Of a stretch of 64,000 nucleotides of DNA, positions 1-64,000 are shown piece by piece. Position numbers and translations under genes: made by a program. The notes under the pieces are model-generated. The model ran no database searches. It was not told the origin of the DNA and worked only from the letters and a program-made list of their open reading frames with translations. Numbering within the stretch: the first letter of the stretch is position 1; every line of letters begins with the position of its first letter. Source of the DNA: Fischerella sp. PCC 9431 (GTDB lineage Bacteria; Cyanobacteriota; Cyanobacteriia; Cyanobacteriales; Nostocaceae); NCBI RefSeq assembly GCF_000447295.1, contig NZ_KE650771.1:2560469-2624468 (forward strand). The letters are read 5' to 3'.

Positions 1-18
1 ACAGTGCGTAAGTTCTAG

Positions 19-2562
19 TTAGATCAAATGTAAGTCATCATTGACTATTTCTCTAACTTTAGCCGCAGAATCTTGTTGTAATGCTGCTGTGACGATCGCC
101 TGTGCTTTTGGTATAGTCAATTGAGCGATCGCATTTTTAAATCCAGGAATTGCTTGAGGATTGAGACTCACTTCATCTAGTCCCAAACCTAATAAAATTG
201 TCGTTGCTAGGGGATCTGCGGCGATTTCACCACACAATCCCACCCAAATACCAGCAGCATGTCCAATTTCGACAGTTTGCTGGATCATTCGTAAGACTGA
301 TGGGTGCAAAGCATCGGTTAAATTTGCCACTTTGGGATTAGTACGATCTGCTGCCATGATGTATTGACTCAAATCATTAGTACCAATACTGAAAAAGTCT
401 ACTTCCCTAGCTAACTGATCAGCGATAGTAACTGCTGATGGCACTTCTACCATGATCCCTATTTCCATATTTTCATCGAAACCAATACCAGCTTGATGTA
501 GTTCTGCTTGCACTTGCGCTAGTATTGCTTTTGCTGCTTGGATTTCTGTGACAGTCGCAATCATGGGAAACATGATTTTGATTTGATGGTGCAGGCTAGC
601 CCGTAAAATAGCTCTTAATTGGGTTTGCAAAACTTGCGGACGATCCAAACAAAAACGAATTCCGCGCCAACCTAAAAAAGGATTGGTTTCTACACCCACT
701 CCTAAATAAGGAATTGATTTGTCTCCACCAACATCGAGAGTGCGAATAATCAAAGGACGATTATCTAAAATTTGCGCGATCGCCTGGTAAACTTCTAGTT
801 GCTGTTCTTCAGTCGGAGCAGTTGCACGATTCAGATAAAGAAACTCCGTGCGGAGTAGTCCGACGCCTTCTGCACCAAAATTCACAGCTTGTTGTGTATC
901 ATTAACACTGCTGACATTGGCGAACACATTAATGCGGTGGCGATCGCGAGTCATGCAAGGCTGGTGAGCAATAGTTAATATTTGTTGTTGGGTTGTGTGT
1001 TGTGCATCCCGCTTCGCCTGAAGTGCTACCAGAGTCTCTGCTTCTGGTTCTACCCAAACTCTACCCATCTGTCCATCAATCGCTAACTGTGTGCCATCGT
1101 TTAGCTGTAATATTTCTGGTGGTAAACCGACGATTGCTGGAATACCCAAAGAACGAGCCAGAATAGCTGTGTGAGAAGTGGCGCTACCACCTGTGATACA
1201 AATACCCAAAACTCTTGTCGGATCTAGGCTAGCTGTATCTGAAGGAGTTAGATCCGCCGCAACTAAAATCGCCGGTTGGGATACATCCACAATTGTCATT
1301 GGCGTTCCCGATAATACCCGTGATACTCGCTGTCCCACATCAACAACATCAGCAATGCGTTCTTGTAAATAGGGATCATCAAGATGGCGATAGTTATTTG
1401 CTACCTCATTAATGACTCCTTGCCAAACAGCTTCTGCATTCAGATGCTGGCTCAAAATCCTTTGCTGTGCCGTTTCTAGCAAAGTTGGATCTGCTAAAAA
1501 TAATAAATGGGCATCAAAAATAGCAGCTTCCGCATCACCAATTTGAATTGAGGAGTGTGACAGCAAAGTTTGAATTTCTTGTTGGGCAGTGTGCAGTGCT
1601 GTTTGTAAACGTTGCCACTCATCATTGGGATTTTCCACGTGATAATGCTGAACTTCTCCTAAAGAAGTAGTTTGATTCGAGCTTATAAGCGTTTTGCGAT
1701 AGCGAAAACAAGGTGCGATCGCCACTCCAAAAGAGGCTGGGATACCTTGCAGGGAAGTAGGAGAGAGAGGAGACGCGGGGACGTGGAGAGGAGAGGACGC
1801 GGGGACGTGGGGGGAATTAGCATCTTCGCCGAAGTTAGTGGTAAACAGTGTTTGTAATGCAGTTAGTGCTGCTTCTGCGTCAGTACCAGTGGCAGTAATA
1901 ACAATTTCGTCTCCTTGACGTACTCCTAACATTGCTACTTGGTTAATACTGTCAGCGCGGACAAACTCGCTATCTTTAGTAGCATTTTTGACTTTAATTT
2001 GAGATTGAAATCGGGCGGCACAGCTGACAAATTGGGCTGCGGGACGAGCGTGTAATCCAAACCTATTACTGACTCTCAGGCTAATTTCGTGTGTTTCAGG
2101 CGTGTCATTAATTGCTGGTTCTTCACGAATGACTAATGACGCATGACTATCATCCAAACCTAACTGAGTAACTTTTGCTACTAATGCTCCCTGTGCTTCT
2201 GCGATTACCTGTTGGATGTTATTACCAGCTGCGGCTGCAACTACTGCGGCGATCGCACCTTCAACTAAAGGCGCTGCACACAAATGTACTTGCTGTTGTT
2301 GTTCAGGTGGTAGAAACTCTAGGGCCATTTCTGCACTCATGAGGGCGCTACCGAGATCCATCAGCACCAACACACCATCATTACTATATACAGATGCGAT
2401 CGCCTCATAAACCTGTATCGCATCTGTACCTAAAGGATTTGCGGGGTCATCAATTCCTGCGGCGATGGCGATGGGAACATGGTCTTGAACCATCTGTTCC
2501 GCAAGTTCTCGCACACCTTCTGCTAACCGTTTGCTGTGAGAAACAATAACAATTCCAATCAC
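19..2562 (-). CDS. dhaM: Multidomain phosphoenolpyruvate phosphotransferase (DhaM-type EIIA + HPr + complete enzyme I)
   Basis: 847 aa, GTG start. Residues 1-125 form an EIIA(Man)/DhaM-type domain with the phosphorylatable His9 in VSHS. Residues 158-245 form an HPr domain with GLHARPA and His171. Residues 270-847 form a complete enzyme I, with the active His464 in GGSATSHTAILAR and the PEP-binding signatures FSIGTNDLSQY and CGEIAAD. The E. coli DhaM enzyme I part is truncated, so this is a self-contained PEP-to-protein phosphate relay. DhaM normally passes phosphate to DhaL-ADP for dihydroxyacetone phosphorylation by DhaK; dhaK/dhaL are not in the window and could lie just past the left edge. 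It follows an ABC permease on the same strand after 107 bp. The HPr-EI linker carries a tandem repeat. Family assignment is firm; the dihydroxyacetone role is inferred. Confidence 0.9.
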   Translation of the reverse strand: MIGIVIVSHSKRLAEGVRELAEQMVQDHVPIAIAAGIDDPANPLGTDAIQVYEAIASVYSNDGVLVLMDLGSALMSAEMALEFLPPEQQQQVHLCAAPLVEGAIAAVVAAAAGNNIQQVIAEAQGALVAKVTQLGLDDSHASLVIREEPAINDTPETHEISLRVSNRFGLHARPAAQFVSCAARFQSQIKVKNATKDSEFVRADSINQVAMLGVRQGDEIVITATGTDAEAALTALQTLFTTNFGEDANSPHVPASSPLHVPASPLSPTSLQGIPASFGVAIAPCFRYRKTLISSNQTTSLGEVQHYHVENPNDEWQRLQTALHTAQQEIQTLLSHSSIQIGDAEAAIFDAHLLFLADPTLLETAQQRILSQHLNAEAVWQGVINEVANNYRHLDDPYLQERIADVVDVGQRVSRVLSGTPMTIVDVSQPAILVAADLTPSDTASLDPTRVLGICITGGSATSHTAILARSLGIPAIVGLPPEILQLNDGTQLAIDGQMGRVWVEPEAETLVALQAKRDAQHTTQQQILTIAHQPCMTRDRHRINVFANVSSVNDTQQAVNFGAEGVGLLRTEFLYLNRATAPTEEQQLEVYQAIAQILDNRPLIIRTLDVGGDKSIPYLGVGVETNPFLGWRGIRFCLDRPQVLQTQLRAILRASLHHQIKIMFPMIATVTEIQAAKAILAQVQAELHQAGIGFDENMEIGIMVEVPSAVTIADQLAREVDFFSIGTNDLSQYIMAADRTNPKVANLTDALHPSVLRMIQQTVEIGHAAGIWVGLCGEIAADPLATTILLGLGLDEVSLNPQAIPGFKNAIAQLTIPKAQAIVTAALQQDSAAKVREIVNDDLHLI
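1772..1810. repeat. In-frame direct repeat inside the HPr-EI linker of dhaM
   Basis: A 15-bp word (GACGCGGGGACGTGG) occurs at 1772-1786 and 1796-1810, 24 bp apart. It encodes the repeated residues HVPAS in the linker of the phosphotransferase. The GC-rich GGGGACG style resembles the short repeats normally found between genes in these cyanobacteria. Confidence 0.8.
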
Positions 2563-2669
2563 GGAGACACCGTTAATTAATTGCGGATTGCTTTCTTCAA
2601 CATCATTATGGGGGGTAACTCAAATTTTTGGGTAAATTTTCAGCAAACCGTAACCTATTGTGTTTTTTG

Positions 2670-3599
2670 TTATCTTCCGATTTCACCGCCAAACAGCCGC
2701 CTTTGCAACAACGTAATTATAATGATGACTGTCGCTAGTAAAAAAGCGATCGCGGCTGCATATCCCATTTGTAGGTTACGAAATACTGCTTGATATATGA
2801 GTAAAACTACCGTTAAGGTGGCGTTGTTGGGGCCGCCATTCCCATTTGAAAATATATAAGATTGGTCAAAAAGCTGAAATGTCCCTATGATCCCCATTGC
2901 TACTACAAAGAAGGTGACAGGTTTGAGCATGGGAATTGTTATATAAATAAGTTTTTGCCAATCATTGGCACCATCTAATTCCGCCGCTTCGTAGAGTGAT
3001 TGGGGAATATCTTGCAACGCTGCTAAATAGATGACCATGTAAAAAGGTGCAGTTGACCAGATATTCATGATCATAATGCCTTTCAGTGCTACTGCGGGAT
3101 CGCCTAACCAGTTATAAGTAGGTAGTCCCACAAAAGCCAGAAAATCATTAAGTAAACCATCAGTGTTGTAAATCCACATAAAGATTAGGGTCAACACAGC
3201 AGAAGAAGTAACTGTGGGTAAAAAATAAAGGATACGCCACCAGTTTTGTCCACGAATACCCGAATTCAGAGTCACTGCCAGAACTAATGCCAAAATAGTT
3301 TGCATGGGTACGACAATGGCAACGTATTCCACGGTATTCTTGAGGGCAATCCAAACCTGTTCATCTTCTACTAAGCGTGTAAAGTTGCGAAAACCAATGA
3401 ACTCGTACTGAATACCGCCAAGAAGTTGGACTTTTTGCAGAGATAGGAAAACTGCCCAAACAATCGGTAGAACTACAAAAGTCAGTAAAACCACAATCGC
3501 AGGGATCATAAATAGATACCCAGCCAAGTCTTCTGCAATATTCCCTCTAGCTTTACGCCGTCGCCTTTTGGCTTCAAACACGAAAAAACCTCCACCCAA
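2670..3599 (-). CDS. Sugar ABC transporter permease (MalF/UgpA family)
   Basis: 309 aa inner-membrane permease. A basic N-terminus (EAKRRRRKARG) precedes about six hydrophobic segments. The EAA loop that contacts the ATPase is visible near residue 215 (EAAELDGANDWQKLIYI). This marks the MalF/UgpA-type half of a CUT1 carbohydrate importer. The partner MalG-type permease, binding protein and ATPase are not adjacent, so the substrate cannot be read. The phosphotransferase gene lies 107 bp downstream on the same strand. The start could also be the GTG nine codons later that gives MFEAKRRRR. Confidence 0.88.
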   Translation of the reverse strand: MGGGFFVFEAKRRRRKARGNIAEDLAGYLFMIPAIVVLLTFVVLPIVWAVFLSLQKVQLLGGIQYEFIGFRNFTRLVEDEQVWIALKNTVEYVAIVVPMQTILALVLAVTLNSGIRGQNWWRILYFLPTVTSSAVLTLIFMWIYNTDGLLNDFLAFVGLPTYNWLGDPAVALKGIMIMNIWSTAPFYMVIYLAALQDIPQSLYEAAELDGANDWQKLIYITIPMLKPVTFFVVAMGIIGTFQLFDQSYIFSNGNGGPNNATLTVVLLIYQAVFRNLQMGYAAAIAFLLATVIIIITLLQRRLFGGEIGR

Positions 3600-3611
3600 T
3601 CTTGCACCATA

Positions 3612-3662
3612 TTCAATTTATAAATAATTAGTGCTATGATAATAGTACGTACGCGAAGTATT
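3612..3662 (+). promoter_or_regulatory. Candidate marR promoter and operator
   Basis: A -35-like TTCAAT (3612-3617), 17 bp spacer and -10-like TATGAT (3635-3640) precede marR. Directly after the -10 lies AATAGTACGTACGCGAAGTA (from 3641), almost the same word as at 4519-4540 before the adaptor gene. Its position over the likely transcription start fits autorepression by the MarR protein. Binding is inferred. Confidence 0.55.
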
Positions 3663-3669
3663 TACGCAA

Positions 3670-4137
3670 ATGGTTCCTACATCTGAAAATTCTGTAGCTT
3701 TGGAGTCGTGGCAGCAAACAAGAGCGCCATACAATCTTGGCTATCGAATCAAATTGCTCTCTCAGCTACTCTATCGCAAGTTTACAGAACGTCTGGAACC
3801 TTATGGCTTGACTCCTTTTCATTGGGTAATTTTATGTTGTCTATGGGAGGAAAATGGTTTACCGACTTCCACGATTGGGGAAAGGCTCAAACAAGTCGGA
3901 GGTACACTAACTGGGGTACTGGATCGGATGGAAGAACGCGGCTTAGTTCGCCGAGAACGAGATTGTCGCGATCGCCGCATTTGGCGAATTTGGTTAACTG
4001 ATGCAGGAAAAGAACTAGAAGCAATTCTGCCCGATTTAGCTGTAGAAGTGCGTGAGCAAGCTTTGCAAGGTATTTCCCACGCTGAACGCGAAGAATTTGC
4101 CCGCTTGATCAATCAGGCGATCGCGAACTTGTCATAG
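3670..4137 (+). CDS. MarR-family transcriptional regulator
   Basis: 155 aa. A winged helix-turn-helix covers about residues 45-115: the recognition region is followed by a basic wing (RDCRDRRIWRIWLTDAGK). Flanking helices at both ends would form the dimer interface, and the length is typical of MarR/EmrR. Such proteins repress drug efflux operons and release DNA on ligand binding. Three downstream genes on the same strand encode an efflux adaptor and two exporters, the usual EmrR-EmrAB context. Matching candidate operators lie before this gene and before the adaptor gene. Confidence 0.9.
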   Translation: MVPTSENSVALESWQQTRAPYNLGYRIKLLSQLLYRKFTERLEPYGLTPFHWVILCCLWEENGLPTSTIGERLKQVGGTLTGVLDRMEERGLVRRERDCRDRRIWRIWLTDAGKELEAILPDLAVEVREQALQGISHAEREEFARLINQAIANLS

Positions 4138-4152
4138 ATTCAGGGATTTATC

Positions 4153-4291
4153 AATTAAAAATTAAAAATTAAAAATTAAAAATTGGTAAGAGGGACAAGG
4201 GGGACATGGAAGACATGGGAGCAGGGAGCAGGGAGCAGGGAGCAGGGAGCAGGTAGCAGGGAGCAGGGAGAAGGGAGAAGGGAGAAGGGAG
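4153..4291. repeat. Short tandem repeats (AT-rich then GGGAGCA type)
   Basis: From 4153 to 4184 an AAAAATT-type unit is repeated. From about 4217 to 4291 a purine-rich GGGAGCA/GGGAGAA heptamer is repeated. These are typical cyanobacterial short tandem repeats. The 486-bp gap 4138-4623 holds no gene; the ORFs crossing it on both strands are produced by the repeats. Confidence 0.85.
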
Positions 4292-4303
4292 AATAAGTAA
4301 TAC

Positions 4304-4440
4304 ACAATGCCCGATGCCCAATGCCCAATGCCCAATGCCCAATGCCCAATGCCCAATGCCCAATGCCCAATGCCCAATGCCCAATACCCAATGCCCAATG
4401 CCCAATGCCCGATGCCCAATGCCCAATGCCCAATGCCCAG
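4304..4440. repeat. Heptamer STRR array (CCCAATG)
   Basis: About nineteen consecutive copies of the heptamer CCCAATG with a few variants (CCCGATG, CCCAATA). This is the classical short tandemly repeated repetitive class of heterocystous cyanobacteria. Because 7 is not a multiple of 3, all frames stay open and give spurious ORFs on both strands. Confidence 0.95.
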
Positions 4441-4518
4441 CAACTAATCTTTGTCTTTCTTTAAGAATAGACACAAATCATCCTATCGGGTGTAGCGACG
4501 TTCAGTTTTTTTTCAGAA

Positions 4519-4540
4519 AATAGTACGTATACGAAATAAT
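4519..4540 (+). promoter_or_regulatory. Candidate MarR operator upstream of the efflux adaptor gene
   Basis: AATAGTACGTATACGAAATA (from 4519) matches the word at 3641-3662 before marR at all but four of the first twenty positions. It has a palindromic core, CGTATACG (4526-4533). It lies 84 bp before the adaptor start codon. A shared operator for marR and the efflux genes is the simplest reading. Confidence 0.55.
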
Positions 4541-4623
4541 AATTCCCTAATCAATATTAGTTAGATATTACGAGTCCTAAATAATTTATATAATTTCGCG
4601 CTGAAACAGGAGAATTTGCAATT

Positions 4624-6096
4624 ATGGAACGTTCAAGCACTACCAATCTCAACAACAATAACGGACACACCAAAACAGCAGTATTAGAAAAAGAATTGGT
4701 TACAGATACAGAAGAATTAAAAACTCGTACCCAGCCAGTAGTAACACCAGAAGCGCCGGATACAGAAAAGCAGCAGCCCTCTTCACCTCAAAAGCGTAAG
4801 AAACCAATCAAGTTGATTTTGGCAGCTTTGGGTGTGGGTGCGGTTGCGGCTAGTGGTTTTGGGTTTCGCTGGTGGCAGTATGCTTCTACTCACCAAGAAA
4901 CAGACAACGCCCAGGTAGCGGGACATGTCCACCAAGTTAGCAGTCGAATTCCGGGAACTGTATCTCAAGTGCTGGTAAATGATAACCAGTTGGTAAAACA
5001 GGGACAGTTGCTAGTCAAACTCGATTCCCAAGACTATCAAAGTAAAGTCCAGCAGACAGAAGCAGCCCTAGCAAATGCGAAGGCTCAAGCGGAGGCTGCA
5101 CAAGCGAATATTGCTTTAACATCACAAACTAGCAGCGCTCAAACAAATCAAGCGCAGGGAAATGTTAACGCTGCTTTAGCAGCCATTTCTACAGCCCAAG
5201 CAGCAGTGCAAGAGGCGAAAGCAGGTATTCCCACAGCCCAAGCACAAGTTCGTTCTGCCGAAGCTGCGGTTCCAGCAGCCCAAGCACAAGTAGCACAAGC
5301 CGAGGCGAATTTACAAAAAGCCCAAGCTGACTATAAGCGCTACCAAACTCTATATCAACAAGGTGCGATCGCTCGTCAGCAATTGGATACAGCCAAAGCT
5401 GCTTATGGTGTGGCACAAGCACAAAAAAATGCTGCTGTTCAAGGAGTTCAACAAGCCCAAGCACAATTAGCAGCAGCTAAACAAGGAGTTGCCAAAGCCC
5501 AGTCCCAATTAGCACAAGCCCAAGAAGGAGTTGCTAGCGCCCAAGCGAAACTCGCAGCATCCCAAGGAGGATTACAACAAGCTACGGCTACTAAGCAAGA
5601 CACAGCCGTAAAACGCAGTCAGTATGATGCAGCCAAGGCAGCTATTAGTCAAGCACAAGCTTCTCTCAATGATGCTCAATTGCAGCTGTCCTACACCAAC
5701 ATTACCGCCCCTAGTAGCGGACGGGTAGGTAGGAAGAATGTGGAAGTTGGTAACAGAGTACAAACCGGAACACCATTAATGGCGATCGTTGATAACGAGA
5801 ATTGGCTTGTCGCCAACTTCAAAGAAACCCAACTTGAAAACATGAAACCGGGGGAACCAGTAGAAATCAAGCTGGATGCCTTACCTCATCATACTTTTGA
5901 AGGACATGTTGATAGTATTTCACCAGCTTCCGGCGCTCAATTTGCTCTGTTGCCACCAGATAACGCTACAGGCAACTTTACCAAAATTGTACAGCGTGTC
6001 CCAGTCAAAATCGTGTTTGATCAAAACAGCATCAAAGGCTATGAATCACAGATTGTACCAGGCATGTCTGCGGAAGTAAGCGTTAAAGTTAAGTAG
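4624..6096 (+). CDS. HlyD/EmrA-type membrane fusion protein (efflux adaptor)
   Basis: 490 aa. A cytoplasmic N-terminus of about 60 residues precedes one membrane anchor (61-81). Then come a biotinyl-lipoyl half motif (QVLVNDNQLVKQGQLLVKLD), a long Ala/Gln-rich coiled-coil hairpin (about 130-340), the second lipoyl half (SYTNITAPSSGRVG) and a beta-barrel region. This is the periplasmic adaptor that couples an inner-membrane MFS exporter to an outer-membrane channel. A GGAG Shine-Dalgarno lies about 11 bp before the ATG. It belongs to the marR-emrA-MFS-emrB cluster. No TolC-type gene is seen in the window. Confidence 0.92.
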   Translation: MERSSTTNLNNNNGHTKTAVLEKELVTDTEELKTRTQPVVTPEAPDTEKQQPSSPQKRKKPIKLILAALGVGAVAASGFGFRWWQYASTHQETDNAQVAGHVHQVSSRIPGTVSQVLVNDNQLVKQGQLLVKLDSQDYQSKVQQTEAALANAKAQAEAAQANIALTSQTSSAQTNQAQGNVNAALAAISTAQAAVQEAKAGIPTAQAQVRSAEAAVPAAQAQVAQAEANLQKAQADYKRYQTLYQQGAIARQQLDTAKAAYGVAQAQKNAAVQGVQQAQAQLAAAKQGVAKAQSQLAQAQEGVASAQAKLAASQGGLQQATATKQDTAVKRSQYDAAKAAISQAQASLNDAQLQLSYTNITAPSSGRVGRKNVEVGNRVQTGTPLMAIVDNENWLVANFKETQLENMKPGEPVEIKLDALPHHTFEGHVDSISPASGAQFALLPPDNATGNFTKIVQRVPVKIVFDQNSIKGYESQIVPGMSAEVSVKVK

Positions 6097-6330
6097 AGAC
6101 GCGATTATACTCTTACCTTGAAGCCGCTCTTACGAGCGTCTACGCGTCTGTACAATAATCAATTGTCATTGCTTATTCTCCGCGTCCCCGTGTCTTTCTT
6201 GTCCCCGATCCCCAATTCTCAACCTCCTCCTGACGACTATTTCCGTTTCCCTCACTAGAGAGGGGTGAAGATGAAATCTTTTCATTATTGTCAATTAGGT
6301 AAATCCGTTGACTAATCAGCATTAATCTGA

Positions 6331-7605
6331 ATGAAAACACAAAGTCAAAACCAGGTGCTATTACCAGCATTAAGATCGAGAAATTACCGTCTTTTTTTTA
6401 TTGGACAAGGTATCTCTTTGATTGGAACATGGATGACACAAACTGCCACAATTTGGCTGGTCTATAGCTTAACTCAATCACCTCTGATGCTGGGGCTGGT
6501 GGGATTTAGTAGTCAAATTCCTAGCTTTATTCTTGCTCCGTTTGGTGGCGTATTTGTGGATCGTTTTTCTCGTCACCGTACCTTGATTGGTACTCAAATA
6601 TTGGCAATGATTCAATCATTGACATTAGCAATCTTGGCATTAACTGGTGTGATTCATATTTGGCATATTATTGCTTTGAGTTTGTTCCAAGGAATTATTA
6701 GTGCTTTTGATTCACCCGCACGGCAAGCGTTTGTAGTGGATTTGGTAGAACGAAAAGAAGATTTAGCGAATGCGATCGCTATTAATTCCACAATGTTTAA
6801 TGGGGCGCGCTTAATTGGTCCTGCAATTGGTGGTTTATTAGTTGCGGGTGTAGGTGTAGCTTATTGTTTTTTAATTGATGGTATTAGTTACATTGCCGTC
6901 ATCATTGCTTTATTAGCAATGAAAATTAAGCCTCAAATAACTGTAGCAAGTATGAATAATCCCTTACAACAAATAAAAGAGGGATTTGTATATGCCTTTG
7001 GTTTTCCACCTATTCGGGCAATATTATTGCTATCAGCCATAGTTAGCTTTTTTGGATTCCAGTATACTGTTCTAGTTCCAGTTTTTGCAGAAAAAATATT
7101 ACAAGGTAATGCAGAAACATTGGGATTTTTAATGGCTGCTTCTGGTGTCGGAGCATTATCAGGTGGAATTTATTTAGCATCACGTAAAACTATCTTGGGG
7201 CTTGGGAGATTAATGGTTGGAGGACCAGCAATTTTAGGAATTGGATTAATCGCTTTTTCTTTATCACGTTTCTTGCCGCTTTCTTTGTTCACAATGTTAT
7301 TTGTTGGCTTGGGAACAATTTTCCAAGTTGCTGCTGGTAATACAGTTTTACAAACAATAGTTGAAGATGAAAAACGTGGGCGAGTCATGAGTTTATTAAC
7401 AATGGCATTTTTGGGTACTATCCCCTTTGGTAATTTATTAGGAGGGGCTTTAGCTGATCGCTTTGCTGCTACTAATACTTTAATTTTTGATGGGGTCGTT
7501 TGTATTTTAGGTTCTATATATTTTTCCGGACAATTACCTAACTTAAGGCGATTGATACGCCCTATATATATTGAAAGAGGAATTCTACCTGGGAAAGTAC
7601 ATTAA
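6331..7605 (+). CDS. MFS exporter (MFS_3/EntS-like)
   Basis: 424 aa with about 10-12 membrane segments. The loop 2-3 motif GVFVDRFSRHRT (a motif A variant) and a GPAIGGLL segment are typical of the MFS_3 (enterobactin exporter-like) group. It sits between the EmrA-like adaptor and the EmrB-like exporter, 234 bp after the former, and ends in a clear terminator. It is probably co-regulated, but it need not use the adaptor, since EntS-type proteins work alone. The exported compound is unknown. Confidence 0.88.
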   Translation: MKTQSQNQVLLPALRSRNYRLFFIGQGISLIGTWMTQTATIWLVYSLTQSPLMLGLVGFSSQIPSFILAPFGGVFVDRFSRHRTLIGTQILAMIQSLTLAILALTGVIHIWHIIALSLFQGIISAFDSPARQAFVVDLVERKEDLANAIAINSTMFNGARLIGPAIGGLLVAGVGVAYCFLIDGISYIAVIIALLAMKIKPQITVASMNNPLQQIKEGFVYAFGFPPIRAILLLSAIVSFFGFQYTVLVPVFAEKILQGNAETLGFLMAASGVGALSGGIYLASRKTILGLGRLMVGGPAILGIGLIAFSLSRFLPLSLFTMLFVGLGTIFQVAAGNTVLQTIVEDEKRGRVMSLLTMAFLGTIPFGNLLGGALADRFAATNTLIFDGVVCILGSIYFSGQLPNLRRLIRPIYIERGILPGKVH

Positions 7606-7628
7606 TTTTTTAGGTACTGCATACTCTG

Positions 7629-7659
7629 AAAAGATTTAACTTCAGTTAAATCTTTTTTT
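7629..7659 (+). terminator. Rho-independent terminator after the MFS_3 gene
   Basis: Perfect stem AAGATTTAAC (7631-7640) with GTTAAATCTT (7645-7654), a TTCA loop and an uninterrupted T tract. It lies 25 bp after the stop at 7605 and separates this gene from the EmrB-like gene. Confidence 0.85.
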
Positions 7660-7750
7660 CAACAGATAACTCAAGACACTTTTCTTTTGCCCCCATTGTA
7701 GATAATCTAATATTTTAGAACTCTTAAATTTTTATCATCGGAGTACTACT

Positions 7751-9328
7751 GTGGCTAAACAAAACGCAGTTCTTCAATATTCCTCCGACCAAATACCGCT
7801 AAGAACCTGGATTGGTGTTTTAGCTAGTATGCTTGGTGCATTTATGGCGGTACTAGATATTCAAATTACCAATGCTTCCCTACAACAGATCCAAGCTAGT
7901 TTGGGGGCAACTTTAGAAGAAGGTTCATGGATTTCTACTGCTTATCTCGTAGCAGAAATTGTTGTTATTCCCTTAACAGGATGGCTATCACGAGTATTTA
8001 CTCTTAAAAGGTATTTATTAGTCAATACTGTCTTATTTATCTTTTTTTCTATATGTTGTGCTTGGGCATGGAATCTCATGTCTATGATTGTTTTCCGCGC
8101 CGCCCAAGGTTTTACAGGAGGGGTTTTAATTCCGATTGCGATGACGGTTGTATTGACAACTTTACCTCCCTCTAAGCAATCAGTGGGGTTAGCAGCATTT
8201 GGTTTGACTGCCGTTTTTGCACCTTCAATTGGTCCAACATTGGGAGGGTGGTTAACAGAAAATTTTAGTTGGGAATATAGCTTTTATCTCAACATAATTC
8301 CTGGTTTGTTGATGCTGACTGGAGTTTGGTATGGAATCAGGCAAGATAGACCCCAACTTAATTTACTAAAACAAGGTGATTGGTGGGGCATCATTAGCAT
8401 GGCAATTGGTTTAGGTTCCCTACAAATTGTCTTAGAAGAAGGTAGCCGCAAAGATTGGTTTAGTTCAGCATTGATTGTACGTTTAAGTATCATTGCTGCA
8501 ATATTTTTGGCGTTATTTTTCTGGATTGAATTAACTCGCAGACAACCATTTATTAATTTGCGTCTTTTGAAAAGACGTAACTTTGGTTTAGCTAGTATTG
8601 TTAATGTTGCCTTGGGAATTGGTTTGTATGGCTCAATTTATATATTGCCGTTATACCTAGCCCAAATTCAACAATATAATCCGTTACAGATCGGTGAAGT
8701 TTTGATGTGGGCAGGGATACCACAATTATTTATTATTCCCTTCATTCCCAAAATTATGCAAAAAATAGATGTGCGGTTAATGGTTGCAGTGGGAGTGGCT
8801 TTATTTTCTATCAGTGTTTTTATGAATTCTAATATGACCAATCAAACTGGATTGGATCAGTTGCGATGGTCACAACTTGTGAGGGCTATGGGACAACCTT
8901 TAATTATGGTTCCGCTTTCTTCTATTGCTACTGCTGGTTTGAGTCCGCAAGAAGCTGGTTCAGCTAGTGGTTTATTTAATATGATGCGTAACTTGGGCGG
9001 TTCAATTGGTATAGCATCTTTAGCAACTTTATTAACGAATCGAGAACAATTTCACTCAAATAGATTGGGAGAAGCAGTATCTTTATATAGCCAAGCAACT
9101 CAAGAACGAATTAATCAGTTAACCCAATATTTTATTAGTCGAGGTGCAGATTTAAGTACAGCCCAAGATCAGGCTATAAAAGCCATTGATAATGTAGTTC
9201 GTCGTGAAGCTTTTGTTATGGCATTTAATGATTGTTTTTACTTTATTGGGATTTCTTTATTACTGAGTGGAATTGCAATTATTTTCTTCAAGAAAATCAA
9301 AGCAACTGGTGGTGCTGTGGCACATTAA
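7751..9328 (+). CDS. DHA2-family drug exporter (EmrB-like, 14 TM)
   Basis: 525 aa, GTG start preceded by GGAG. TM1 carries the DHA2 signature (AVLDIQITNASLQQI). The protein continues with about 14 membrane segments, a motif C-like stretch (GPTLGGWLTENFSW) and a late hydrophobic segment before a lysine-rich end. With the EmrA-like adaptor it should form a proton-driven tripartite pump. The terminator at 7629-7659 and the 145-bp gap suggest it may also have its own promoter. Confidence 0.9.
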   Translation: MAKQNAVLQYSSDQIPLRTWIGVLASMLGAFMAVLDIQITNASLQQIQASLGATLEEGSWISTAYLVAEIVVIPLTGWLSRVFTLKRYLLVNTVLFIFFSICCAWAWNLMSMIVFRAAQGFTGGVLIPIAMTVVLTTLPPSKQSVGLAAFGLTAVFAPSIGPTLGGWLTENFSWEYSFYLNIIPGLLMLTGVWYGIRQDRPQLNLLKQGDWWGIISMAIGLGSLQIVLEEGSRKDWFSSALIVRLSIIAAIFLALFFWIELTRRQPFINLRLLKRRNFGLASIVNVALGIGLYGSIYILPLYLAQIQQYNPLQIGEVLMWAGIPQLFIIPFIPKIMQKIDVRLMVAVGVALFSISVFMNSNMTNQTGLDQLRWSQLVRAMGQPLIMVPLSSIATAGLSPQEAGSASGLFNMMRNLGGSIGIASLATLLTNREQFHSNRLGEAVSLYSQATQERINQLTQYFISRGADLSTAQDQAIKAIDNVVRREAFVMAFNDCFYFIGISLLLSGIAIIFFKKIKATGGAVAH

Positions 9329-9329
9329 T

Positions 9330-9403
9330 CAGTTATCAATTATCAATTAACAGTTATCGTTAGAGTCAGCACTCATAACTGATAACTGATAACTGTTTAC
9401 TGA
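9330..9403. repeat. TGATAAC-type short repeats between convergent genes
   Basis: Repeated GATAACT/CAGTTATC words fill the gap between the stops of the convergent exporter and glmM genes. The same word recurs at about 34033-34062, 44644-44664 and 52860-52885. It can fold into hairpins and may help end transcription. Confidence 0.7.
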
Positions 9404-9404
9404 T

Positions 9405-10868
9405 TTAGCCGAGATATTTCTGCACTTGCAGTACTAGTTCATTTGTCCAGTAATTAGCAAGATCGGCTGCTTCTGCTTCTACCATGACTCGGATTACTGG
9501 TTCTGTACCGGAAGCCCGGACTAAAATTCTACCAGCATCACCCATTGCTGTTTCCGCACGAGCGATCACTTCTTGCAGAGGTTGAGATTCTTTCCACGCC
9601 ATGCGTTTGTGACGATCTTCTACTCGTACGTTTTTCAATAGCTGGGGATAGGTATGAAAGCTTTGATCTACCATTTCTGCTAGGGAAGCACCCGCTTGTT
9701 TTACCAAAGCTGCGACATGTAAGGCTGTGAGTAATCCGTCTCCTGTAATGCCATAATGACGGCACAAAATATGACCAGATTGTTCTCCCCCCAGCATACC
9801 GCCAGTTTTCTGCATTTCTGCTTGGACGTATTGATCGCCGACTGGTGTGCGAATCAGTTTACCACCGTTTTGTTGCCATGCTCTTTCAAAGCCCAAGTTT
9901 GCCATGACGGTGGACACAATTAAGTTATGTGGTAATTCTTGCTTTTGCTGGAGGTGGCGTCCCCACAAATAAAGAATATAATCACCGTTGACTTGTCTGC
10001 CATGATTATCTACGGCTAACACGCGATCGGCATCACCATCAAAGGCAAAACCTAGATCAGCATTGTGTTCCCTAACTGCTGCTTGCAAAATATCGAGGTG
10101 AGTCGAACCGCAATTAACATTAATGCGATCGCCATCCGGTTGATGATGCAAACAGACAACTTCTGCACCCATTGACTCAAATACCGATGGCGCTAACCCA
10201 ACTGCTGCACCCCAAGCCAAGTCTAAAACTATTTTCATGCCTTGGAGATTAACTGTTTCCAAAGGCTGCGTTAACGCATTTGTATAACTCCTCACCAATT
10301 CTGGGCGTGAGTAATGTTTACCACAATTGTTAATACTAGCTGATGCTGTCACACCACGCAGTCCAGCTTCAATTTCTGCCTGCAAAGCTTGCGGTAACTT
10401 TAAACCATCAGCACCAAAAATTTTAATCCCGTTATCCTCTGGTGGGTTGTGGCTGGCAGAAATCATTATCCCACCAACAGCATCACTTATACTGGTAAGA
10501 TAGGCAACACAGGGAGTAGGACATAAACCCAAATACCAAACTTCTAGCCCTGCTGCTGTTAACCCTGCACTCAAGGCCATAGCCAGCATATCACTGGAAT
10601 TTCTTGAGTCTTGTCCGACAATCACCGATCTTGAGTCAGCAGCATAAGAACGTAATACACTACCCGCCCAATAACCAATTTGCAATGCTAAGGGCGCACT
10701 TAACAATTCCCCCACTCGCCCACGAATACCATCTGTGCCAAACAAAGGAGTAGTCGGTAATGAGATACTATTGGGCGCAAGGCTACCCTCGATAATTTTT
10801 TGCAATTTATCAGGTTCGGAAGCAGAACTACCACCAAAGCCTTGAGTCCGAGTTATTGATGAGACCAT
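9405..10868 (-). CDS. glmM: Phosphoglucosamine mutase
   Basis: 487 aa from ATG 10868; a GTG nine codons upstream is also open. The enzyme converts glucosamine-6-phosphate to glucosamine-1-phosphate for UDP-GlcNAc and peptidoglycan synthesis. The N-terminal signature [14 protein letters not shown], the catalytic phosphoserine loop [13 protein letters not shown], the Mg-binding FDGDADRV and the phosphate-binding [14 protein letters not shown] are all present in order. GlmM rather than PGM/PMM is favoured by the TDGIRG and SASHNP forms. The roughly 40-residue N-terminal extension is poorly conserved in character and could be shorter. It is monocistronic in this window. Confidence 0.93.
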
Positions 10869-10895
10869 AATTGTAGAAACACTCCACACAGACAC

Positions 10896-11407
10896 ACAGA
10901 AGACTGTTAATAATCTCCTATGATTTAGGTTGTATCACGATATCTAGATTTATTTTTTTCACAAATTTATTCATTGTTCAGCTCTAGTTTAAGCAGAAAC
11001 ACTTAAAACTTATATTAAGCTTTTGTAAAAATAATCTCAAAATTTGAATTTAGTCATTAGTCATTGGGCATCGGGTATTGGTCTATTCTCCCTGCTCCCT
11101 CCTCCCTGCTTCCTTGTCCCCCTTGTCTCCCTTGTCCCCACTCCCCTATCCCCTATCCCCTATCCCCAGTTATCTTTACAGATTTTAATTTATTTTTACA
11201 ATCTGTAAATATAGCTCTGTTGCTTTCTCTGTCTTGCTGTATTGCATAATACTAAAGACTTGACACTTAAAAAATATTAATAGAAATTCTCATCAAATAG
11301 CTTTACTGTAACGTTTTAGTGGCTTTTGTAGCCGTTCTTAATCAGGCAGCTATGCAGAGGCATTACTCTAGCCTTGAATTTACATTTTTAAAGTTGAGAA
11401 ATTTAGC
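10896..11407. other. Intergenic region between glmM and the haem oxygenase gene
   Basis: No gene seen. About 11050-11170 holds CCCTGCTCC- and CCCCTAT-type short repeats. Both flanking genes read away from it, so promoters for both should lie here. A TTGACA at 11260-11265 is a possible -35 for the haem oxygenase gene, but no good -10 follows at standard spacing. Confidence 0.6.
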
Positions 11408-12127
11408 ATGAGCAGTAATTTAGCAACTAAATTGCGTGTAGGCACAAAAAAAGCCCACACAATGGCGGAAAATGTTGGTTTTGTCAAGTGTTTTTTAAAA
11501 GGAGTAGTTGAGAAAAACTCTTACCGTAAGCTGGTTGCCAACCTCTACTTCGTGTATTCGGCGATGGAAGAGGAAATGGAAAAGCACAAAGATCACCCTA
11601 TTGTTTCTAAGATTAACTTCTTAGAACTATACAGAAAACACAGCTTAGAAACAGACCTAACTTATTACTACGGTACTAACTGGCGAGAGCAAATCCAACT
11701 ATCCCCAGCCGGAGAAGCATACGTACAGCGCATCCGGGAAATCTCGGACAAAGAACCAGAATTGTTAGTAGCCCATTCTTACACCCGTTATCTGGGTGAC
11801 TTGTCTGGAGGACAAATTCTCAAAGGAATTGCCCAAACAGCAATGAACCTAAATAGTGATGGTGTCGCCTTCTATGAATTTGCGGACATTGACGACGAAA
11901 AAGCATTCAAAAACAAATATCGTCAAGCCTTAGATGAACTCCCGATTGATGAAGCTACAGCCGATCGCATTGTTGAAGAAGCAAACGATGCTTTTGGTAT
12001 GAACATGAAGATGTTCAACGAATTAGAAGGTAATTTGATTAAAGCGATCGGGCAAATGCTTTACAACACCCTCACCCGTCGTCGGACTCGTGGTAGTACT
12101 GAAACCGGACTCGCCACAGCTGAGTAA
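11408..12127 (+). CDS. pbsA: Haem oxygenase (biliverdin-producing)
   Basis: 239 aa, close to the family norm. The enzyme opens haem to biliverdin IX-alpha, CO and iron, using ferredoxin, and feeds phycobilin and phytochrome chromophore synthesis. The N-terminal LRVGTKKAHTMAE contains the proximal haem ligand His17. The distal helix GDLSGGQIL near residue 140 is fully conserved. The tail (TRRRTRGSTETG) is basic and variable. No bilin reductase gene is adjacent. A long hairpin lies about 100 bp downstream. Confidence 0.95.
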   Translation: MSSNLATKLRVGTKKAHTMAENVGFVKCFLKGVVEKNSYRKLVANLYFVYSAMEEEMEKHKDHPIVSKINFLELYRKHSLETDLTYYYGTNWREQIQLSPAGEAYVQRIREISDKEPELLVAHSYTRYLGDLSGGQILKGIAQTAMNLNSDGVAFYEFADIDDEKAFKNKYRQALDELPIDEATADRIVEEANDAFGMNMKMFNELEGNLIKAIGQMLYNTLTRRRTRGSTETGLATAE

Positions 12128-12224
12128 AAGCTGTAACAATTTTTGATTTGGGATTTTGGATTATAGAGACAACAATTAGTTGCCAGTTTAAAACCAAATC
12201 ATACTAAATTTTGAATAAAGCATC

Positions 12225-12289
12225 TTAGGGGTAGTAGCCTTGAGATTATCTGTAGGAGTTATAGGTAAGCCCAAGGAGACTACCCCTAA
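12225..12289. other. Long imperfect hairpin downstream of the haem oxygenase gene
   Basis: TTAGGGGTAGT (12225-12235) pairs perfectly with ACTACCCCTAA (12279-12289). An inner CCTTG/CAAGG pair (12238-12242 with 12272-12276) is separated by an AG/AG internal loop. No T tract follows, so it is not a standard terminator. It could be a dispersed palindromic element or a structured 3' UTR. Confidence 0.7.
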
Positions 12290-12292
12290 AAC

Positions 12293-12328
12293 AATTAAAA
12301 ATTAAAAATTAAAAATTAAAAATTGGAA
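12293..12328. repeat. AAAAATT tandem repeats
   Basis: Repeated AAAAATT units, the same class as at 4153-4184 and 62470-62500. The rest of the gap 12128-12472 holds only the two inverted repeats listed separately. Confidence 0.85.
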
Positions 12329-12386
12329 GAAGAATAGTAGAGTTTCAGCTTAAAATAACAGAGGTTAATTTTCACAATAGACGAAC

Positions 12387-12430
12387 TTCAGTACTTAGCA
12401 AAATAATATAGTTACAAGTTAAGTACTGAA
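12387..12430 (+). promoter_or_regulatory. Perfect 11-bp inverted repeat in the leader of the CobW-type gene
   Basis: TTCAGTACTTA (12387-12397) and TAAGTACTGAA (12420-12430) are perfect inverted copies 22 bp apart, 42 bp before the chosen ATG. They could be an operator pair or a leader hairpin. They do not resemble a Zur or Fur box as I know them. Confidence 0.5.
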
Positions 12431-12472
12431 AATTACTTGTTATTTAAGACTACACAAAGATCATTTTTCAGC

Positions 12473-13519
12473 ATGGCTACAAAAATTCCTGTCACTGTCA
12501 TCACTGGTTTTTTAGGAAGTGGTAAAACTACTTTGATTCGCCACTTATTACAAAATAATCAAGGACGCCGGATTGCGGTTCTAGTCAATGAATTTGGTGA
12601 ACTTGGTATTGATGGTGAACTCTTGAAATCTTGTCAAATTTGTCCAGAAGATAGTGAGAGTGAAGATAATATTTTTGAATTAACCAATGGTTGCTTGTGC
12701 TGCACTGTGCAAGAGGAATTTTTGCCGACGATGCAACAATTACTCAAGCGAAGAGAAAGTATAGATTGCATTTTGATCGAAACCTCTGGTTTAGCATTAC
12801 CAAAACCATTAGTAAAAGCATTTCGCTGGCCAGAAATTCGTTCTGGGGCGACAGTTGATGCTGTGATTACTGTCGTCGATTGCGAAGCAGTTGCAGCTGG
12901 AACCTTTGCGAGTAACCCAGAAGCAGTAGAAGCGCAAAGACAAGCAGATGATAGCTTAGAACACGAAACACCCTTGCAAGAATTATTTGAAGATCAACTT
13001 GCTTGTGCAGATTTAGTGATTCTCAATAAAACTGATTTAATTGACACAGAAACAAAAACAAAAGTCGAACATTTAGTTAAACAAGAATTACCCAGAGTCG
13101 TCAAGATAGTAGAAAGTGATCAAGGTAAACTTGACCCATCTATATTATTAGGATTTCAAGCCGCAGTTGAAGAAAACTTAGATACTCGTCCCAGTCACCA
13201 CGATATAGAAGAAGATCACGACCACGACGATGAAATCACATCAACTCACTTAATTTTAAACCGTGATTTTGACCCGCAAATACTACAAAAACAATTACAA
13301 AATCTTACCCAACAACAAGAAATTTATCGTATCAAAGGCTTTGTTGCAGTACCCAACAAACCCATGCGTTTAGTTATGCAAGGCGTAGGAAACCGTTTTG
13401 AACAATTTTACGATCGCCCTTGGCAATCAGATGAACCAAAGCAAACACGACTAGTTTTTATCGGTCGCAAACTCAATCGCACTGAAATTGCAGCACAGTT
13501 GGAAGCAAGCTTGTGTTAG
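12473..13519 (+). CDS. CobW/COG0523-family GTP-binding metallochaperone
   Basis: 348 aa from ATG 12473; an upstream TTG would add 12 residues before the conserved start. Walker A GFLGSGKTT lies at the N-terminus. The family metal motif CLCC in NGCLCCTV and the guanine-specificity NKTD follow. A His/Asp-rich stretch (HHDIEEDHDHDDE) lies before the C-terminal CobW_C domain. COG0523 GTPases insert or handle metals, often Zn, and some act in cobalamin synthesis. No cobalamin gene is adjacent, so a zinc chaperone role is more likely. The upstream inverted repeat may regulate it. Confidence 0.9.
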   Translation: MATKIPVTVITGFLGSGKTTLIRHLLQNNQGRRIAVLVNEFGELGIDGELLKSCQICPEDSESEDNIFELTNGCLCCTVQEEFLPTMQQLLKRRESIDCILIETSGLALPKPLVKAFRWPEIRSGATVDAVITVVDCEAVAAGTFASNPEAVEAQRQADDSLEHETPLQELFEDQLACADLVILNKTDLIDTETKTKVEHLVKQELPRVVKIVESDQGKLDPSILLGFQAAVEENLDTRPSHHDIEEDHDHDDEITSTHLILNRDFDPQILQKQLQNLTQQQEIYRIKGFVAVPNKPMRLVMQGVGNRFEQFYDRPWQSDEPKQTRLVFIGRKLNRTEIAAQLEASLC

Positions 13520-13643
13520 TCTGATTCAGAATTTTTTTTGCCCTCCCACATTGTTTTGATAGAATCAACTGACTTAAAAATGGGTGTGGGGGTGTAAGAA
13601 GAATCATATTTTTATTCACCCTGGTGTACGCAATTCATAGAGG

Positions 13644-14627
13644 CTATTTACTTTGCCATGATTGAATCAAAGTATGAGAGTTATTCAATAATTGATTCAA
13701 TTGATGCAATGCTTCTGTTTGATTGCGAACATGGGCATCAATAAATAAACCAATTATATCCGCCGTTAATAACCGTAATGCTTCTGGACTTTGAGTAGTT
13801 GGAAAGTCAAGAAATGGTCTACCTGTGGTGTTGTCGAAAGGATCAGCAATGATAAAATGATTTGCTCCCTCTAGAAACACCAAATAGCTATCATTTCGTC
13901 CTCCAGCAATTGCTTCTTGGAATGTACGCATTACAGCAGTGGTTGCATCACCTGAAGCGATCCCATAGCGATCGCTACTATTTGCGATCACTCCATCACG
14001 AGTTCCCCCAATCAATAACATCGGTAGAGAATCTGGTAAAGGCAAAATCGTACCTGGTTTGTATCCCATCATTGTCCCTCCCATAGAATGGCCAGCATAA
14101 GCAAAAGATGCTGCTACTTGTGGGAAAAAACCAGGATTAGCATTTTCGATCGCCACCCTCCCACCTGCTGAATGTCCACCTAAAATCACCCGTTCTAAGT
14201 CAAGCATTCCAGCTAGGATTCCTTCTGCTTGCAACTGTTCGAGTTTCCCTAACAGTGTCGGTAAAGCAGAAGATGTGGGAACAGTACCATAAATTCGAGG
14301 TTGACAGGTAGTGATATCCACTCCAGGAGTCAAACTAACAACCCCTGGAAGATCTTCTGCAATCCAGTTAAATGTCACAACCACCAGTCCACGTTCAACC
14401 AGTTTTACTGCTAACCATTGATATATCTGGGCCTCACAGTTAAACCCGTTAAAAAAAATCACTACTGGAAAGGGGGCTTTTTGGCGATCAACAGGCACAA
14501 TTCCCAGGTTATTTTCTGTATGGCTACCTGACATCTGTGCTGGATACAAGATTTTGAGATAAATCGTATCGTAAGGAGGTCTAACACTTTCGACTTTTGC
14601 TACTTGAAAGAAAGCACGAACAGTCAT
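13644..14627 (-). CDS. Alpha/beta hydrolase (chlorophyllase/dienelactone hydrolase-like)
   Basis: 327 aa. The nucleophile elbow GGHSAGGRVA is near residue 170, an HG-type oxyanion region (VIFFNGFNCE) lies upstream, and the catalytic His candidate is in GANHFII. The domain order and the GHSAGG form suit the chlorophyllase/PAF-acetylhydrolase-like group. No signal peptide is seen, so it is probably cytoplasmic. Substrate cannot be told. An SDR-type gene lies 61 bp upstream on the same strand and may be co-transcribed. Confidence 0.8.
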   Translation of the reverse strand: MTVRAFFQVAKVESVRPPYDTIYLKILYPAQMSGSHTENNLGIVPVDRQKAPFPVVIFFNGFNCEAQIYQWLAVKLVERGLVVVTFNWIAEDLPGVVSLTPGVDITTCQPRIYGTVPTSSALPTLLGKLEQLQAEGILAGMLDLERVILGGHSAGGRVAIENANPGFFPQVAASFAYAGHSMGGTMMGYKPGTILPLPDSLPMLLIGGTRDGVIANSSDRYGIASGDATTAVMRTFQEAIAGGRNDSYLVFLEGANHFIIADPFDNTTGRPFLDFPTTQSPEALRLLTADIIGLFIDAHVRNQTEALHQLNQLLNNSHTLIQSWQSK

Positions 14628-14688
14628 GTCACATAGTATCTTACGTTACTCATATCAAATCTTAGCTGTCAAGAAGATTTTTCTCAAA

Positions 14689-15366
14689 TCAATCTAGATG
14701 AAATTTTTCAAACTCTGGTTGTCCAAACAACATATTGGCATCTATTGCTGACAAAACTTTATTGTTAGCAGCATCAGAATTTAAACAACAGCAAACTAAG
14801 AGTGCCACATCTGCACGATTAATCATACCAGCAATAGTTGGATTTTCGGTTAAAACTCCATTTCCAGTTGCAGGTTCAGACTGCAATCCACCAGGGCGAA
14901 TAATAGTATAATTAAGTCCACTGGCAATTAAATCTTGTTCGGCTTTTTCCTTATCAATTAAAACCGGCTGTAATGCTTCTAAAATTTGTGGAGATAAAGC
15001 TACAACACTATTGCCACTACCAATAGAAGTTACCAAAATAAACTTTTTGACTCCTGCTTTGATCGCCACATCGATGAGGTTTTTATTACCGATATAATCT
15101 GCCCTATTATTATCTTTGGCTAAACCACCAATGGTTGTGATCACAGCATCAATGGGTTCATCTCCCAGCATTGCGCGTTCGACATCCTCCACATTCATCG
15201 CATCTCCTAGAACCACTTTTATTCCCATTGCTTCTAGTTCATGACGAGTTGCATCAGTTCTTAAGAGTGCTTTTACTTGAGATTTTTGTGAGATCAAGCA
15301 TTGGGCTATTTCTCGACCCACGCCTCGACTTGCTCCGGCTAGAAAAATAGAGGATACTGCTGTCAT
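14689..15366 (-). CDS. NAD(P)-binding atypical SDR (NmrA/YwnB-like)
   Basis: 225 aa single Rossmann domain. The dinucleotide motif GASRGVG is at residues 10-16. VITTIGG and FILVTSIGSG follow the family pattern. The catalytic YxxxK is absent, as in atypical SDRs of the NmrA/NAD(P)-binding group. It may be a reductase, epimerase or redox sensor; no substrate is suggested. It lies upstream of the hydrolase gene on the same strand. Confidence 0.82.
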   Translation of the reverse strand: MTAVSSIFLAGASRGVGREIAQCLISQKSQVKALLRTDATRHELEAMGIKVVLGDAMNVEDVERAMLGDEPIDAVITTIGGLAKDNNRADYIGNKNLIDVAIKAGVKKFILVTSIGSGNSVVALSPQILEALQPVLIDKEKAEQDLIASGLNYTIIRPGGLQSEPATGNGVLTENPTIAGMINRADVALLVCCCLNSDAANNKVLSAIDANMLFGQPEFEKFHLD

Positions 15367-15529
15367 AGATATTGCTGACGGAATTGATCAAGATTCAACA
15401 AGTATTAACTATATCTTTCTTTGAGGGTGAAATCATTGCCGCGATCGCATTCATCGCTGCAATCAGGCGATCGCACATAGATAGATATTAACGAAGTTCT
15501 GATCCTTGTGTGTGAATCTTTACAACTCA

Positions 15530-16927
15530 TCACCACAGTTTTGAGGTTCGATGATGAACTTCTGCTTTTAAAACTCGTAACAAAAGATTTGGTGCAAACA
15601 GTGATGCTGGTTGCTTAGTCATATGCATCACTGCCAAAAAATTCGGGTAAATATTAGGGTCATTGACCGAAAGTTGTAATAATCTATCCATATATTGATG
15701 CATCAGTCGGGTAATGCGGTTTGGTTTTCCACCTTCGGTAGTTTCCCAACGAAAATCTTCACCTATTGCCATCAACCAAGGAGTTTCTAATACTTTCGCC
15801 AGTTGCTTTTGGAAACGTTTTGTTAAACCTGTGAGGCTGTGTTGGTTATTTTGATACTGTTTTTGTAAGCAGTCTTGCAAGATTAGCGCACTTAAAGCAG
15901 CAGTTGTCATTCCTTGACCATAAACAGGATTGAAACTACACACAGCATCACCAATTGCTACCAAACCATCTGGTATGCGAGCAAGCTTTTCGTAATGACG
16001 CCAGGAATTTTCTGTACGTCGATAACCATAGATTGGAGAAACAGGTTTAGCGTCTTTGAGGAATTCATAAATTTCTGGAGTACGGAGACTGCGAGCAAAT
16101 TCCATAAACCCAGTGTCATCAGTTGGTGGATAGTCTCGACTGATACCAACCAAAATTACACCCCAACGATTACCTTCCACTGGAAATATTACTCCACCCC
16201 GTTTGTCATACGGTGGTTGAGAAGTCACATATAACACTTTCCAATCTGCCTGTAAATTCTCTGGCAATTCGTACCAACGGGTGCTGTAACCTAAAAATGA
16301 ATTAATTACGGTTTCATTAGGAGATTGATAGCCAATTTCCTCTAACCACTTGGGTAACTGAGAGTTACGTCCACTAGCATCAACAACTAAATCAGATGTT
16401 AGTTCTTGTGGTTGTGCATGATCAAGACAACGTAATTTTACTCCTGTCACCCTGGAATTACTTGCATCAGTTAGTAAACCCTGTACCTGAGTTGCTGATA
16501 AAAATTCCACTTGGCGATCGCTACTAAGATAACCACGAACTACCCACTCCAAAAAAGGACGACTGCAAGTACGAGTAATTAAGTTTGAAGAATTACGCTT
16601 TGCACAACCCCATGCATGAAAAAAACATGATTCCATTGCCCAGTTTACAGAAGGCGCACCTGCTGCAATGAGTTTTTCCTCAATCTCAGGAAACCACTCT
16701 TCTAGAATGCGATACCCTTGCGTCAGCAATGCATGGACGTGATTTGCTTGGGGTACTCCCTGACGTATTTCTGGCTGTTGGGGTAAGCGATCGCGTTCTA
16801 TTACTGTGACACGTTCAAAGTGTTCAATTAAAATTCTCGCACTCAACAGTCCCGCCATACCACCACCAATGACAATAGCATGATTGCCATTGCGGGTTTG
16901 CTGCTGTGCCTTCATGAGCCTAGACAT
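15530..16927 (-). CDS. FAD-dependent oxidoreductase (monooxygenase/halogenase-like)
   Basis: 465 aa. The N-terminal FAD fold GGGMAGLLSARIL, followed by VTVIERD, and the second FAD motif GDAVCSFNPVYGQGM near residue 330 define a GR2-type flavoprotein of the PHBH/tryptophan-halogenase superfamily. The halogenase WxWxIP motif is not seen, so an epoxidase or hydroxylase is more likely. No reductase partner is adjacent. MKAQQ five codons in is an alternative start. Confidence 0.85.
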   Translation of the reverse strand: MSRLMKAQQQTRNGNHAIVIGGGMAGLLSARILIEHFERVTVIERDRLPQQPEIRQGVPQANHVHALLTQGYRILEEWFPEIEEKLIAAGAPSVNWAMESCFFHAWGCAKRNSSNLITRTCSRPFLEWVVRGYLSSDRQVEFLSATQVQGLLTDASNSRVTGVKLRCLDHAQPQELTSDLVVDASGRNSQLPKWLEEIGYQSPNETVINSFLGYSTRWYELPENLQADWKVLYVTSQPPYDKRGGVIFPVEGNRWGVILVGISRDYPPTDDTGFMEFARSLRTPEIYEFLKDAKPVSPIYGYRRTENSWRHYEKLARIPDGLVAIGDAVCSFNPVYGQGMTTAALSALILQDCLQKQYQNNQHSLTGLTKRFQKQLAKVLETPWLMAIGEDFRWETTEGGKPNRITRLMHQYMDRLLQLSVNDPNIYPNFLAVMHMTKQPASLFAPNLLLRVLKAEVHHRTSKLW

Positions 16928-17020
16928 AAATTTGTTTGTAATTATTCACTCTCAGTTTTTATCTTACTGAGAATTTGAGAGTGAAATATACCAACAGTGC
17001 GATCGCTCACATTAATCGCT

Positions 17021-17236
17021 TCAAAATTCAGATTTATTCAACTTTTCTCTTAAGATGGCTTCTACTTCACTTTCAGGATCATCAAGATCGAACGGATAGG
17101 GTTGACGAGGAGCATTCGGATCACGACGACTGATGAGAATTTGCAATGCTGCTCGAAATTCTTCCTCATCATTTCGATGCTCTGAAAGATACCGCTTTAA
17201 TTCAGGCGTTGTCATTTGGTCAAGATTCGGCATCAT
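17021..17236 (-). CDS. Small conserved hypothetical protein (DUF6887-like)
   Basis: 71 aa, acidic, predicted helical. It begins with a pattern (DQMTTPELKRYLSEHRNDEE) that I associate with small cyanobacterial DUF6887-type proteins of unknown function. It lies just downstream of the DUF5615/DUF433 pair on the same strand, after 25 bp, and may belong to the same transcript. Confidence 0.6.
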   Translation of the reverse strand: MMPNLDQMTTPELKRYLSEHRNDEEEFRAALQILISRRDPNAPRQPYPFDLDDPESEVEAILREKLNKSEF

Positions 17237-17261
17237 ATAACAGGGAGAATTTTTTAGTTTC

Positions 17262-17615
17262 TCAGAATGGGATGGACATTATCTGATTAACCCATTCCTC
17301 AGCAGTAGATGCTTCCCAAATAAGAATGACTGCTTCAATTGCATCACTGACTAATAAATTTTGGGAAACAATTAAAATCCCGGAACTTGTTTGCGAAACT
17401 ATAAACTTACCAAATTCAGCAGGCATAGTTTTTCGATCATGGGTAACAAGAACTCTGCCATCCTGCGCTGCTATTGCTAATACTTCTGAATCTTTCTTAC
17501 CTTCAAGTTCTGCTGCATTGGCTGATTGAAAATCAATTTTTGGTTGTCTACGTAATGTGCCAGTCACAATAGCTTGCTTAAGATCAGCATCCGCTTGAAA
17601 TCGAATTATAGTCAT
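17262..17615 (-). CDS. DUF5615 PIN-like protein (putative toxin)
   Basis: 117 aa. PIN-like fold signatures are present: an early Asp pair (FQADADLKQAIV), a central acidic patch (GKKDSEVLAIAAQDGRVLVTHD) and a hydrophobic C-terminus. DUF5615 proteins are predicted RNases that pair with DUF433 antitoxins. The DUF433 gene lies 8 bp upstream, the typical order. The N-terminus reads FQADAD where DUF5615 members often have FLVDEN, so activity is not certain. Confidence 0.78.
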   Translation of the reverse strand: MTIIRFQADADLKQAIVTGTLRRQPKIDFQSANAAELEGKKDSEVLAIAAQDGRVLVTHDRKTMPAEFGKFIVSQTSSGILIVSQNLLVSDAIEAVILIWEASTAEEWVNQIMSIPF

Positions 17616-17623
17616 GCTTGACT

Positions 17624-17935
17624 CTACTTCTGTATTTGAGTAGCTTTTAACTTTTGATACAGAAGGGAATTTTTTTCTCTCAGGGATTGTTGGAGTTTTT
17701 CAAACTCTGCTTCACCTTGTTTTAAATAAGCATCAACTAGCTCTCGGTTGGCAAGATAAAAGGCGATCGCACCATAAACTTGCTCTAGTGAAAGTAAGGG
17801 AAAGTTTTGGACAATGCTTTCTGGGGATTCTCCGTTCAAGAAGCCATACACCACTGAATCCAGAGAAATGCGTGTCCCCTCGATCCAATACCCTTTGTCT
17901 CGTTGTTCAATATATTGCTTCGATAGAGTCAGCAC
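17624..17935 (-). CDS. DUF433 protein (putative antitoxin)
   Basis: 103 aa. DUF433 hallmark stretches are visible: GYWIEGTRISLDSVVYGFLN, then ESIVQNFPLLSLEQVYGAI. This is a small winged-helix DNA-binding fold, followed by a charged C-terminal helix that probably binds the toxin. It precedes the DUF5615 gene by 8 bp, so the pair should be co-transcribed and self-regulated. The ATG is well placed. Confidence 0.82.
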   Translation of the reverse strand: MLTLSKQYIEQRDKGYWIEGTRISLDSVVYGFLNGESPESIVQNFPLLSLEQVYGAIAFYLANRELVDAYLKQGEAEFEKLQQSLREKNSLLYQKLKATQIQK

Positions 17936-17998
17936 TACTGTTATCCAACTAATGACTATGCTCTATATATTAAATGATCGCTCATTTGTCTTAGGCTC

Positions 17999-20900
17999 TT
18001 AAACCATCAAACGCAACTGCGAACCTTGCTGGCTTTTGTTCACTTCAATCCGGGCTTGAAAAGCTTCCTTGAGGTGAGGCATATGTGTCACAGTGAGAAT
18101 ACAAGCAAAATCTGGGGCGATCGCATTAATCGCTGCAATCAGGCGATCGCATCCTTCTGCGTCCTGTGTACCAAAGCCTTCATCGACAATTAGCATTTGT
18201 AAAGCAGCCCCGGCACGTTGTGCAAGTAATTTTGCCAAAGCTAAACGAATCGCAAAGTTAATTCTAAACGCTTCGCCACCAGAATAAGTTTCATAGGCTC
18301 GCGTACCCCTAGCATCGGCAATCAAAATATCTAAAGTATCAATTAACTTGCTATTTTTCCTCGTAGCTTTACCGTTACGTCCAGCTTTTTGAGTTACAAA
18401 TTGTACATGCAATTGATTTGCACTCAGCCGCGAAAGTAGTTGATTTGTCTCTGCTTCTAGTTGTGGCAGGACGTTTTCAATCATCAGTGTTTGGATACCA
18501 TTTTTACCAAAAGCTTGGGCAAGTTCATGATAAATACGGTATTGTTCTTTGGCTTGTTGCTGTTGTTGCTGCTGTTGTTCATATTGAGTTTGCAGCATGT
18601 CGAGTTGGTGCGCCATTTGTTCTAAGCGCCCTAATTGGCTGATTTGTTCGTCGAGTTGACGACGCCGAATTGCTAACTGCTGCTCTAAGTCTTGAATTTG
18701 AGCTAGAGGATTGCCTGTTTCTTCAAGTTGACTAATAATACTGTCAATTTGGCTTTTTAATTGTTGCCTTTCTGTCCATCTTGCTTCTAAAGCAACTTCT
18801 AATTCTTGCGCTCTCGTTTTTAATTGCGGATACTGCTGCTGTGCTGCTTGTAGTTGTTGGTGGCGCAATTGCCAACCTTGGGCTTTGCGTACCGCCACAC
18901 GCAGATGATTATGCTCTTCAGTATCATAACCAAGTTCGGCGATAAACTTATCTAAAGCGGCAATTTGTTTCGCACATTCTGAATCTATCGCTTCTTGCTG
19001 AATTCTTGCTTGTAACTGAGCAATTTGAGCTTGCAGTTCTGGTTTTCTTGCTTCTATCTGAGCTTGGCGTTTGGTAGCGTCTCGAATTTGTCCTTGTTTA
19101 ATTTCTGCCCAACGCCAGCGTTCTACTTCACTACGAGCCAGAGCGTGGTCTTGCTCATTATAGTTGAGTTGTTGTAGATAATTTTCTAACTCTTGGAGTT
19201 CGGCTTGTTTGTCGGGTGCATATTCGCTGAGTTGGAGCGATCGCTCTAGTTGATGTTTTTGAGCTGCAATCTCTTGTAATTGTTGCTCAACATCACTTGT
19301 CGCCTGTAATTTCGCTGCTAGTTGTCCTCTTTGTTCGCGTAATGTGTCATAGGGAGACAATTGTTGAGATATATCTCGATATTCTTGTCTGAGTACTTGA
19401 ATTTCTCTATCTGAGACAGCCATTTGTTCTCGGACTACCCACAATTGTCCTTCTGTATCTTTATACTCAGATTTGGTTTTATCTACAACTCGATTCCAGT
19501 GATGTTCATCTAAACTCCTTTCACACAAAGGACAAATAGCATTGGGAGTTTGCAGCATTTGGATTTTTTGCTCTAGTTCTCCCAGCAATCTTTCATAATC
19601 CCGTTGATGAGCTTGCAAGCGTTCAATAAAATTTCGCCGTTCTTGTCCTTTTTCCTGAACTCGTTGTAGATAAACTCGCTTTTTCTCCAATTCTTCAATT
19701 TGGATTGCGACTTCCATCACTGCTTGTTGCAGTTGCGGTTGGCGTCGCTGCTGAGATTGTAATTGGTGTACTGTAGTTTCTAGTTGTTCTAATCGCGCAA
19801 CTAATCCCGCTTGTACCCGTAGAATTTGACTTTGTAAAGTTGCTCGTTGTTGCAGTAAGGGAGAAACTTGTAATTGCAATTCGTCTAATTGAGCGAGACG
19901 TTGACGTGCTGTCGCCAATTTAGACAAAGCTGCTTCAACTTCACTTGATTTATTGAGAGTATGTTGAATTTCTGCTTCTTGCTGGCGTAATGCTTCTAAT
20001 TGCGCTTGCGCTTGTTGCAGTTGCCGTTCAATTTCGTTAATTTGTCTCGTAAGCTGGTGTTGTTTTTGTTGACGGGTAGTTTGAGCGCGGGTATATTCTG
20101 CAAATTTGCTACTTGTGGCTTCTTCTTGAGCTTGGAGATTTTGATATCGGCTGTATCCCGTGGTAATTTCCGTTTCTTGAGCTAATAATTCTTCTAATGT
20201 TGATAGCTGAGTTCCAATTCGTCCCCGTTCGTGTTCGAGGCGATCGCAATCTTGAGTTAAGTTTTGATATTGCTGTCTGACAAAATTTAATTGTTCTTCC
20301 CAATTCTGTCTTTGGTGCTGGACAACTTGCAAACTTTGTAATTTGATTTTCTCAAAACCTTGTACTTGTTGCAGTTGATTGTGTTCGTTTTCTAAGGTGA
20401 CTCGTTGAGTGGCGATCGCTTCTCGTTCTTTGAGTTGAATTTTCATCGACTCCAACGAGCGTTCTAACTCTTCGGCTTTGGCTTTAAACTGACGTGATAA
20501 ATCTTTTGAGCGTTCTTCTAATTCATCATATTGATTAAGCTTTAATAATTCCGCTAAAATTTCCTTGCGTTCGCTCGGACGCTTGAGCATGAATTCATCT
20601 GCTCGACCTTGACGCAGGTAAGCAGAGTTAATAAAAGTATCGTAATCTAGTTTAATATGCTGCAAAATTGTATCTTGAGTAGCCCTGACTCCTTTGCCAC
20701 TCAATGAGCTAAACCCTTTTGGTGTTTTGATTTGAAATTCTAAAACACTACCACCACCACGAGCGCGAGTCCGAATCACTCGATAGGTTTGCTGTTGGCT
20801 GGTTCTAAAAATGAAATCTACTTGAACTTCTTTTTCGCCAGTGTGGACAACATCATCTTCAGTATTGGCTCTGCTTTCTCCCCAAATTGCCCAAGTGATC

Positions 20901-21028
20901 GCTTCCAACAAAGAAGATTTACCAGCGCCATTCGCCCCACAAATACAAGCCGTATGCAAGCCGCGAAAATCCAAAGTTGCATCACGGTAACTAAGGAAAT
21001 TTTTCAGAGTTAGTTGAACAGGGATCAT
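17999..21028 (-). CDS. sbcC: SbcC/Rad50-type exonuclease subunit
   Basis: 1009 aa SMC-like ATPase. N-terminal Walker A GANGAGKSSLLEA (residues 34-46), two long Gln-rich coiled-coil arms, a central zinc hook CPLC (near residue 500), and a C-terminal ABC signature (YSGGEAFRINFA) with Walker B LIVDEGFGTQD. With SbcD/Mre11 it resects DNA ends and hairpins. No sbcD gene is adjacent. The hairpin-rich repeats of the next region are the kind of DNA this complex processes, though proximity proves nothing. Confidence 0.94.
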   Translation of the reverse strand: MIPVQLTLKNFLSYRDATLDFRGLHTACICGANGAGKSSLLEAITWAIWGESRANTEDDVVHTGEKEVQVDFIFRTSQQQTYRVIRTRARGGGSVLEFQIKTPKGFSSLSGKGVRATQDTILQHIKLDYDTFINSAYLRQGRADEFMLKRPSERKEILAELLKLNQYDELEERSKDLSRQFKAKAEELERSLESMKIQLKEREAIATQRVTLENEHNQLQQVQGFEKIKLQSLQVVQHQRQNWEEQLNFVRQQYQNLTQDCDRLEHERGRIGTQLSTLEELLAQETEITTGYSRYQNLQAQEEATSSKFAEYTRAQTTRQQKQHQLTRQINEIERQLQQAQAQLEALRQQEAEIQHTLNKSSEVEAALSKLATARQRLAQLDELQLQVSPLLQQRATLQSQILRVQAGLVARLEQLETTVHQLQSQQRRQPQLQQAVMEVAIQIEELEKKRVYLQRVQEKGQERRNFIERLQAHQRDYERLLGELEQKIQMLQTPNAICPLCERSLDEHHWNRVVDKTKSEYKDTEGQLWVVREQMAVSDREIQVLRQEYRDISQQLSPYDTLREQRGQLAAKLQATSDVEQQLQEIAAQKHQLERSLQLSEYAPDKQAELQELENYLQQLNYNEQDHALARSEVERWRWAEIKQGQIRDATKRQAQIEARKPELQAQIAQLQARIQQEAIDSECAKQIAALDKFIAELGYDTEEHNHLRVAVRKAQGWQLRHQQLQAAQQQYPQLKTRAQELEVALEARWTERQQLKSQIDSIISQLEETGNPLAQIQDLEQQLAIRRRQLDEQISQLGRLEQMAHQLDMLQTQYEQQQQQQQQAKEQYRIYHELAQAFGKNGIQTLMIENVLPQLEAETNQLLSRLSANQLHVQFVTQKAGRNGKATRKNSKLIDTLDILIADARGTRAYETYSGGEAFRINFAIRLALAKLLAQRAGAALQMLIVDEGFGTQDAEGCDRLIAAINAIAPDFACILTVTHMPHLKEAFQARIEVNKSQQGSQLRLMV

Positions 21029-21629
21029 CTAGACTAGAGAACCATACCTTTTTTTAATTAGTAGCAGCACACCACTCTTGTTGTTAGTTTAACTAGATAA
21101 AAATCATGTTTCTAGTCTTAAAGACATGATTTTTACAATTGTTAACAATACTTTGAGTGATTTTTTTCTGTTAAGTTAATTTTTTTGATTCCGGCAGATA
21201 AAAATTAAATCCTGGTTAACAGAAGATAGTCTTCATTTCTTGACCATATTTTTTGCTTCGTAAGCACAGAGCTAGCTGTGGGATTTGTTAGCTATTAGAG
21301 TTGTTGATGGTTGTTTGCATCAAAAATAGTTGAGTTGACAAGTGCAGAGTCAGAGGAATGAAAGCAGGTCGTTGGAAAATTTTTTGGTTAGAACTGGTAG
21401 AGGAGAATGAGCGATCGCAATTTTGCTTTGAGCAATAAAAAATTTAGCTATGGTAACATTCACACGAATTTGATTTTGTTACAAGTGATATGAAAAAGGG
21501 TGTGAGGGTATAAGGGTATAGGGGTGTAGGAGGAATCTTAAAGATTCCCGACTTCTTGAAAGATGCAGCTGGCGAATGGTGAAATGATAAAAAGCTGTGC
21601 AGACGCACGCCTGCATTAACAATGTAGGG
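21029..21629. other. Intergenic region upstream of sbcC
   Basis: No gene seen. AAAAATCATGT (21099-21109) and ACATGATTTTT (21124-21134) form an 11-bp stem, usable as a terminator on either strand. A short GGGTATAA-type repeat lies at about 21497-21530. The 21-bp array starts at 21630. Confidence 0.6.
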
Positions 21630-21839
21630 CGATACAATCGCAATGTAACCCGATACAATCGCAATGTAACCCGATGCAATCGTAATGTAACCCGATACAA
21701 TCGCAATGTGACCCGATACAATCGCAATGTGACCCGATACAATCGCAATGTAACCCGATACAATCGCAATGTAACCCGATACAATCGTAATGTAACCCGA
21801 TACAATCGCAATGTAACCCGATACATTAACAATGCAGGT
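21630..21839. repeat. 21-bp tandem repeat array beside the NACHT cassette
   Basis: Nine contiguous 21-bp units (21630-21818), consensus CGATACAATCGCAATGTAACC with one to three substitutions, then a diverged tenth unit. Similar words (CATTAACAATGyAGG) cap both ends, at about 21614 and 21824. There are no spacers, so it is not CRISPR. Each unit has CGAT/ATCG arms. Because 21 is a multiple of three, both strands stay open (7-residue repeats), but no start or composition supports a protein. Confidence 0.92.
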
Positions 21840-21885
21840 CGATACATCAAGTCTTTGGCGGGGTTAATTGGTTGCGATCGCCTTT
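21818..21885. repeat. 68-bp direct repeat, copy 1 (left of the NACHT cassette)
   Basis: Identical at 67 of 68 positions to 24543-24610, in the same orientation; the difference is C at 21848 against T at 24573. This copy overlaps the end of the 21-bp array and the last 13 codons or so of the 56-aa gene. Confidence 0.95.
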
Positions 21886-22017
21886 CTCTTCATCATCATT
21901 ATTATCTTCATCTTTTGGCTGTAGTTCCTGCATCACCCAATAGAGAATTGCATCAGCAGACTTTTCCACAGCCCAAGCAATTAAAGCACCAACTACCACC
22001 ATTAAAATCGATTCCAT
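21847..22017 (-). CDS. 56-aa probable single-pass membrane protein, divergent from the NACHT gene
   Basis: Translation from ATG 22017 gives a hydrophobic N-terminus (MESILMVVVGALIAWAVEKS), then ADAILYWVMQELQ, and an acidic Asp/Glu/Asn-rich tail ending in TPPKT. It looks like one short membrane helix with a charged cytoplasmic tail. I recognise no family. It is divergent from the NACHT gene with about 160 bp between starts, and its 3' end lies in the direct repeat. Copy 2 of the repeat keeps the tail codons and a stop but lacks the membrane part. It could be a small partner, a regulator, or not translated. Confidence 0.5.
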   Translation of the reverse strand: MESILMVVVGALIAWAVEKSADAILYWVMQELQPKDEDNNDDEEKGDRNQLTPPKT

Positions 22018-22177
22018 AACTCATGTTCAACTCGACTCTTATAAAGTCGCGCAAATCCAGTCTGAGCAAGGGATATGGGAAGTATGACTTATGTCAGAGT
22101 TGTGTATGAGTTGTGTAATTTCGGAAACAGCAAGCTGAACACTGTGGTTACAATTGTGGAAAGTGAGTTGTGTAGGT

Positions 22178-24508
22178 ATGGCAGAGCGATCGCTTAAAGC
22201 ATCTGAAAAAGGTATACAGTTAGCTCGACAAGCATTTAATACATTAGGAATTACACAAGAAACATTTGCAGAGCAAAGGGTTGAGTGTAGTCGCTCAACA
22301 ATCTCCAACTTCTTTAGGGGTAAACCAGTTAATCGAGAAATCTTTGTCAAAATTTGCAGTATTCTACATTTGAAATTAGAAGAAGTCACAGAATTTCCTA
22401 AAGTAGCTGAACCAACTGAGGAAGAAAACCAAGCTTTTGATATAGATACATTAGTACAAGAAGTACGCGAAAAAATAAAACCCCACATCCAAGAGCGCTG
22501 CGGTACAATGCGGGTGCTGGATATGACTCAGCCAATCAAATTGAATGAAATTTATACCAGCATCAATATATTAGAGAAAATTACCGGACGACAACGGCTA
22601 ACAATTGATAACTTATTACAACAGTGTGGTAAAGAAGATTTTGATCACTTTGGACTAGTAAAAATCACTGGAAAGCGAATTCCGGGATTAGAAGCAGTTC
22701 AAAAATATTCCAAGCTGATGATTTTGGGAAAACCAGGGGCTGGGAAAACTACTTTTCTAAAGTATTTAGCAATTCAGTGTATTGAGGGCAAATTTAATTC
22801 TCATCTCATACCAATTTTTATCACCCTCAAAGATTTTGCTGAAGCCATTAATCACCCGACTTTACTCAAATATATAATTTCTTCTATTGGATTGGCAAAA
22901 CGTTTGACACTGGCACAAGGTAGACAAGATGTCCACCCTATAAATGTTTCGTTAATTGAAAAATTACTAAGTCAGAGTAGATTACTTATTCTATTTGATG
23001 GTTTGGATGAGGTCAGAGAAGAAGATAAAAACCGCATATTAAATGAAATTCGTTATTTTGTTACCCAATATCATAATAATCAATTCATCATAACGTGCCG
23101 AATCGCGGCATGGGAATATACATTTGAAAATTTTACTGAAGTAGAAGTTGCTGATTTTAATGATGAACAAATTTCTACTTTTGCAATTAACTGGTTTAGA
23201 AGAAAAGCTATCAAAGCAGAGAACTTTATCCAACGCCTTAAAAATAATGACCGAGTTAAGGAACTCGCGACAAATCCTTTATTGTTGACTTTGCTATGTT
23301 TAGCTTTTGAAGAATCAGGGGATTTTCCTGCAAATCGTTCTGAGTTATACAAAGAAGGATTAGACGCGCTGCTGAAAAAATGGGATGCCAATCGTGGTAT
23401 TGAACGCGAGCAAATTTACAAAAAGCTATCAGTTCAGCGTAAGGAGGATTTACTTAGCAAAATTGCTTTAACTACGTTTGAGCAAGGAGACTACTTTTTT
23501 AAACAGAAAGCAGCAGAGAGTTACATAATAGATTACATCCGCAATCTACCTAATGCTAGTACTGACGAAGAAATACTACAACTTGATAGTGAAAAAGTAT
23601 TGAAGTCTATTGAGGCACAACATGGACTGTTAGTGGAACGAGCAAAAGGTATTTACTCATTCTCTCATTTGACTTTTCACGAGTATTTCACAGCTAGAGA
23701 ATTTATTGTTGTTAAACAGTCATCAGAAGACGCATTGCAAACTTTGGTTAGCAATATCATTATTAAACGTTGGCGAGAAGTATTTTTACTCGCGGTTGGG
23801 ATGTCACCAAAAGCAGATCGTCTATTGCTGTTGATGAAGCAAAAAATTGATGGTTTGTTAGCAGAAGATGATTTGCAACAGCTTCTCACATGGGTTCAAG
23901 AAAAATTTGAATCTGTAGAAGCACCATATAAACCTGCTGCTATTCGAGCCTTTTACTTAGACCCCTCCCTCGACCTCAACCTCTCCCGATCCCTCTCCCT
24001 CTCTCGATCCCTCTCTCGATCCCTCGACCTCAACCTTGACCTCAACCTCTCCCGATCCCTCTCTCGATCCCTCGACCTCAACCTTGACCTCGACCTCAAC
24101 CTTGACCTCGACCTCAACCTCGGCTTCAACCTCTTCCTCGACCTCTCCCGATCCCTCGACCTCTCCCGATCCCTCGACCATAATCCAGAATTAAAGCGAT
24201 CGCTCCAACAACTCAAAGACCAACTCCCCAACCCAAAGAGTGATTTAGAAGCTCACAAGCATTGGTGGGAGGAAAACGGTCAAGCCTGGACTGAACAACT
24301 CAGAGCCGTCATGATTAAGCATCGCAACATTGGTCATGGTTGGCAATTCAGCGAATCTCAAAAAGAATTATTGCAAAAGTACTACGATGCTAATAAATTG
24401 CTGGTAGATTGCCTCAATAGTGATTGTTATGTCAGCCGTGAAGTGCGAGAGAAAATAGAGGATGAGTTGCTATTACCAATTGCAGAAATTAAAAAGCGTC
24501 AGCAATAG
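22178..24508 (+). CDS. HTH-NACHT NTPase (bNACHT/STAND, putative antiphage protein)
   Basis: 776 aa from ATG 22178; the TTG eight codons upstream is less likely. Residues 1-75 form an XRE-like HTH (TQETFAEQRVECSRSTISNF). NACHT core: Walker A GKPGAGKTT (184-192), Walker B LILFDGLDE (270-278), sensor IITCRIAAW, winged-helix NPLLLTLL and FSHLTFHEYFTARE. A repetitive LDLN/LSRS tract (about 596-666) follows. The C-terminal 110 residues (HWWEENGQAW onward) look like a NACHT-associated helical domain. Bacterial NACHT proteins include proven antiphage NLR relatives. The HTH in place of a clear nuclease or protease effector leaves the output unclear: it may bind DNA or serve only as an adaptor. The gene is bracketed by 68-bp direct repeats. 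Confidence 0.87.
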   Translation: MAERSLKASEKGIQLARQAFNTLGITQETFAEQRVECSRSTISNFFRGKPVNREIFVKICSILHLKLEEVTEFPKVAEPTEEENQAFDIDTLVQEVREKIKPHIQERCGTMRVLDMTQPIKLNEIYTSINILEKITGRQRLTIDNLLQQCGKEDFDHFGLVKITGKRIPGLEAVQKYSKLMILGKPGAGKTTFLKYLAIQCIEGKFNSHLIPIFITLKDFAEAINHPTLLKYIISSIGLAKRLTLAQGRQDVHPINVSLIEKLLSQSRLLILFDGLDEVREEDKNRILNEIRYFVTQYHNNQFIITCRIAAWEYTFENFTEVEVADFNDEQISTFAINWFRRKAIKAENFIQRLKNNDRVKELATNPLLLTLLCLAFEESGDFPANRSELYKEGLDALLKKWDANRGIEREQIYKKLSVQRKEDLLSKIALTTFEQGDYFFKQKAAESYIIDYIRNLPNASTDEEILQLDSEKVLKSIEAQHGLLVERAKGIYSFSHLTFHEYFTAREFIVVKQSSEDALQTLVSNIIIKRWREVFLLAVGMSPKADRLLLLMKQKIDGLLAEDDLQQLLTWVQEKFESVEAPYKPAAIRAFYLDPSLDLNLSRSLSLSRSLSRSLDLNLDLNLSRSLSRSLDLNLDLDLNLDLDLNLGFNLFLDLSRSLDLSRSLDHNPELKRSLQQLKDQLPNPKSDLEAHKHWWEENGQAWTEQLRAVMIKHRNIGHGWQFSESQKELLQKYYDANKLLVDCLNSDCYVSREVREKIEDELLLPIAEIKKRQQ
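23967..24179 (+). repeat. CT-rich low-complexity coding repeat inside the NACHT gene
   Basis: Interspersed GACCTCAACCT and TCCCGATCCCTC words on a polypyrimidine strand encode alternating LDLN and LSRS/SRSL residues. The reverse strand also stays open, giving Arg/Ser- and Glu/Val-rich shadow ORFs. Such tracts are prone to copy-number change. Confidence 0.9.
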
Positions 24509-24542
24509 TGTCACGCCAGTGGTCTGCTGGTGCGTTAGTAAG

Positions 24543-24610
24543 CCGATACATTAACAATGCAGGTCGATACATTAAGTCTTTGGCGGGGTTAATTGGTTGC
24601 GATCGCCTTT
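24543..24610. repeat. 68-bp direct repeat, copy 2 (right of the NACHT gene)
   Basis: Second copy of 21818-21885 (67/68 identical, same orientation), beginning 34 bp after the NACHT stop. The 21-bp array is not repeated here. Confidence 0.95.
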
Positions 24611-24680
24611 ACACCATTTCCCAGACACCAGTAATAAACAGCATAATTGTATATGTAAAGTTTATTTGCGTTTTTTACTT

Positions 24681-24965
24681 ATGGCAAAAGCAATCTGGAA
24701 TGGTACTGTTTTAGCTGAAAGTGATAATACCGTTGTCGTGGAAGGTAATCACTACTTTCCTGCTGACTCTATTGAGAAACAGTATTTCAAAGAGAGTGAC
24801 ACCCACACCACTTGTCCTTGGAAAGGTGTTGCTAGCTACTATACTATTGAGGTTGATGGACAAGTAAACAAAGATGCAGCTTGGTACTATCCTACCACCA
24901 AAGAGAAGGCAAAGCAGATTGAGGGTTATGTTGCTTTCTGGCGGGGTGTGAAAGTCGAAGCTTAG
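24681..24965 (+). CDS. DUF427 domain protein
   Basis: 94 aa from ATG 24681. It has the compact all-beta DUF427 pattern: WNGTVLAESDNTVVVEGNHYFP near the N-terminus, DTHTTCPWKGVASYY in the centre, then AAWYYPTTKEKA and a final VAFWRGVKVE. DUF427 proteins are widespread; no reaction is firmly known to me. It lies 71 bp after copy 2 of the 68-bp repeat and ends before a group of palindromes. Confidence 0.88.
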   Translation: MAKAIWNGTVLAESDNTVVVEGNHYFPADSIEKQYFKESDTHTTCPWKGVASYYTIEVDGQVNKDAAWYYPTTKEKAKQIEGYVAFWRGVKVEA

Positions 24966-24999
24966 TTAAAGAAAGGGGGAATTGGGAGCATCCCAATTT

Positions 25000-25053
25000 A
25001 TTAGCTAAGGGTTTAAACCCTTAGCTAATAGCACAAGTCGTCTTCAGACGACT
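25000..25053. other. 30-bp perfect palindrome plus a second hairpin
   Basis: 25000-25029 is a perfect 15+15 palindrome (left arm ATTAGCTAAGGGTTT). Directly after it AGTCGTC (25036-25042) and GACGACT (25047-25053) form a TTCA-loop hairpin. It lies about 35 bp after the DUF427 stop and may end that transcript. No T tract follows. Confidence 0.8.
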
Positions 25054-25074
25054 CTCATAAATCAAATAGTCTGC

Positions 25075-25188
25075 TCAATACGGTTCGGTTAAGGATTTTT
25101 CGTCATGATTTGGGAATGTAGAGACGTGCATGGCACGTCTCTACAGGGTTTAAATGCCAATCGATTTGTCTTATCCGAACCGTATTGA
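25075..25188. mobile_element. MITE-like element with TCAATACGGTTCGG terminal inverted repeats
   Basis: Perfect 14-bp terminal inverted repeats, TCAATACGGTTCGG (25075-25088) and CCGAACCGTATTGA (25175-25188), enclose an inner hairpin (GTAGAGACGTGC paired with GCACGTCTCTAC). It has no ORF. A shorter relative with the same ends lies at 44579-44642. Confidence 0.7.
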
Positions 25189-25263
25189 TAGTCTTCTTTC
25201 AGCAGACTTGAGCTATCAGACTGCGATTTCAATCGCAGGTTTTTTATTTGGGATGCTGGAAAT

Positions 25264-25393
25264 TATACCGATTCAAAAAATGTTTGCGACACATTCAGAA
25301 TATCAGACGCAATTATCAAAATACGAGACGCGATAATTCAGAATATCAGACGCGATAAATCGCGTCTCTACAAGGTTTTTTAAATTGGTATTA
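25264..25393. mobile_element. MITE-like dispersed element, copy A
   Basis: Ends TATACCGATT and AATTGGTATTA are imperfect inverted repeats. The left part (AAAAAATGTTTGCGACACAT) recurs at 30975-31078 and, inverted, at 61543-61704. Inside are several GAGACGCGAT/ATCGCGTCTC hairpin words. Its last three bases form the stop codon of the minus-strand deacetylase gene. Confidence 0.8.
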
Positions 25394-26152
25394 GCTTTGA
25401 AAATATATTTCCTTGGGTTTAAAAAATCGTTTGATAAAGGTACGCGGAAAAATGTGATGTTGAGAACGATAAACTTGGATGGCTTGGCGTTTTTTTTCTA
25501 GCACCGACTTGATGGGTAAGATATAAGACTGACCTAGCTTTTGTAGATCGATGTGAAAAAGCACTGGTCTTCCCCAAAATAACCAGACTTGATATTGAAA
25601 AAGTTGAGCTTTGATCCCAGATTTGTTGAGTGCAGCTTTTACTAAATCATAAGTAGCTTCATGATCTGGATGTTGATCTTTTTGGTGAGGAACATAGACT
25701 TCCTCTGGTTGAAAGGACTGCAATAGTTGAACTATTTGATTAATAGTATTTAATTCCTGTTCGTTAGGTAATTGCCGTAATTCACCGTCAGGTTGGTCGA
25801 TAAAATATACATCTGACGGTGCAACACCCAAGATACTTAATGCTTCTTGAGCTTCTTGTTTGCGAACTTGCACAATATCTTCTGGTTTGATGTGCAAATA
25901 GGATTTATGTCCATCGGTCAAAAAAGCTACTTTGACTGGTACTCCAAGTTCACGTTTAAGCGCAATTAAACCACCACAGCCTAAAGTTTCATCATCTTGG
26001 TGAGGAGCAAACACTAATGTTGATTTCTGAGTTACTGTTAGCGTTTGACTTTTTTTCGGTAAAATCCAGTCAAATAATATTTCTACTTCAATAAATTGTA
26101 CAGTATTTGACAGCTTTCCTAATATTTGAGAAGGTATGGTTGCTAGGGACAT
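25391..26152 (-). CDS. PIG-L family N-acetylsugar deacetylase
   Basis: 253 aa. The metal and catalytic motif is present as APHQDDE (residues 49-55, family form AHPDDE), and the second metal His motif as HPDHEAT. These Zn enzymes remove acetyl groups from GlcNAc-type sugars (MshB, BshB, PIG-L). Two GT2 glycosyltransferases lie upstream on the same strand, suggesting a glycoconjugate or exopolysaccharide step. The stop codon coincides with the end of a MITE-like element, so the C-terminus may have been altered. Confidence 0.88.
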   Translation of the reverse strand: MSLATIPSQILGKLSNTVQFIEVEILFDWILPKKSQTLTVTQKSTLVFAPHQDDETLGCGGLIALKRELGVPVKVAFLTDGHKSYLHIKPEDIVQVRKQEAQEALSILGVAPSDVYFIDQPDGELRQLPNEQELNTINQIVQLLQSFQPEEVYVPHQKDQHPDHEATYDLVKAALNKSGIKAQLFQYQVWLFWGRPVLFHIDLQKLGQSYILPIKSVLEKKRQAIQVYRSQHHIFPRTFIKRFFKPKEIYFQS

Positions 26153-26192
26153 GTTACAGATTATAAAAAATTAGTATTCAAGAAATCGTAGC

Positions 26193-26217
26193 AGAGGTTT
26201 AGTATCTCTAAACCTCT
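26193..26217. other. Hairpin between deacetylase and GT2 genes
   Basis: AGAGGTTTAG (26193-26202) and CTAAACCTCT (26208-26217) form a perfect 10-bp stem with a 5-nt loop in the 136-bp gap. It has no T tract; possibly a processing or attenuation site. Confidence 0.6.
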
Positions 26218-26288
26218 ACTCAATATTGCTGTAATACAGCTTGAGAAAACAAAAATTTTGTCTGACTATATTACACTTTCAGGAACAA

Positions 26289-27155
26289 TTAAAGGGGTAA
26301 ATATTGATACTTAATACAACCCCACAATTGTCCTCCACGCCAAGCAAAACTGATTAACCATTTGGCTAAACTTTCTTTGTCACGGATTTGCAAAAGTAAA
26401 ACTTGCAGAGACAGGATCACTGATGTTTTTAACAAAGTTTTCCATGTCACCATTTGTGGCATACCAAGGGGACGATGTTTTTTATACACTAAAATGACAC
26501 CTTTACCCACATCCCAACTGCGACGATATATGGCATCTAAGTTATTACGTAACCGGATATAAGCGATCGCATCTGGTACATAGTGAAGTTTAGTTCCGAG
26601 ATATATTGCTCTCCAGCAATAGTCTACATCTTCACTTTGATATAGCGTTTCATCAAAACCACCAATTTTTTCATGAATGGCACGTTTGATGCCTAAATTG
26701 CCGCTACCTGCAAATGGTAAGTAGTATGTATTTTCCATAACTCCAGTACCATTTTCAAGTTGATAACACTTTACTACCCAGGGATGATTTAACTTGTTGT
26801 AATCATCATGGCCAGCAACAAAGTCGTATTGGGAAAGCGCTTCCCCCATTGCTGCTAACCATCCCGGTGCAACTTCATCATCAGCGTCAATGAATATCAG
26901 TGATTCACCTTTTGCTGCTTTTGCACCAATATTGCGAGCGTGTGATGCACCTCTACGATCAGATGCATCAACGATCTGCAAATTAGGTAAACTCATCTGA
27001 TATTTTTCGACAATTGATAATGTGCTGTCAGTAGAACCATTGTCAGAAATGATCACTTCCCATGCTTGTGACCATTTTTGATGAACAAGTGCTTCAAGTT
27101 GAACAGCAATAGTTTTCTCTGCATTTAAACACGGTATGACGACACTTACCTTCAT
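26289..27155 (-). CDS. Glycosyltransferase family 2 (copy 1)
   Basis: 288 aa. GT-A fold: the N-terminal VSVVIPCLNAEKTI, the nucleotide-binding ISDNGSTDST, the DxD motif in FIDADDEVAPGW, and a later EDVDYCWR acceptor-side motif. A hydrophobic segment (LQVLLLQI) near the end may associate with the membrane. It is a close paralogue of the next gene upstream, same length and strand. It probably adds a sugar to a cell-surface glycan with the PIG-L deacetylase; substrate unknown. Confidence 0.9.
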   Translation of the reverse strand: MKVSVVIPCLNAEKTIAVQLEALVHQKWSQAWEVIISDNGSTDSTLSIVEKYQMSLPNLQIVDASDRRGASHARNIGAKAAKGESLIFIDADDEVAPGWLAAMGEALSQYDFVAGHDDYNKLNHPWVVKCYQLENGTGVMENTYYLPFAGSGNLGIKRAIHEKIGGFDETLYQSEDVDYCWRAIYLGTKLHYVPDAIAYIRLRNNLDAIYRRSWDVGKGVILVYKKHRPLGMPQMVTWKTLLKTSVILSLQVLLLQIRDKESLAKWLISFAWRGGQLWGCIKYQYLPL

Positions 27156-27522
27156 AACAAGTAGTGGTCTCTTGGATTCACATCAACACATAAAAATATA
27201 TCAATTAATCATCCCTAGTTAAATTAAAAAAATTTCATCTCTAGGATAAATTTATGTGTGACGTGAATTAGAGAAAAGCCTACCGAATACCCTTCAGGTA
27301 AGGATCTTGTTATCTAATTTTCTTGTTTGATGCATATTTTATGTCAGATTTCAAGAAATAGATAAACGCATGAATACCCTTCACTCTTTCTCCTTGAATT
27401 GAATCGTGTTGAAAGTCTACTGATCTAAAGTAGTTAGATGAAAATTCAAGAGTTAGAAATATCAGCTATATTTCTTCATACCTACTCTACTTGATATGTT
27501 CAATCAAGATGTTTTAAAGTTT
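27156..27522. other. Intergenic region between the two GT2 genes
   Basis: 367 bp, AT-rich. I see no gene, tRNA or strong repeat. The size suggests the upstream-side copy and the downstream copy have separate promoters. Confidence 0.5.
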
Positions 27523-28389
27523 CTAGATCGGCAGATATTTATACTTGATGCAACCGCGTAGCTGTCCTCCCCGCCAAGCAAGACTCATCAACCATCTAGC
27601 GAAACTTTCTTTAGTACGAATTTTCAGAGACAAAAGTTGCAAAACTAAAATTACTGGAGTTTTCACAAACACTTTCCAAGGCATTAATTGTGGCATACCC
27701 AGTTTTCTATGCTTTTTATATAGTAATGCCTCACAAGTACCCATTGTCCAGGCTCTTTTATATAAAGCTTTGAGGTTAGTGCGTAACCGGATATGAGCGA
27801 TCGCCTCTGGTGCGTAATGAAGTTTTGCTCCTGCTTGTTGCACTCTCCAACAGTAATCAACATCTTCTACTTGCAACAGTGTTGTATCAAAGCCATTGAT
27901 TGCATTGTGAAGTGAACGCTTAATTCCCAGATTCCCACCACCTGCAAAGGGTAAGTACGGATTTGGTACAATTCCTGAAGACCAATCTTCTACTTGATAC
28001 CACTCTCTCACTTCTTGGTCATTCAGCTTTTTGTATTCGTGTCTTCCGGTGACAAAATCGTATTGGGAAAGTGCTTCACCCATCGCTGCTAACCATCCAG
28101 GCGCAACTTCGTCGTCCGCATCAACAAATACCAGTGATTCACCTTTGGCGACTTCGGCTGCTAAGTTACGAGCGTTAGCTGCTCCTTTGCGATCAGATGC
28201 ATCAATGATGCGGAGATTCGGTAATGATGCCTGATACTGTTCTACTATAGATAGTGTATTGTCAGTGGAGCCATTATCAGCAATAATTACCTCCCACGAC
28301 TGTGACCATGTTTGATGAGCCAGTGCCTCAAGTTGAACAGCAATAGTATCCGCAGCGTTTAAACACGGTATAATTACGCTTATCTTCAT
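27523..28389 (-). CDS. Glycosyltransferase family 2 (copy 2)
   Basis: 288 aa from ATG 28389; a TTG four codons upstream is also open. It shares the order and most motifs of the neighbouring GT2: ISVIIPCLN, IADNGSTDNT, FVDADDEVAPGW, EDVDYCWR. Strong similarity along the whole length shows a tandem duplication followed by divergence of the acceptor region (about residues 120-145). Equal length supports the chosen start. Confidence 0.9.
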   Translation of the reverse strand: MKISVIIPCLNAADTIAVQLEALAHQTWSQSWEVIIADNGSTDNTLSIVEQYQASLPNLRIIDASDRKGAANARNLAAEVAKGESLVFVDADDEVAPGWLAAMGEALSQYDFVTGRHEYKKLNDQEVREWYQVEDWSSGIVPNPYLPFAGGGNLGIKRSLHNAINGFDTTLLQVEDVDYCWRVQQAGAKLHYAPEAIAHIRLRTNLKALYKRAWTMGTCEALLYKKHRKLGMPQLMPWKVFVKTPVILVLQLLSLKIRTKESFARWLMSLAWRGGQLRGCIKYKYLPI

Positions 28390-28911
28390 ATAATTAAACA
28401 ATACAAATGCCAGTAAATATCCATAATTAAAAATATATAGGTAATTGCCCTTAGCTGAACAAAAAAAACACTTTTCTAGGTAAATTTCACAAATTCTATA
28501 AAATAACTAATTGAACATTAAGAACTAGTAAATAAATTATTTCGGTAAATAATTTTGAGCAATCAACATCAAAATTTCACACAATTAAAAGATAATTTTG
28601 GTATCTTTTATGCTGCAGGTGAATAGGAAATAAGTAACGGCTAACAGCTTAAAGAATATACAATTAATCTTGTGATAGTACTTAACTAATAGTTTTGATT
28701 ATTATTTTTCTTTCAAAATAAGAATTCAGATAGGTAATTATAACAGTAAAAATTTATCTTTTAGTTAAGAGGAGAGAAATTTATATATTTGATTTTTGTT
28801 GGCGTAGCCTGCACTCTGTGCCTAAAAAACACTTTGATTCCTAATATACAGATAAAATAAATGCCAGTGTTCCTGTAGTCACTTTATCTGGACAAAGGGA
28901 TAGAAAAAACC
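28390..28911. other. AT-rich intergenic region between divergent genes
   Basis: 522 bp between the divergent GT2 and permease genes. No gene seen. It must hold both promoters, but I cannot pick one with confidence. Confidence 0.5.
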
Positions 28912-30201
28912 ATGTCTGTAAGCAATCCACAGCCACAATTGAAAAGAGAGTTGGGGGTGTTTGGTGCCACTCTCATGGGATTAGGTTCAATTGTTGGTAC
29001 AGGTGTATTTGTGAGTATTGGAATTGCAGCTGGAATTGCTGGTCCGGCGGTGATTGTAGCTGTAGCAATTGGGGCGATTGTCGCAACTTTTAATGGACTT
29101 AGTAGCGCCCAACTAGCTGCTAATCATCCCTTGAGTGGTGGTAGTTATGAATATGGTTACAAATATTTGACTCCGGCTTTTGGTTTTACTGCTGGTTGGA
29201 TGTTTTTGGTAGCGAAAACAGCTTCTGCTGCGACTGCTGCTTTGGGTTTTGCTGGCTACTTATTAAATATTCTGGGTGTAAATTCTCGCTGGGTTGTGGC
29301 GATCGCTCTTTTGGCTGTAGTAGTGATGACGCTGATCGTCTTAAATGGTATCCGTCGCTCGAATTTTGCCAATATTGCGATCGTCTCTGTGACGCTTTTA
29401 TCTTTGGGGTTTTTGATTCTGGTTTGTCTTCCTAGTGCGATTACAGGAAGCGTTGAGAATTTTACACCTTTTTTTCGCGGTTCCCTAGCAGATATTTTCC
29501 ATGCTAGTGCGTTGATGTTTGTTGCTTACACAGGTTATGGTCGGATTGCGACTTTAGGAGAAGAAGCGCGATCGCCAAGACAAACAATTCCCAAAGCCAT
29601 GATAGTTTGTCTGTCGCTGACAATGCTACTTTATATAGCAGTGGCAACAGTTACAATTGGGGCTTCTGGGATAGATGTTTTAGCTGATGCTGTTCAGCAA
29701 ACAAAAGCTGCACCTTTGGAGGTGGTAGCCCGAAAGATTGCTGGTGTTGGCGGTGCTTTCGTACTAGCGATTGGGGCGATGACAGCAATGTTGGGTGTAC
29801 TGTTGAACTTGATTTTGGGCTTATCCCGTGTATTGCTGGCGATGGGACGTCGTAACGATGCACCAAGATTTTTAGCAGGTTTAAATCAACAACAAACTAC
29901 TCCCTATTGGTCTGTGATCGTCATAGGAGTTGCGATCGCTGTTTTGGTTCTAGTCGGTAATGTGAAGACAACATGGTCTTTTAGTGCTTTTAGCGTCCTC
30001 ATTTACTACGCAATCACTAACCTTGCTGCTTTACAATTGAGTCCCCAAGAGCGACTATATCCCAGATGGATAGCTGTTCTGGGTCTTTTGTCTTGTTTAT
30101 TCTTAGCTTTTTGGGTAGAATCCTCGATTTGGCAACTAGGTTTAGGATTGATTGTTGCTGGGTTAGTTTGGCATAAGGTGAGGCGAGGAGTTGTTGGTTA
30201 A
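28912..30201 (+). CDS. APC-family amino acid permease
   Basis: 429 aa with about 12 membrane helices. The first helix has the APC unwound-helix signature GLGSIVGTGVFVSIGIAAG. A consensus-like segment YTGYGRIATLGEEARSP follows TM6, as in cationic or neutral amino-acid transporters (YfnA/CAT type). It lacks the C-terminal extension of some CAT proteins. Substrate not readable. aat follows after 63 bp. Confidence 0.88.
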   Translation: MSVSNPQPQLKRELGVFGATLMGLGSIVGTGVFVSIGIAAGIAGPAVIVAVAIGAIVATFNGLSSAQLAANHPLSGGSYEYGYKYLTPAFGFTAGWMFLVAKTASAATAALGFAGYLLNILGVNSRWVVAIALLAVVVMTLIVLNGIRRSNFANIAIVSVTLLSLGFLILVCLPSAITGSVENFTPFFRGSLADIFHASALMFVAYTGYGRIATLGEEARSPRQTIPKAMIVCLSLTMLLYIAVATVTIGASGIDVLADAVQQTKAAPLEVVARKIAGVGGAFVLAIGAMTAMLGVLLNLILGLSRVLLAMGRRNDAPRFLAGLNQQQTTPYWSVIVIGVAIAVLVLVGNVKTTWSFSAFSVLIYYAITNLAALQLSPQERLYPRWIAVLGLLSCLFLAFWVESSIWQLGLGLIVAGLVWHKVRRGVVG

Positions 30202-30264
30202 TGGCCTTAACAAGTCAAACTATTTTGGCTTTGAGATTGCGGATTATTTTTTGATGTCAATTTT

Positions 30265-30840
30265 ATGCAATATGATACTGCTGCTATCATTCAAGGCTAC
30301 GCCCAAGGCTATTTTCTCATGGCTGATGAGGATAATGGCTTAGGTTGGTATGGAAGTCGCGATCGCACTCTCATTCCTTTGGATGATCAATTTCATTACC
30401 CCAAGTCCCTACGACGTGTCCTGAATCAACATCGCTTTACTGTGGCGGTAAATCGCGATTTTAAATCAGTAGTCGAAGGTTGTGCTAACCGAAAAGTAAC
30501 TTGGATCTCATCAGAATTAAAAGATATATATTGGCAACTTTACCAAGCAGGTTGGGCGTATAGTTTTGAAACTTGGCAAGAAGATGAACTTGCTGGAGGA
30601 ATTTTGGGAATTGTTGTTGGCGGTGCTTTCATCGGCGAATCAATGTTTTATCGCATTCCTGATGGTTCTAAAGTGGCAATGGTAAAGTTAGTAGAAAGAT
30701 TGCGAGAAAGACAGTTTGTGTTATTTGATGCTCAAATGATGAATCCCCATTTAGAAAGATTTGGGGCTTATCGAGTCGGTGATAAAGAGTATCAAGAGTT
30801 ACTATATAAAGCCTTATATCGAAAGTGTTCTATTCTTTAG
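30265..30840 (+). CDS. aat: Leucyl/phenylalanyl-tRNA-protein transferase
   Basis: 191 aa. The enzyme adds Leu or Phe to N-terminal Arg/Lys, creating N-degrons for ClpAP/ClpS. The family blocks are present in order: [53 protein letters not shown], and a final [16 protein letters not shown]. It is shorter than the E. coli protein at the N-terminus, as is usual in cyanobacteria, and keeps the FIGESMF catalytic region. Confidence 0.93.
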
Positions 30841-30974
30841 AGATGTTTAGAGATTTGATTTTGTCATATTTCTGTCATAACTCTAATTAATAATTCAAGT
30901 AGAAAAATAAGTGCTAAATATTTTTATTTAGCACTAAGTATCATGGATCTCATTGATGCCAAACTCAATGTTTT

Positions 30975-31078
30975 TATACCGATCTAAAAAATGTTTGCGA
31001 CACATTCAGAATATGAGACGCGATTTATCGTGTCTGGTACAAGATTCATCTGTCGCATTTTTTTTCAAATTGGTATTA
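30975..31078. mobile_element. MITE-like dispersed element, copy B
   Basis: Same family as 25264-25393 and 61543-61704: TATACCGAT left end, AAAAAATGTTTGCGACACAT, a GAGACGCGATTTATCG hairpin core, and the AAATTGGTATTA right end. It has no ORF. The rest of the gap 30841-31301 is AT-rich and holds no gene I can see. Confidence 0.8.
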
Positions 31079-31301
31079 CTTCTTTAGACAGATGATGAAC
31101 ATCTATTTGCTGTGGATACTTTTGTGAATGTACTTGTCTTATATACTCTTCCGTAAACCTGTATAAGTGTAAGTATAGATTTACTCTATTACCATTAATT
31201 CACAGTGGAAATACTTGTGATGAATTGTTTAATTAACTGTTAATTATGCTTTAAATTCATCCCCTCAACAATGTTTTTTGTAGATTCAGGGTCTATTGCT
31301 C

Positions 31302-32237
31302 ATGGTTGCAAATATTTGTACTTTATTTGAACGAGATTATCACTACGGTGTAGGGGTGTTAGTTAATTCTCTTTATAATCATGGCTTTCGCGGTGTAGTA
31401 TGGGTAGGGTATTGTGGAACTTTACCGCCTTGGGCAAATTCTCTGAAAGAAGAGCAAGGTTATCAAGAATTTTCTGTAGCTGAAGATTGTGTAATTCGAT
31501 TTATCAAACTCACCACTTCAACATTTTTTTCTAATTACAAACCTGATTTCATGCTGCAACTTTGGGAAAATTATTGTCCAGAAGTTGAAGCATTATTTTA
31601 TTTTGACCCTGATATTGTCAATAAACGTGACTGGGATTTCTACATTGATTGGGTTGATCGTGGTATTACTTTATGTGAGGATGCTTACGATTATATGCCT
31701 GCAAATCATCCCTATCGATTAGCTTGGAAAGAACTTGCAGAACGCTACGGTTTCCTTTGTCAACGTGAATTAGACCGCTACTATAATGCTGGCTTTATTG
31801 GTGTAAAGCAAACTCAGAAATCTCTACTTTTTTTATGGCAAAAACTCTTATATACTTTTGAGGAAGCAGGTTATATCAATCTCCAGGATTTTTATCTGGC
31901 TTTTAATCGTTATCCCTATTTCCAAAGCGATCAATGTATTTTGAATCTAGCATTAATGTTAAGTTCTGAACCACTTAGTACTGTTGGTGCAATGGGAATG
32001 GATTTTGGTGGTGTGACTTTAGATATCATGTCACACGCATCGGGAAGCCAGATCAAACCTTGGCGAAAAAAACTGATTTTCAATGCTTTGAATGGATCAC
32101 CTCCGACATTATCAGATAAAGCTTATTGGCAAAACACACAAACACCGATGCAACTTTACTCACCTTGGGAATACCGTCAGAAAAAAATTGCTTTGCGTTG
32201 TGCTGCTGGGATTGGACGCTTTATCCGTCGCTCTTAA
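31302..32237 (+). CDS. Putative GT-A-fold glycosyltransferase (GT8-like)
   Basis: 311 aa from ATG 31302; a TTG two codons upstream is also open. N-terminal VANICTLFERDYHYGVGVLV resembles nucleotide-diphospho-sugar transferases. The metal-binding DxD is in FYFDPDIV-type context (residues about 105-110). YYNAGFIGV and SDQCILNLAL fit the later GT8-like motifs. No membrane anchor. The gene is convergent with the DUF3598 gene with a 1-bp gap. Acceptor unknown. Confidence 0.72.
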   Translation: MVANICTLFERDYHYGVGVLVNSLYNHGFRGVVWVGYCGTLPPWANSLKEEQGYQEFSVAEDCVIRFIKLTTSTFFSNYKPDFMLQLWENYCPEVEALFYFDPDIVNKRDWDFYIDWVDRGITLCEDAYDYMPANHPYRLAWKELAERYGFLCQRELDRYYNAGFIGVKQTQKSLLFLWQKLLYTFEEAGYINLQDFYLAFNRYPYFQSDQCILNLALMLSSEPLSTVGAMGMDFGGVTLDIMSHASGSQIKPWRKKLIFNALNGSPPTLSDKAYWQNTQTPMQLYSPWEYRQKKIALRCAAGIGRFIRRS

Positions 32238-32238
32238 T

Positions 32239-33051
32239 TTATATTGAATTTATCCGATTTTCTGTCACTAAAGTTAGACTTACCCATTCTCCTTTATCGT
32301 TATAACTACGAATCATGCGTTGACGGAGATTTGGTGTAATTAACCAACCTACTTCTAAAAATAAAGGTTGGCGAAATTGCACTTTTAATGGTGAAGTAGC
32401 AGAAGCACCATCAGGTAGTAGCAACACTTGTACCTGCTTTTGCGAATCTTGAGCAAATGTGAGAATGGAACCATTGACTGTAGCAGTCGAAGTAATTGTG
32501 CGATCGCCAAATGAGAGACTTTGCACTAAATGTCCAGAATCATCTAGTTGTAACTGCATTTTGGTAGAGTAACGATCAGGCGATCGCCAATCTGGATAGA
32601 TTGTGACTGCTTCACCTTGCCATTCTCCTAATAATGCTTCTACTGTGATACCAGTACTTTGTGTCGCTGGAGTTCCCGCTAGATGTTCGCGAATCAAAGT
32701 AAACTGATCTAGCTGACCATTTTTATCAAACAAATGTACAAGGCGTAAACGCCGATTTTCATGAATTAACCCTAATTCTGCTCCAAATTCCGAAAATGGC
32801 GCTAGCTGAATCGTACCTTGAGAAAAAGCACCATCTTCAAAAAATAATACACCCCGTCCCAGAGAACTGTATTCTAAGACTTTTTCATCTCCACCCAAGC
32901 GAATAATTTGACGAATTGTCTGATTATTATTTAACCCTTCTAGAGAGACAACACTGGGTGTATCACTGATTATTGCACCTTGGGGCGACACACGAGTGAA
33001 TGAACCTTCCCATTGACCGAGATTTTTTAATAAAGATTCCCATTGGCTCAT
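32239..33051 (-). CDS. DUF3598 family protein
   Basis: 270 aa, largely beta. It shows the cyanobacterial DUF3598 pattern: SQWESLLKNLGQWEGSFTRV at the start, then IRLGGDEKVLEYSSLGRGVLFFEDG. The lipocalin-like build with two related halves may bind a small ligand. Function is not established. It lies 21 bp downstream of ftsX and probably shares its transcript. Confidence 0.85.
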   Translation of the reverse strand: MSQWESLLKNLGQWEGSFTRVSPQGAIISDTPSVVSLEGLNNNQTIRQIIRLGGDEKVLEYSSLGRGVLFFEDGAFSQGTIQLAPFSEFGAELGLIHENRRLRLVHLFDKNGQLDQFTLIREHLAGTPATQSTGITVEALLGEWQGEAVTIYPDWRSPDRYSTKMQLQLDDSGHLVQSLSFGDRTITSTATVNGSILTFAQDSQKQVQVLLLPDGASATSPLKVQFRQPLFLEVGWLITPNLRQRMIRSYNDKGEWVSLTLVTENRINSI

Positions 33052-33072
33052 TTTTAAGTTGTTGATTGTTGG

Positions 33073-33978
33073 TTAGTGGTTGTTCGTAAATTTTTGCACA
33101 GCAAATAAACTTCCGATAAATCCTACAGTTGCACCAAAGTTGAGGAGAATCAAGGGCAATAATAAAGTTTGTAAGGGAGTCAGTTGTAAACCGTTGGTGA
33201 GAAATTTGATAAATTCTGGTTGATTAGCCAGTAAATGTCCGAGAAACTGTTGAGTAATGCTGATAAAACTCCAAGCGATCGCACCTCCAACCAAACCAAA
33301 AGTAATTCCCTGGAATATAAACGGTAGGTAGATCCAAGCGGAAGTTGCTCCCACTAGTTGCATAATTTCAATTTCTTGGCGTCGCGCCATAACTATTAAT
33401 CTGATGGTAGTAGTAGTTACAGCGATCGCTGTTAAGGTCAAAATTATAGTAATTGTCAGCGTTACCCAGTTTAAACCTCGATGCAACTGAGTAATGCGTC
33501 TGACTGCTTCATCTACATACTGAACTGCATCTACTCCATTTAATTTAGCTAGTTGTGTTGCTAAGTTTGGTACAACTTCAGAGTTACGCGCTTTCACCTT
33601 CAATTCATCCACAAGCGGATTCTCACCAAGCTGCTGAGTCGCACTTGCAATATCAGAAATTCCTAGTTCTTGAACTAGTTTATGCCAAGCCTGTTCTTTA
33701 GTAATAACTTTTATATCTGCAACTTCTGGTATTCTTGACACCAATGGTTCAACGCTGTCTGCACGCGCACCCGGATCAAGATAAACAGATACTTCCAACT
33801 GACTACCGAATTGATAAAGTAATTTTTCTACTTGCCAAGAACTCTGTAAACTTAAACCAAACAGGAATAGTAACACAGTCACAGTACTGATAGCTGCCCA
33901 GTTCATCCAGCCACCACGTTGCAAACCAATCCAGGTTTCTTTCAGTAGATAATCAAGTTTAGTCAGTATTTTCAACAC
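33073..33978 (-). CDS. ftsX: Cell division protein FtsX
   Basis: 301 aa. Layout is the FtsX pattern: a short cytoplasmic start, TM1 (AAISTVTVLLFLFGLSL), an extracellular domain of about 110 residues, then three membrane helices with the MacB-FtsX permease fold (VMARRQEIEIMQLVGATSAW). FtsX with FtsE activates peptidoglycan hydrolases at division. ftsE is not adjacent, as in many cyanobacteria. Confidence 0.93.
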   Translation of the reverse strand: MLKILTKLDYLLKETWIGLQRGGWMNWAAISTVTVLLFLFGLSLQSSWQVEKLLYQFGSQLEVSVYLDPGARADSVEPLVSRIPEVADIKVITKEQAWHKLVQELGISDIASATQQLGENPLVDELKVKARNSEVVPNLATQLAKLNGVDAVQYVDEAVRRITQLHRGLNWVTLTITIILTLTAIAVTTTTIRLIVMARRQEIEIMQLVGATSAWIYLPFIFQGITFGLVGGAIAWSFISITQQFLGHLLANQPEFIKFLTNGLQLTPLQTLLLPLILLNFGATVGFIGSLFAVQKFTNNH

Positions 33979-34032
33979 CCATAGCCTCTTTTTAATACAA
34001 AATCACAAAACTTTATTATTAGCAATTTCATT

Positions 34033-34062
34033 TGATAACTGATAACTGATAACTGATAACTG
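34033..34062. repeat. TGATAAC short tandem repeat
   Basis: Four head-to-tail copies of a GATAACT-type unit in the 144-bp gap between divergent ftsX and def. Same class as 9330-9403, 44644-44664 and 52860-52885. Confidence 0.85.
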
Positions 34063-34122
34063 ATTGCTAAGATTAAATAAAGCGGAATCATTCCCAATCC
34101 ATAATAGGTGAGTAAAAAAAGA

Positions 34123-34686
34123 ATGCCATCGGAAGTCGCTGTTGAGAAGAAAAAGTTACAAAATCCGCCCTTGGAAATGCATTTCCTTGGCGATCGCGTT
34201 CTGCGCCAAGGAGCCAAGCGCATTGCTAAAGTAGATGAAGAAATCCGTAAACTAGCACGGGAAATGTTACAAACCATGTATAGCCAAGATGGTATTGGTT
34301 TGGCTGCACCCCAAGTCGGAATTCACAAACAAATTATAGTTATTGATCTCGAACCAGATAACGCGGCTAACTCCCCACTGGTGTTGATTAACCCTACTAT
34401 TAAAAAGTTAAGTGGGGACATATGCGTCGCTCAAGAAGGATGTTTGAGCATTCCGGGAGTTTATATGGATGTGAAGCGTCCCGAAATTGTCGAAATCTCC
34501 TACAAAGATGAGTATGGACGCCCGAAAACACTAAAAGCTTCAGATCTACTAGGACGCTGTATTCAGCACGAAATCGACCACCTCAACGGTGTAGTTTTTG
34601 TAGATCGTGTAGAAAATTCTTTGGCTTTAGCGCAGGAGTTATCCAAGCATGGTTTCTCCCATCAAGCTGTGAAATCAGTTGTTTAG
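34123..34686 (+). CDS. def: Peptide deformylase
   Basis: 187 aa from ATG 34123, with GGTGAG about 10 nt upstream; a GTG at 34108 is open but has no ribosome site. All three motifs of type 1B deformylase are present: GIGLAAPQVG, EGCLSIPG and HEIDHLNG, giving the Cys and two His metal ligands and the catalytic Glu. The enzyme removes the formyl group from new proteins. Confidence 0.95.
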   Translation: MPSEVAVEKKKLQNPPLEMHFLGDRVLRQGAKRIAKVDEEIRKLAREMLQTMYSQDGIGLAAPQVGIHKQIIVIDLEPDNAANSPLVLINPTIKKLSGDICVAQEGCLSIPGVYMDVKRPEIVEISYKDEYGRPKTLKASDLLGRCIQHEIDHLNGVVFVDRVENSLALAQELSKHGFSHQAVKSVV

Positions 34687-34698
34687 GAGGATATGCTT

Positions 34699-34908
34699 GT
34701 GAACGTAATGACACCTAAGAGTGGTTTATTTTTAGCCTGTTCTTGCATTACTGCGATCGCAGCAGTTGGTTCTGTTTTTGAACTTACCTCCGGACAACCT
34801 GATCTCGGTACTCAAACCACCGCGATTATTTTAGGGTTAAGTATTCCCCTCACAGGACTATTTTTCTTAGCCGCAGTCAAAGATGCTAGAGCTAATATAA
34901 ACAAGTGA
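34699..34908 (+). CDS. Small two-helix membrane protein
   Basis: 69 aa from GTG 34699, chosen because GGAGG (34686-34690) lies 8 nt upstream; ATG 34693 is only 2 nt from it, and ATG 34708 is also possible. Two hydrophobic segments (GLFLACSCITAIAAVGSVFEL and AIILGLSIPLTGLFFLAAV, each about 20 residues) and a basic end. It is 12 bp after def, so probably co-transcribed. No function known to me. Confidence 0.75.
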   Translation: MNVMTPKSGLFLACSCITAIAAVGSVFELTSGQPDLGTQTTAIILGLSIPLTGLFFLAAVKDARANINK

Positions 34909-35011
34909 ACTACCTACACAAACCTTATACCATGTTCGCTCTTATTACTTATACTGCCGCATAGGCTGGTAATTGGTAATTAGTAATTGGTAATTGAAAA
35001 AATCAATGACC

Positions 35012-35160
35012 ATTGTGTTGCGATGGCAACTAAAGGCCTTGGCGGCTTCCTCGTCTGTCCATCCCTGCCCATTGATATCGATGTTGAGCAGAATGTTAGC
35101 GTGCTTTATTTTATACGCTGCGGCTCTGCCTGTTGATACGAGGTCTTGGAGGTTTTGCCG
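35012..35160 (-). pseudogene. Remnant of an IS630-family transposase (N-terminal HTH)
   Basis: Reading the minus strand from 35160 gives NLQDLVSTGRAAAYKIKHA, then GWTDEEAAKAFSCHRNT. This is the well-known HTH region of IS630-type transposases. A TAA stop lies directly before it where the N-terminus should be, and similarity ends at about 35012 where short AT repeats begin. The DDE domain is missing, so it is a dead fragment. Confidence 0.8.
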
Positions 35161-35765
35161 TTATGAGTGACTCAACTGGACAATATAGCGTTTGGGTATG
35201 GGAAGTTCCTCAAACCAATGGAGCGGTTGATAGCGAATAGCCTCTCCATTTTTCCATAAACTCACAAATTTAGGTTTGACAGACCACTAGTAGCTTATCG
35301 GAAGCAATTAGCCGAACTTGATATTACCGCAAGTTTAGGCTTCCCAATTCACAGGTAGGGCTGTTTCATTCCGGGAAAGACCCAAATTTACAAGCGTATC
35401 AACCAAAAAAATCAGGTAGTTCAAAAATTTCATTCACTTATGAGCAAGTGCGATATTCCCTCCGGGAGGCTACGCCAACGCACTTAAAATTACTGGTTGA
35501 AACAGTTATTTTTCGATTACTAACTCACTAAAATTTCTGGCTGAGGCTCTTGACAAAATCCTTATCTGAGGGAATTAAACAGTCCTGCATGAAAGCCTTA
35601 TTCAGACTAGAAACTTATGTGTAAATAATTCTGTACGATTATTTATTGATATCTCTATCATGCTAACCAAGCCCCTCAATTTATTGATGGGGTTTCCCCT
35701 ATACCCCCACACCCCTACACCCCTTTTTTGACGCAGACAGTCTATCTAGGAGAAAGTTTTATTGA
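35161..35765. other. Gene-poor region with probable decayed sequence
   Basis: No intact gene. A 25-codon ORF at 35163-35240 (MSDSTGQYSVWVWEVPQTNG) and a coding-like stretch after 35289 (VAYRKQLAELDITASLGFP, then a stop) look like remains of unidentified genes. A CCCCTACACCCC-type repeat precedes the desaturase. Confidence 0.5.
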
Positions 35766-36857
35766 ATGGAAACCACAGTTAAAAAGTCGGATTTTGTCCT
35801 GGCTCCTTACATGAAGAGTAACGACTTGCGGGCAACTTATCAAATGCTGAATACGGTTGTTCCTTATGTTCTGTTATGGTTTTTAGCAGTAAAAGCAGCT
35901 TCTATTTCTTTTTGGCTGCTTCCGCCGATTATAGTTTTGATCACGCTGTTTTCAGCGCGTTGTTTTTCTTTAATGCATGATTGCGGACATTATTCACTCT
36001 TTTCTTCAAAAAAGGTTAATCGAATTATCGGTTTTATTCTGGGTGTGATCAACGCGATACCCCAATATCCGTGGTCAAGAGGACACGCCTATCATCACAG
36101 AACCAATGGTGATTGGGAACGCTATCGAGGCCCTTCTGCATTACTCTCGACTAAGGAGTTTGCGAAACTCAGTCCATCTGCCCAAAGGCGTTATGAACTA
36201 CTGAGACATCCATTGATGATCTTTCCGGGAGGTTTTTTCTACCTCGCGATTAAGCCAAGACTCGCCTTGATTGCAGGAACCTATGGTTTTATCACTCATC
36301 TAGTGACTTGCTTGAAGCAAGATCCGGGTATGAATTTAGCGGAAATTATCTCTTGCCATAAATCTAGGAATTGGTACACGGCGGCTGAGTTTTGGGATCT
36401 GCTGTTCAACAACATTTGTGTAGTCAGCAGCTGGATTTTTCTGGGCTATTTACTCGGATTTGGTTTCTTCCTGAGCATTTACTCAATTACGCTAACTTTT
36501 TCTGCGGCGATCTTCATCTGTGTCTTCTTTGTGCAGCACAACTTTGACGGTTCTTACGCCCACAAAACCGAAGGCTGGGACTATCTGCTCGGAGCGATCG
36601 AGGGGAGTAGTTATCTAGAATTACCCACGATTTTAAAGTGGTTTTCCGCCGATATCGGCTACCATAACATTCATCATCTTTCCGAAAGAATCCCCAATTA
36701 TAACCTCGAAGCTTGCCACAAAGAAAATATTCACCTGCTTACTCATTCAAAAACGCTACGAATGGCAGATATTCCTCATTGCTTCAAATTCATTCTTTGG
36801 GATTCTGACTCCAATCGCCTCCAGTCGATCGCATCATTTCGTCAAGCTACCCAATAG
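35766..36857 (+). CDS. Membrane fatty acid desaturase family protein
   Basis: 363 aa with several membrane segments. The three His boxes of the di-iron desaturase superfamily are present: HDCGH (about residue 70), HAYHH (about 113) and HNIHH near the end, plus HNFDGSYAHKTEGW. GGAGAAAG precedes the ATG. The group includes acyl-lipid desaturases and related hydroxylases or ketolases; the exact position of action cannot be told. The gene stands alone beside an IS630 fragment and decayed sequence, so acquisition by transfer is possible. Confidence 0.85.
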   Translation: METTVKKSDFVLAPYMKSNDLRATYQMLNTVVPYVLLWFLAVKAASISFWLLPPIIVLITLFSARCFSLMHDCGHYSLFSSKKVNRIIGFILGVINAIPQYPWSRGHAYHHRTNGDWERYRGPSALLSTKEFAKLSPSAQRRYELLRHPLMIFPGGFFYLAIKPRLALIAGTYGFITHLVTCLKQDPGMNLAEIISCHKSRNWYTAAEFWDLLFNNICVVSSWIFLGYLLGFGFFLSIYSITLTFSAAIFICVFFVQHNFDGSYAHKTEGWDYLLGAIEGSSYLELPTILKWFSADIGYHNIHHLSERIPNYNLEACHKENIHLLTHSKTLRMADIPHCFKFILWDSDSNRLQSIASFRQATQ

Positions 36858-37541
36858 ACATATCCAAAAAAGAATATACAAGCCTTATATAGTCAGGGTT
36901 GATATCTAATTTCTGGAGAGGTCTAATATATAGACCTCTGTTAAATACTTAAAATATAGATAATACTATGTTCGTTTGAATACTTAATATTACTGCTAGT
37001 ACTTATTTGATACGTATCCGCCTCATCAATAAATAGGCGCGACAATATAACCTATAGAGTCTCAAAACCCTTGCACTACGGAGTGCGATCGCTCGGTAAA
37101 TTTGAAAATTCAGCGACTAAACAACGATTTTGTAAGCTGTGTGGCTTCTAGATTGTCTTTAGAGACTTTTTCAGCAAGCCCTAATTCAGATTTTATTTAT
37201 TTTTGACGTTAAATTTTTGCGTAATTAGGCAGGCAGATATTGTATCCAGAGATTATGAATGATGAATTATGAGTTATGAACTTTTGTATTTAGTAGTTAA
37301 TTGTTAATTGCTAATTATTCTTTGCAATCAAGCAATAAAGACTTACTACTTAATCATTAACCCACAAAAAGACTTATACTTCATAATTCATCATTGCTGA
37401 GTCCAAATACTTGATACTGCTTTTACATTTAACACTAGACAACTATATTGACATGCAAAGATTCTAGCTAAAATCATCACTTGCCGAAAATTGATGCCAA
37501 AGCTAGAATTTTGCAGCAATTAAACTGCATTTGAGGAAAAC
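36858..37541. other. Intergenic region after the desaturase gene
   Basis: 684 bp with no gene seen. AGAGGTCTA (36917-36925) and TAGACCTCT (36931-36939) form a hairpin about 60 bp after the desaturase stop. Short ATGAATGATGAATTATGAG-type repeats occur near 37255-37410. Confidence 0.55.
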
Positions 37542-39281
37542 ATGAGACACGAAAAACTTTCTCCCGGATTGCTACTAGCCTACGAAGACTATCAAAGAGA
37601 AGGACAAGAAGCTTTAACCACACACAAGCGATCGCTTGGTATAATCGCCCCAAAAACCACTATTAAGCCTACCCGTAGTGTCGTTTTTATCTACTGTGAT
37701 GAACAAGCAGACCTGAGTCATTTATCACAATACGGTATTGAAATCAACCAAAACACAGGTACTGTCAGGACAGCTTACTTACCCATAAATAGTTTAGACG
37801 CTTTATCTGAAGAATCAGCCGTCCAAAGAATCAAACCATCTCGTAAATTAAAGCTGCGGATGGATGTAGCACCAGAGAAAGTCAAGTTACCAGAGTTTAA
37901 AAATAAAACTGGATTAACTGGTAAAGGAGTAGTTATTGGTGTAGTTGACAGTGGTATTGATCCAAAACACCCAGCTTTTGCAGGACGTATCTTAAGAATC
38001 TGGGATCAAACACTACCAGGACCAGGAGTGAAAGAAGGCGGTTATGGAGCCGAATTAACCGGAACACAGTTGACAATTTCCCAAGATACAGATGGTCATG
38101 GTACTCACGTTGCAGGTATTGCCTCTGGATTAGATAATACCTATGGTGGTGTAGCACCAGAAGCAGAATTAGTAATTGTTAAAACTGACTTGCAAGATGC
38201 TCATATTGCTGACGGTGTTCGCTATATTTTCCGAGTAGCAAATGAAATGGGACTTCCAGCAGTTGTCAATCTCAGCTTGGGTGGACACGCTGATGGTCAT
38301 GATGGTAGCGACTCTTTATCCAAAATTATTGATGCTGAATCTGGACCAGGAAGAATTGTTTGCTGTGCTGCGGGTAATGAAGGTAACGATAACATTCACG
38401 GTCAAGCAACTGTCAACAGCAAGCGCTTGGCAACTATGCGTTTTAGTGTTCCCTATAATCAAGTGGGGATTGTCTGGTTAAACGGTTGGTATTCCCGTGA
38501 TGGTCAGTTGGAAATTTCTCTACGTAGTCCCAATGGATTTGTTACTCCTTTCCAACCAATTATTGCTGATGGTAATCCTTCCAAACAATATAACTTACTA
38601 GATGCACGAGTCGAGATTGTCACCCCAGGACCAGATCCAGCCAACGGAGACTATAACTTCTTCGTGCAAATTCGGGGTGGAGGTAACAGCAGGTTTAATC
38701 AACCTGTCCCAGGTGGAGTTTGGCAGTTACGGGTACGTAACACTTCTGGAAATGACGTACGTCTAGACGTGTGGACTTTAGATGACACTGCGTCAGTATT
38801 CTTTACAGGTAAAAGTATCTCTGACACCATGAAAATTGGTTCTCCTGGGGCCGCTAGCAGTGCAGTAACAGTTGCTTCTTATACTACTAAAGTCACCTAT
38901 ACAGATATTGACGGTAATCAGCGAAAAGTAGGCTTTGAACTAGATAATATTTCTGACTTTAGCAGCGAAGGTCCACTGCGAAATGATACCCAAAAACCTG
39001 ATGTCGCAGCTCCAGGAGCGATGATTGTTTCGGCTCTTTCATCCAATGCAAACTTTGATCGCTCAATGATGGTGAATTCCAAGTTTGTAGTATTAGCTGG
39101 TACAAGTATGGCAACACCATTTGTTAGCGGCTTAGTAGCGTTACTGTTGCAACGTGACCCTAATCTGACTCCAGAAGCAGTGAAAGATTTGCTACGTCAA
39201 AATAGTTCTATTCCCGGTGAATGTGTAGGAACTTTTGATCCCAAATGGGGCTATGGACTGATTGATATGGAAAATGTGTAG
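37542..39281 (+). CDS. S8 family subtilisin-like serine protease
   Basis: 579 aa. The catalytic triad is clear: Asp in GVVDSGIDPKHPAF, His in DGHGTHVAGIAS and Ser in GTSMATPFVSGLVALL, with the oxyanion Asn in CCAAGNEGND. An I9-like segment of about 110 residues precedes it. There is no signal peptide, so it is cytoplasmic or leaves by another route. An insert of about 150 residues, between the oxyanion region and the Ser, has beta character. No partner gene is adjacent. Confidence 0.93.
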   Translation: MRHEKLSPGLLLAYEDYQREGQEALTTHKRSLGIIAPKTTIKPTRSVVFIYCDEQADLSHLSQYGIEINQNTGTVRTAYLPINSLDALSEESAVQRIKPSRKLKLRMDVAPEKVKLPEFKNKTGLTGKGVVIGVVDSGIDPKHPAFAGRILRIWDQTLPGPGVKEGGYGAELTGTQLTISQDTDGHGTHVAGIASGLDNTYGGVAPEAELVIVKTDLQDAHIADGVRYIFRVANEMGLPAVVNLSLGGHADGHDGSDSLSKIIDAESGPGRIVCCAAGNEGNDNIHGQATVNSKRLATMRFSVPYNQVGIVWLNGWYSRDGQLEISLRSPNGFVTPFQPIIADGNPSKQYNLLDARVEIVTPGPDPANGDYNFFVQIRGGGNSRFNQPVPGGVWQLRVRNTSGNDVRLDVWTLDDTASVFFTGKSISDTMKIGSPGAASSAVTVASYTTKVTYTDIDGNQRKVGFELDNISDFSSEGPLRNDTQKPDVAAPGAMIVSALSSNANFDRSMMVNSKFVVLAGTSMATPFVSGLVALLLQRDPNLTPEAVKDLLRQNSSIPGECVGTFDPKWGYGLIDMENV

Positions 39282-39320
39282 TTCATAAATAAACTTAAGA
39301 TTACACCAGCAAATCGGTGG

Positions 39321-40016
39321 TCAAAACTCCTCAGCCTTTAGGCTGAGGATTCTTTCACAATTCCAACGCCTTTCGGCTGTCCAGTGGCGATCGCTTGATT
39401 GATAAACTTCCACTGCTTGCAAACCCACCTCAGAAAGTAAATCTTTCACTTCATCTATAGTTAAAGCAGCGTGGAGAGAATCACGAAATAATTTTTTTTG
39501 ATGTTCGTTGTATTCAGTACCTATACTATCAACTAAAGCATTCATTGTTGCTTCGTCTTGCGGTCGAAATAAATCACGAATAAAAATGCCACCGTTAGGT
39601 TTCAATACACGCTTGAGTTCTCGGAATAAAGATAAAGGATTGGGTAAATGGTGAACTAGACTATTTGATACAACCATATCAAACTGTCCATCTGCATAAG
39701 GCATATGTTTAACATCTACCAATTCCAAACGAATTTGGTTTTGCAAACCAGCTTCTTGAACATGAGAAGAAGCAATTTCTAGCATACTTGCAGCTAAATC
39801 AATCGCAACAACTTGCCAATTAGGTCGCATTTGACATATCAATATCGGAATTCGAGCCGTACCAGTACCAGCATCCAACACCACAGCTTCTTCTGATGAC
39901 CCCAAAGCGATCACTTCTTGAGCAAAAGCACTGTTGACCTCAGTAAAGTCCATCGCGTCATACTCAATAGCTTCTTCAGCACTATCCATCACTTCTGGTT
40001 CTAATATTCTTTCCAT
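39321..40016 (-). CDS. Class I SAM-dependent methyltransferase
   Basis: 231 aa from ATG 40016; an upstream TTG is open. The SAM-binding glycine motif VLDAGTGTARIPIL, the acidic motif II IDLAASML and motif III-like DMVVSNSLVHHLPNP are typical of UbiE/small-molecule methyltransferases. Substrate not known. A CCTCAGCC/GGCTGAGG hairpin (39329-39348) lies within the last codons. Confidence 0.87.
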   Translation of the reverse strand: MERILEPEVMDSAEEAIEYDAMDFTEVNSAFAQEVIALGSSEEAVVLDAGTGTARIPILICQMRPNWQVVAIDLAASMLEIASSHVQEAGLQNQIRLELVDVKHMPYADGQFDMVVSNSLVHHLPNPLSLFRELKRVLKPNGGIFIRDLFRPQDEATMNALVDSIGTEYNEHQKKLFRDSLHAALTIDEVKDLLSEVGLQAVEVYQSSDRHWTAERRWNCERILSLKAEEF

Positions 40017-40199
40017 ATTTAATTGATTGTTGATCAATGGTCATTAGTCATTGGTTACTTTCCCTACTCCCTCTCCCTTGTCCCCAATCCCTGATCCCCA
40101 TTTTCCGATAGAATACCCGCAGGATTCTAATAAAAGATATATTTAGCGTCAAGATAGTTAGAGTGTTCGTCTAATTTTGGAACCAAATAGTTAACTTCT

Positions 40200-40772
40200 A
40201 TGACCTCTCAAAAAAGTAATACACAAGACACTTCTGCGTCGTCAGGAGTATGGCGAAGTCTGCGGGAAAATTTGGGTTTGATTGCTATAGCCTTAGTTTT
40301 GGCATTTTTGATCAGGACTTTTATCGCTGAACCTCGCTACATTCCCTCAGATTCAATGGTCCCTACTCTACATACAGGCGATCGCTTAGTGGTAGAAAAA
40401 ATCTCTTACTCTTTTCACCCTCCACACTTGGGCGACATTATTGTTTTTCAGCCTCCCGAAAAACTACAACAAAGAGGATACCCAAAAGACCAAGCTTTCA
40501 TTAAGCGTGTAATTGGTGAACCAGGTCAAACAGTGGCAATTACTGGTGGCAAAGTTTACATTAATGGCAAACCCCTACAAGAAGATTATATTGCCGAACC
40601 ACCAACCCAGCCATTTACACAAGTGCAAGTCCCAGAGAATGAATTTTTTGTCATGGGAGACAATCGCAATGATAGTAATGACTCACGTTATTGGGGCTTT
40701 TTGCCCAGAAAAAATATTATTGGTCGAGCAGTTTTTCGTTTTTGGCCCTTTGATCGCATTGGATTAGTTTAA
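40200..40772 (+). CDS. lepB: Signal peptidase I
   Basis: 190 aa. One N-terminal membrane helix (LGLIAIALVLAFLIRTF), then the catalytic Ser in PSDSMVPTL, the Lys general base in FIKRVIGEPG and box E GDNRNDSNDSRYWG. It cleaves Sec and Tat signal peptides outside the cytoplasmic membrane or in thylakoids. Length matches cyanobacterial LepB. Confidence 0.95.
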   Translation: MTSQKSNTQDTSASSGVWRSLRENLGLIAIALVLAFLIRTFIAEPRYIPSDSMVPTLHTGDRLVVEKISYSFHPPHLGDIIVFQPPEKLQQRGYPKDQAFIKRVIGEPGQTVAITGGKVYINGKPLQEDYIAEPPTQPFTQVQVPENEFFVMGDNRNDSNDSRYWGFLPRKNIIGRAVFRFWPFDRIGLV

Positions 40773-41500
40773 GGAGATCGGGGATAAGGGATAGGGGATC
40801 GGGGATCGGGGATAAGGGATCGGGTATTATTTGGGAGAAATTTCTCCTTTGTCTTCCTTGTCCTCCTTGTCTTCCCAATGCTCGATCCCCCTATCTTTAC
40901 AAGGGTAGGTTTTTTAGCAGAGCGAAAATAGTTGAGAAAATTCTCAATCTACACAGATCACAATACCTAACTAGAAATATAAATAAAATCTAAAAACTAA
41001 GCGTTCTCAGTACTTACTAGAAAATAATATGCCATTTTGGCAGAGCAAATAAGATTTATTTTTATACATTATAAATAAGAACTTAGACATCTAGTTTACC
41101 TAGTAAATTAACACTCAGGAGAAAGTAAATGAAGAATTTATTGATGATCGTAAATTAAAGACATTATTTTTGAATAGGCGAAATTATTAAACAGTTCAGT
41201 TAGTAAAATTAGAGTATTGACTCTTCCACTAAATCTCATTTATCAAGGCTTGGTTTAATCAAAAACTTAACTGAACTTCTTGAATCACTCAGAAATCTTC
41301 TTACCTAAAGCTGTTACTACTGGTGGTTATTTTTCTGTTCAATTCTAAATATTACTTATAAGAGTTACAACATTGTGGTGGATGTTGCTTTCTCAAAAAT
41401 AAGTTAATACTTAATACAAGTAAGTAACAGAAAAATAAAAAGTAATAGTTAGATCATTTTGATGGCTGGTAAGATTGATGGCTATCTTTCGCTTCTATTT
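40773..41500. other. Long AT-rich non-coding region after lepB
   Basis: Starts with GGGGATCGGGGATAAG-type short repeats (about 40777-40825). A nine-codon ORF with a good AGGAG site (ATG 41129) is the only start-like signal. No gene of normal size is seen. Confidence 0.6.
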
Positions 41501-41608
41501 CAATAATCCTAATCCTCCCTATTAGGGTTATACCTAGTTTTAAACTTGCTCTTTAAACAACAAACAACTACTGGAAGCTATACAAATATTGTAGGCTTCC
41601 ATTTTTTA
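41500..41608 (+). ncRNA. Candidate small RNA with a CU-rich loop and strong terminator
   Basis: An 11-bp stem (41503-41513 with 41521-41531, one G-U pair) displays the loop CCTCCCT, complementary to a ribosome-binding site. After about 40 nt of unpaired sequence, TGGAAGC (41572-41578) pairs with GCTTCCA (41595-41601), with an inner TACAA/TTGTA pair, followed by six Ts: a textbook terminator. No protein gene lies within 700 bp upstream. The 5' end is unknown. This is structural inference, not recognition of a named RNA. Confidence 0.5.
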
Positions 41609-41621
41609 TGAGTGAATTTAA

Positions 41622-41712
41622 AAGCGCCAAGGTGTATAAAGCTACTACCCGGCGCTTATAACATTGCGAGTTTTAGTTTACTAGGAGTCTTTAAATAATT
41701 TTGACTCCTTTT
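41622..41712 (+). terminator. Two further hairpins downstream of the candidate sRNA
   Basis: AAGCGCC (41622-41628) pairs with GGCGCTT (41651-41657). Then AGGAGTC (41683-41689) pairs with GACTCCT (41703-41709), followed by TTT. The second looks like a weak terminator. They may belong to a second short transcript. Confidence 0.45.
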
Positions 41713-42103
41713 AAATAGGATGGTTTATATTCAGGGTCTTTATATTAGCTGACCCCGTTTGAACAATTCCTAGTTTTGCAGAAAATTTTGATTTTTTTCA
41801 TTTCCTCATATTTTTTTTATTTTTTATCTATTTGTGTTTCTGGTTATGTACTAATGTTAAGTTTTGAAACCAAAGCACTGGTGCTTTCATATACATGTTT
41901 TTTGCTAAAGATACACGGTACTAAGCGTGTTTACGTGAGGTTGATATAGTACAAGAGTATAGATATTCTCTACAACAGAGGCGATCGCTTGCCATATTCG
42001 TAGGCGATCGCTTAATCTAAATGTAACTCAAATTGTGCTAGCAAAAAACGCTCAAATGCTTGCCCATGCTCAGTTTTTGTCTTTGACTTCCTTGTGCATC
42101 TTG

Positions 42104-42148
42104 GCTGAGTTTGCAAAACAGAAATTAAATTTTGCATGGGAACTCAGC
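42104..42148. promoter_or_regulatory. Strong hairpin upstream of the SLH gene
   Basis: GCTGAGTT-TGCAAAA (42104-42118) pairs with TTTTGCA (42130-42136) and AACTCAGC (42141-42148), with a 4-nt bulge. It lies about 120 bp before the SLH start. It could be a 5' leader structure or an operator. Confidence 0.5.
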
Positions 42149-42266
42149 TGCAAAGGTGCATGTCATCCGCTATAGTTTTGCATGTGTTTAGTAAATGAGA
42201 TGGCTGCAATTGACACATTTCTAAACATGCGGTAAATCAGCACATCACAAACGTAATAAATAAATT

Positions 42267-44045
42267 ATGAAACATCAGGGTTTTCCTATTCAACAAAAAA
42301 ATATTCGCTCTCTTGTTGGCAAAAATCTTTATACTACTATGCGAATACCTGTAGCAGTCACCACTTTGTTTTTACTATCTAGTAGTTCTGTGCTTTTACC
42401 TATTGTGGTAAACGCTGATACTACTCAAATAAATAATCAGAACACAACTCAAACAGGAAATCAAAATACAACTCAGATCAAAATTCAGAACTCAACTCAA
42501 ACGGGAAATCAAAACACAACTCAAACAGAAATTCAAAACACAACTCAAGGAACACCAATTCCTGCAACAGGAAACATTGTTTACGTTAATCCTACTAATG
42601 GTTCAGATAACGCTGGTGCTGGTACATCCCAAGCACAGCCGTATAAAACTATTACCTATGCTCTCAGTCAAGCCCAATCAGGTACAACGATTCAACTAGC
42701 ACCTGGTACTTATAACAAAGAAAGTGGAGAAGTTTTCCCACTAACAATCAAGCAGGGTGTGACCTTACGAGGCGATCAAACTAGTAAAGGTCAAGGGGTA
42801 TTGATTATTGGTAGTGGAAAATACGTCAGCCCGACATTTGCTAGTCAAAATGTGACTATCAAGACTGAAAACAATAGCACAATTTCAGGAGTTACAGTTA
42901 CTAACCCAGATAGCCGTGGTACTGCTGTCTGGGTAGAATCAACCAATCCTACAATTACCAACAGCATATTTACAAATAGCGCCAGAGAAGGCATTTTTGT
43001 CACAGGTAAAGGTACTCCCACAATTGAAAACAACATCTTTACCAAAAACACAGGTAACGGAATTTCTGTCGCTAAAACTGCTGCGGGAGTCATTCGGAAT
43101 AACGTGTTTGAAGACACCGGTTTCGGCTTGGCGATTGGTGGTACTTCTACACCTTTAGTAGAAGGAAACCAGATTATCGGCAACCAAGACGGTATTTACG
43201 TCAACGACACAGCCAAACCAATCCTGCGTAAGAATATTATTCAGGGTAATAAACGGGATGGTGTGGTAGCAACTATCAATGCTACACCCGACTTGGGTAC
43301 AAGCAACAACCCTGGTGGTAATTTGATTCGTGGGAACACTCGCTATGACCTCAACAACGCCACCAAAACTATTAAAATTTTGGCTGTTGGTAATGATATT
43401 GATACCAAGAAAATCGCTGGTTCAGTTGAATTTGTAGCCTCTAGTGTTGCAGTAGCTGGCAATTTCAAAGATGTCACAGCGACTAATTGGGCAAAACCCT
43501 ACATCGAAGCTTTAGCAGCTAAGAATATCATTGCTGGTTTCCCTGATGGGACTTTTAAACCCAATGATCCTGTAACACGCGCTCAATTTGCTGCGATCGT
43601 TACTAAAGCCTTTGCTCAAACTCAACCAAAACGCGAAGCTACTAACTTCAGCGATGTAAATAGTCAATTCTGGGCTTATGATGCCATCAGAAACGCCTAT
43701 AGATTGGGTTTTGTCTCTGGTTATCCCGATCGCACCTTTAAACCACAACAACAAATTCCGCGAGTACAGGCGCTTGTTTCCTTATCCAGTGGTTTGAATT
43801 TAACTACCAATAATCAAAATGTGCTTTCCTTCTACTCAGATGCTAGCCAAATTCCTAGTTATGCTACTAATCAAGTAGCAGCAGCAACTGCGAAAGGATT
43901 GGTAGTCAATTATCCAATCGCTAAACAACTAAATCCCAACCGTGAAGCAACTAGGGCAGAAGTAGCCGCTTTTGTTTACCAAGCATTGGTTAACGCCGGA
44001 CAAGTTCAAGCTGTTTCCTCACCTTATTTGGTGACAGTGCAGTAG
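42267..44045 (+). CDS. Secreted beta-helix (DUF1565) protein with SLH domains
   Basis: 592 aa. Signal peptide at about 25-50 (MRIPVAVTTLFLLSSSS), so ATG 42339 is a possible start. An Asn/Gln/Thr-rich repeat (NQNTTQTGNQNTTQ) follows at 55-95. Then a DUF1565 right-handed parallel beta-helix (VYVNPTNGSDNAG to about 390) with PbH1-type repeats. Three SLH modules end the protein: FKDVTATNWAKPYIEAL, FSDVNSQFWAYDAIRNAY and a diverged third. SLH modules bind pyruvylated wall polymer, so this is probably an outer-surface or periplasmic protein. A csaB-type gene lies within 1 kb. Confidence 0.9.
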   Translation: MKHQGFPIQQKNIRSLVGKNLYTTMRIPVAVTTLFLLSSSSVLLPIVVNADTTQINNQNTTQTGNQNTTQIKIQNSTQTGNQNTTQTEIQNTTQGTPIPATGNIVYVNPTNGSDNAGAGTSQAQPYKTITYALSQAQSGTTIQLAPGTYNKESGEVFPLTIKQGVTLRGDQTSKGQGVLIIGSGKYVSPTFASQNVTIKTENNSTISGVTVTNPDSRGTAVWVESTNPTITNSIFTNSAREGIFVTGKGTPTIENNIFTKNTGNGISVAKTAAGVIRNNVFEDTGFGLAIGGTSTPLVEGNQIIGNQDGIYVNDTAKPILRKNIIQGNKRDGVVATINATPDLGTSNNPGGNLIRGNTRYDLNNATKTIKILAVGNDIDTKKIAGSVEFVASSVAVAGNFKDVTATNWAKPYIEALAAKNIIAGFPDGTFKPNDPVTRAQFAAIVTKAFAQTQPKREATNFSDVNSQFWAYDAIRNAYRLGFVSGYPDRTFKPQQQIPRVQALVSLSSGLNLTTNNQNVLSFYSDASQIPSYATNQVAAATAKGLVVNYPIAKQLNPNREATRAEVAAFVYQALVNAGQVQAVSSPYLVTVQ

Positions 44046-44113
44046 AGAAATTGGGGAGCGGGGAGCGGGGATTGGGGATTCACAAAACTATCAAGATTCT
44101 GAATTATATTTTC

Positions 44114-44422
44114 CTAATCCCCTTTCCCCGATCCCTTTTCCCTTTTACCCTTTCCCCTACTTTCCCATTGCCACAAAAAGACAGCTACAGCAATAACTCC
44201 AAGTTGTAGTGCGAAATTGGGTAAAGCTGTTTCAAGATTGCGTCCAGCTAAGACTTGAAAAAAGAAGACAAATGCACCAATAAAACCCGAAGCACCACCA
44301 GCAATATAAATAAATTTACGTATGTTGCGATAAGGAGCTGCGATTTCTGCTTTCAAACGAGCGTATTGTTCTGGATTAACAGAACTTTGAGACGGTCGGT
44401 TTTCCGGGTTTGGTTGTACCAT
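44114..44422 (-). CDS. DUF3493 membrane protein (LPA1/Rep27-related)
   Basis: 102 aa. RLKAEIAAPYRNIRKFIYIAG followed by two membrane helices is the DUF3493 signature, shared with plant LPA1/Rep27 proteins of photosystem II assembly. The role here is inferred from the family only. The last 14 or so residues (RGKGKREKGSGKGD) are encoded by a GGGAAAAGGG-type short repeat, so the natural stop may have been lost to repeat growth. Its start codon overlaps the tRNA promoter. Confidence 0.85.
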   Translation of the reverse strand: MVQPNPENRPSQSSVNPEQYARLKAEIAAPYRNIRKFIYIAGGASGFIGAFVFFFQVLAGRNLETALPNFALQLGVIAVAVFLWQWESRGKGKREKGSGKGD

Positions 44423-44442
44423 GAGATTAAATACGCTATAAT
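44414..44442 (+). promoter_or_regulatory. Sigma-70 type promoter of tRNA-Thr
   Basis: TTGTAC (44414-44419), 17-bp spacer, TATAAT (44437-44442), 14 bp before the mature tRNA start. It overlaps the divergent DUF3493 start codon. Confidence 0.7.
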
Positions 44443-44456
44443 TACAGACTGTTTAT

Positions 44457-44528
44457 GCCGATGTGGCTCAGTGGTAGAGCACTCGATTCGTAATCGAGCG
44501 GTCGCGGGTTCAAATCCCGCCATCGGCT
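44457..44528 (+). tRNA. tRNA-Thr (CGT anticodon)
   Basis: 72-nt cloverleaf. Acceptor arms GCCGATG and CATCGGC pair fully. The D arm contains GGCTCAGTGGTAGAGC. The anticodon stem CTCGA/TCGAG encloses TTCGTAA with anticodon CGT at 44489-44491. The T arm is GCGGGTTCAAATCCCGC. The 3' CCA is not encoded. Confidence 0.97.
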
Positions 44529-44578
44529 TATTTCAGTTAACAATGAACAGTTAACAGTTATCAATGTTTACTGATAAG

Positions 44579-44642
44579 TCAATACAGTTGGTGTTAATCG
44601 ATAAGCGCAAAAGCTCAAAACTTTAAAACTGAACCGTATTGA
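44579..44642. mobile_element. Short MITE-like element related to 25075-25188
   Basis: Ends TCAATACAGTT (44579-44589) and GAACCGTATTGA (44631-44642) match the terminal repeats of the 114-bp element at 25075. The interior is different and shorter. TGATAAC repeats follow at 44644-44664. Confidence 0.6.
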
Positions 44643-44667
44643 TTGATAACTGATAACTGATAACTGT

Positions 44668-45708
44668 TCACTGACTTAAGGCTTTGTGCAACACTTCACG
44701 ATGAATTAGCGCCCTGTCTACTAAAAATTGGATTTTTTCTGATGACAATGGATCACCATTGGCGTAATGCTCAATCCAAGTTTTACTAATAATATTGGGG
44801 TCATCTGGTAAATTTGCCAAATCCCACCCCGGCATATCTAAATCTTCCATCAAACGGTTAACTTTAGGGTCATAACTCAAAGCAAAACAGCGACAACCTT
44901 CGCTAGCTGCCATGATTAAACTATGCAAACGCATTCCGATCGCCATTTCAATTCCGCGAAACACACCTTTTAATAGTTGTGGTTCTTCCAAACAGAGAAT
45001 TTGACTAACATCCTTGAGTGCTGGTTGAATTGCTTGGGCGAGATTCAAATCTTGCGCCCTTTGGAAAGGTAGCAGCACAATAAAAGTCTGCGTAGCTTTT
45101 TGAAAATCTACCAAGGCGCGAGTTAGGTGACTCAGGCGAGTTGGGGTAAGTTGGGGATGCGATCGCAATGTCACAGCAACTCTTGGTGCTGATAAATTCC
45201 ACAGTCCCGGAACTGGTTTGGATTGTAACGCCCACACCGGATCGGGTGCGAGAATATGGGGAATTTGCCAATCGGACAGTAAACTAGCCGAAGCGCGATC
45301 GCGTACACTCACTTGTGTACAACCCGTAAAAGTTTGTCGCGCTAACCAACGAGTTACACGCCGATGTAATGGGCCGATACCCTGCGCCCAAGCCACTGTT
45401 TTTAAGCCCATTTTTTGAGCTACGGTCATCATCGTCCCATAGTAAAATGGGCTGATGGCACTGGTAGCATCTTGGATTAAACTACCGCCACCCCAAATCA
45501 AAGCATCGCAAGAACGCAAACCTTTGATTAAGCTGGGAAAAGCCATACGTTCATAAGCTTCTACACCATAGCGATTTCGTGTTTCCTCTGGATTGCCAGA
45601 AAGAACCACTGGCGTGACATCAGATGGTAACATTTGCAGTAGCGTTGCCAACAAAGCCTCATCGCCACCATTTCCTTTCCCGTAATATCCAGACAATAAC
45701 GCCCGCAT
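44668..45708 (-). CDS. csaB: Polysaccharide pyruvyl transferase (CsaB)
   Basis: 346 aa from ATG 45708, where the conserved MRALLSGYYGKGNGGDEALL begins; an in-frame upstream extension of 20 residues lacks conservation. GGGSLIQD, TVAWAQGIGPL and GMRLHSLIMAA are family motifs of the WcaK/CsaB pyruvyltransferases. CsaB adds ketal-pyruvate to secondary wall polymer, the ligand of SLH domains. An SLH protein gene lies within 1 kb, across the tRNA and DUF3493 genes. Confidence 0.9.
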   Translation of the reverse strand: MRALLSGYYGKGNGGDEALLATLLQMLPSDVTPVVLSGNPEETRNRYGVEAYERMAFPSLIKGLRSCDALIWGGGSLIQDATSAISPFYYGTMMTVAQKMGLKTVAWAQGIGPLHRRVTRWLARQTFTGCTQVSVRDRASASLLSDWQIPHILAPDPVWALQSKPVPGLWNLSAPRVAVTLRSHPQLTPTRLSHLTRALVDFQKATQTFIVLLPFQRAQDLNLAQAIQPALKDVSQILCLEEPQLLKGVFRGIEMAIGMRLHSLIMAASEGCRCFALSYDPKVNRLMEDLDMPGWDLANLPDDPNIISKTWIEHYANGDPLSSEKIQFLVDRALIHREVLHKALSQ

Positions 45709-45883
45709 CTTAGCCTTTTGAGATATGTAGATATTCAGATTATTGTATTGGTTGGCGTTTATCAACAATTCTTGTTGAGTCTACTTTAGTAAACTTTAGT
45801 AGACTTTAGCTATTAAGGGTTCCCAAAGGGTAAGTACCTCTCCCCTACACCCTTTTTCAAGCCAGCCTACCTACGAACCTGTC

Positions 45884-47341
45884 TCATTGACAGCGTTGCA
45901 ATTGTGCTAGCGAAACGACTATTTCATCCATTGCTTGGCGTACAATGCTTGCAGGTTGTTCAGTTTGATTAACGATCATACTAAAAACTAAAGGGCCGTA
46001 TTTTGGTGGATTTATATAGCCAGAAAGGGAAATAACACCAGTGAGAGTTCCTGTTTTCGCTTGGACAATTCCTGCTGCTGGTGTATTCTGAAAACGATTT
46101 TTCAAAGTTCCACTCACACCTGCTACAGGTAAAGAAGCACGAAAAACAGATGCTTGTGGTGATTTCCCCATTGCTTGCAAAATTTGTACCAATGCTTCTG
46201 GACTAATTAAGTCTTTGCGGGATAAACCGGAACCATCTACTAATGCATAACCAGTAGACTTAACTCCCATCTGAGTTAAAGTTGTTTGCAAAACTTCTAA
46301 TGCTGCGTCTGCTGTGGTTTGATTGGGAAGCACAGGTTTTTTGCTGGCTAATGCCCTCAATAATGCTTCAGCATAAAGATTATTACTATTCTGATTCGTC
46401 TCTATTAACAATTGAGATAAAGGTGGGGACTCTACAGCGGCTATTTCCTGTTGAGTACTAGCATTAATTCCTACAGATGTTTTCCCCAAGGTGATTTTCT
46501 CTGCTGCTAATGCACTGCGAAAGCGGCGTAAAAAATAATAATTGGGGTCAACTACTGGTAAAGTTACTAAATAAGGTTGAGAATTGGCTGCGAGTTGTCC
46601 TTGAATTCGCAATACGTTTCCCGATAATTCGCGGGTAACATTAACGGAGGTTTGTTGATTTTGGGCAGTTGTCACAGATTGATTAATTACCCGCCACTGT
46701 CTAGCTTCGTTTGCATCCGTCCATGAAATGAGTGCAGCTTTACCTAATGTTTGTGGTAATAAGTTGAAGTTAAAAGTGTTTTGATTGAGAATAAAACTGC
46801 CGACTGGTGCGCCGTAATCTGAGTATAAGTCTTCCCATTGCCAACTCGAAGGAACAAGATCACCGCGAATATAGCGATCGTCTGCAACTAATTGCTGAAT
46901 TTGGTTAATACCTTTTTGTTTTAACTGTTTTGCCAATATTGTTAATTGGGTGTCAGTGAGACTCGGATCTCCTCTACCCACAACATACAAAAAATTATTG
47001 CTACCTCTATATATAGATGTGCGAAAGCGATAGTTTTCACCTAGTTGTCGTAATGCGGCGGCGGTGGTCAGCAACTTAGCGTTAGAAGCAGGGGTAAAAT
47101 ATTTTTCAGCATCTTGACTGTAGAGCGTTTGGTTTGAGCCAAGATTTTGAATTAAAATTCCCCAGCGTACTCTATTGAAGAGGGGACGGTTAGTGACAGC
47201 ATCGATAGTGGTTTTCAGCTGGGCTGGACAAATTGTTTGAGGTGTCGGTGTTTGTGTTTGTGCTTTTGCTAGTTGCTGGTTGATACTGATGTGGATACCA
47301 AAAAACAACAGTAGACAAACACCAGAGAATTTTTTAGACAT
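45884..47341 (-). CDS. dacB: D-alanyl-D-alanine carboxypeptidase/endopeptidase (PBP4 type)
   Basis: 485 aa. Signal peptide at residues 1-27. SxxK motif SNAK near residue 87, SxN motif SNN in NQNSNNLYAEALLRAL and KTG in VQAKTGTLTG are the three penicillin-binding signatures of the S13 family. It trims or cuts peptidoglycan cross-links in the periplasm. The insert between SxxK and SxN is the normal PBP4 domain. It is divergent from rsmE with 64 bp between starts. Confidence 0.93.
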   Translation of the reverse strand: MSKKFSGVCLLLFFGIHISINQQLAKAQTQTPTPQTICPAQLKTTIDAVTNRPLFNRVRWGILIQNLGSNQTLYSQDAEKYFTPASNAKLLTTAAALRQLGENYRFRTSIYRGSNNFLYVVGRGDPSLTDTQLTILAKQLKQKGINQIQQLVADDRYIRGDLVPSSWQWEDLYSDYGAPVGSFILNQNTFNFNLLPQTLGKAALISWTDANEARQWRVINQSVTTAQNQQTSVNVTRELSGNVLRIQGQLAANSQPYLVTLPVVDPNYYFLRRFRSALAAEKITLGKTSVGINASTQQEIAAVESPPLSQLLIETNQNSNNLYAEALLRALASKKPVLPNQTTADAALEVLQTTLTQMGVKSTGYALVDGSGLSRKDLISPEALVQILQAMGKSPQASVFRASLPVAGVSGTLKNRFQNTPAAGIVQAKTGTLTGVISLSGYINPPKYGPLVFSMIVNQTEQPASIVRQAMDEIVVSLAQLQRCQ

Positions 47342-47405
47342 TATTTGAATTTGGGCAATTTTAATTTCTTAAAAAACTATACTGGATGCAAAAGTCTGTT
47401 TCGCA

Positions 47406-48137
47406 ATGGCACAACTACAACGAATCGCGATCGCTTCTTCTCAATTCCATAGTCAACACATCACTCTGACTGCTGAACAACACCATTATCTTTGTCGCGT
47501 GTTGCGTCTTCAGTCGGGCGATCGCTTTATCGCTATGGATGGGATGGGCAAATGGTGGTTGGCACAGCTAGCAGATACGCAAGCAAATATTTTACAATCA
47601 CTTACCGTAGAAACTGAGTTACCTGTAGCTTTAACCCTGGTTATTGCGTTGCCAAAAGGAAATGGATTTGATGAAGTAGTCAGGTGTTGTACTGAGTTGG
47701 GTGTAACTTGTTTTGCTCCAGTTGTGAGCGATCGCACTTTGCTAAATCCCAGTTCTCAAAAATTAGAACGCTGGCGACGAATCGCGAAAGAAGCTGCTGA
47801 ACAATCGGAGCGTACCACAGTACCTACAGTTCTAGAACCAGTATCTTTTACTAGTAGTTTGTCTTCCGTCAATAACCAGAAATATATCTGCGAAGCACGT
47901 GGCGATTATCCGCATTTGCTCAGTTGCTTGCAAAACCAAGAAGATGGGGAGAGTAATTTGAGTTCCCAAAAGACAATTGTCATCGCTACAGGTCCCGAAG
48001 GAGGATGGACGCAAACAGAAATTGAGAGTGCTATTCAAGCTGGATTCCAACCTGTTTCTTTAGGAAGACGTATTCTCAGGGCTGTAACTGCGCCAATTGT
48101 AGCTTTATCTTTAGTTGCGGCTGCTTGTGAATTATAA
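47406..48137 (+). CDS. rsmE: 16S rRNA m3U1498 methyltransferase
   Basis: 243 aa. N-terminal PUA-like domain (HHYLCRVLRLQSGDRFIAMDG), then a SPOUT knot domain with GPEGGWTQTEIESA and LGRRILRAVTAPIVALSL. This matches RsmE in full length. It methylates U1498 of 16S rRNA in the 30S subunit. A strong hairpin with a T tract follows. Confidence 0.95.
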   Translation: MAQLQRIAIASSQFHSQHITLTAEQHHYLCRVLRLQSGDRFIAMDGMGKWWLAQLADTQANILQSLTVETELPVALTLVIALPKGNGFDEVVRCCTELGVTCFAPVVSDRTLLNPSSQKLERWRRIAKEAAEQSERTTVPTVLEPVSFTSSLSSVNNQKYICEARGDYPHLLSCLQNQEDGESNLSSQKTIVIATGPEGGWTQTEIESAIQAGFQPVSLGRRILRAVTAPIVALSLVAAACEL

Positions 48138-48174
48138 ACCAAGGTGAAATTAATTATGCGCTACCCAAAATACT

Positions 48175-48215
48175 TGTAGAGACGTGAAATTTCACTCACG
48201 TCTCTACATTTTTTT
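48175..48215 (+). terminator. Dispersed-repeat hairpin acting as the rsmE terminator
   Basis: TGTAGAGACGTGA (48175-48187) and TCACGTCTCTACA (48196-48208) form a 13-bp stem followed by seven Ts, 37 bp after the rsmE stop. The arms belong to the GTAGAGACG...CGTCTCTAC hairpin family that also forms the cores of the MITE-like elements. Confidence 0.75.
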
Positions 48216-48261
48216 CACCAGATGACCAATGATTAATGACCAATGATCAATGACAACCTAC

Positions 48262-48861
48262 TTATTTTGATTTGCTAGGAGGGGTTTTTACCTGACGCGC
48301 CATTTCTAGGAAGGAATTCATATTCGCTCCAGGACGACGACGACCATTTGTATTAGTGGGTATCAAGTACTTAGGTGCAAAGGTTGTTTCTCCTGGTTGT
48401 GCTTTAACTACTGGTGCTTTGTCTTCTTTTGGCTCGACTGTCACACCCTCAGCAGTTTGTACAAACTCAACCTTAGCAGGCTCAGGTTTAGCTTCTGCTT
48501 TAGCTTTTTTCGCTGACTTAACTGAGGTTTTACGAGAAGGTTTCTTAACTTCTTTTGCTCCGTTAGATGCTCCGTTAGATGTTTCTGGAGCAGCTGCAAC
48601 TGGTGCTGATGATTTAGCACCATTAGTTTCAGCAACGGCTTTATCTGCTTCACTCTCAGTCATCTCAGCGACTTTATCGACTGCGCTTTTTGCAGCAGTA
48701 GCAACTTTTTCAGCAGCAGCTTTAGCAGCTGCAACTGGTGGTGTATTTTCAGCTTCTTCCTTCAATTCCAGATAAAAACCGTTATCTTTTTTCTTGCCAG
48801 GAAAAAGACCAGTGATGAATTTCATAATTCCACTAATTAAATTTTTGATAAAACCGAACAT
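48262..48861 (-). CDS. Alanine/lysine-rich hypothetical protein
   Basis: 199 aa. An amphipathic N-terminal helix (MFGFIKNLISGIMKFITGLF) precedes a long low-complexity Ala/Lys/Glu/Pro region. The C-terminal NSFLEMARQVKTP is a short conserved-looking motif. It may bind membrane through the N-terminus, with a disordered linker; it resembles conserved but uncharacterised cyanobacterial proteins. Not an exporter, not enzymatic by any motif I can see. Confidence 0.75.
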   Translation of the reverse strand: MFGFIKNLISGIMKFITGLFPGKKKDNGFYLELKEEAENTPPVAAAKAAAEKVATAAKSAVDKVAEMTESEADKAVAETNGAKSSAPVAAAPETSNGASNGAKEVKKPSRKTSVKSAKKAKAEAKPEPAKVEFVQTAEGVTVEPKEDKAPVVKAQPGETTFAPKYLIPTNTNGRRRPGANMNSFLEMARQVKTPPSKSK

Positions 48862-49478
48862 TACAATTACTCCTGTCTTTTATACCTGAAAATTGAGTAC
48901 TTTTATTAAAAATTAGAGAAAATTATTACATTTCTTAGAGTTGGTGCTAGCTTTAGCTCATTCTTTGTAATCAAGAATTTGATTAAGCTCTTCTTAAAGC
49001 TTAAAAACTAACTACGACAATGTTTTCATTTGTTTTTACAAATTCTCAAGAACAAGCAATGTTACTCTAGCGAACTCTATAAACTTTTTGTCTCAAGTGT
49101 CTGGAATACGTTGATACTCAAGTTCAATTATTAAATTTTTGTGGATATGAGAGCAACATTCTGAAAGCAAGTTTAATAAAATTTAACATATACTCTCATT
49201 GTACATAAATATGAGGTCTTAAATTCAACTTGCTCACAGGAAATTCTAAAAAATGGATGATCCACATTCTATACCGTACACAATTTATACTTTTTATTTT
49301 GCTTGCCCTCTCTGTCTCTGTTTTTATTTGCAAGTCCCTTAAACCAGTCTAGAGAGTGTCATAGCTAGTATGAGGATAGTAATTATGCTCAGTTAGATTT
49401 TTTGTAGATTCTATGTAAACACCAATTTAAAAAGTCTCCCAATCCAAAATCCAAAATGGTACAACCCTGATTTTGCAA
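48862..49478. other. AT-rich intergenic region
   Basis: 617 bp between divergent genes. No gene seen. At about 49422-49436 ACACCAATTTAAAAAG resembles the end of the 25264/61543 MITE-like family, perhaps a remnant. Confidence 0.5.
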
Positions 49479-50123
49479 ATGGACAAATTAACTCACAGAC
49501 GAAACCCCGTAGTGTTAGTGCATGGCATTTTTGACACAGGTCGAGTGTTTGACAAAATGATTGCTTACCTCACACAAAGGGGTTGGAATGTATATGACCT
49601 GGATTTGCTTCCTAATACTGGTCATGGTAGCCTTGACCGTTTAGCACAGCAAATTGCTGACTTTGTTGATGCTGCCTTTGCGCCAGATCAACCAATAGAC
49701 CTATTAGGCTTTAGTATGGGTGGAATTGTGAGTCGTTATTATGTTCAAAGACTAGGGGGAATTCATAGAGTACAGAGGTTAGTTACCATTTCCTCACCAC
49801 ATCATGGCACTTGGGTTGCCTACTGTCATCCAGGTCTAGGCTGTGTACAGATGCGTCCCGATAGTGCTTTGTTACAAGATTTGAATCAGGACGTTGATAT
49901 CCTTTCACAGATCAATTTTACCTCAATTTGGACGCCCTATGATTTGATGATTATCCCAAGCAATAGTTCACAAATGCCAGTGGGTCGAGAGGTAATTGTA
50001 CCAGTAATGACCCATGCGTGGATGCTTACCGATGTCAGAAGTTTGTCAGCAGTAACAGAAGCATTGACACAACCAGTGCCAGCGATCGCTACACAACCTA
50101 CACAGCAATTACAATCAAGTTAG
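49479..50123 (+). CDS. Lipase-like alpha/beta hydrolase
   Basis: 214 aa from ATG 49479; a TTG two codons upstream is open. Oxyanion motif LVHGIFDTG, nucleophile elbow GFSMGG and the SSPHHGT segment typical of triacylglycerol lipase/PGAP1-like enzymes. Asp and His completing the triad are probably in the PYDLMIIPSNS and THAWML stretches. No signal peptide. Esterase or lipase; substrate unknown. Confidence 0.85.
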   Translation: MDKLTHRRNPVVLVHGIFDTGRVFDKMIAYLTQRGWNVYDLDLLPNTGHGSLDRLAQQIADFVDAAFAPDQPIDLLGFSMGGIVSRYYVQRLGGIHRVQRLVTISSPHHGTWVAYCHPGLGCVQMRPDSALLQDLNQDVDILSQINFTSIWTPYDLMIIPSNSSQMPVGREVIVPVMTHAWMLTDVRSLSAVTEALTQPVPAIATQPTQQLQSS

Positions 50124-50635
50124 TTGCATACCATATCGCCAGAAAATCAGGACAATAAAAAACTTTACTTTTAATTGAGTAAATATTTTCATTGGTTAAA
50201 TCCAACTTAATAGATGAATATTGCTATCTCTAAAAGAGATATAAATAGATAAACAAAGATTTTGCCTGGTTTTACTCCGAAAAAGTAGTTACATAATTTG
50301 ATTAATAAATATATACTTACTTGTACTTATTTGTTAATTGTATAAATTAATATTATTTTTCTCTTTTTAGATTTTTTTGGATTGAAAAAGTACGAAAATC
50401 TCTCTATGGGGGGATGAAAAGGGGAACGCGATTTTTCAGTTGCACGTCATTTTTCTCGGTTTAGTTTTTAGAATAGTCTAGATTTTGGGGAAAACTGAAG
50501 AACTGATTTGAGCGTAGCAACTTGGGATTTGAGATTGAGATCAATCCAAAACCCAAAAAAGTTTCACCCCCAATCTTTTCACAAATTTATTGCATACCAA
50601 CCAACGCAAAACTCTAAATATAGGCTTTATTTGTC
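50124..50635. other. AT-rich intergenic region
   Basis: 512 bp with no gene seen, before the GH65 gene. Only short poly-A/T runs and a GGGATTTGAGATTGAG stretch are notable. Confidence 0.5.
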
Positions 50636-52834
50636 ATGTTAGACTTGATCGTTGAAAATTCCCAACTAAATCAGCAACTAATTGAATCTAGCGAGTGGAA
50701 TGTAGTTGAGACAGAGTTTAACACCACTCAACTACATCATCAAGAAACAGTCTTCACCCTTAGCAACGGATATTTAGGAACGCGGGGTACATTTGAAGAA
50801 GGGTATCCCCAAGATTTTCCCGCAACCTTGATTCATGGTCTATATGATGACGTGGCGATCGCCTCCACAGAGTTGGTAAACTGTCCTAACTGGCTACCTT
50901 TAACTATAAAAGTAGCTGGAGAAAGATTCCGCCTCGACTGTGGTGAAATTCTCAGCTACGAACGTCGTCTTGATTTACGTTTGGGTATAGTCAGTCGGGA
51001 TGTACGCTGGCGCAGTCCGACGGGACACACCTTAGAATTTCATTTTGAAAGATTTGCAAGTTTAGCAAATCAACACTTTTTAGCTATCAGATGTCAGATT
51101 ACATCTGTAGACTTTGAAGGTGAAATTGAGGTAGAAGTTGGATTTCAACCAGAACCCCACACCCAAGGTGTCAAACACTGGCAAACCTTGAAACAAGGCG
51201 GTTTAGATAATATGATCTGGCTGCACAGTCAGACTTTACATTCTGCTATTGAACTAGGGATGGCAGCAAAGCTTGTGGTAGAAGGTGAAGAAACTGCTAC
51301 TGTCAATGTGCATCAAATTGATCAGCATCATCCCACACTTGTAACTAAATTAGCAGTTGTACCAGATAAAACCGTCACCCTCGAAAAAATTATCACCGTC
51401 TACACCTCACGAGAAATAGCAACTCCGGCGGAAGCTGCAATCATTCGACTAGTTGCTGCACCCAGCTATTCAACTTTGCTAGCAGCTCACATTACTGCTT
51501 GGGAGCAAGTATGGCAAGATAGTGATGTGATTATTGAAGGCGATCGCCTAGCTCAATTGAGTGTTCGTTACAATCTGTTTCAGTTACTCGCCGTCGCCCC
51601 TCGTCATGACGACAGAGTGAGTATTCCTCCCAAAACTCTTTCTGGCTTTGTTTATAGCGGACATATCTTTTGGGATACAGAAATCTTTATTCTCCCCTTA
51701 CTAATTCACACCCAACCAGACTTAGCGCGGAACTTGCTCAACTATCGCTACCATACCTTACGTGGGGCGCGACGCAAAGCCCAAGAAATGGGATACAGAG
51801 GGGCTTTTTATGCTTGGGAAAGTGCTGGTACAGGCGATGAAGTCACACCGCGTTGGGTTCCGACTCCCAATGGCGAACAAGTCCGGATTTGGTGTGGTGA
51901 TATTGAAGTGCATATCAATACCGATGTCGCTTACGGTGCTTGGAAATACTGGCAAACTACAGGTGATGATCAATGGATGCGTGACTATGGCGCAGAAATG
52001 ATATTAGATACAGCAGTTTTCTGGGAAAGCCGGGTAGAGTGGAATCAACAACGTCATAGTTACGACCTTCGGGATGTCATAGGCCCAGATGAAAATCACG
52101 ATCGCATTGATAATAATGCTTTCACTAATTTATTAGTACAGTGGCACTTGCAAACAGCCTTGCAACTGTGGGATTGGCTGCTGAAATCTTATCCTGAAAC
52201 CGCAACACAACTGACAGAAAAACTCGACTTGCAGCCAGAACAAAGACAACTTTGGGCGAAAATTGCCAAACATATCTACATTCAGCAAGATTTGGAAACT
52301 GGTTTGATCGAACAATTTGAAGGCTTCTATAACTTAGAGTACGTCAACCTAGCTGACTACGAACCACGTACCAAATCCATGCAAGCATTGTTGGGGGTAG
52401 AAGGAACTAGCCAAAAGCAGATTCTCAAGCAACCAGATGTATTAATGCTAATGTACCTGCTGCGCGATCGCTTTGATCGCCAAACCTTACAAACCAATTG
52501 GGACTACTACAGTCCCCGCACCGATCATACTTACGGTTCGTCTCTTGGCCCAGCGATTCATGCTATTTTGGCTTGCGACCTCAATCAAAGTGCAGAAGCC
52601 TACACCCACTTTACACGGGCAGCAATGGTAGACTTAGCAGACGTGCGGCGTAACGCCCATGAAGGTATTCACGCAGCAAGTGCAGGCGGAGTTTGGCAAG
52701 CAGTCGTGTTTGGCTTTGCTGGTGTGCGGATGACTGAATCTGGTCCGATCGCTTGTCCTAATCTTCCAGCTAACTGGACACGTTTGCAGTTTAAGCTGAA
52801 GTGGCGTAATCAGATATATGAGTTTGATCTTTAA
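50636..52834 (+). CDS. Glycoside hydrolase family 65 phosphorylase (kojibiose/trehalose phosphorylase-like)
   Basis: 732 aa. The N-terminal beta-sandwich starts with SNGYLGTRGTFEEGYP. The (alpha/alpha)6 barrel includes SGFVYSGHIFWDTEIFILP, RGAFYAWESAGTGDE, and the catalytic Glu in DVIGPDENHDRIDNNAF near residue 489. The C-terminal region has GGVWQAVVFGFAG. GH65 enzymes reversibly phosphorolyse alpha-glucosides to beta-glucose-1-phosphate. The usual beta-phosphoglucomutase partner is not adjacent. Exact disaccharide (trehalose, kojibiose, maltose, nigerose) cannot be read. Confidence 0.92.
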   Translation: MLDLIVENSQLNQQLIESSEWNVVETEFNTTQLHHQETVFTLSNGYLGTRGTFEEGYPQDFPATLIHGLYDDVAIASTELVNCPNWLPLTIKVAGERFRLDCGEILSYERRLDLRLGIVSRDVRWRSPTGHTLEFHFERFASLANQHFLAIRCQITSVDFEGEIEVEVGFQPEPHTQGVKHWQTLKQGGLDNMIWLHSQTLHSAIELGMAAKLVVEGEETATVNVHQIDQHHPTLVTKLAVVPDKTVTLEKIITVYTSREIATPAEAAIIRLVAAPSYSTLLAAHITAWEQVWQDSDVIIEGDRLAQLSVRYNLFQLLAVAPRHDDRVSIPPKTLSGFVYSGHIFWDTEIFILPLLIHTQPDLARNLLNYRYHTLRGARRKAQEMGYRGAFYAWESAGTGDEVTPRWVPTPNGEQVRIWCGDIEVHINTDVAYGAWKYWQTTGDDQWMRDYGAEMILDTAVFWESRVEWNQQRHSYDLRDVIGPDENHDRIDNNAFTNLLVQWHLQTALQLWDWLLKSYPETATQLTEKLDLQPEQRQLWAKIAKHIYIQQDLETGLIEQFEGFYNLEYVNLADYEPRTKSMQALLGVEGTSQKQILKQPDVLMLMYLLRDRFDRQTLQTNWDYYSPRTDHTYGSSLGPAIHAILACDLNQSAEAYTHFTRAAMVDLADVRRNAHEGIHAASAGGVWQAVVFGFAGVRMTESGPIACPNLPANWTRLQFKLKWRNQIYEFDL

Positions 52835-52957
52835 GTTTTAGGGAACGGGGACAACTAGTTATCAGTTATCAGTTATCAGTTATCAAATTAAACTGGTCAC
52901 TGTTAACTGTTAACTGATTCATGCCCAATGCCCAATTTACTATCATTTTTCATCATT

Positions 52958-52994
52958 AGCAGTGTCTGAAGTTTAGAGGGACACTGCTTTTTTT
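52958..52994 (+). terminator. Rho-independent terminator downstream of the GH65 gene
   Basis: AGCAGTGTC (52958-52966) pairs with GACACTGCT (52980-52988), then seven Ts. It lies 124 bp after the GH65 stop, beyond TGATAAC and CCCAATG-type short repeats. Confidence 0.8.
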
Positions 52995-53763
52995 ATGATG
53001 TTACACAAATCAGCGCTGGACAATGTAGTCATTGTAACTTAATTATTTCTACTACTTGATAGAGGGTATCTGAGACTAACCTATGTTATCTTAATAACCT
53101 AATTTTAAGCGATCGCTAATTACAGCTAATATTAAAATTCTATTTGATTTTTGTTGGCGGTTCCCTTGCTCAACTAGTAAGTTCATAAACCTTCGTGTCT
53201 TCGTGCCTTTGTGGTTAAATTAAAATTTATTTTTCACCACTAAGACACTAAGACACTAAGAGAATCAGAAAACTATGCTTTGAGGGTTAAATTTTGACAA
53301 GGCTAGTTCATAAACAAAACCGGATTTCTATATTTAACAAAAATTTTACTCCGTTTTGTGAGGAAATATTTATAATGTTTTTATTTACACAAAATATTGG
53401 GTCAAAAAGATTTACTAAAACGCTATTAATTTTAAAAGCAATAGTTAGTTTTGCTATCTTGAGATTAAAAAATGCAATACTCAATTTCAGTAGCAAAAAT
53501 AGCAAAATTAATGAAATAAAAGTATCAAAAAACATACTACGGCAACTGCAAAAAACAAATATTAATTTTTTAATAAAAAATTTCTTTTATCATATTTGCC
53601 AAACTGGCAACATAAAGTCTATGGTTTTGTTATTCATTAATTGACCAGGCTTTTTATTTGAGTCTAACTATGATCTAAAAATGTAAAAAATAGGGGGGTA
53701 AAACAACTTAAGCAATTAAATACTGAAGCAAATTTAGATTAATATTTTCATTATCTTTACAAT
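52995..53763. other. AT-rich intergenic region before the kinase gene
   Basis: Contains CTTCGTGTCTTCGTGCC (about 53191) and a CACTAAGA tandem repeat (about 53237-53262). A 116-codon ORF at 53294-53644 is rich in Asn, Lys, Ile and Phe, has no recognisable domain, and is probably spurious. Confidence 0.6.
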
Positions 53764-55548
53764 ATGATTGGTCAGTTACTCGCAGGACATTATCAAGTCC
53801 TTAAAGTATTAGGTGAAGGGGGCTTTGGTCAAACTTATATTGTTGAAGACATACACCTCCCTGGAAAACCTAAGTGTGTCCTCAAACATCTTAAAACTAC
53901 TAGTACGGATTCGGAATCCTTGGAAATTGCCAGAAGGTTATTTCTCAAAGAAGCCGAAACCCTGCAACAGTTAGGTAATCATGACCAAATACCAAGGCTT
54001 TTAGCATACTTTGAGCAAGACCAACAATTTTACCTAGTGCAAGAGTTTATAGATGGTCACACTCTGAGTAAAGAATATTTTGTTGGACAAAAATGGAGTC
54101 AAAAACAAACTATTAAAATGCTCATTGAAGTATTGAGTATTTTAGAATTTGTTCATGGTCAAGGAGTAATTCATCGTGATATCAAACCAGACAATCTTAT
54201 TAGACGTGCTTGCGATCATCAATTAGTTTTAATTGACTTTGGGGCAATTAAACAATTGCGGAACCAAACGATGATTGGATCACTAAAGCCAAACATGACA
54301 ATGATCGTTGGTACTCGTGGTTATATGCCATCTGAACAAATTCGGCGTGTACCTCGTCCCAGCAGTGACATTTATGCTTTGGGAATGATGGGTATTCAAG
54401 CATTAACAGGAGTACATCCGCACACACTCCAAGATGATCCGGATACAGGAGAAATACTTTGGCAAGAATTCGCCTCTGTGACTCCAGAATTTGCTGATGT
54501 CCTCACCAAAATGACACGCTATCATTTTAAAGATCGCTACCAAAGTGCGACTGAGGCGTTGCAAGCACTACGAGAATTATTAGCGAATTTTAATGAGACA
54601 GAAACAACAGAAGTTAAGATAAAACCTGAGATAAAACCTGAGACTAAATCTGAGACTAACCCTGAGATTGAGAGTACAAAACTACATCAATTAACAATAG
54701 AGTGGATAGAAGACGGACAAATTAAATATCGAACTATTATAGAAAATCAAGCTAGTAAAAATATAGGTAAAATTCGCATAGGTCGCAATCCTCAAGAGTG
54801 CGATATTGTTTTACCAGATCCGACAATATCTGGACTACATGCAGAAATATTTTTTCATACAGAAAAGCAGAAATTTTATTTACGGAATTTGCGTCAACAA
54901 AACCCTCCAATTGTTGATGGACAATTACTTTTAGCAGGCGAAATATCTCTTGATGTTGGTAGCCATATACGTTTGGGTAAACAGGATTTTCGGGTGAAAG
55001 ATATTACCTGTAAAGATTATGGTGAGGGTTATACACCAATAGAATATGCTAAACGTTTTGCTATTACACTAGCATCACCACAACCTGTACTCAAGACAAT
55101 CAGGGTATCTCAATTCAGAAAATCTGAAGAAGTTGTAAAACCTGTCTCCCAACCTTATGCTAGTAGCATTTCACTAGTACCCAAAAAAGTACAGCGACCT
55201 CCATTTAAAACAGGTACGGCAGTTTTCATGAGTGCGATCGCAGGTCTAATAGTCTTGAATACTGTCAACTTAAGTAGAGGTAATTCACAGCAAAATCTCA
55301 TCTCACAAGAACCACAAATGTGTCGTCTTGTCTCTCCCTCCGGTGGTAAATTGTTAGCAAATTTACGACCCGAACCACAAACAGAAATCGGTGCATTAAA
55401 ACAACTTAATCTTGGTGAAAAAGTTTTATTCCTCCAAGCAAGAGGAGATTTTGTCAAAGTACAACTTGCTGATGGTACAAAAGGTTGGGTATTTGGAGAT
55501 GAAATTCAGCCTTGTGATCAAACAGCACGTAATTATCGTACTTGGTAG
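53764..55548 (+). CDS. Membrane Ser/Thr protein kinase with FHA and SH3b domains
   Basis: 594 aa. Kinase domain 1-270: glycine loop GEGGFGQTY, Lys41, catalytic HRDIKPDN (D139) and DFG (158-160). A linker with repeated IKPE residues is followed by an FHA domain (IGRNPQECDIVLPDP and SGLHAE) at about 310-420. One membrane helix (GTAVFMSAIAGLIVLNTV) and an extracytoplasmic SH3b domain (KGWVFGDEI) end it. A transmembrane signalling kinase that may sense cell-wall or periplasmic ligands through SH3b. Targets unknown. Confidence 0.93.
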   Translation: MIGQLLAGHYQVLKVLGEGGFGQTYIVEDIHLPGKPKCVLKHLKTTSTDSESLEIARRLFLKEAETLQQLGNHDQIPRLLAYFEQDQQFYLVQEFIDGHTLSKEYFVGQKWSQKQTIKMLIEVLSILEFVHGQGVIHRDIKPDNLIRRACDHQLVLIDFGAIKQLRNQTMIGSLKPNMTMIVGTRGYMPSEQIRRVPRPSSDIYALGMMGIQALTGVHPHTLQDDPDTGEILWQEFASVTPEFADVLTKMTRYHFKDRYQSATEALQALRELLANFNETETTEVKIKPEIKPETKSETNPEIESTKLHQLTIEWIEDGQIKYRTIIENQASKNIGKIRIGRNPQECDIVLPDPTISGLHAEIFFHTEKQKFYLRNLRQQNPPIVDGQLLLAGEISLDVGSHIRLGKQDFRVKDITCKDYGEGYTPIEYAKRFAITLASPQPVLKTIRVSQFRKSEEVVKPVSQPYASSISLVPKKVQRPPFKTGTAVFMSAIAGLIVLNTVNLSRGNSQQNLISQEPQMCRLVSPSGGKLLANLRPEPQTEIGALKQLNLGEKVLFLQARGDFVKVQLADGTKGWVFGDEIQPCDQTARNYRTW

Positions 55549-55567
55549 TTCAAAGGTAGTTAAAAGA

Positions 55568-56710
55568 TTAAGATTTTGCTTTCGGAATTGATCCTTCAAT
55601 TCCCTCTACATACCAATCCATTGCTAATTGTTCTTTGTCCGGCAAAACTTGACCCTTCTGCACTCGTACCTTACCCTTTTGATCTTTTACCGGGCCATCA
55701 AAAGGATGGGCGATACCTTTAATAAATTCATCTCGCTTCGCCATTACCAATTGTTGTACATCTTGAGGAACTGTGGAATTCAAGGGTGAAATATCTACCA
55801 TACCCTGACCAATACCAAACCAAACATCCTCAGATTTCCAAGTACCATTCATCACAGCCAAAGCTTGATCTGTGTAAAATTTACCCCATTTATTAATCGC
55901 TGATGTTAAATGTGCTTTCGGACCAAATCGACTCATATCAGTGTTATAACCGAATGCAAAAATACCTTTTTCTTCTGCTAATTGCACAGCAGCAGCAGAA
56001 TCAGTATGCTGTGCCAAGATATCTGCACCTAAACTGATCAAAGCTTGTGCTGCTTCTCTTTCTTTAGCTGGATCGTACCAACTTTGTACCCACACCACTC
56101 TCACTTTTGCCTTGGGGTTTACCGCCCGTAGTCCTTGGGTAAAAGCACCGATACCACGAATTACTTTTGGAATTGGATATGCTCCGATAAAACCGATGAT
56201 ATTAGATTTAGTCATATTACCTGCAATCATACCAGTCAAGTAACGCGGTTCTTCAAAACGTCCCAAATAAGTACCGACGTTAGCAGCACGTTTATAACCA
56301 GTGCATTGTTCAAAATAAACATCAGGAAAATTTTTGGCAACTTTGATGGTTGGATTCATGTAACCAAAAGAAGTTGTAAAAATCAACTTGTTACCATCTA
56401 AAGCCAGTTGACGAATTACTCTTTCAGCATCAGCACCTTCACTGACATTTTCTACAAAAGTAGACCTGACTTTACCTTGCAGATTTACTTCCATTTCTCT
56501 TCTACCAAGGTCATGGGCATAAGTCCATCCCAAATCACCCACAGGTTCTACATACACAAATCCTACTTTCAAAGGTTCATTTGCTGCTACAGGCAATGTT
56601 CCAGAAAGCGAAGTTTCCTGGGGATTATGATATTTGTCTCCAGAACAAGCAGCAAAGGTAAAACTAGCTCCCGCAAGAGAAGTATACTTGATAAAGTGAC
56701 GACGATCCAT
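55568..56710 (-). CDS. BMP-family ABC transporter substrate-binding protein
   Basis: 380 aa from ATG 56710; a 25-residue upstream extension is open but not signal-like. The N-terminus MDRRHFIKYTSLAGASFTFA ends in AACSG, giving a lipoprotein box with Tat-like features (RR). The PnrA/BMP fold is shown by KVGFVYVEPVGDLGWTYAHD and FAFGYNTDMSRFGP. BMP proteins bind nucleosides or related compounds. No permease or ATPase gene is adjacent. The AtzG/AtzE genes are divergent from it, suggesting a nitrogen-compound uptake link. Confidence 0.9.
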   Translation of the reverse strand: MDRRHFIKYTSLAGASFTFAACSGDKYHNPQETSLSGTLPVAANEPLKVGFVYVEPVGDLGWTYAHDLGRREMEVNLQGKVRSTFVENVSEGADAERVIRQLALDGNKLIFTTSFGYMNPTIKVAKNFPDVYFEQCTGYKRAANVGTYLGRFEEPRYLTGMIAGNMTKSNIIGFIGAYPIPKVIRGIGAFTQGLRAVNPKAKVRVVWVQSWYDPAKEREAAQALISLGADILAQHTDSAAAVQLAEEKGIFAFGYNTDMSRFGPKAHLTSAINKWGKFYTDQALAVMNGTWKSEDVWFGIGQGMVDISPLNSTVPQDVQQLVMAKRDEFIKGIAHPFDGPVKDQKGKVRVQKGQVLPDKEQLAMDWYVEGIEGSIPKAKS

Positions 56711-56898
56711 ATTTATCGCTGTTCCGCACTGAGTTAAAAATATTTCTCTTTGTAGTAGAAAAAGAGTAGTAGATGCAAGTTGCAATTACACATTTGCTAG
56801 ATTGTAGCTTTTGTTTATACATATAACTAAATACCAATTATTCTATGTGAGACTGCACACAAATGTAGAATAGAAAACTGAACCACACAGGCGCACAG

Positions 56899-57111
56899 AT
56901 GAATAATCAAGAATTGAATGTGAATGAGTATGTGAATCAGATGGCTTTATTGTTGGATTTACGGTTGAGAGATGAGTATAGGGATGGAGTTGTAGCTAAT
57001 TTTGAGAGAATTAGAGCGATCGCTCAATTAGTAAATTCTTTTCCCCTACCAGAAGATATTGAAGTTGCAGAAAAAGCTGAAATGCCTTCTGTAACACAGC
57101 TTCAACACTAG
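56899..57111 (+). CDS. AtzG-like protein (DUF4089)
   Basis: 70 aa. It matches the small helical DUF4089/AtzG pattern: EYVNQMALLLDLRLRDEYRD, then VVANFERIRAIAQLVNSFPL. AtzG binds and stabilises the amidase AtzE in a heterotetramer. Here the AtzE-like gene follows only after a toxin-antitoxin-like pair, about 1.06 kb away, instead of directly. Confidence 0.85.
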   Translation: MNNQELNVNEYVNQMALLLDLRLRDEYRDGVVANFERIRAIAQLVNSFPLPEDIEVAEKAEMPSVTQLQH

Positions 57112-57127
57112 GCAGCATTCATTTATA

Positions 57128-57165
57128 TTGACAACTGGTAAGCAGTACGTATAATAGTACGTATA
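57128..57165 (+). promoter_or_regulatory. Promoter with tandem AGTACGTATA operators before the Phd/RelE-type pair
   Basis: TTGACA (57128-57133), 16-bp spacer, TATAAT (57150-57155). AGTACGTATA occurs at 57144-57153 and 57156-57165, overlapping the -10, as expected of an autoregulated toxin-antitoxin operator. The 13-mer AATAGTACGTATA (57153-57165) also occurs at 4519-4531. Confidence 0.7.
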
Positions 57166-57213
57166 GCCATAATCTATATTAATCAATTTCGCGTTTATAA
57201 AAACGCAAAGCAT

Positions 57214-57708
57214 ATGACTCTCGCTATTGTAAGCAACATCTACTCAGATGAGCTAATTTCAGCTACTGAGTTGAACCGTCATCCTGGAAAAGTGCTAGAC
57301 AAAGCTTTAGATCACCTAGTTACCATTACTCGTAATGAGCAATCCTTTGCTTTGCTGCGACGTGAAAAAGTAGATTCTCTTGCTAAAGCAGCGCAACACG
57401 GTAGAGATGTTTTTGAGCTTTTAAATGTAGCTTTTCGTTTACTATTAGGGCAGAAGATTGGAACTGAACATCCGTATGGATGGCTTCGAGTATTTGACCG
57501 AGACGATCTTCAAGAATTTATAACTGAAGTCAGTGAAGCCTATCGCTGTGCTAATTATCGTGAACAGGCTTGGAATGAGCTAGAAGCAATTATTCACGAA
57601 TGGCACGAGAGCGCTTTAGCAATCTTATCCCCTGAAATAGCAAATGCCTTCAGTGACGAGTTTGATGAATTACCATTGACTCAGCCAGTTACTGAGAGTG
57701 CTGATTAA
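57214..57708 (+). CDS. Phd/YefM-like type II antitoxin with an extended C-terminus
   Basis: 164 aa. The N-terminal 55 residues (ISATELNRHPGKVLDKAL, then VTITRNEQSFALLRRE) match the Phd/YefM DNA-binding fold. The C-terminal region of about 100 residues is longer than the usual tail, is helical and acidic, and probably neutralises the toxin. It has its own promoter and repeated operator. The RelE-like gene follows after 8 bp. Confidence 0.78.
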   Translation: MTLAIVSNIYSDELISATELNRHPGKVLDKALDHLVTITRNEQSFALLRREKVDSLAKAAQHGRDVFELLNVAFRLLLGQKIGTEHPYGWLRVFDRDDLQEFITEVSEAYRCANYREQAWNELEAIIHEWHESALAILSPEIANAFSDEFDELPLTQPVTESAD

Positions 57709-57716
57709 ATTCTGAT

Positions 57717-58094
57717 ATGTCAGAAAATCCATCAAACGATTCAATAATAGGAAATGTGGAGCCGCCAGAAGTAGAACTGACGGCTCCGATTCTATCGAAT
57801 ACAAAAATTACCTGGTTAGTAGTTGCCAAAAATCGCAGAGTCAATCGTGAATGGGAAGACTTAATGGAACGCCATCCAGAAAACTGTTGTCGCTGCTACA
57901 AAGATTTATGCACTGCTCCTACCACTAGACAGCCAGGGCGGGTCTTTCCTTTAAAAGGCAAGCCTTACAGAGGAGCATGGGAATATGAGCTAACGAGTGG
58001 TGACAGAGTTTTTTACGTTCCCCATCAAGAAGAATTAAAAGTAGTTGTTTACTATGCAGGAAAGCATCCAAAAACTGCGCCTACACCTCCATAG
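57717..58094 (+). CDS. RelE/ParE-superfamily toxin-like protein
   Basis: 125 aa. The last 90 residues show the RelE-type pattern: WEDLMERHPENCCRCYKDL, LKGKPYRGAWEYELTSGDR and VFYVPHQEELKVVVYYAGKH. Basic residues in the core and the C-terminal YYAGKHP fit an mRNA interferase. An N-terminal 30-residue extension is unusual. It pairs with the Phd-like gene 8 bp upstream. Confidence 0.75.
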   Translation: MSENPSNDSIIGNVEPPEVELTAPILSNTKITWLVVAKNRRVNREWEDLMERHPENCCRCYKDLCTAPTTRQPGRVFPLKGKPYRGAWEYELTSGDRVFYVPHQEELKVVVYYAGKHPKTAPTPP

Positions 58095-58167
58095 AACTGT
58101 AGTTAGTGGATGGAGAAACCCGGTAATATATTAGAGAGAAAATTGAAGCAGCACCAATATTTGAATC

Positions 58168-59556
58168 ATGAATCTAGACTCTGCGGATGCTGTATCTATT
58201 GCTGTAGCAGTGCGTGTAGGTAAAGTTAGGGCGGTGGAAGTAACGCAAGCTGCTTTAAAAAAAATTGCAGCGCGAGACCAGGAACTCAATTGTTTTACCA
58301 CTGTGACTGCTGATGCTGCTTTGGCTGATGCACAAAGAATAGATCATGAAATCGGCCAGGGTAAAGATCCCGGTTTACTGGCTGGTGTACCTTTTGCTGT
58401 CAAAAATCTCTTTGATATTGCTGGGATTACAACTCTTGCAGGTGCAAAAATTAATGCTGAAAACCCGCCAGCGACGCAAGATGCAACGGCGGTAATGCGC
58501 TTGAAGCAAGCAGGTGGAATACTTGTAGGCGCGTTGAATATGGATGAGTACGCCTACGGATTTGTGACGGAAAACTTTCATTACGGCGCAACTCATAATC
58601 CCCACGATTTACAAAGGGTTGCGGGTGGTTCATCAGGTGGATCAGCAGCAGCAGTTGCAGCTGGGTTGGTTCCACTGACGCTGGGTTCTGATACGAATGG
58701 TTCAATTCGTGTACCTGCTGCTTTATGCGGCGTTTTTGGTTTCAAACCAACTTATGGCAGGTTATCACGTGCGGGTGTAGCTTTATTTTCTAGCAGTTTT
58801 GATCATATTGGTCCTTTCGCACGTTCAGTACAGGATATTGCCACAGCTTTTGATGTATTGCAAGGAAAAGATGAACGTGATCCGGTTTGCACGAAACGTC
58901 CTCCCGTAGAGACACGAAATTTATTATTACAAAATATTGATGGGATAAAAATTGCGATCGCAGCTGATTATTTCCGCAAAGGGGCTAATCCTGAAGCTTT
59001 AGCAGCAGTGCAAAAAGTTGCCGATGCTTTGGATGTGAGTGAGTATGTAACTATACCCGAAGCCCATCGCGCCCGCGCCGCCGCCTTTGTGATTACTGCT
59101 TGCGAGGGAGCAAATTTACATTTGGAAAAGTTGCGTCAACGTCCTCAAGATTTTGATCCAGCCACACGCGATCGCTTTCTTGCAGGTGCATTAATTCCTA
59201 GTCACTGGTATATACAAGCGCAGCGCTTTAGAAAATGGTTTCGCGAGCAAGTAAGAGAAATATTTGAAAAAGTTGATATTATTATTGCCCCAACTACACC
59301 TATTTCTGCACCGTTAATTGGGCAACAAACGATGATTTTAGATGGCGAAGAAATTCTCGTCCGTCCCCATTTAGGATTATTTACTCAACCATTATCATTT
59401 ATTGGTTTACCTGTTTTATCAGTACCAATTCGGCGTGCAGATGCTTTACCTTTAGGAGTACAATTAATCGCTGCACCTGATCAAGAAATGTTAATTTTAC
59501 AAGTCGCCTCAGCTTTAGAGAAAAAAGGCATAGTTTCTGCATTTGTCGTCTCATAA
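58168..59556 (+). CDS. AtzE-type amidohydrolase (amidase signature family)
   Basis: 462 aa. Ser-cisSer-Lys triad: Lys in GVPFAVKNLFD (about residue 78), Ser in GGSSGGSAAAV (about 153-163), and nucleophile Ser in GSDTNGSIRVPAALCGV (about 177). It follows the AtzE pattern more than GatA or a general amidase. AtzE hydrolyses 1-carboxybiuret or a related urea derivative. The DUF4089 partner gene is upstream, separated by the toxin-antitoxin pair. Confidence 0.88.
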   Translation: MNLDSADAVSIAVAVRVGKVRAVEVTQAALKKIAARDQELNCFTTVTADAALADAQRIDHEIGQGKDPGLLAGVPFAVKNLFDIAGITTLAGAKINAENPPATQDATAVMRLKQAGGILVGALNMDEYAYGFVTENFHYGATHNPHDLQRVAGGSSGGSAAAVAAGLVPLTLGSDTNGSIRVPAALCGVFGFKPTYGRLSRAGVALFSSSFDHIGPFARSVQDIATAFDVLQGKDERDPVCTKRPPVETRNLLLQNIDGIKIAIAADYFRKGANPEALAAVQKVADALDVSEYVTIPEAHRARAAAFVITACEGANLHLEKLRQRPQDFDPATRDRFLAGALIPSHWYIQAQRFRKWFREQVREIFEKVDIIIAPTTPISAPLIGQQTMILDGEEILVRPHLGLFTQPLSFIGLPVLSVPIRRADALPLGVQLIAAPDQEMLILQVASALEKKGIVSAFVVS

Positions 59557-59922
59557 AATAATATTTCACAGGTAAATCATGTGATATTATTACTTGAATG
59601 TTAGGGTGTCAGATGCCTCTTTACAATCACTCTCCAAAAACTATGACTTTCTCCATGAAGTTAGTCGCATCTGCCTAAGTTTCAGCAAAATACGACAATA
59701 AAATTTTCCAGAACAAACCTTCTGTTGGCATTTTATTTAAGAATGTCTCCTGGTGTTTTGAAGGTTTGTAATTAGTATTGGGTGTATTAACCGAAAATGT
59801 TCTGAAAAAGCATTCATGACTTTTTCAGAAAACAGTTTTGCATTTGTTCCTCGTATTATTTACCACTCCAAGCACAAGCCAAAATCTCACATCAATAATT
59901 TCTTGAATAGGAAGATAATTTC
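59557..59922. other. Intergenic region with an 11-bp inverted repeat
   Basis: TTCTGAAAAAG (59800-59810) and CTTTTTCAGAA (59820-59830) form a perfect stem 92 bp before the next start. It could be a terminator of a short transcript or a leader hairpin. No gene seen. Confidence 0.55.
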
Positions 59923-60663
59923 ATGACCATTTTCAACAAGTTATCAATGATGACTGCTGGAGCCATATTAACCGCTTTGGGAACAATTGCTACATCATCA
60001 TCTGTTCATGCTGCTACAACTTTTTTTGGTCCTAGTCCTTACCAAAGCTTCAATGATAGTCCTTTGAAAGGAGGTGACTATTCTTACTTTTATGTGGAGG
60101 ATTTTGAGGATGGCGTTTTGAATACACCAGGTGTTACATCTTCTAATGGACAAGTAAAAGGACCTGAACCATTGAGAGATTCTGTTGATGCTGATGATGG
60201 TTCAATTGATGGTAGCGGCATAAATGGCTATAGTTATTACTTAGCCGACAATAGTGTGATTTTCACCTTTGACCAGAATGTTTTGGGTTCGCTTCCAACC
60301 GATGCAGGTATAACTTGGACAGATAGCTTTCCCATAGGTGATGTTGTGTTTGAAGCCTTCAATCCTGACAATGTTTCTTTAGGGACAATTGTAGCCTCTT
60401 ATCTTGGCGATGGTTCACTGGATGGAGGAACAGCAGAAGATCGCTTTTTTGGGGTATTTAATACAGATGGTATTTCTGCAATTAAAATCAGTATGCCCAA
60501 CAGCACTGACTGGGAAGTAGATCATTTGCAGTATGGTTTGAGTAAATCTAAACCTGTACCGGAACCTGTGAGTATATTAGGTTCATTGGCTGCTGGTGCA
60601 ATTGGTATATGTTTGCGACAACGACAACAAAAATTAGCGAGCAAAGGCAAAAAATTTGTTTAG
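59923..60663 (+). CDS. PEP-CTERM sorting domain protein
   Basis: 246 aa. Signal peptide (residues 1-30, MTIFNKLSMMTAGAILTALG, cleaved near VHAAT). The mature part is beta-rich and acidic, with Gly/Asp/Ser. The C-terminus has VPEPVSILGSLAAGAIGICL followed by basic residues, the PEP-CTERM signal for EpsH/exosortase. It is thus cell-surface or exopolysaccharide associated. No other clue to function. Confidence 0.9.
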   Translation: MTIFNKLSMMTAGAILTALGTIATSSSVHAATTFFGPSPYQSFNDSPLKGGDYSYFYVEDFEDGVLNTPGVTSSNGQVKGPEPLRDSVDADDGSIDGSGINGYSYYLADNSVIFTFDQNVLGSLPTDAGITWTDSFPIGDVVFEAFNPDNVSLGTIVASYLGDGSLDGGTAEDRFFGVFNTDGISAIKISMPNSTDWEVDHLQYGLSKSKPVPEPVSILGSLAAGAIGICLRQRQQKLASKGKKFV

Positions 60664-60871
60664 AGTGCTGTTAGCCTAGCAGGTATATTCTTTGAATTGA
60701 CAGCGATCGCATCCCTGAAATTTCGATTTTACTCAATAAATTTCAGGTGATTCTACCGGATATAAATGTTACTTTCGTGTCATATCTTGGTGGCGATCGC
60801 TTTTATGAAAATTTAGCTTCTACTGAAAATTGTTAGCGTTGAATAGTGTAATTTAAATATAGGTTGTAGCT

Positions 60872-60893
60872 ATTATTACGTATACAAAATAGT
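60872..60893. promoter_or_regulatory. MarR-operator-like word upstream of the MerC gene
   Basis: TACGTATACAAAATA (60877-60891) matches 14 of 15 positions of 4524-4538 (TACGTATACGAAATA). It lies about 190 bp before the MerC-domain start. Other than this, the gap 60664-61078 is AT-rich and holds no gene. Confidence 0.35.
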
Positions 60894-61078
60894 AAGTCAG
60901 CCAGGAAATTCAAAATATATTAAGAAATACAGATATATATTTTCTTATAAAAAAATTTGCTTTATTCTTTTTTATGAGACTATAGTTTATAGCCTAAATT
61001 GGAATTTTTTGGCTAATTTTGCGGCTCATTTACTAAAGCAAGAATCATTAATCCTTTAATCTATCAAGGGGTAATCTC

Positions 61079-61477
61079 GTGCCTAGCAGAAGAATGCAGA
61101 TGGTCATGGATAGAACTGCGATCGCGCTGTCAACTACATGTGCAATCCATTGTATGTTTTTACCAGTTTTGCTCGTCATACTTCCTGCATTAGCAACAAC
61201 TTCTCTTGGTAGCGAAAACTTTCATCGTTTTATGCTATGGCTTGCTTTTCCCATCAGTGTCTTAGCTCTAACACAGGGGTGTCGCCGTCACAAAGATCGA
61301 ATAGTGCTAGCGGCTGGGATCTTAGGGTTAGTACTTCTCACCACAACCGCAGTTTTTGGACATGCTCTGCTAACAGAAGATGGTGAGCGTATTACTACGG
61401 TGTTAGGAGCAACAGCCCTAGCCTTTGGTCATATTCGTAACTATAGGTTATGTGATAAAAATAAATGCAAAAATTGA
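61079..61477 (+). CDS. MerC-domain membrane protein
   Basis: 132 aa, GTG start after AAGGGG. Four membrane helices. CAIHCMFLPVLLVILP carries the two Cys of the MerC domain, as in mercury-uptake MerC proteins. The final CDKNKCKN adds further metal-like Cys. Non-mer MerC-domain proteins are common and may handle metals generally. No mer operon is present. Confidence 0.87.
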   Translation: MPSRRMQMVMDRTAIALSTTCAIHCMFLPVLLVILPALATTSLGSENFHRFMLWLAFPISVLALTQGCRRHKDRIVLAAGILGLVLLTTTAVFGHALLTEDGERITTVLGATALAFGHIRNYRLCDKNKCKN

Positions 61478-61542
61478 TACATAATATAGCAGTTCGACAA
61501 TTCAAATAGGCGAAGTTGTTCTGGGCATTTTTGGAAAAAATG

Positions 61543-61704
61543 TAACACCAATTTGAAAAAGAATGCGACGGATAAATCCTGTTGTAGAGACGCGATTTAT
61601 CGCGTCTGATTTATCGCGTCCGATTTATCGCGTCCGATTTATCGCGTCTGATTTATCGCGTCTCATATTCTAAATGTGTCGCAAACATTTTTTAAATCGG
61701 TATA
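61543..61704. mobile_element. MITE-like dispersed element, copy C, inverted, with a 14-bp tandem repeat
   Basis: Left end TAACACCAATTTGAAAAAG and right end TTTTTTAAATCGGTATA (inverted relative to copies A and B). ATGTGTCGCAAACATTT is the reverse of the A/B left part. Inside, GATTTATCGCGTCy is repeated five times (about 61594-61663). Confidence 0.82.
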
Positions 61705-61770
61705 ACATAGTCAACCGCCCCATCTATAAAGGATATGGAGTTCTAGCCCTAATCAATAAAAAAACTAATA

Positions 61771-61796
61771 AAAAAGGTGGCTTTGTTAACCACCTT
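61771..61796 (-). terminator. Terminator of the minus-strand hypothetical gene
   Basis: On the minus strand AAGGTGG (61796-61790) pairs with CCACCTT (61780-61774), then a T tract. It lies about 30 bp after the stop at 61828. Confidence 0.8.
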
Positions 61797-61827
61797 AAGC
61801 ACAAATTTTTAATTCACAAAATCTTAA

Positions 61828-62346
61828 TTAAGCCCCAGCTAAAATAAAATCAACATCACTTGTTCCACCAGTTTCAGATTTCCCAGAACGCAATTTTTGA
61901 TTATTGACTTCCACTGCAAAAGGTGTACTGTCTAAATTCAGATTGTAGTCAGTTTTGTCATTGGTATACCCAACACTAGCGATCATCTTCCGACCTTCAT
62001 CAGTATAGATAAAAGCCAACATTTGATTTTTTTGTTGCTTATTGTCGTATGCCCAAATGACCATATATTGATTACCTTCATAATCAAATATTTTAGGTGG
62101 ACGATTTGGGACATAACGTCCTGCTTCACCAAAACTTTTATCTAGAAAATCTTGCACAGAGTTTGTTTCTACAGTTGCATAAGCAACTTCTTGGGGAGAC
62201 GTAGCAACAGCGTCACCCTGACTTTCATCAACAACTTCTTCCTTCCCACGATTGCGGAAATAATCTACTGCGGCTTTAGTTCCAATAGCACCAACAGCAG
62301 CAATTCCAGTACCGATGAGTATATTGCGAAGTTTGTTATTATTCAT
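61828..62346 (-). CDS. Hypothetical membrane-anchored protein
   Basis: 172 aa. One N-terminal hydrophobic segment (NILIGTGIAAVGAIGTKAAV) followed by a soluble domain with mixed alpha/beta pattern (YEGNQYMVIWAYDNKQQKNQ). No motif recognised. Monocistronic with its own terminator. Confidence 0.75.
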   Translation of the reverse strand: MNNNKLRNILIGTGIAAVGAIGTKAAVDYFRNRGKEEVVDESQGDAVATSPQEVAYATVETNSVQDFLDKSFGEAGRYVPNRPPKIFDYEGNQYMVIWAYDNKQQKNQMLAFIYTDEGRKMIASVGYTNDKTDYNLNLDSTPFAVEVNNQKLRSGKSETGGTSDVDFILAGA

Positions 62347-62493
62347 CCTTGATTGTGATTGTTAAAAACACCACAGATAATAGTCAAGCGTCAAGTGTCA
62401 AGAGTCAAGCAATTTTAGATTTTGGATTGACCCCTATGTCTTCCTTGTCCTCCTTGTCCCTCTTCCCAATTTTTAATTTTTAATTGTTAATTT

Positions 62494-63582
62494 TTAATTG
62501 TTTTGTCTCTTCACCTTTGCTAACTCGCCTGCTAAGTTGATCGCTGCTTTCATACTGGTTGCATCAGCAATTCCCTTACCTGCAATATCAAATGCTGTAC
62601 CGTGATCTGGTGAAGTACGGATAAAAGGTAGACCAATAGATGTATTGACAGCGCGGTCAAATGCCATGAGTTTGACCGGAATGAGACCTTGGTCGTGGTA
62701 AAGTGCCAGGTAAGCGTCTGCGGCTTTGGTTGAGTCAACACCACCGTACCAAGCTTTACCTGGCTCAACCCACATAGTATCGGGCGGAATCGGGCCATCT
62801 AGCTGCCATTGGGGGCGTTTTTGCCGTTCTTGTTCTAGCCAGGGAATAATTTTATTTTGTTCTTCCTGTCCGAGTTGTCCCTGTTCACCACTGTGGGGAT
62901 TTAAACCCGCGATCGCAATTTTGCCACTATCAAGACCAAAATCTTTTTCTAAACATTCCACCAGCAAATCGAGTTTTCTTGTCAGCAACTCTGGTGTTAA
63001 TGCTTCAGGTACTTGACATAAAGGTATATGTGTAGTTGCAAGTAAACACCGCAATGTCCAGTTACTGTGGGGCGATCGCGCTACGAATAACATGCCAAAT
63101 TTATCTGTACCTGACTTTTCGGCTAAAAGTTCTGTTTGCCCTGGATAATCATAACCTGCTGCTTTCCAAGCAGATTTGGCAATCGGAGCAGTCACTATCG
63201 CATCAAATTCACCTTTTTGAGTACAGGCGATCGCCCGTTCCATATAAGCAAAACTAGCTGCACCACTAGCCGCATTACCTCTCCCCATGACTATTTTGCG
63301 TTTAATTTCTTCTTCTAACGCCACATCCAGAATTGATAGATTTTCTGGATTTGCTAGAGGTACTAAATTCCCACTGACAAGAACCTTGGTATAAGTTTCC
63401 AAAATTAAATCTTGGCTACCCACAACCGTCACATCAAAATTTTTGCTTAATTCTGGATCTGCCAAAGCTTTTAATATCACTTCTGGACCGATTCCGGCTG
63501 GATCTCCCAAGGTTAGCGCTAGGCGTGGACGATGCTGTAATGGGGATATGAGGTTGTTTTGATTAGACTGTGACTGAGACAT
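62494..63582 (-). CDS. pdxA: 4-hydroxythreonine-4-phosphate dehydrogenase
   Basis: 362 aa. [15 protein letters not shown] near the N-terminus, the metal-binding His in [14 protein letters not shown] and [11 protein letters not shown], and [15 protein letters not shown] at the C-terminus are PdxA signatures. It oxidises 4-phosphohydroxythreonine in the DXP-dependent pathway to pyridoxal phosphate. Full length. AT-rich AATTTTT repeats lie just after the stop (about 62468-62500). Confidence 0.95.
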
Positions 63583-63891
63583 ATGAGCGATTTTCTGAAC
63601 ACAGCTTGTTACTTTCCTTCATTAAAACCGCCTCAATGCGATAATGTTACGTGTCACTCAATAAAGGAAAATGCAGTATAACAAATAGTGGCAGTTGCTT
63701 TGTGGCTGTCTATACAAACAATCACAAAAGCAAGCAAGACATAATATTGACTCTGCTTATTTTTATAGATAGGTTAATCTGAGAACCTGTGTCACAATAC
63801 TTCATATTAGTTTAATCCTAACAGCAGTTTTCAAAGGCTCTGGTAGACTTAACTTAATTCAACAATTCGTAAAAAAGGAGAACTACAACAA
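63583..63891. other. Intergenic region upstream of petM
   Basis: 309 bp between divergent pdxA and petM. No gene seen. AAGGAG (63875-63880) is the petM ribosome site, 11 bp before the ATG. Confidence 0.6.
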
Positions 63892-63999
63892 ATGGGCGGC
63901 GAAATATTCAATGCAGCTCTATTATCCTTTAGCTTAATTTTTGTCGGCTGGGCTTTAGGTGCGCTATTGCTAAAAGTCCAAGGTGCAGAAGAAGAATAA
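63892..63999 (+). CDS. petM: Cytochrome b6f complex subunit PetM
   Basis: 35 aa, complete, ending one base before the window edge. [20 protein letters not shown] begins one membrane helix, and the end is KVQGAEEE. This is the conserved single-helix subunit VII of the cytochrome b6f complex in thylakoids. AAGGAG precedes the ATG. Confidence 0.96.
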
Positions 64000-64000
64000 T

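Follow-up and report, generated by a model that had tools for sequence, protein, structure and literature searches.

A NACHT gene and a divergent small membrane-protein gene with helically spaced promoter repeats beside sbcC in Fischerella

MalT is a STAND transcription activator, and afsS, the target of AfsR, is a small gene. AfsR itself is a NOD-containing activator that acts on afsS through 11-bp direct repeats (PMC10936776). By analogy, this is the nearest documented logic to the locus described here, in which an NTPase/oligomerisation module is likewise fused to a putative DNA-binding domain and, as with the AfsR sites spaced 11 or 22 bp (PMC10936776), direct repeats lie upstream of the presumed target gene. 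Unlike in AfsR, the putative DNA-binding domain is of the XRE or of a second type rather than SARP, the NTPase is a NACHT domain rather than an AfsR-type module, the target is a membrane protein, and the regulation is proposed from sequence.

With the bNACHT proteins, which are NLR-related antiphage proteins, the protein studied here shares a central NACHT NTPase with an intact Walker A motif and a helical C-terminal Pfam domain of the NCH kind. It differs from bNACHT25 and bNACHT32, as the available text of PMC12169576 describes them, in having an HTH in place of an N-terminal nuclease, and from the bNACHT proteins of that text in carrying NCH2 and not NCH1 or SNaCT. Its gene also has a divergent small membrane partner, and its match to the NCBIfam family EruA is weak (59.4 bits against a curated cut-off of 1000), which leaves it outside that family. 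Among the partner groups described below, S4 belongs to CyanoTRADDas_TM (PF20712) and S1, the group of our partner, does not; the available text of PMC8195603 does not mention a divergent arrangement with this domain. The recombinase-free islands of E. coli H47 offer a parallel for deletion between short direct repeats without a recombinase of their own; in contrast to what the available text reports of them (PMC5426353), the repeat here forms part of a cargo gene and is confined to one genus. We found no description of the divergent NACHT, small-protein and repeat arrangement in the open-paper literature, and we regard the two-gene NACHT module sharing a proposed operator as the main finding.

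The two genes and their neighbours

We analysed a stretch of 64,000 nucleotides from Fischerella sp. PCC 9431 (the window). The gene for an HTH-NACHT-NCH2 STAND protein occupies positions 22181..24508 on the forward strand and encodes 775 aa from a conserved ATG at 22181. Pfam assigns to it, on the same strand, an N-terminal Cro/C1-type HTH (HTH_3; residues 17-68, 22229..22384), a NACHT domain (residues 179-341, 22715..23203) whose Walker A sequence GKPGAGKT is intact, and an NCH2 domain (residues 671-766, 24191..24478). NACHT (53.9 bits, cut-off 26.7) and NCH2 (146.5 bits, cut-off 27) are above the Pfam cut-offs, HTH_3 only just so (23.5 bits, cut-off 23); HTH_3 is below cut-off at locus L109 and is not among the matches listed for L117. 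On these Pfam domains, a DNA-binding domain is fused to a STAND NTPase, as in AfsR and MalT. A structure model of the full-length protein has a mean pLDDT of 55.8 and was used for the N-terminal helices only; the HTH is helical in it, and the N-terminal helices have a block pLDDT of 73-88. The second N-terminal type, found at other loci, matches GerE weakly (E 0.11), and its fold search against PDB gave no match at E 0.001 or better, the top matches being HTH regulators. PADLOC assigned only PDC-S60 (40.9 bits), over part of the protein.

Between NACHT and NCH2, repeat searches found a low-complexity segment of in-frame DLNLSRSL-type repeats (23956..24190, forward strand), in which homologues differ greatly. 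Their comparison suggests a fast-changing segment that is possibly sensing. Genome G000 has additional NCH2-NACHT genes, with an N-terminus of a different kind (MTGMEPLV type), on the small contigs C3 (51004) and C4 (14288), perhaps plasmids, and a search of a plasmid collection found NACHT relatives on 46 plasmid records.

Divergent to the NACHT gene, a 56-aa gene (21847..22017, reverse strand) encodes a small membrane protein, assigned by homologue search and alignment to the family S1, in which M1, W15, E18, S20 and D22 are invariant among 15 homologues. It has no Pfam match, and so is not a CyanoTRADDas_TM protein. The module's conserved neighbour is sbcC (17999..21028, reverse strand), encoding an SMC/Rad50-type ATPase with Pfam AAA_23, Rad50 zinc hook and SbcC Walker B, and its right neighbour is a DUF427 gene (24681..24965, forward strand; Pfam and the loci of relatives). 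Two adjacent glycosyltransferase-like genes of the window (26289-27155 and 27523-28401) look like a tandem duplication.

Recurrence of the module and its small partners

Of the family genomes, 143 gave an sbcC match, and we surveyed the region upstream of the gene in 80 of them, a non-random choice that included some genomes known to hold NCH2 nearby; three stretches end at contig ends, and the window and G003, a second genome of the genus, were added to give 82 rows. NACHT sequence was present in 17 of the 82 rows, nine of them with S1, and absent from 65; G130 and G143, chosen later for their small-gene matches, raise the NACHT-bearing sbcC loci to 19. The sbcC locus is broken or truncated in G034, G099 and G030.

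We then compared 63 NCH2-NACHT loci, 61 of which had a usable ORF and two of which were dropped. A divergent small membrane ORF, counted if it belonged to a recognised group or was the single candidate at L231, accompanied all 18 sbcC-linked loci and 11 of the 43 others. The remaining 32 have an HTH-like or other N-terminus and no recognised partner; thus the N-terminal domain does not require a partner. The distance from start to start was 136-170 bp in 23 of the 26 partnered loci first assigned. Among 17 named loci, a divergent small ORF was seen in four, those of Nostoc sp. JL34, Microcoleus vaginatus, Nostoc calcicola and Sphaerospermopsis, at a distance of 147-165 bp. Of the four plasmid loci inspected, that of Nostoc sp. 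C057 carries an S4-like gene (158 bp) and that of Nostoc sp. N6 an S5 gene (119 bp); no small gene was seen at such a distance in Calothrix NIES-22, and in Allocoleopsis the locus is cut off by the start of the record. On these comparisons, the module is evidently old and sbcC-linked.

The small membrane partners fall into six sequence groups. The 145 family genomes contain S1 homologues at 15 places, spread over 14 of the genomes, and the examined flanks of 14 of the 15 contain a NACHT/STAND relative, which at L034 is no more than a C-terminal fragment and in four cases is distant (22-27% identity); the fifteenth, in G002, lies at a contig end beside a truncated NACHT start. A profile search for S1, with up to 17 candidates scored per genome, found it in at least four of 388 class genomes, all in the family of the window, and searches of plasmid and phage collections gave no match. 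Neither S1 nor S2 matched Pfam or PHROGs. S1-like small genes were also seen away from sbcC, beside distant NACHT/STAND proteins of another kind (L028, L029, L032 and L038).

At sbcC loci without S1, the same place is taken by S2 (G082, G006, G114, G125, G007, G130 and G143), by an S1b-like ORF (G070) or by S3 (G099 and G030). Partners away from sbcC are S1b (4 loci), S4 (5 loci), S5 (L217) and a single 102-aa candidate (L231). The two S4 members tested match CyanoTRADDas_TM at 76-78 bits (cut-off 24.3). S1 and S1b, joined by one BLAST chain, may be kin. Matches to S2 were found in 53 genomes, the closest mostly beside NACHT genes; the more distant ones that were examined had no NACHT neighbour, and such small proteins are therefore not confined to the module.

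Promoter repeats and exchange of blocks

The divergent promoter in the window contains three 11-bp direct repeats, GTATGACTTAT, GTCAGAGTTGT and GTATGAGTTGT (22082..22114), with a z of about 4.7 against dinucleotide shuffles, which we propose as an operator. Direct repeats at helical spacing thus lie at the promoter of the presumed target gene, as in the AfsR/MalT-like arrangement. We scored the 150 bp upstream of each NACHT start against dinucleotide shuffles, with a threshold of z >=2 at 10 or 11 bp. Repeats in helical phase were found at 24 of 29 partnered loci versus 2 of 32 others (Mann-Whitney p 8e-9), where the loci are related and three of them (L217, L136 and L231) were reassigned after looking, so that p-values are optimistic; before reassignment, the counts were 23 of 26 and 3 of 35. 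L217, first called a partnerless locus with repeats, turned out to have a small gene with 75% identity to the neighbour of a related NACHT gene on a Nostoc plasmid. When the loci were collapsed to promoter clusters, formed before reassignment (9 versus 19), p was 0.001, and of the 22 period pairs tried with these clusters only 10/11 and 11/12 gave p <0.01. Five partnered loci are without clear repeats (L224, L144, L109, L136 and L231), and two partnerless ones reach a z of 2.4 (L234 and L258).

The period goes with the N-terminal type of the NACHT protein: MQPLP/MSLPE types have 10 bp and XRE-like types 11 bp, the exceptions being L144, L224 and L109, which have no clear repeats, and three S1 loci of the MAERSL type, which score higher at 12. 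Promoter clusters hold one N-terminal type and several small families, and one cluster with a single N-terminal type includes S1, S1b and S2 partners. By these groupings, promoter type follows the NACHT N-terminal domain and not the small protein.

Pairwise comparison located the breakpoints. G082 and G006 have the small gene (85%) and the NACHT core in common, and nothing matches from -142 to +316; G082 and G070 match from -138 into the NACHT gene, and their small genes do not match. The breakpoints thus separate the small gene from a block made up of the promoter and the N-terminal ~105 codons. As sequence comparisons, these patterns show both units being swapped, and we read them as an operator co-inherited with its putative DNA-binding domain, the small protein being an exchangeable output.

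In the model that we favour, one promoter with repeats one helical turn apart serves two divergent genes, for a small membrane protein and for a NACHT protein whose N-terminal domain would bind DNA. Infection would be sensed by the NACHT protein, which would change its nucleotide state and oligomerise; its DNA-binding domains, arrayed at helical spacing, would then occupy the repeats, and this occupancy would switch the expression both of the small-protein gene and of the NACHT gene itself. The small protein would exert its effect at the membrane and probably harm the infected cell. We see about an even chance that this reading holds as a whole: a two-gene STAND module rather than a mobile element would make up the 2.7-kb segment, and it would work as an AfsR/MalT-like switch in which oligomers of the activated NACHT protein, once bound to the repeats, control a membrane effector.

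The chief rival, which we consider rather unlikely, is that the repeats serve plain autoregulation: the NACHT protein would repress its own promoter through them and otherwise be a classic NLR, with the small protein as a partner by direct contact, either a recruited pore or a guarded membrane target. The repeats could serve such a role; the divergent promoter serves both genes, and XRE-type HTH domains are often repressors. The bNACHT proteins known from experiments act by protein effector domains, according to the available text of PMC12169576. Against it, the promoter is swapped together with the N-terminal domain independently of the small gene; the small protein and the NACHT N-terminus are therefore not co-inherited, as would be expected for contact via that domain, though contact through other domains of the NACHT protein would still fit.

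Flanking repeats and the history of the locus

The original prediction had described the segment as a candidate defence cassette, exchangeable by homologous recombination, between two 68-bp copies in the same orientation that differ at one base. The copies are as described (67/68 identical), and a repeat search of the window extended them to 73 nt at 21813..21885 and 24538..24610, of which 71/73 are identical (97%). A similarity search placed the whole 68-mer at only two sites in the window's own genome (E 4.6e-29 and 7.3e-28), a match far beyond chance. Its first ~33 nt form the final unit of a tandem array with a 21-bp period (21630..21825, 9.3 copies by tandem-repeat search) and give partial matches at many places in the four genomes of the genus. 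The 21-bp family is scattered through the genus, at this array and at many places in G000-G003. Positions 21847-21885 of the left copy are the last 13 codons, stop included, of the 56-aa gene, so that this copy does not lie outside that gene. As had been noted, the ORF list of the segment contains no recombinase-like ORF between the copies.

The tail of the window's small protein, KGDRNQLTPPKT, resembles in alignment that of a homologue in another genus, G074 (KRDENQLNSSD). The left copy is therefore probably the original, and the right copy, like that of G003, a displaced tail; the repeat would have arisen as a displaced copy of the 3' end of the small gene plus an array unit.

G003 has the predicted empty site: sbcC, the array, one 68-mer (91%) and DUF427 follow one another, with neither the NACHT gene nor the 56-aa gene. 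To the left of the single copy lies the array, as beside the left copy of the window, and to its right DUF427, as beside the right copy. These are the flanks expected after recombination between two copies, which thus plausibly removed both genes and left one copy as the prediction proposed. A virgin insertion site was considered and rejected, since the translated copy gives the last 12 residues of the small protein, identical. The site was therefore occupied before and reads best as a scar of loss. Such repeat-mediated loss is ordinary recombination and not new, having precedents in the available text of PMC5426353 and PMC6265443.

Remnants occur elsewhere. In G002, the small gene is divided between the ends of two short contigs (L069 and L022), which also hold the left copy and which we infer to adjoin; the match to the NACHT gene ends after about nine codons, next to a DAHP-synthase-like gene. 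The right copy of G002, a diverged one, has another context, with DUF427 beside it and unrelated genes upstream. A transposase-like fragment was seen by eye near this right copy (L023). S2 tails or fragments remain beside sbcC without an intact NACHT gene in G083, G072 and G064 (L261, L262 and L263), like the scar in G003, and an S2 gene is kept beside a NACHT fragment in G154 (L264). DUF427 adjoins sbcC without the module also in G017 and G061, with no obvious scar by eye. The sbcC tree is ((G000,G002),G003),G001, with modest support (83-84% bootstrap), and its topology alone leaves the direction of change unfixed. Among the five repeat copies, seven columns are informative; at some bases the two copies of G000 agree with each other, as do the two of G002, and the two genomes differ, a hint, on very little sequence, that copies were homogenised within each.

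An excised circle carrying both genes that enters and leaves a single 68-bp site would fit the near-identical copies of the window genome, their apparent homogenisation and the single-copy site with its expected flanks, and it could re-insert at a scar like that of G003. We nevertheless consider this exchangeable cassette improbable, because the G003 site keeps the small gene's tail, no different gene was seen between the same repeats among the four genomes of the genus, and a search of 16 other sbcC-linked NACHT modules at the chosen threshold detected no flanking direct repeats in any of them, which speaks against such repeats as a general trait. Exchange through excised circles is thus unsupported by these comparisons; exchange at the locus is real in other units, one being the small gene and the other the promoter plus the N-terminal domain of the NACHT protein. 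A toxin-antitoxin-like unit, in which the small protein would be a toxin and its repressor or antitoxin the NACHT-HTH protein, would suit a small hydrophobic protein with a divergent HTH partner and patchy distribution, and is very unlikely, since an unrepressed toxin should not persist, unless inactive, beside the truncated NACHT gene of G002, where the small-gene frame is open on its contig, or the NACHT fragment of G154.

Returning to the switch model, we suggest, tentatively and at somewhat less than even probability, that NACHT proteins of filamentous cyanobacteria serve as transcription switches that infection triggers. Oligomerisation would array the DNA-binding domains of the NLR-like protein on the repeats in helical phase, an inflammasome-like step on DNA that would turn on a swappable small membrane effector, the operator and the DNA-binding domain being exchanged as one unit and the effectors as another. 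If this is true, the effector of an NLR-like immune protein would be a separate membrane protein reached through transcription, instead of a domain fused to it. Many partner-bearing NACHT genes would gain a testable function and an operator, and there would be a rule for finding partners, as here the repeats pointed to the missed partner gene of L217. The history of the flanking repeat, for its part, suggests how a defence-type locus can be lost and leave a readable scar.
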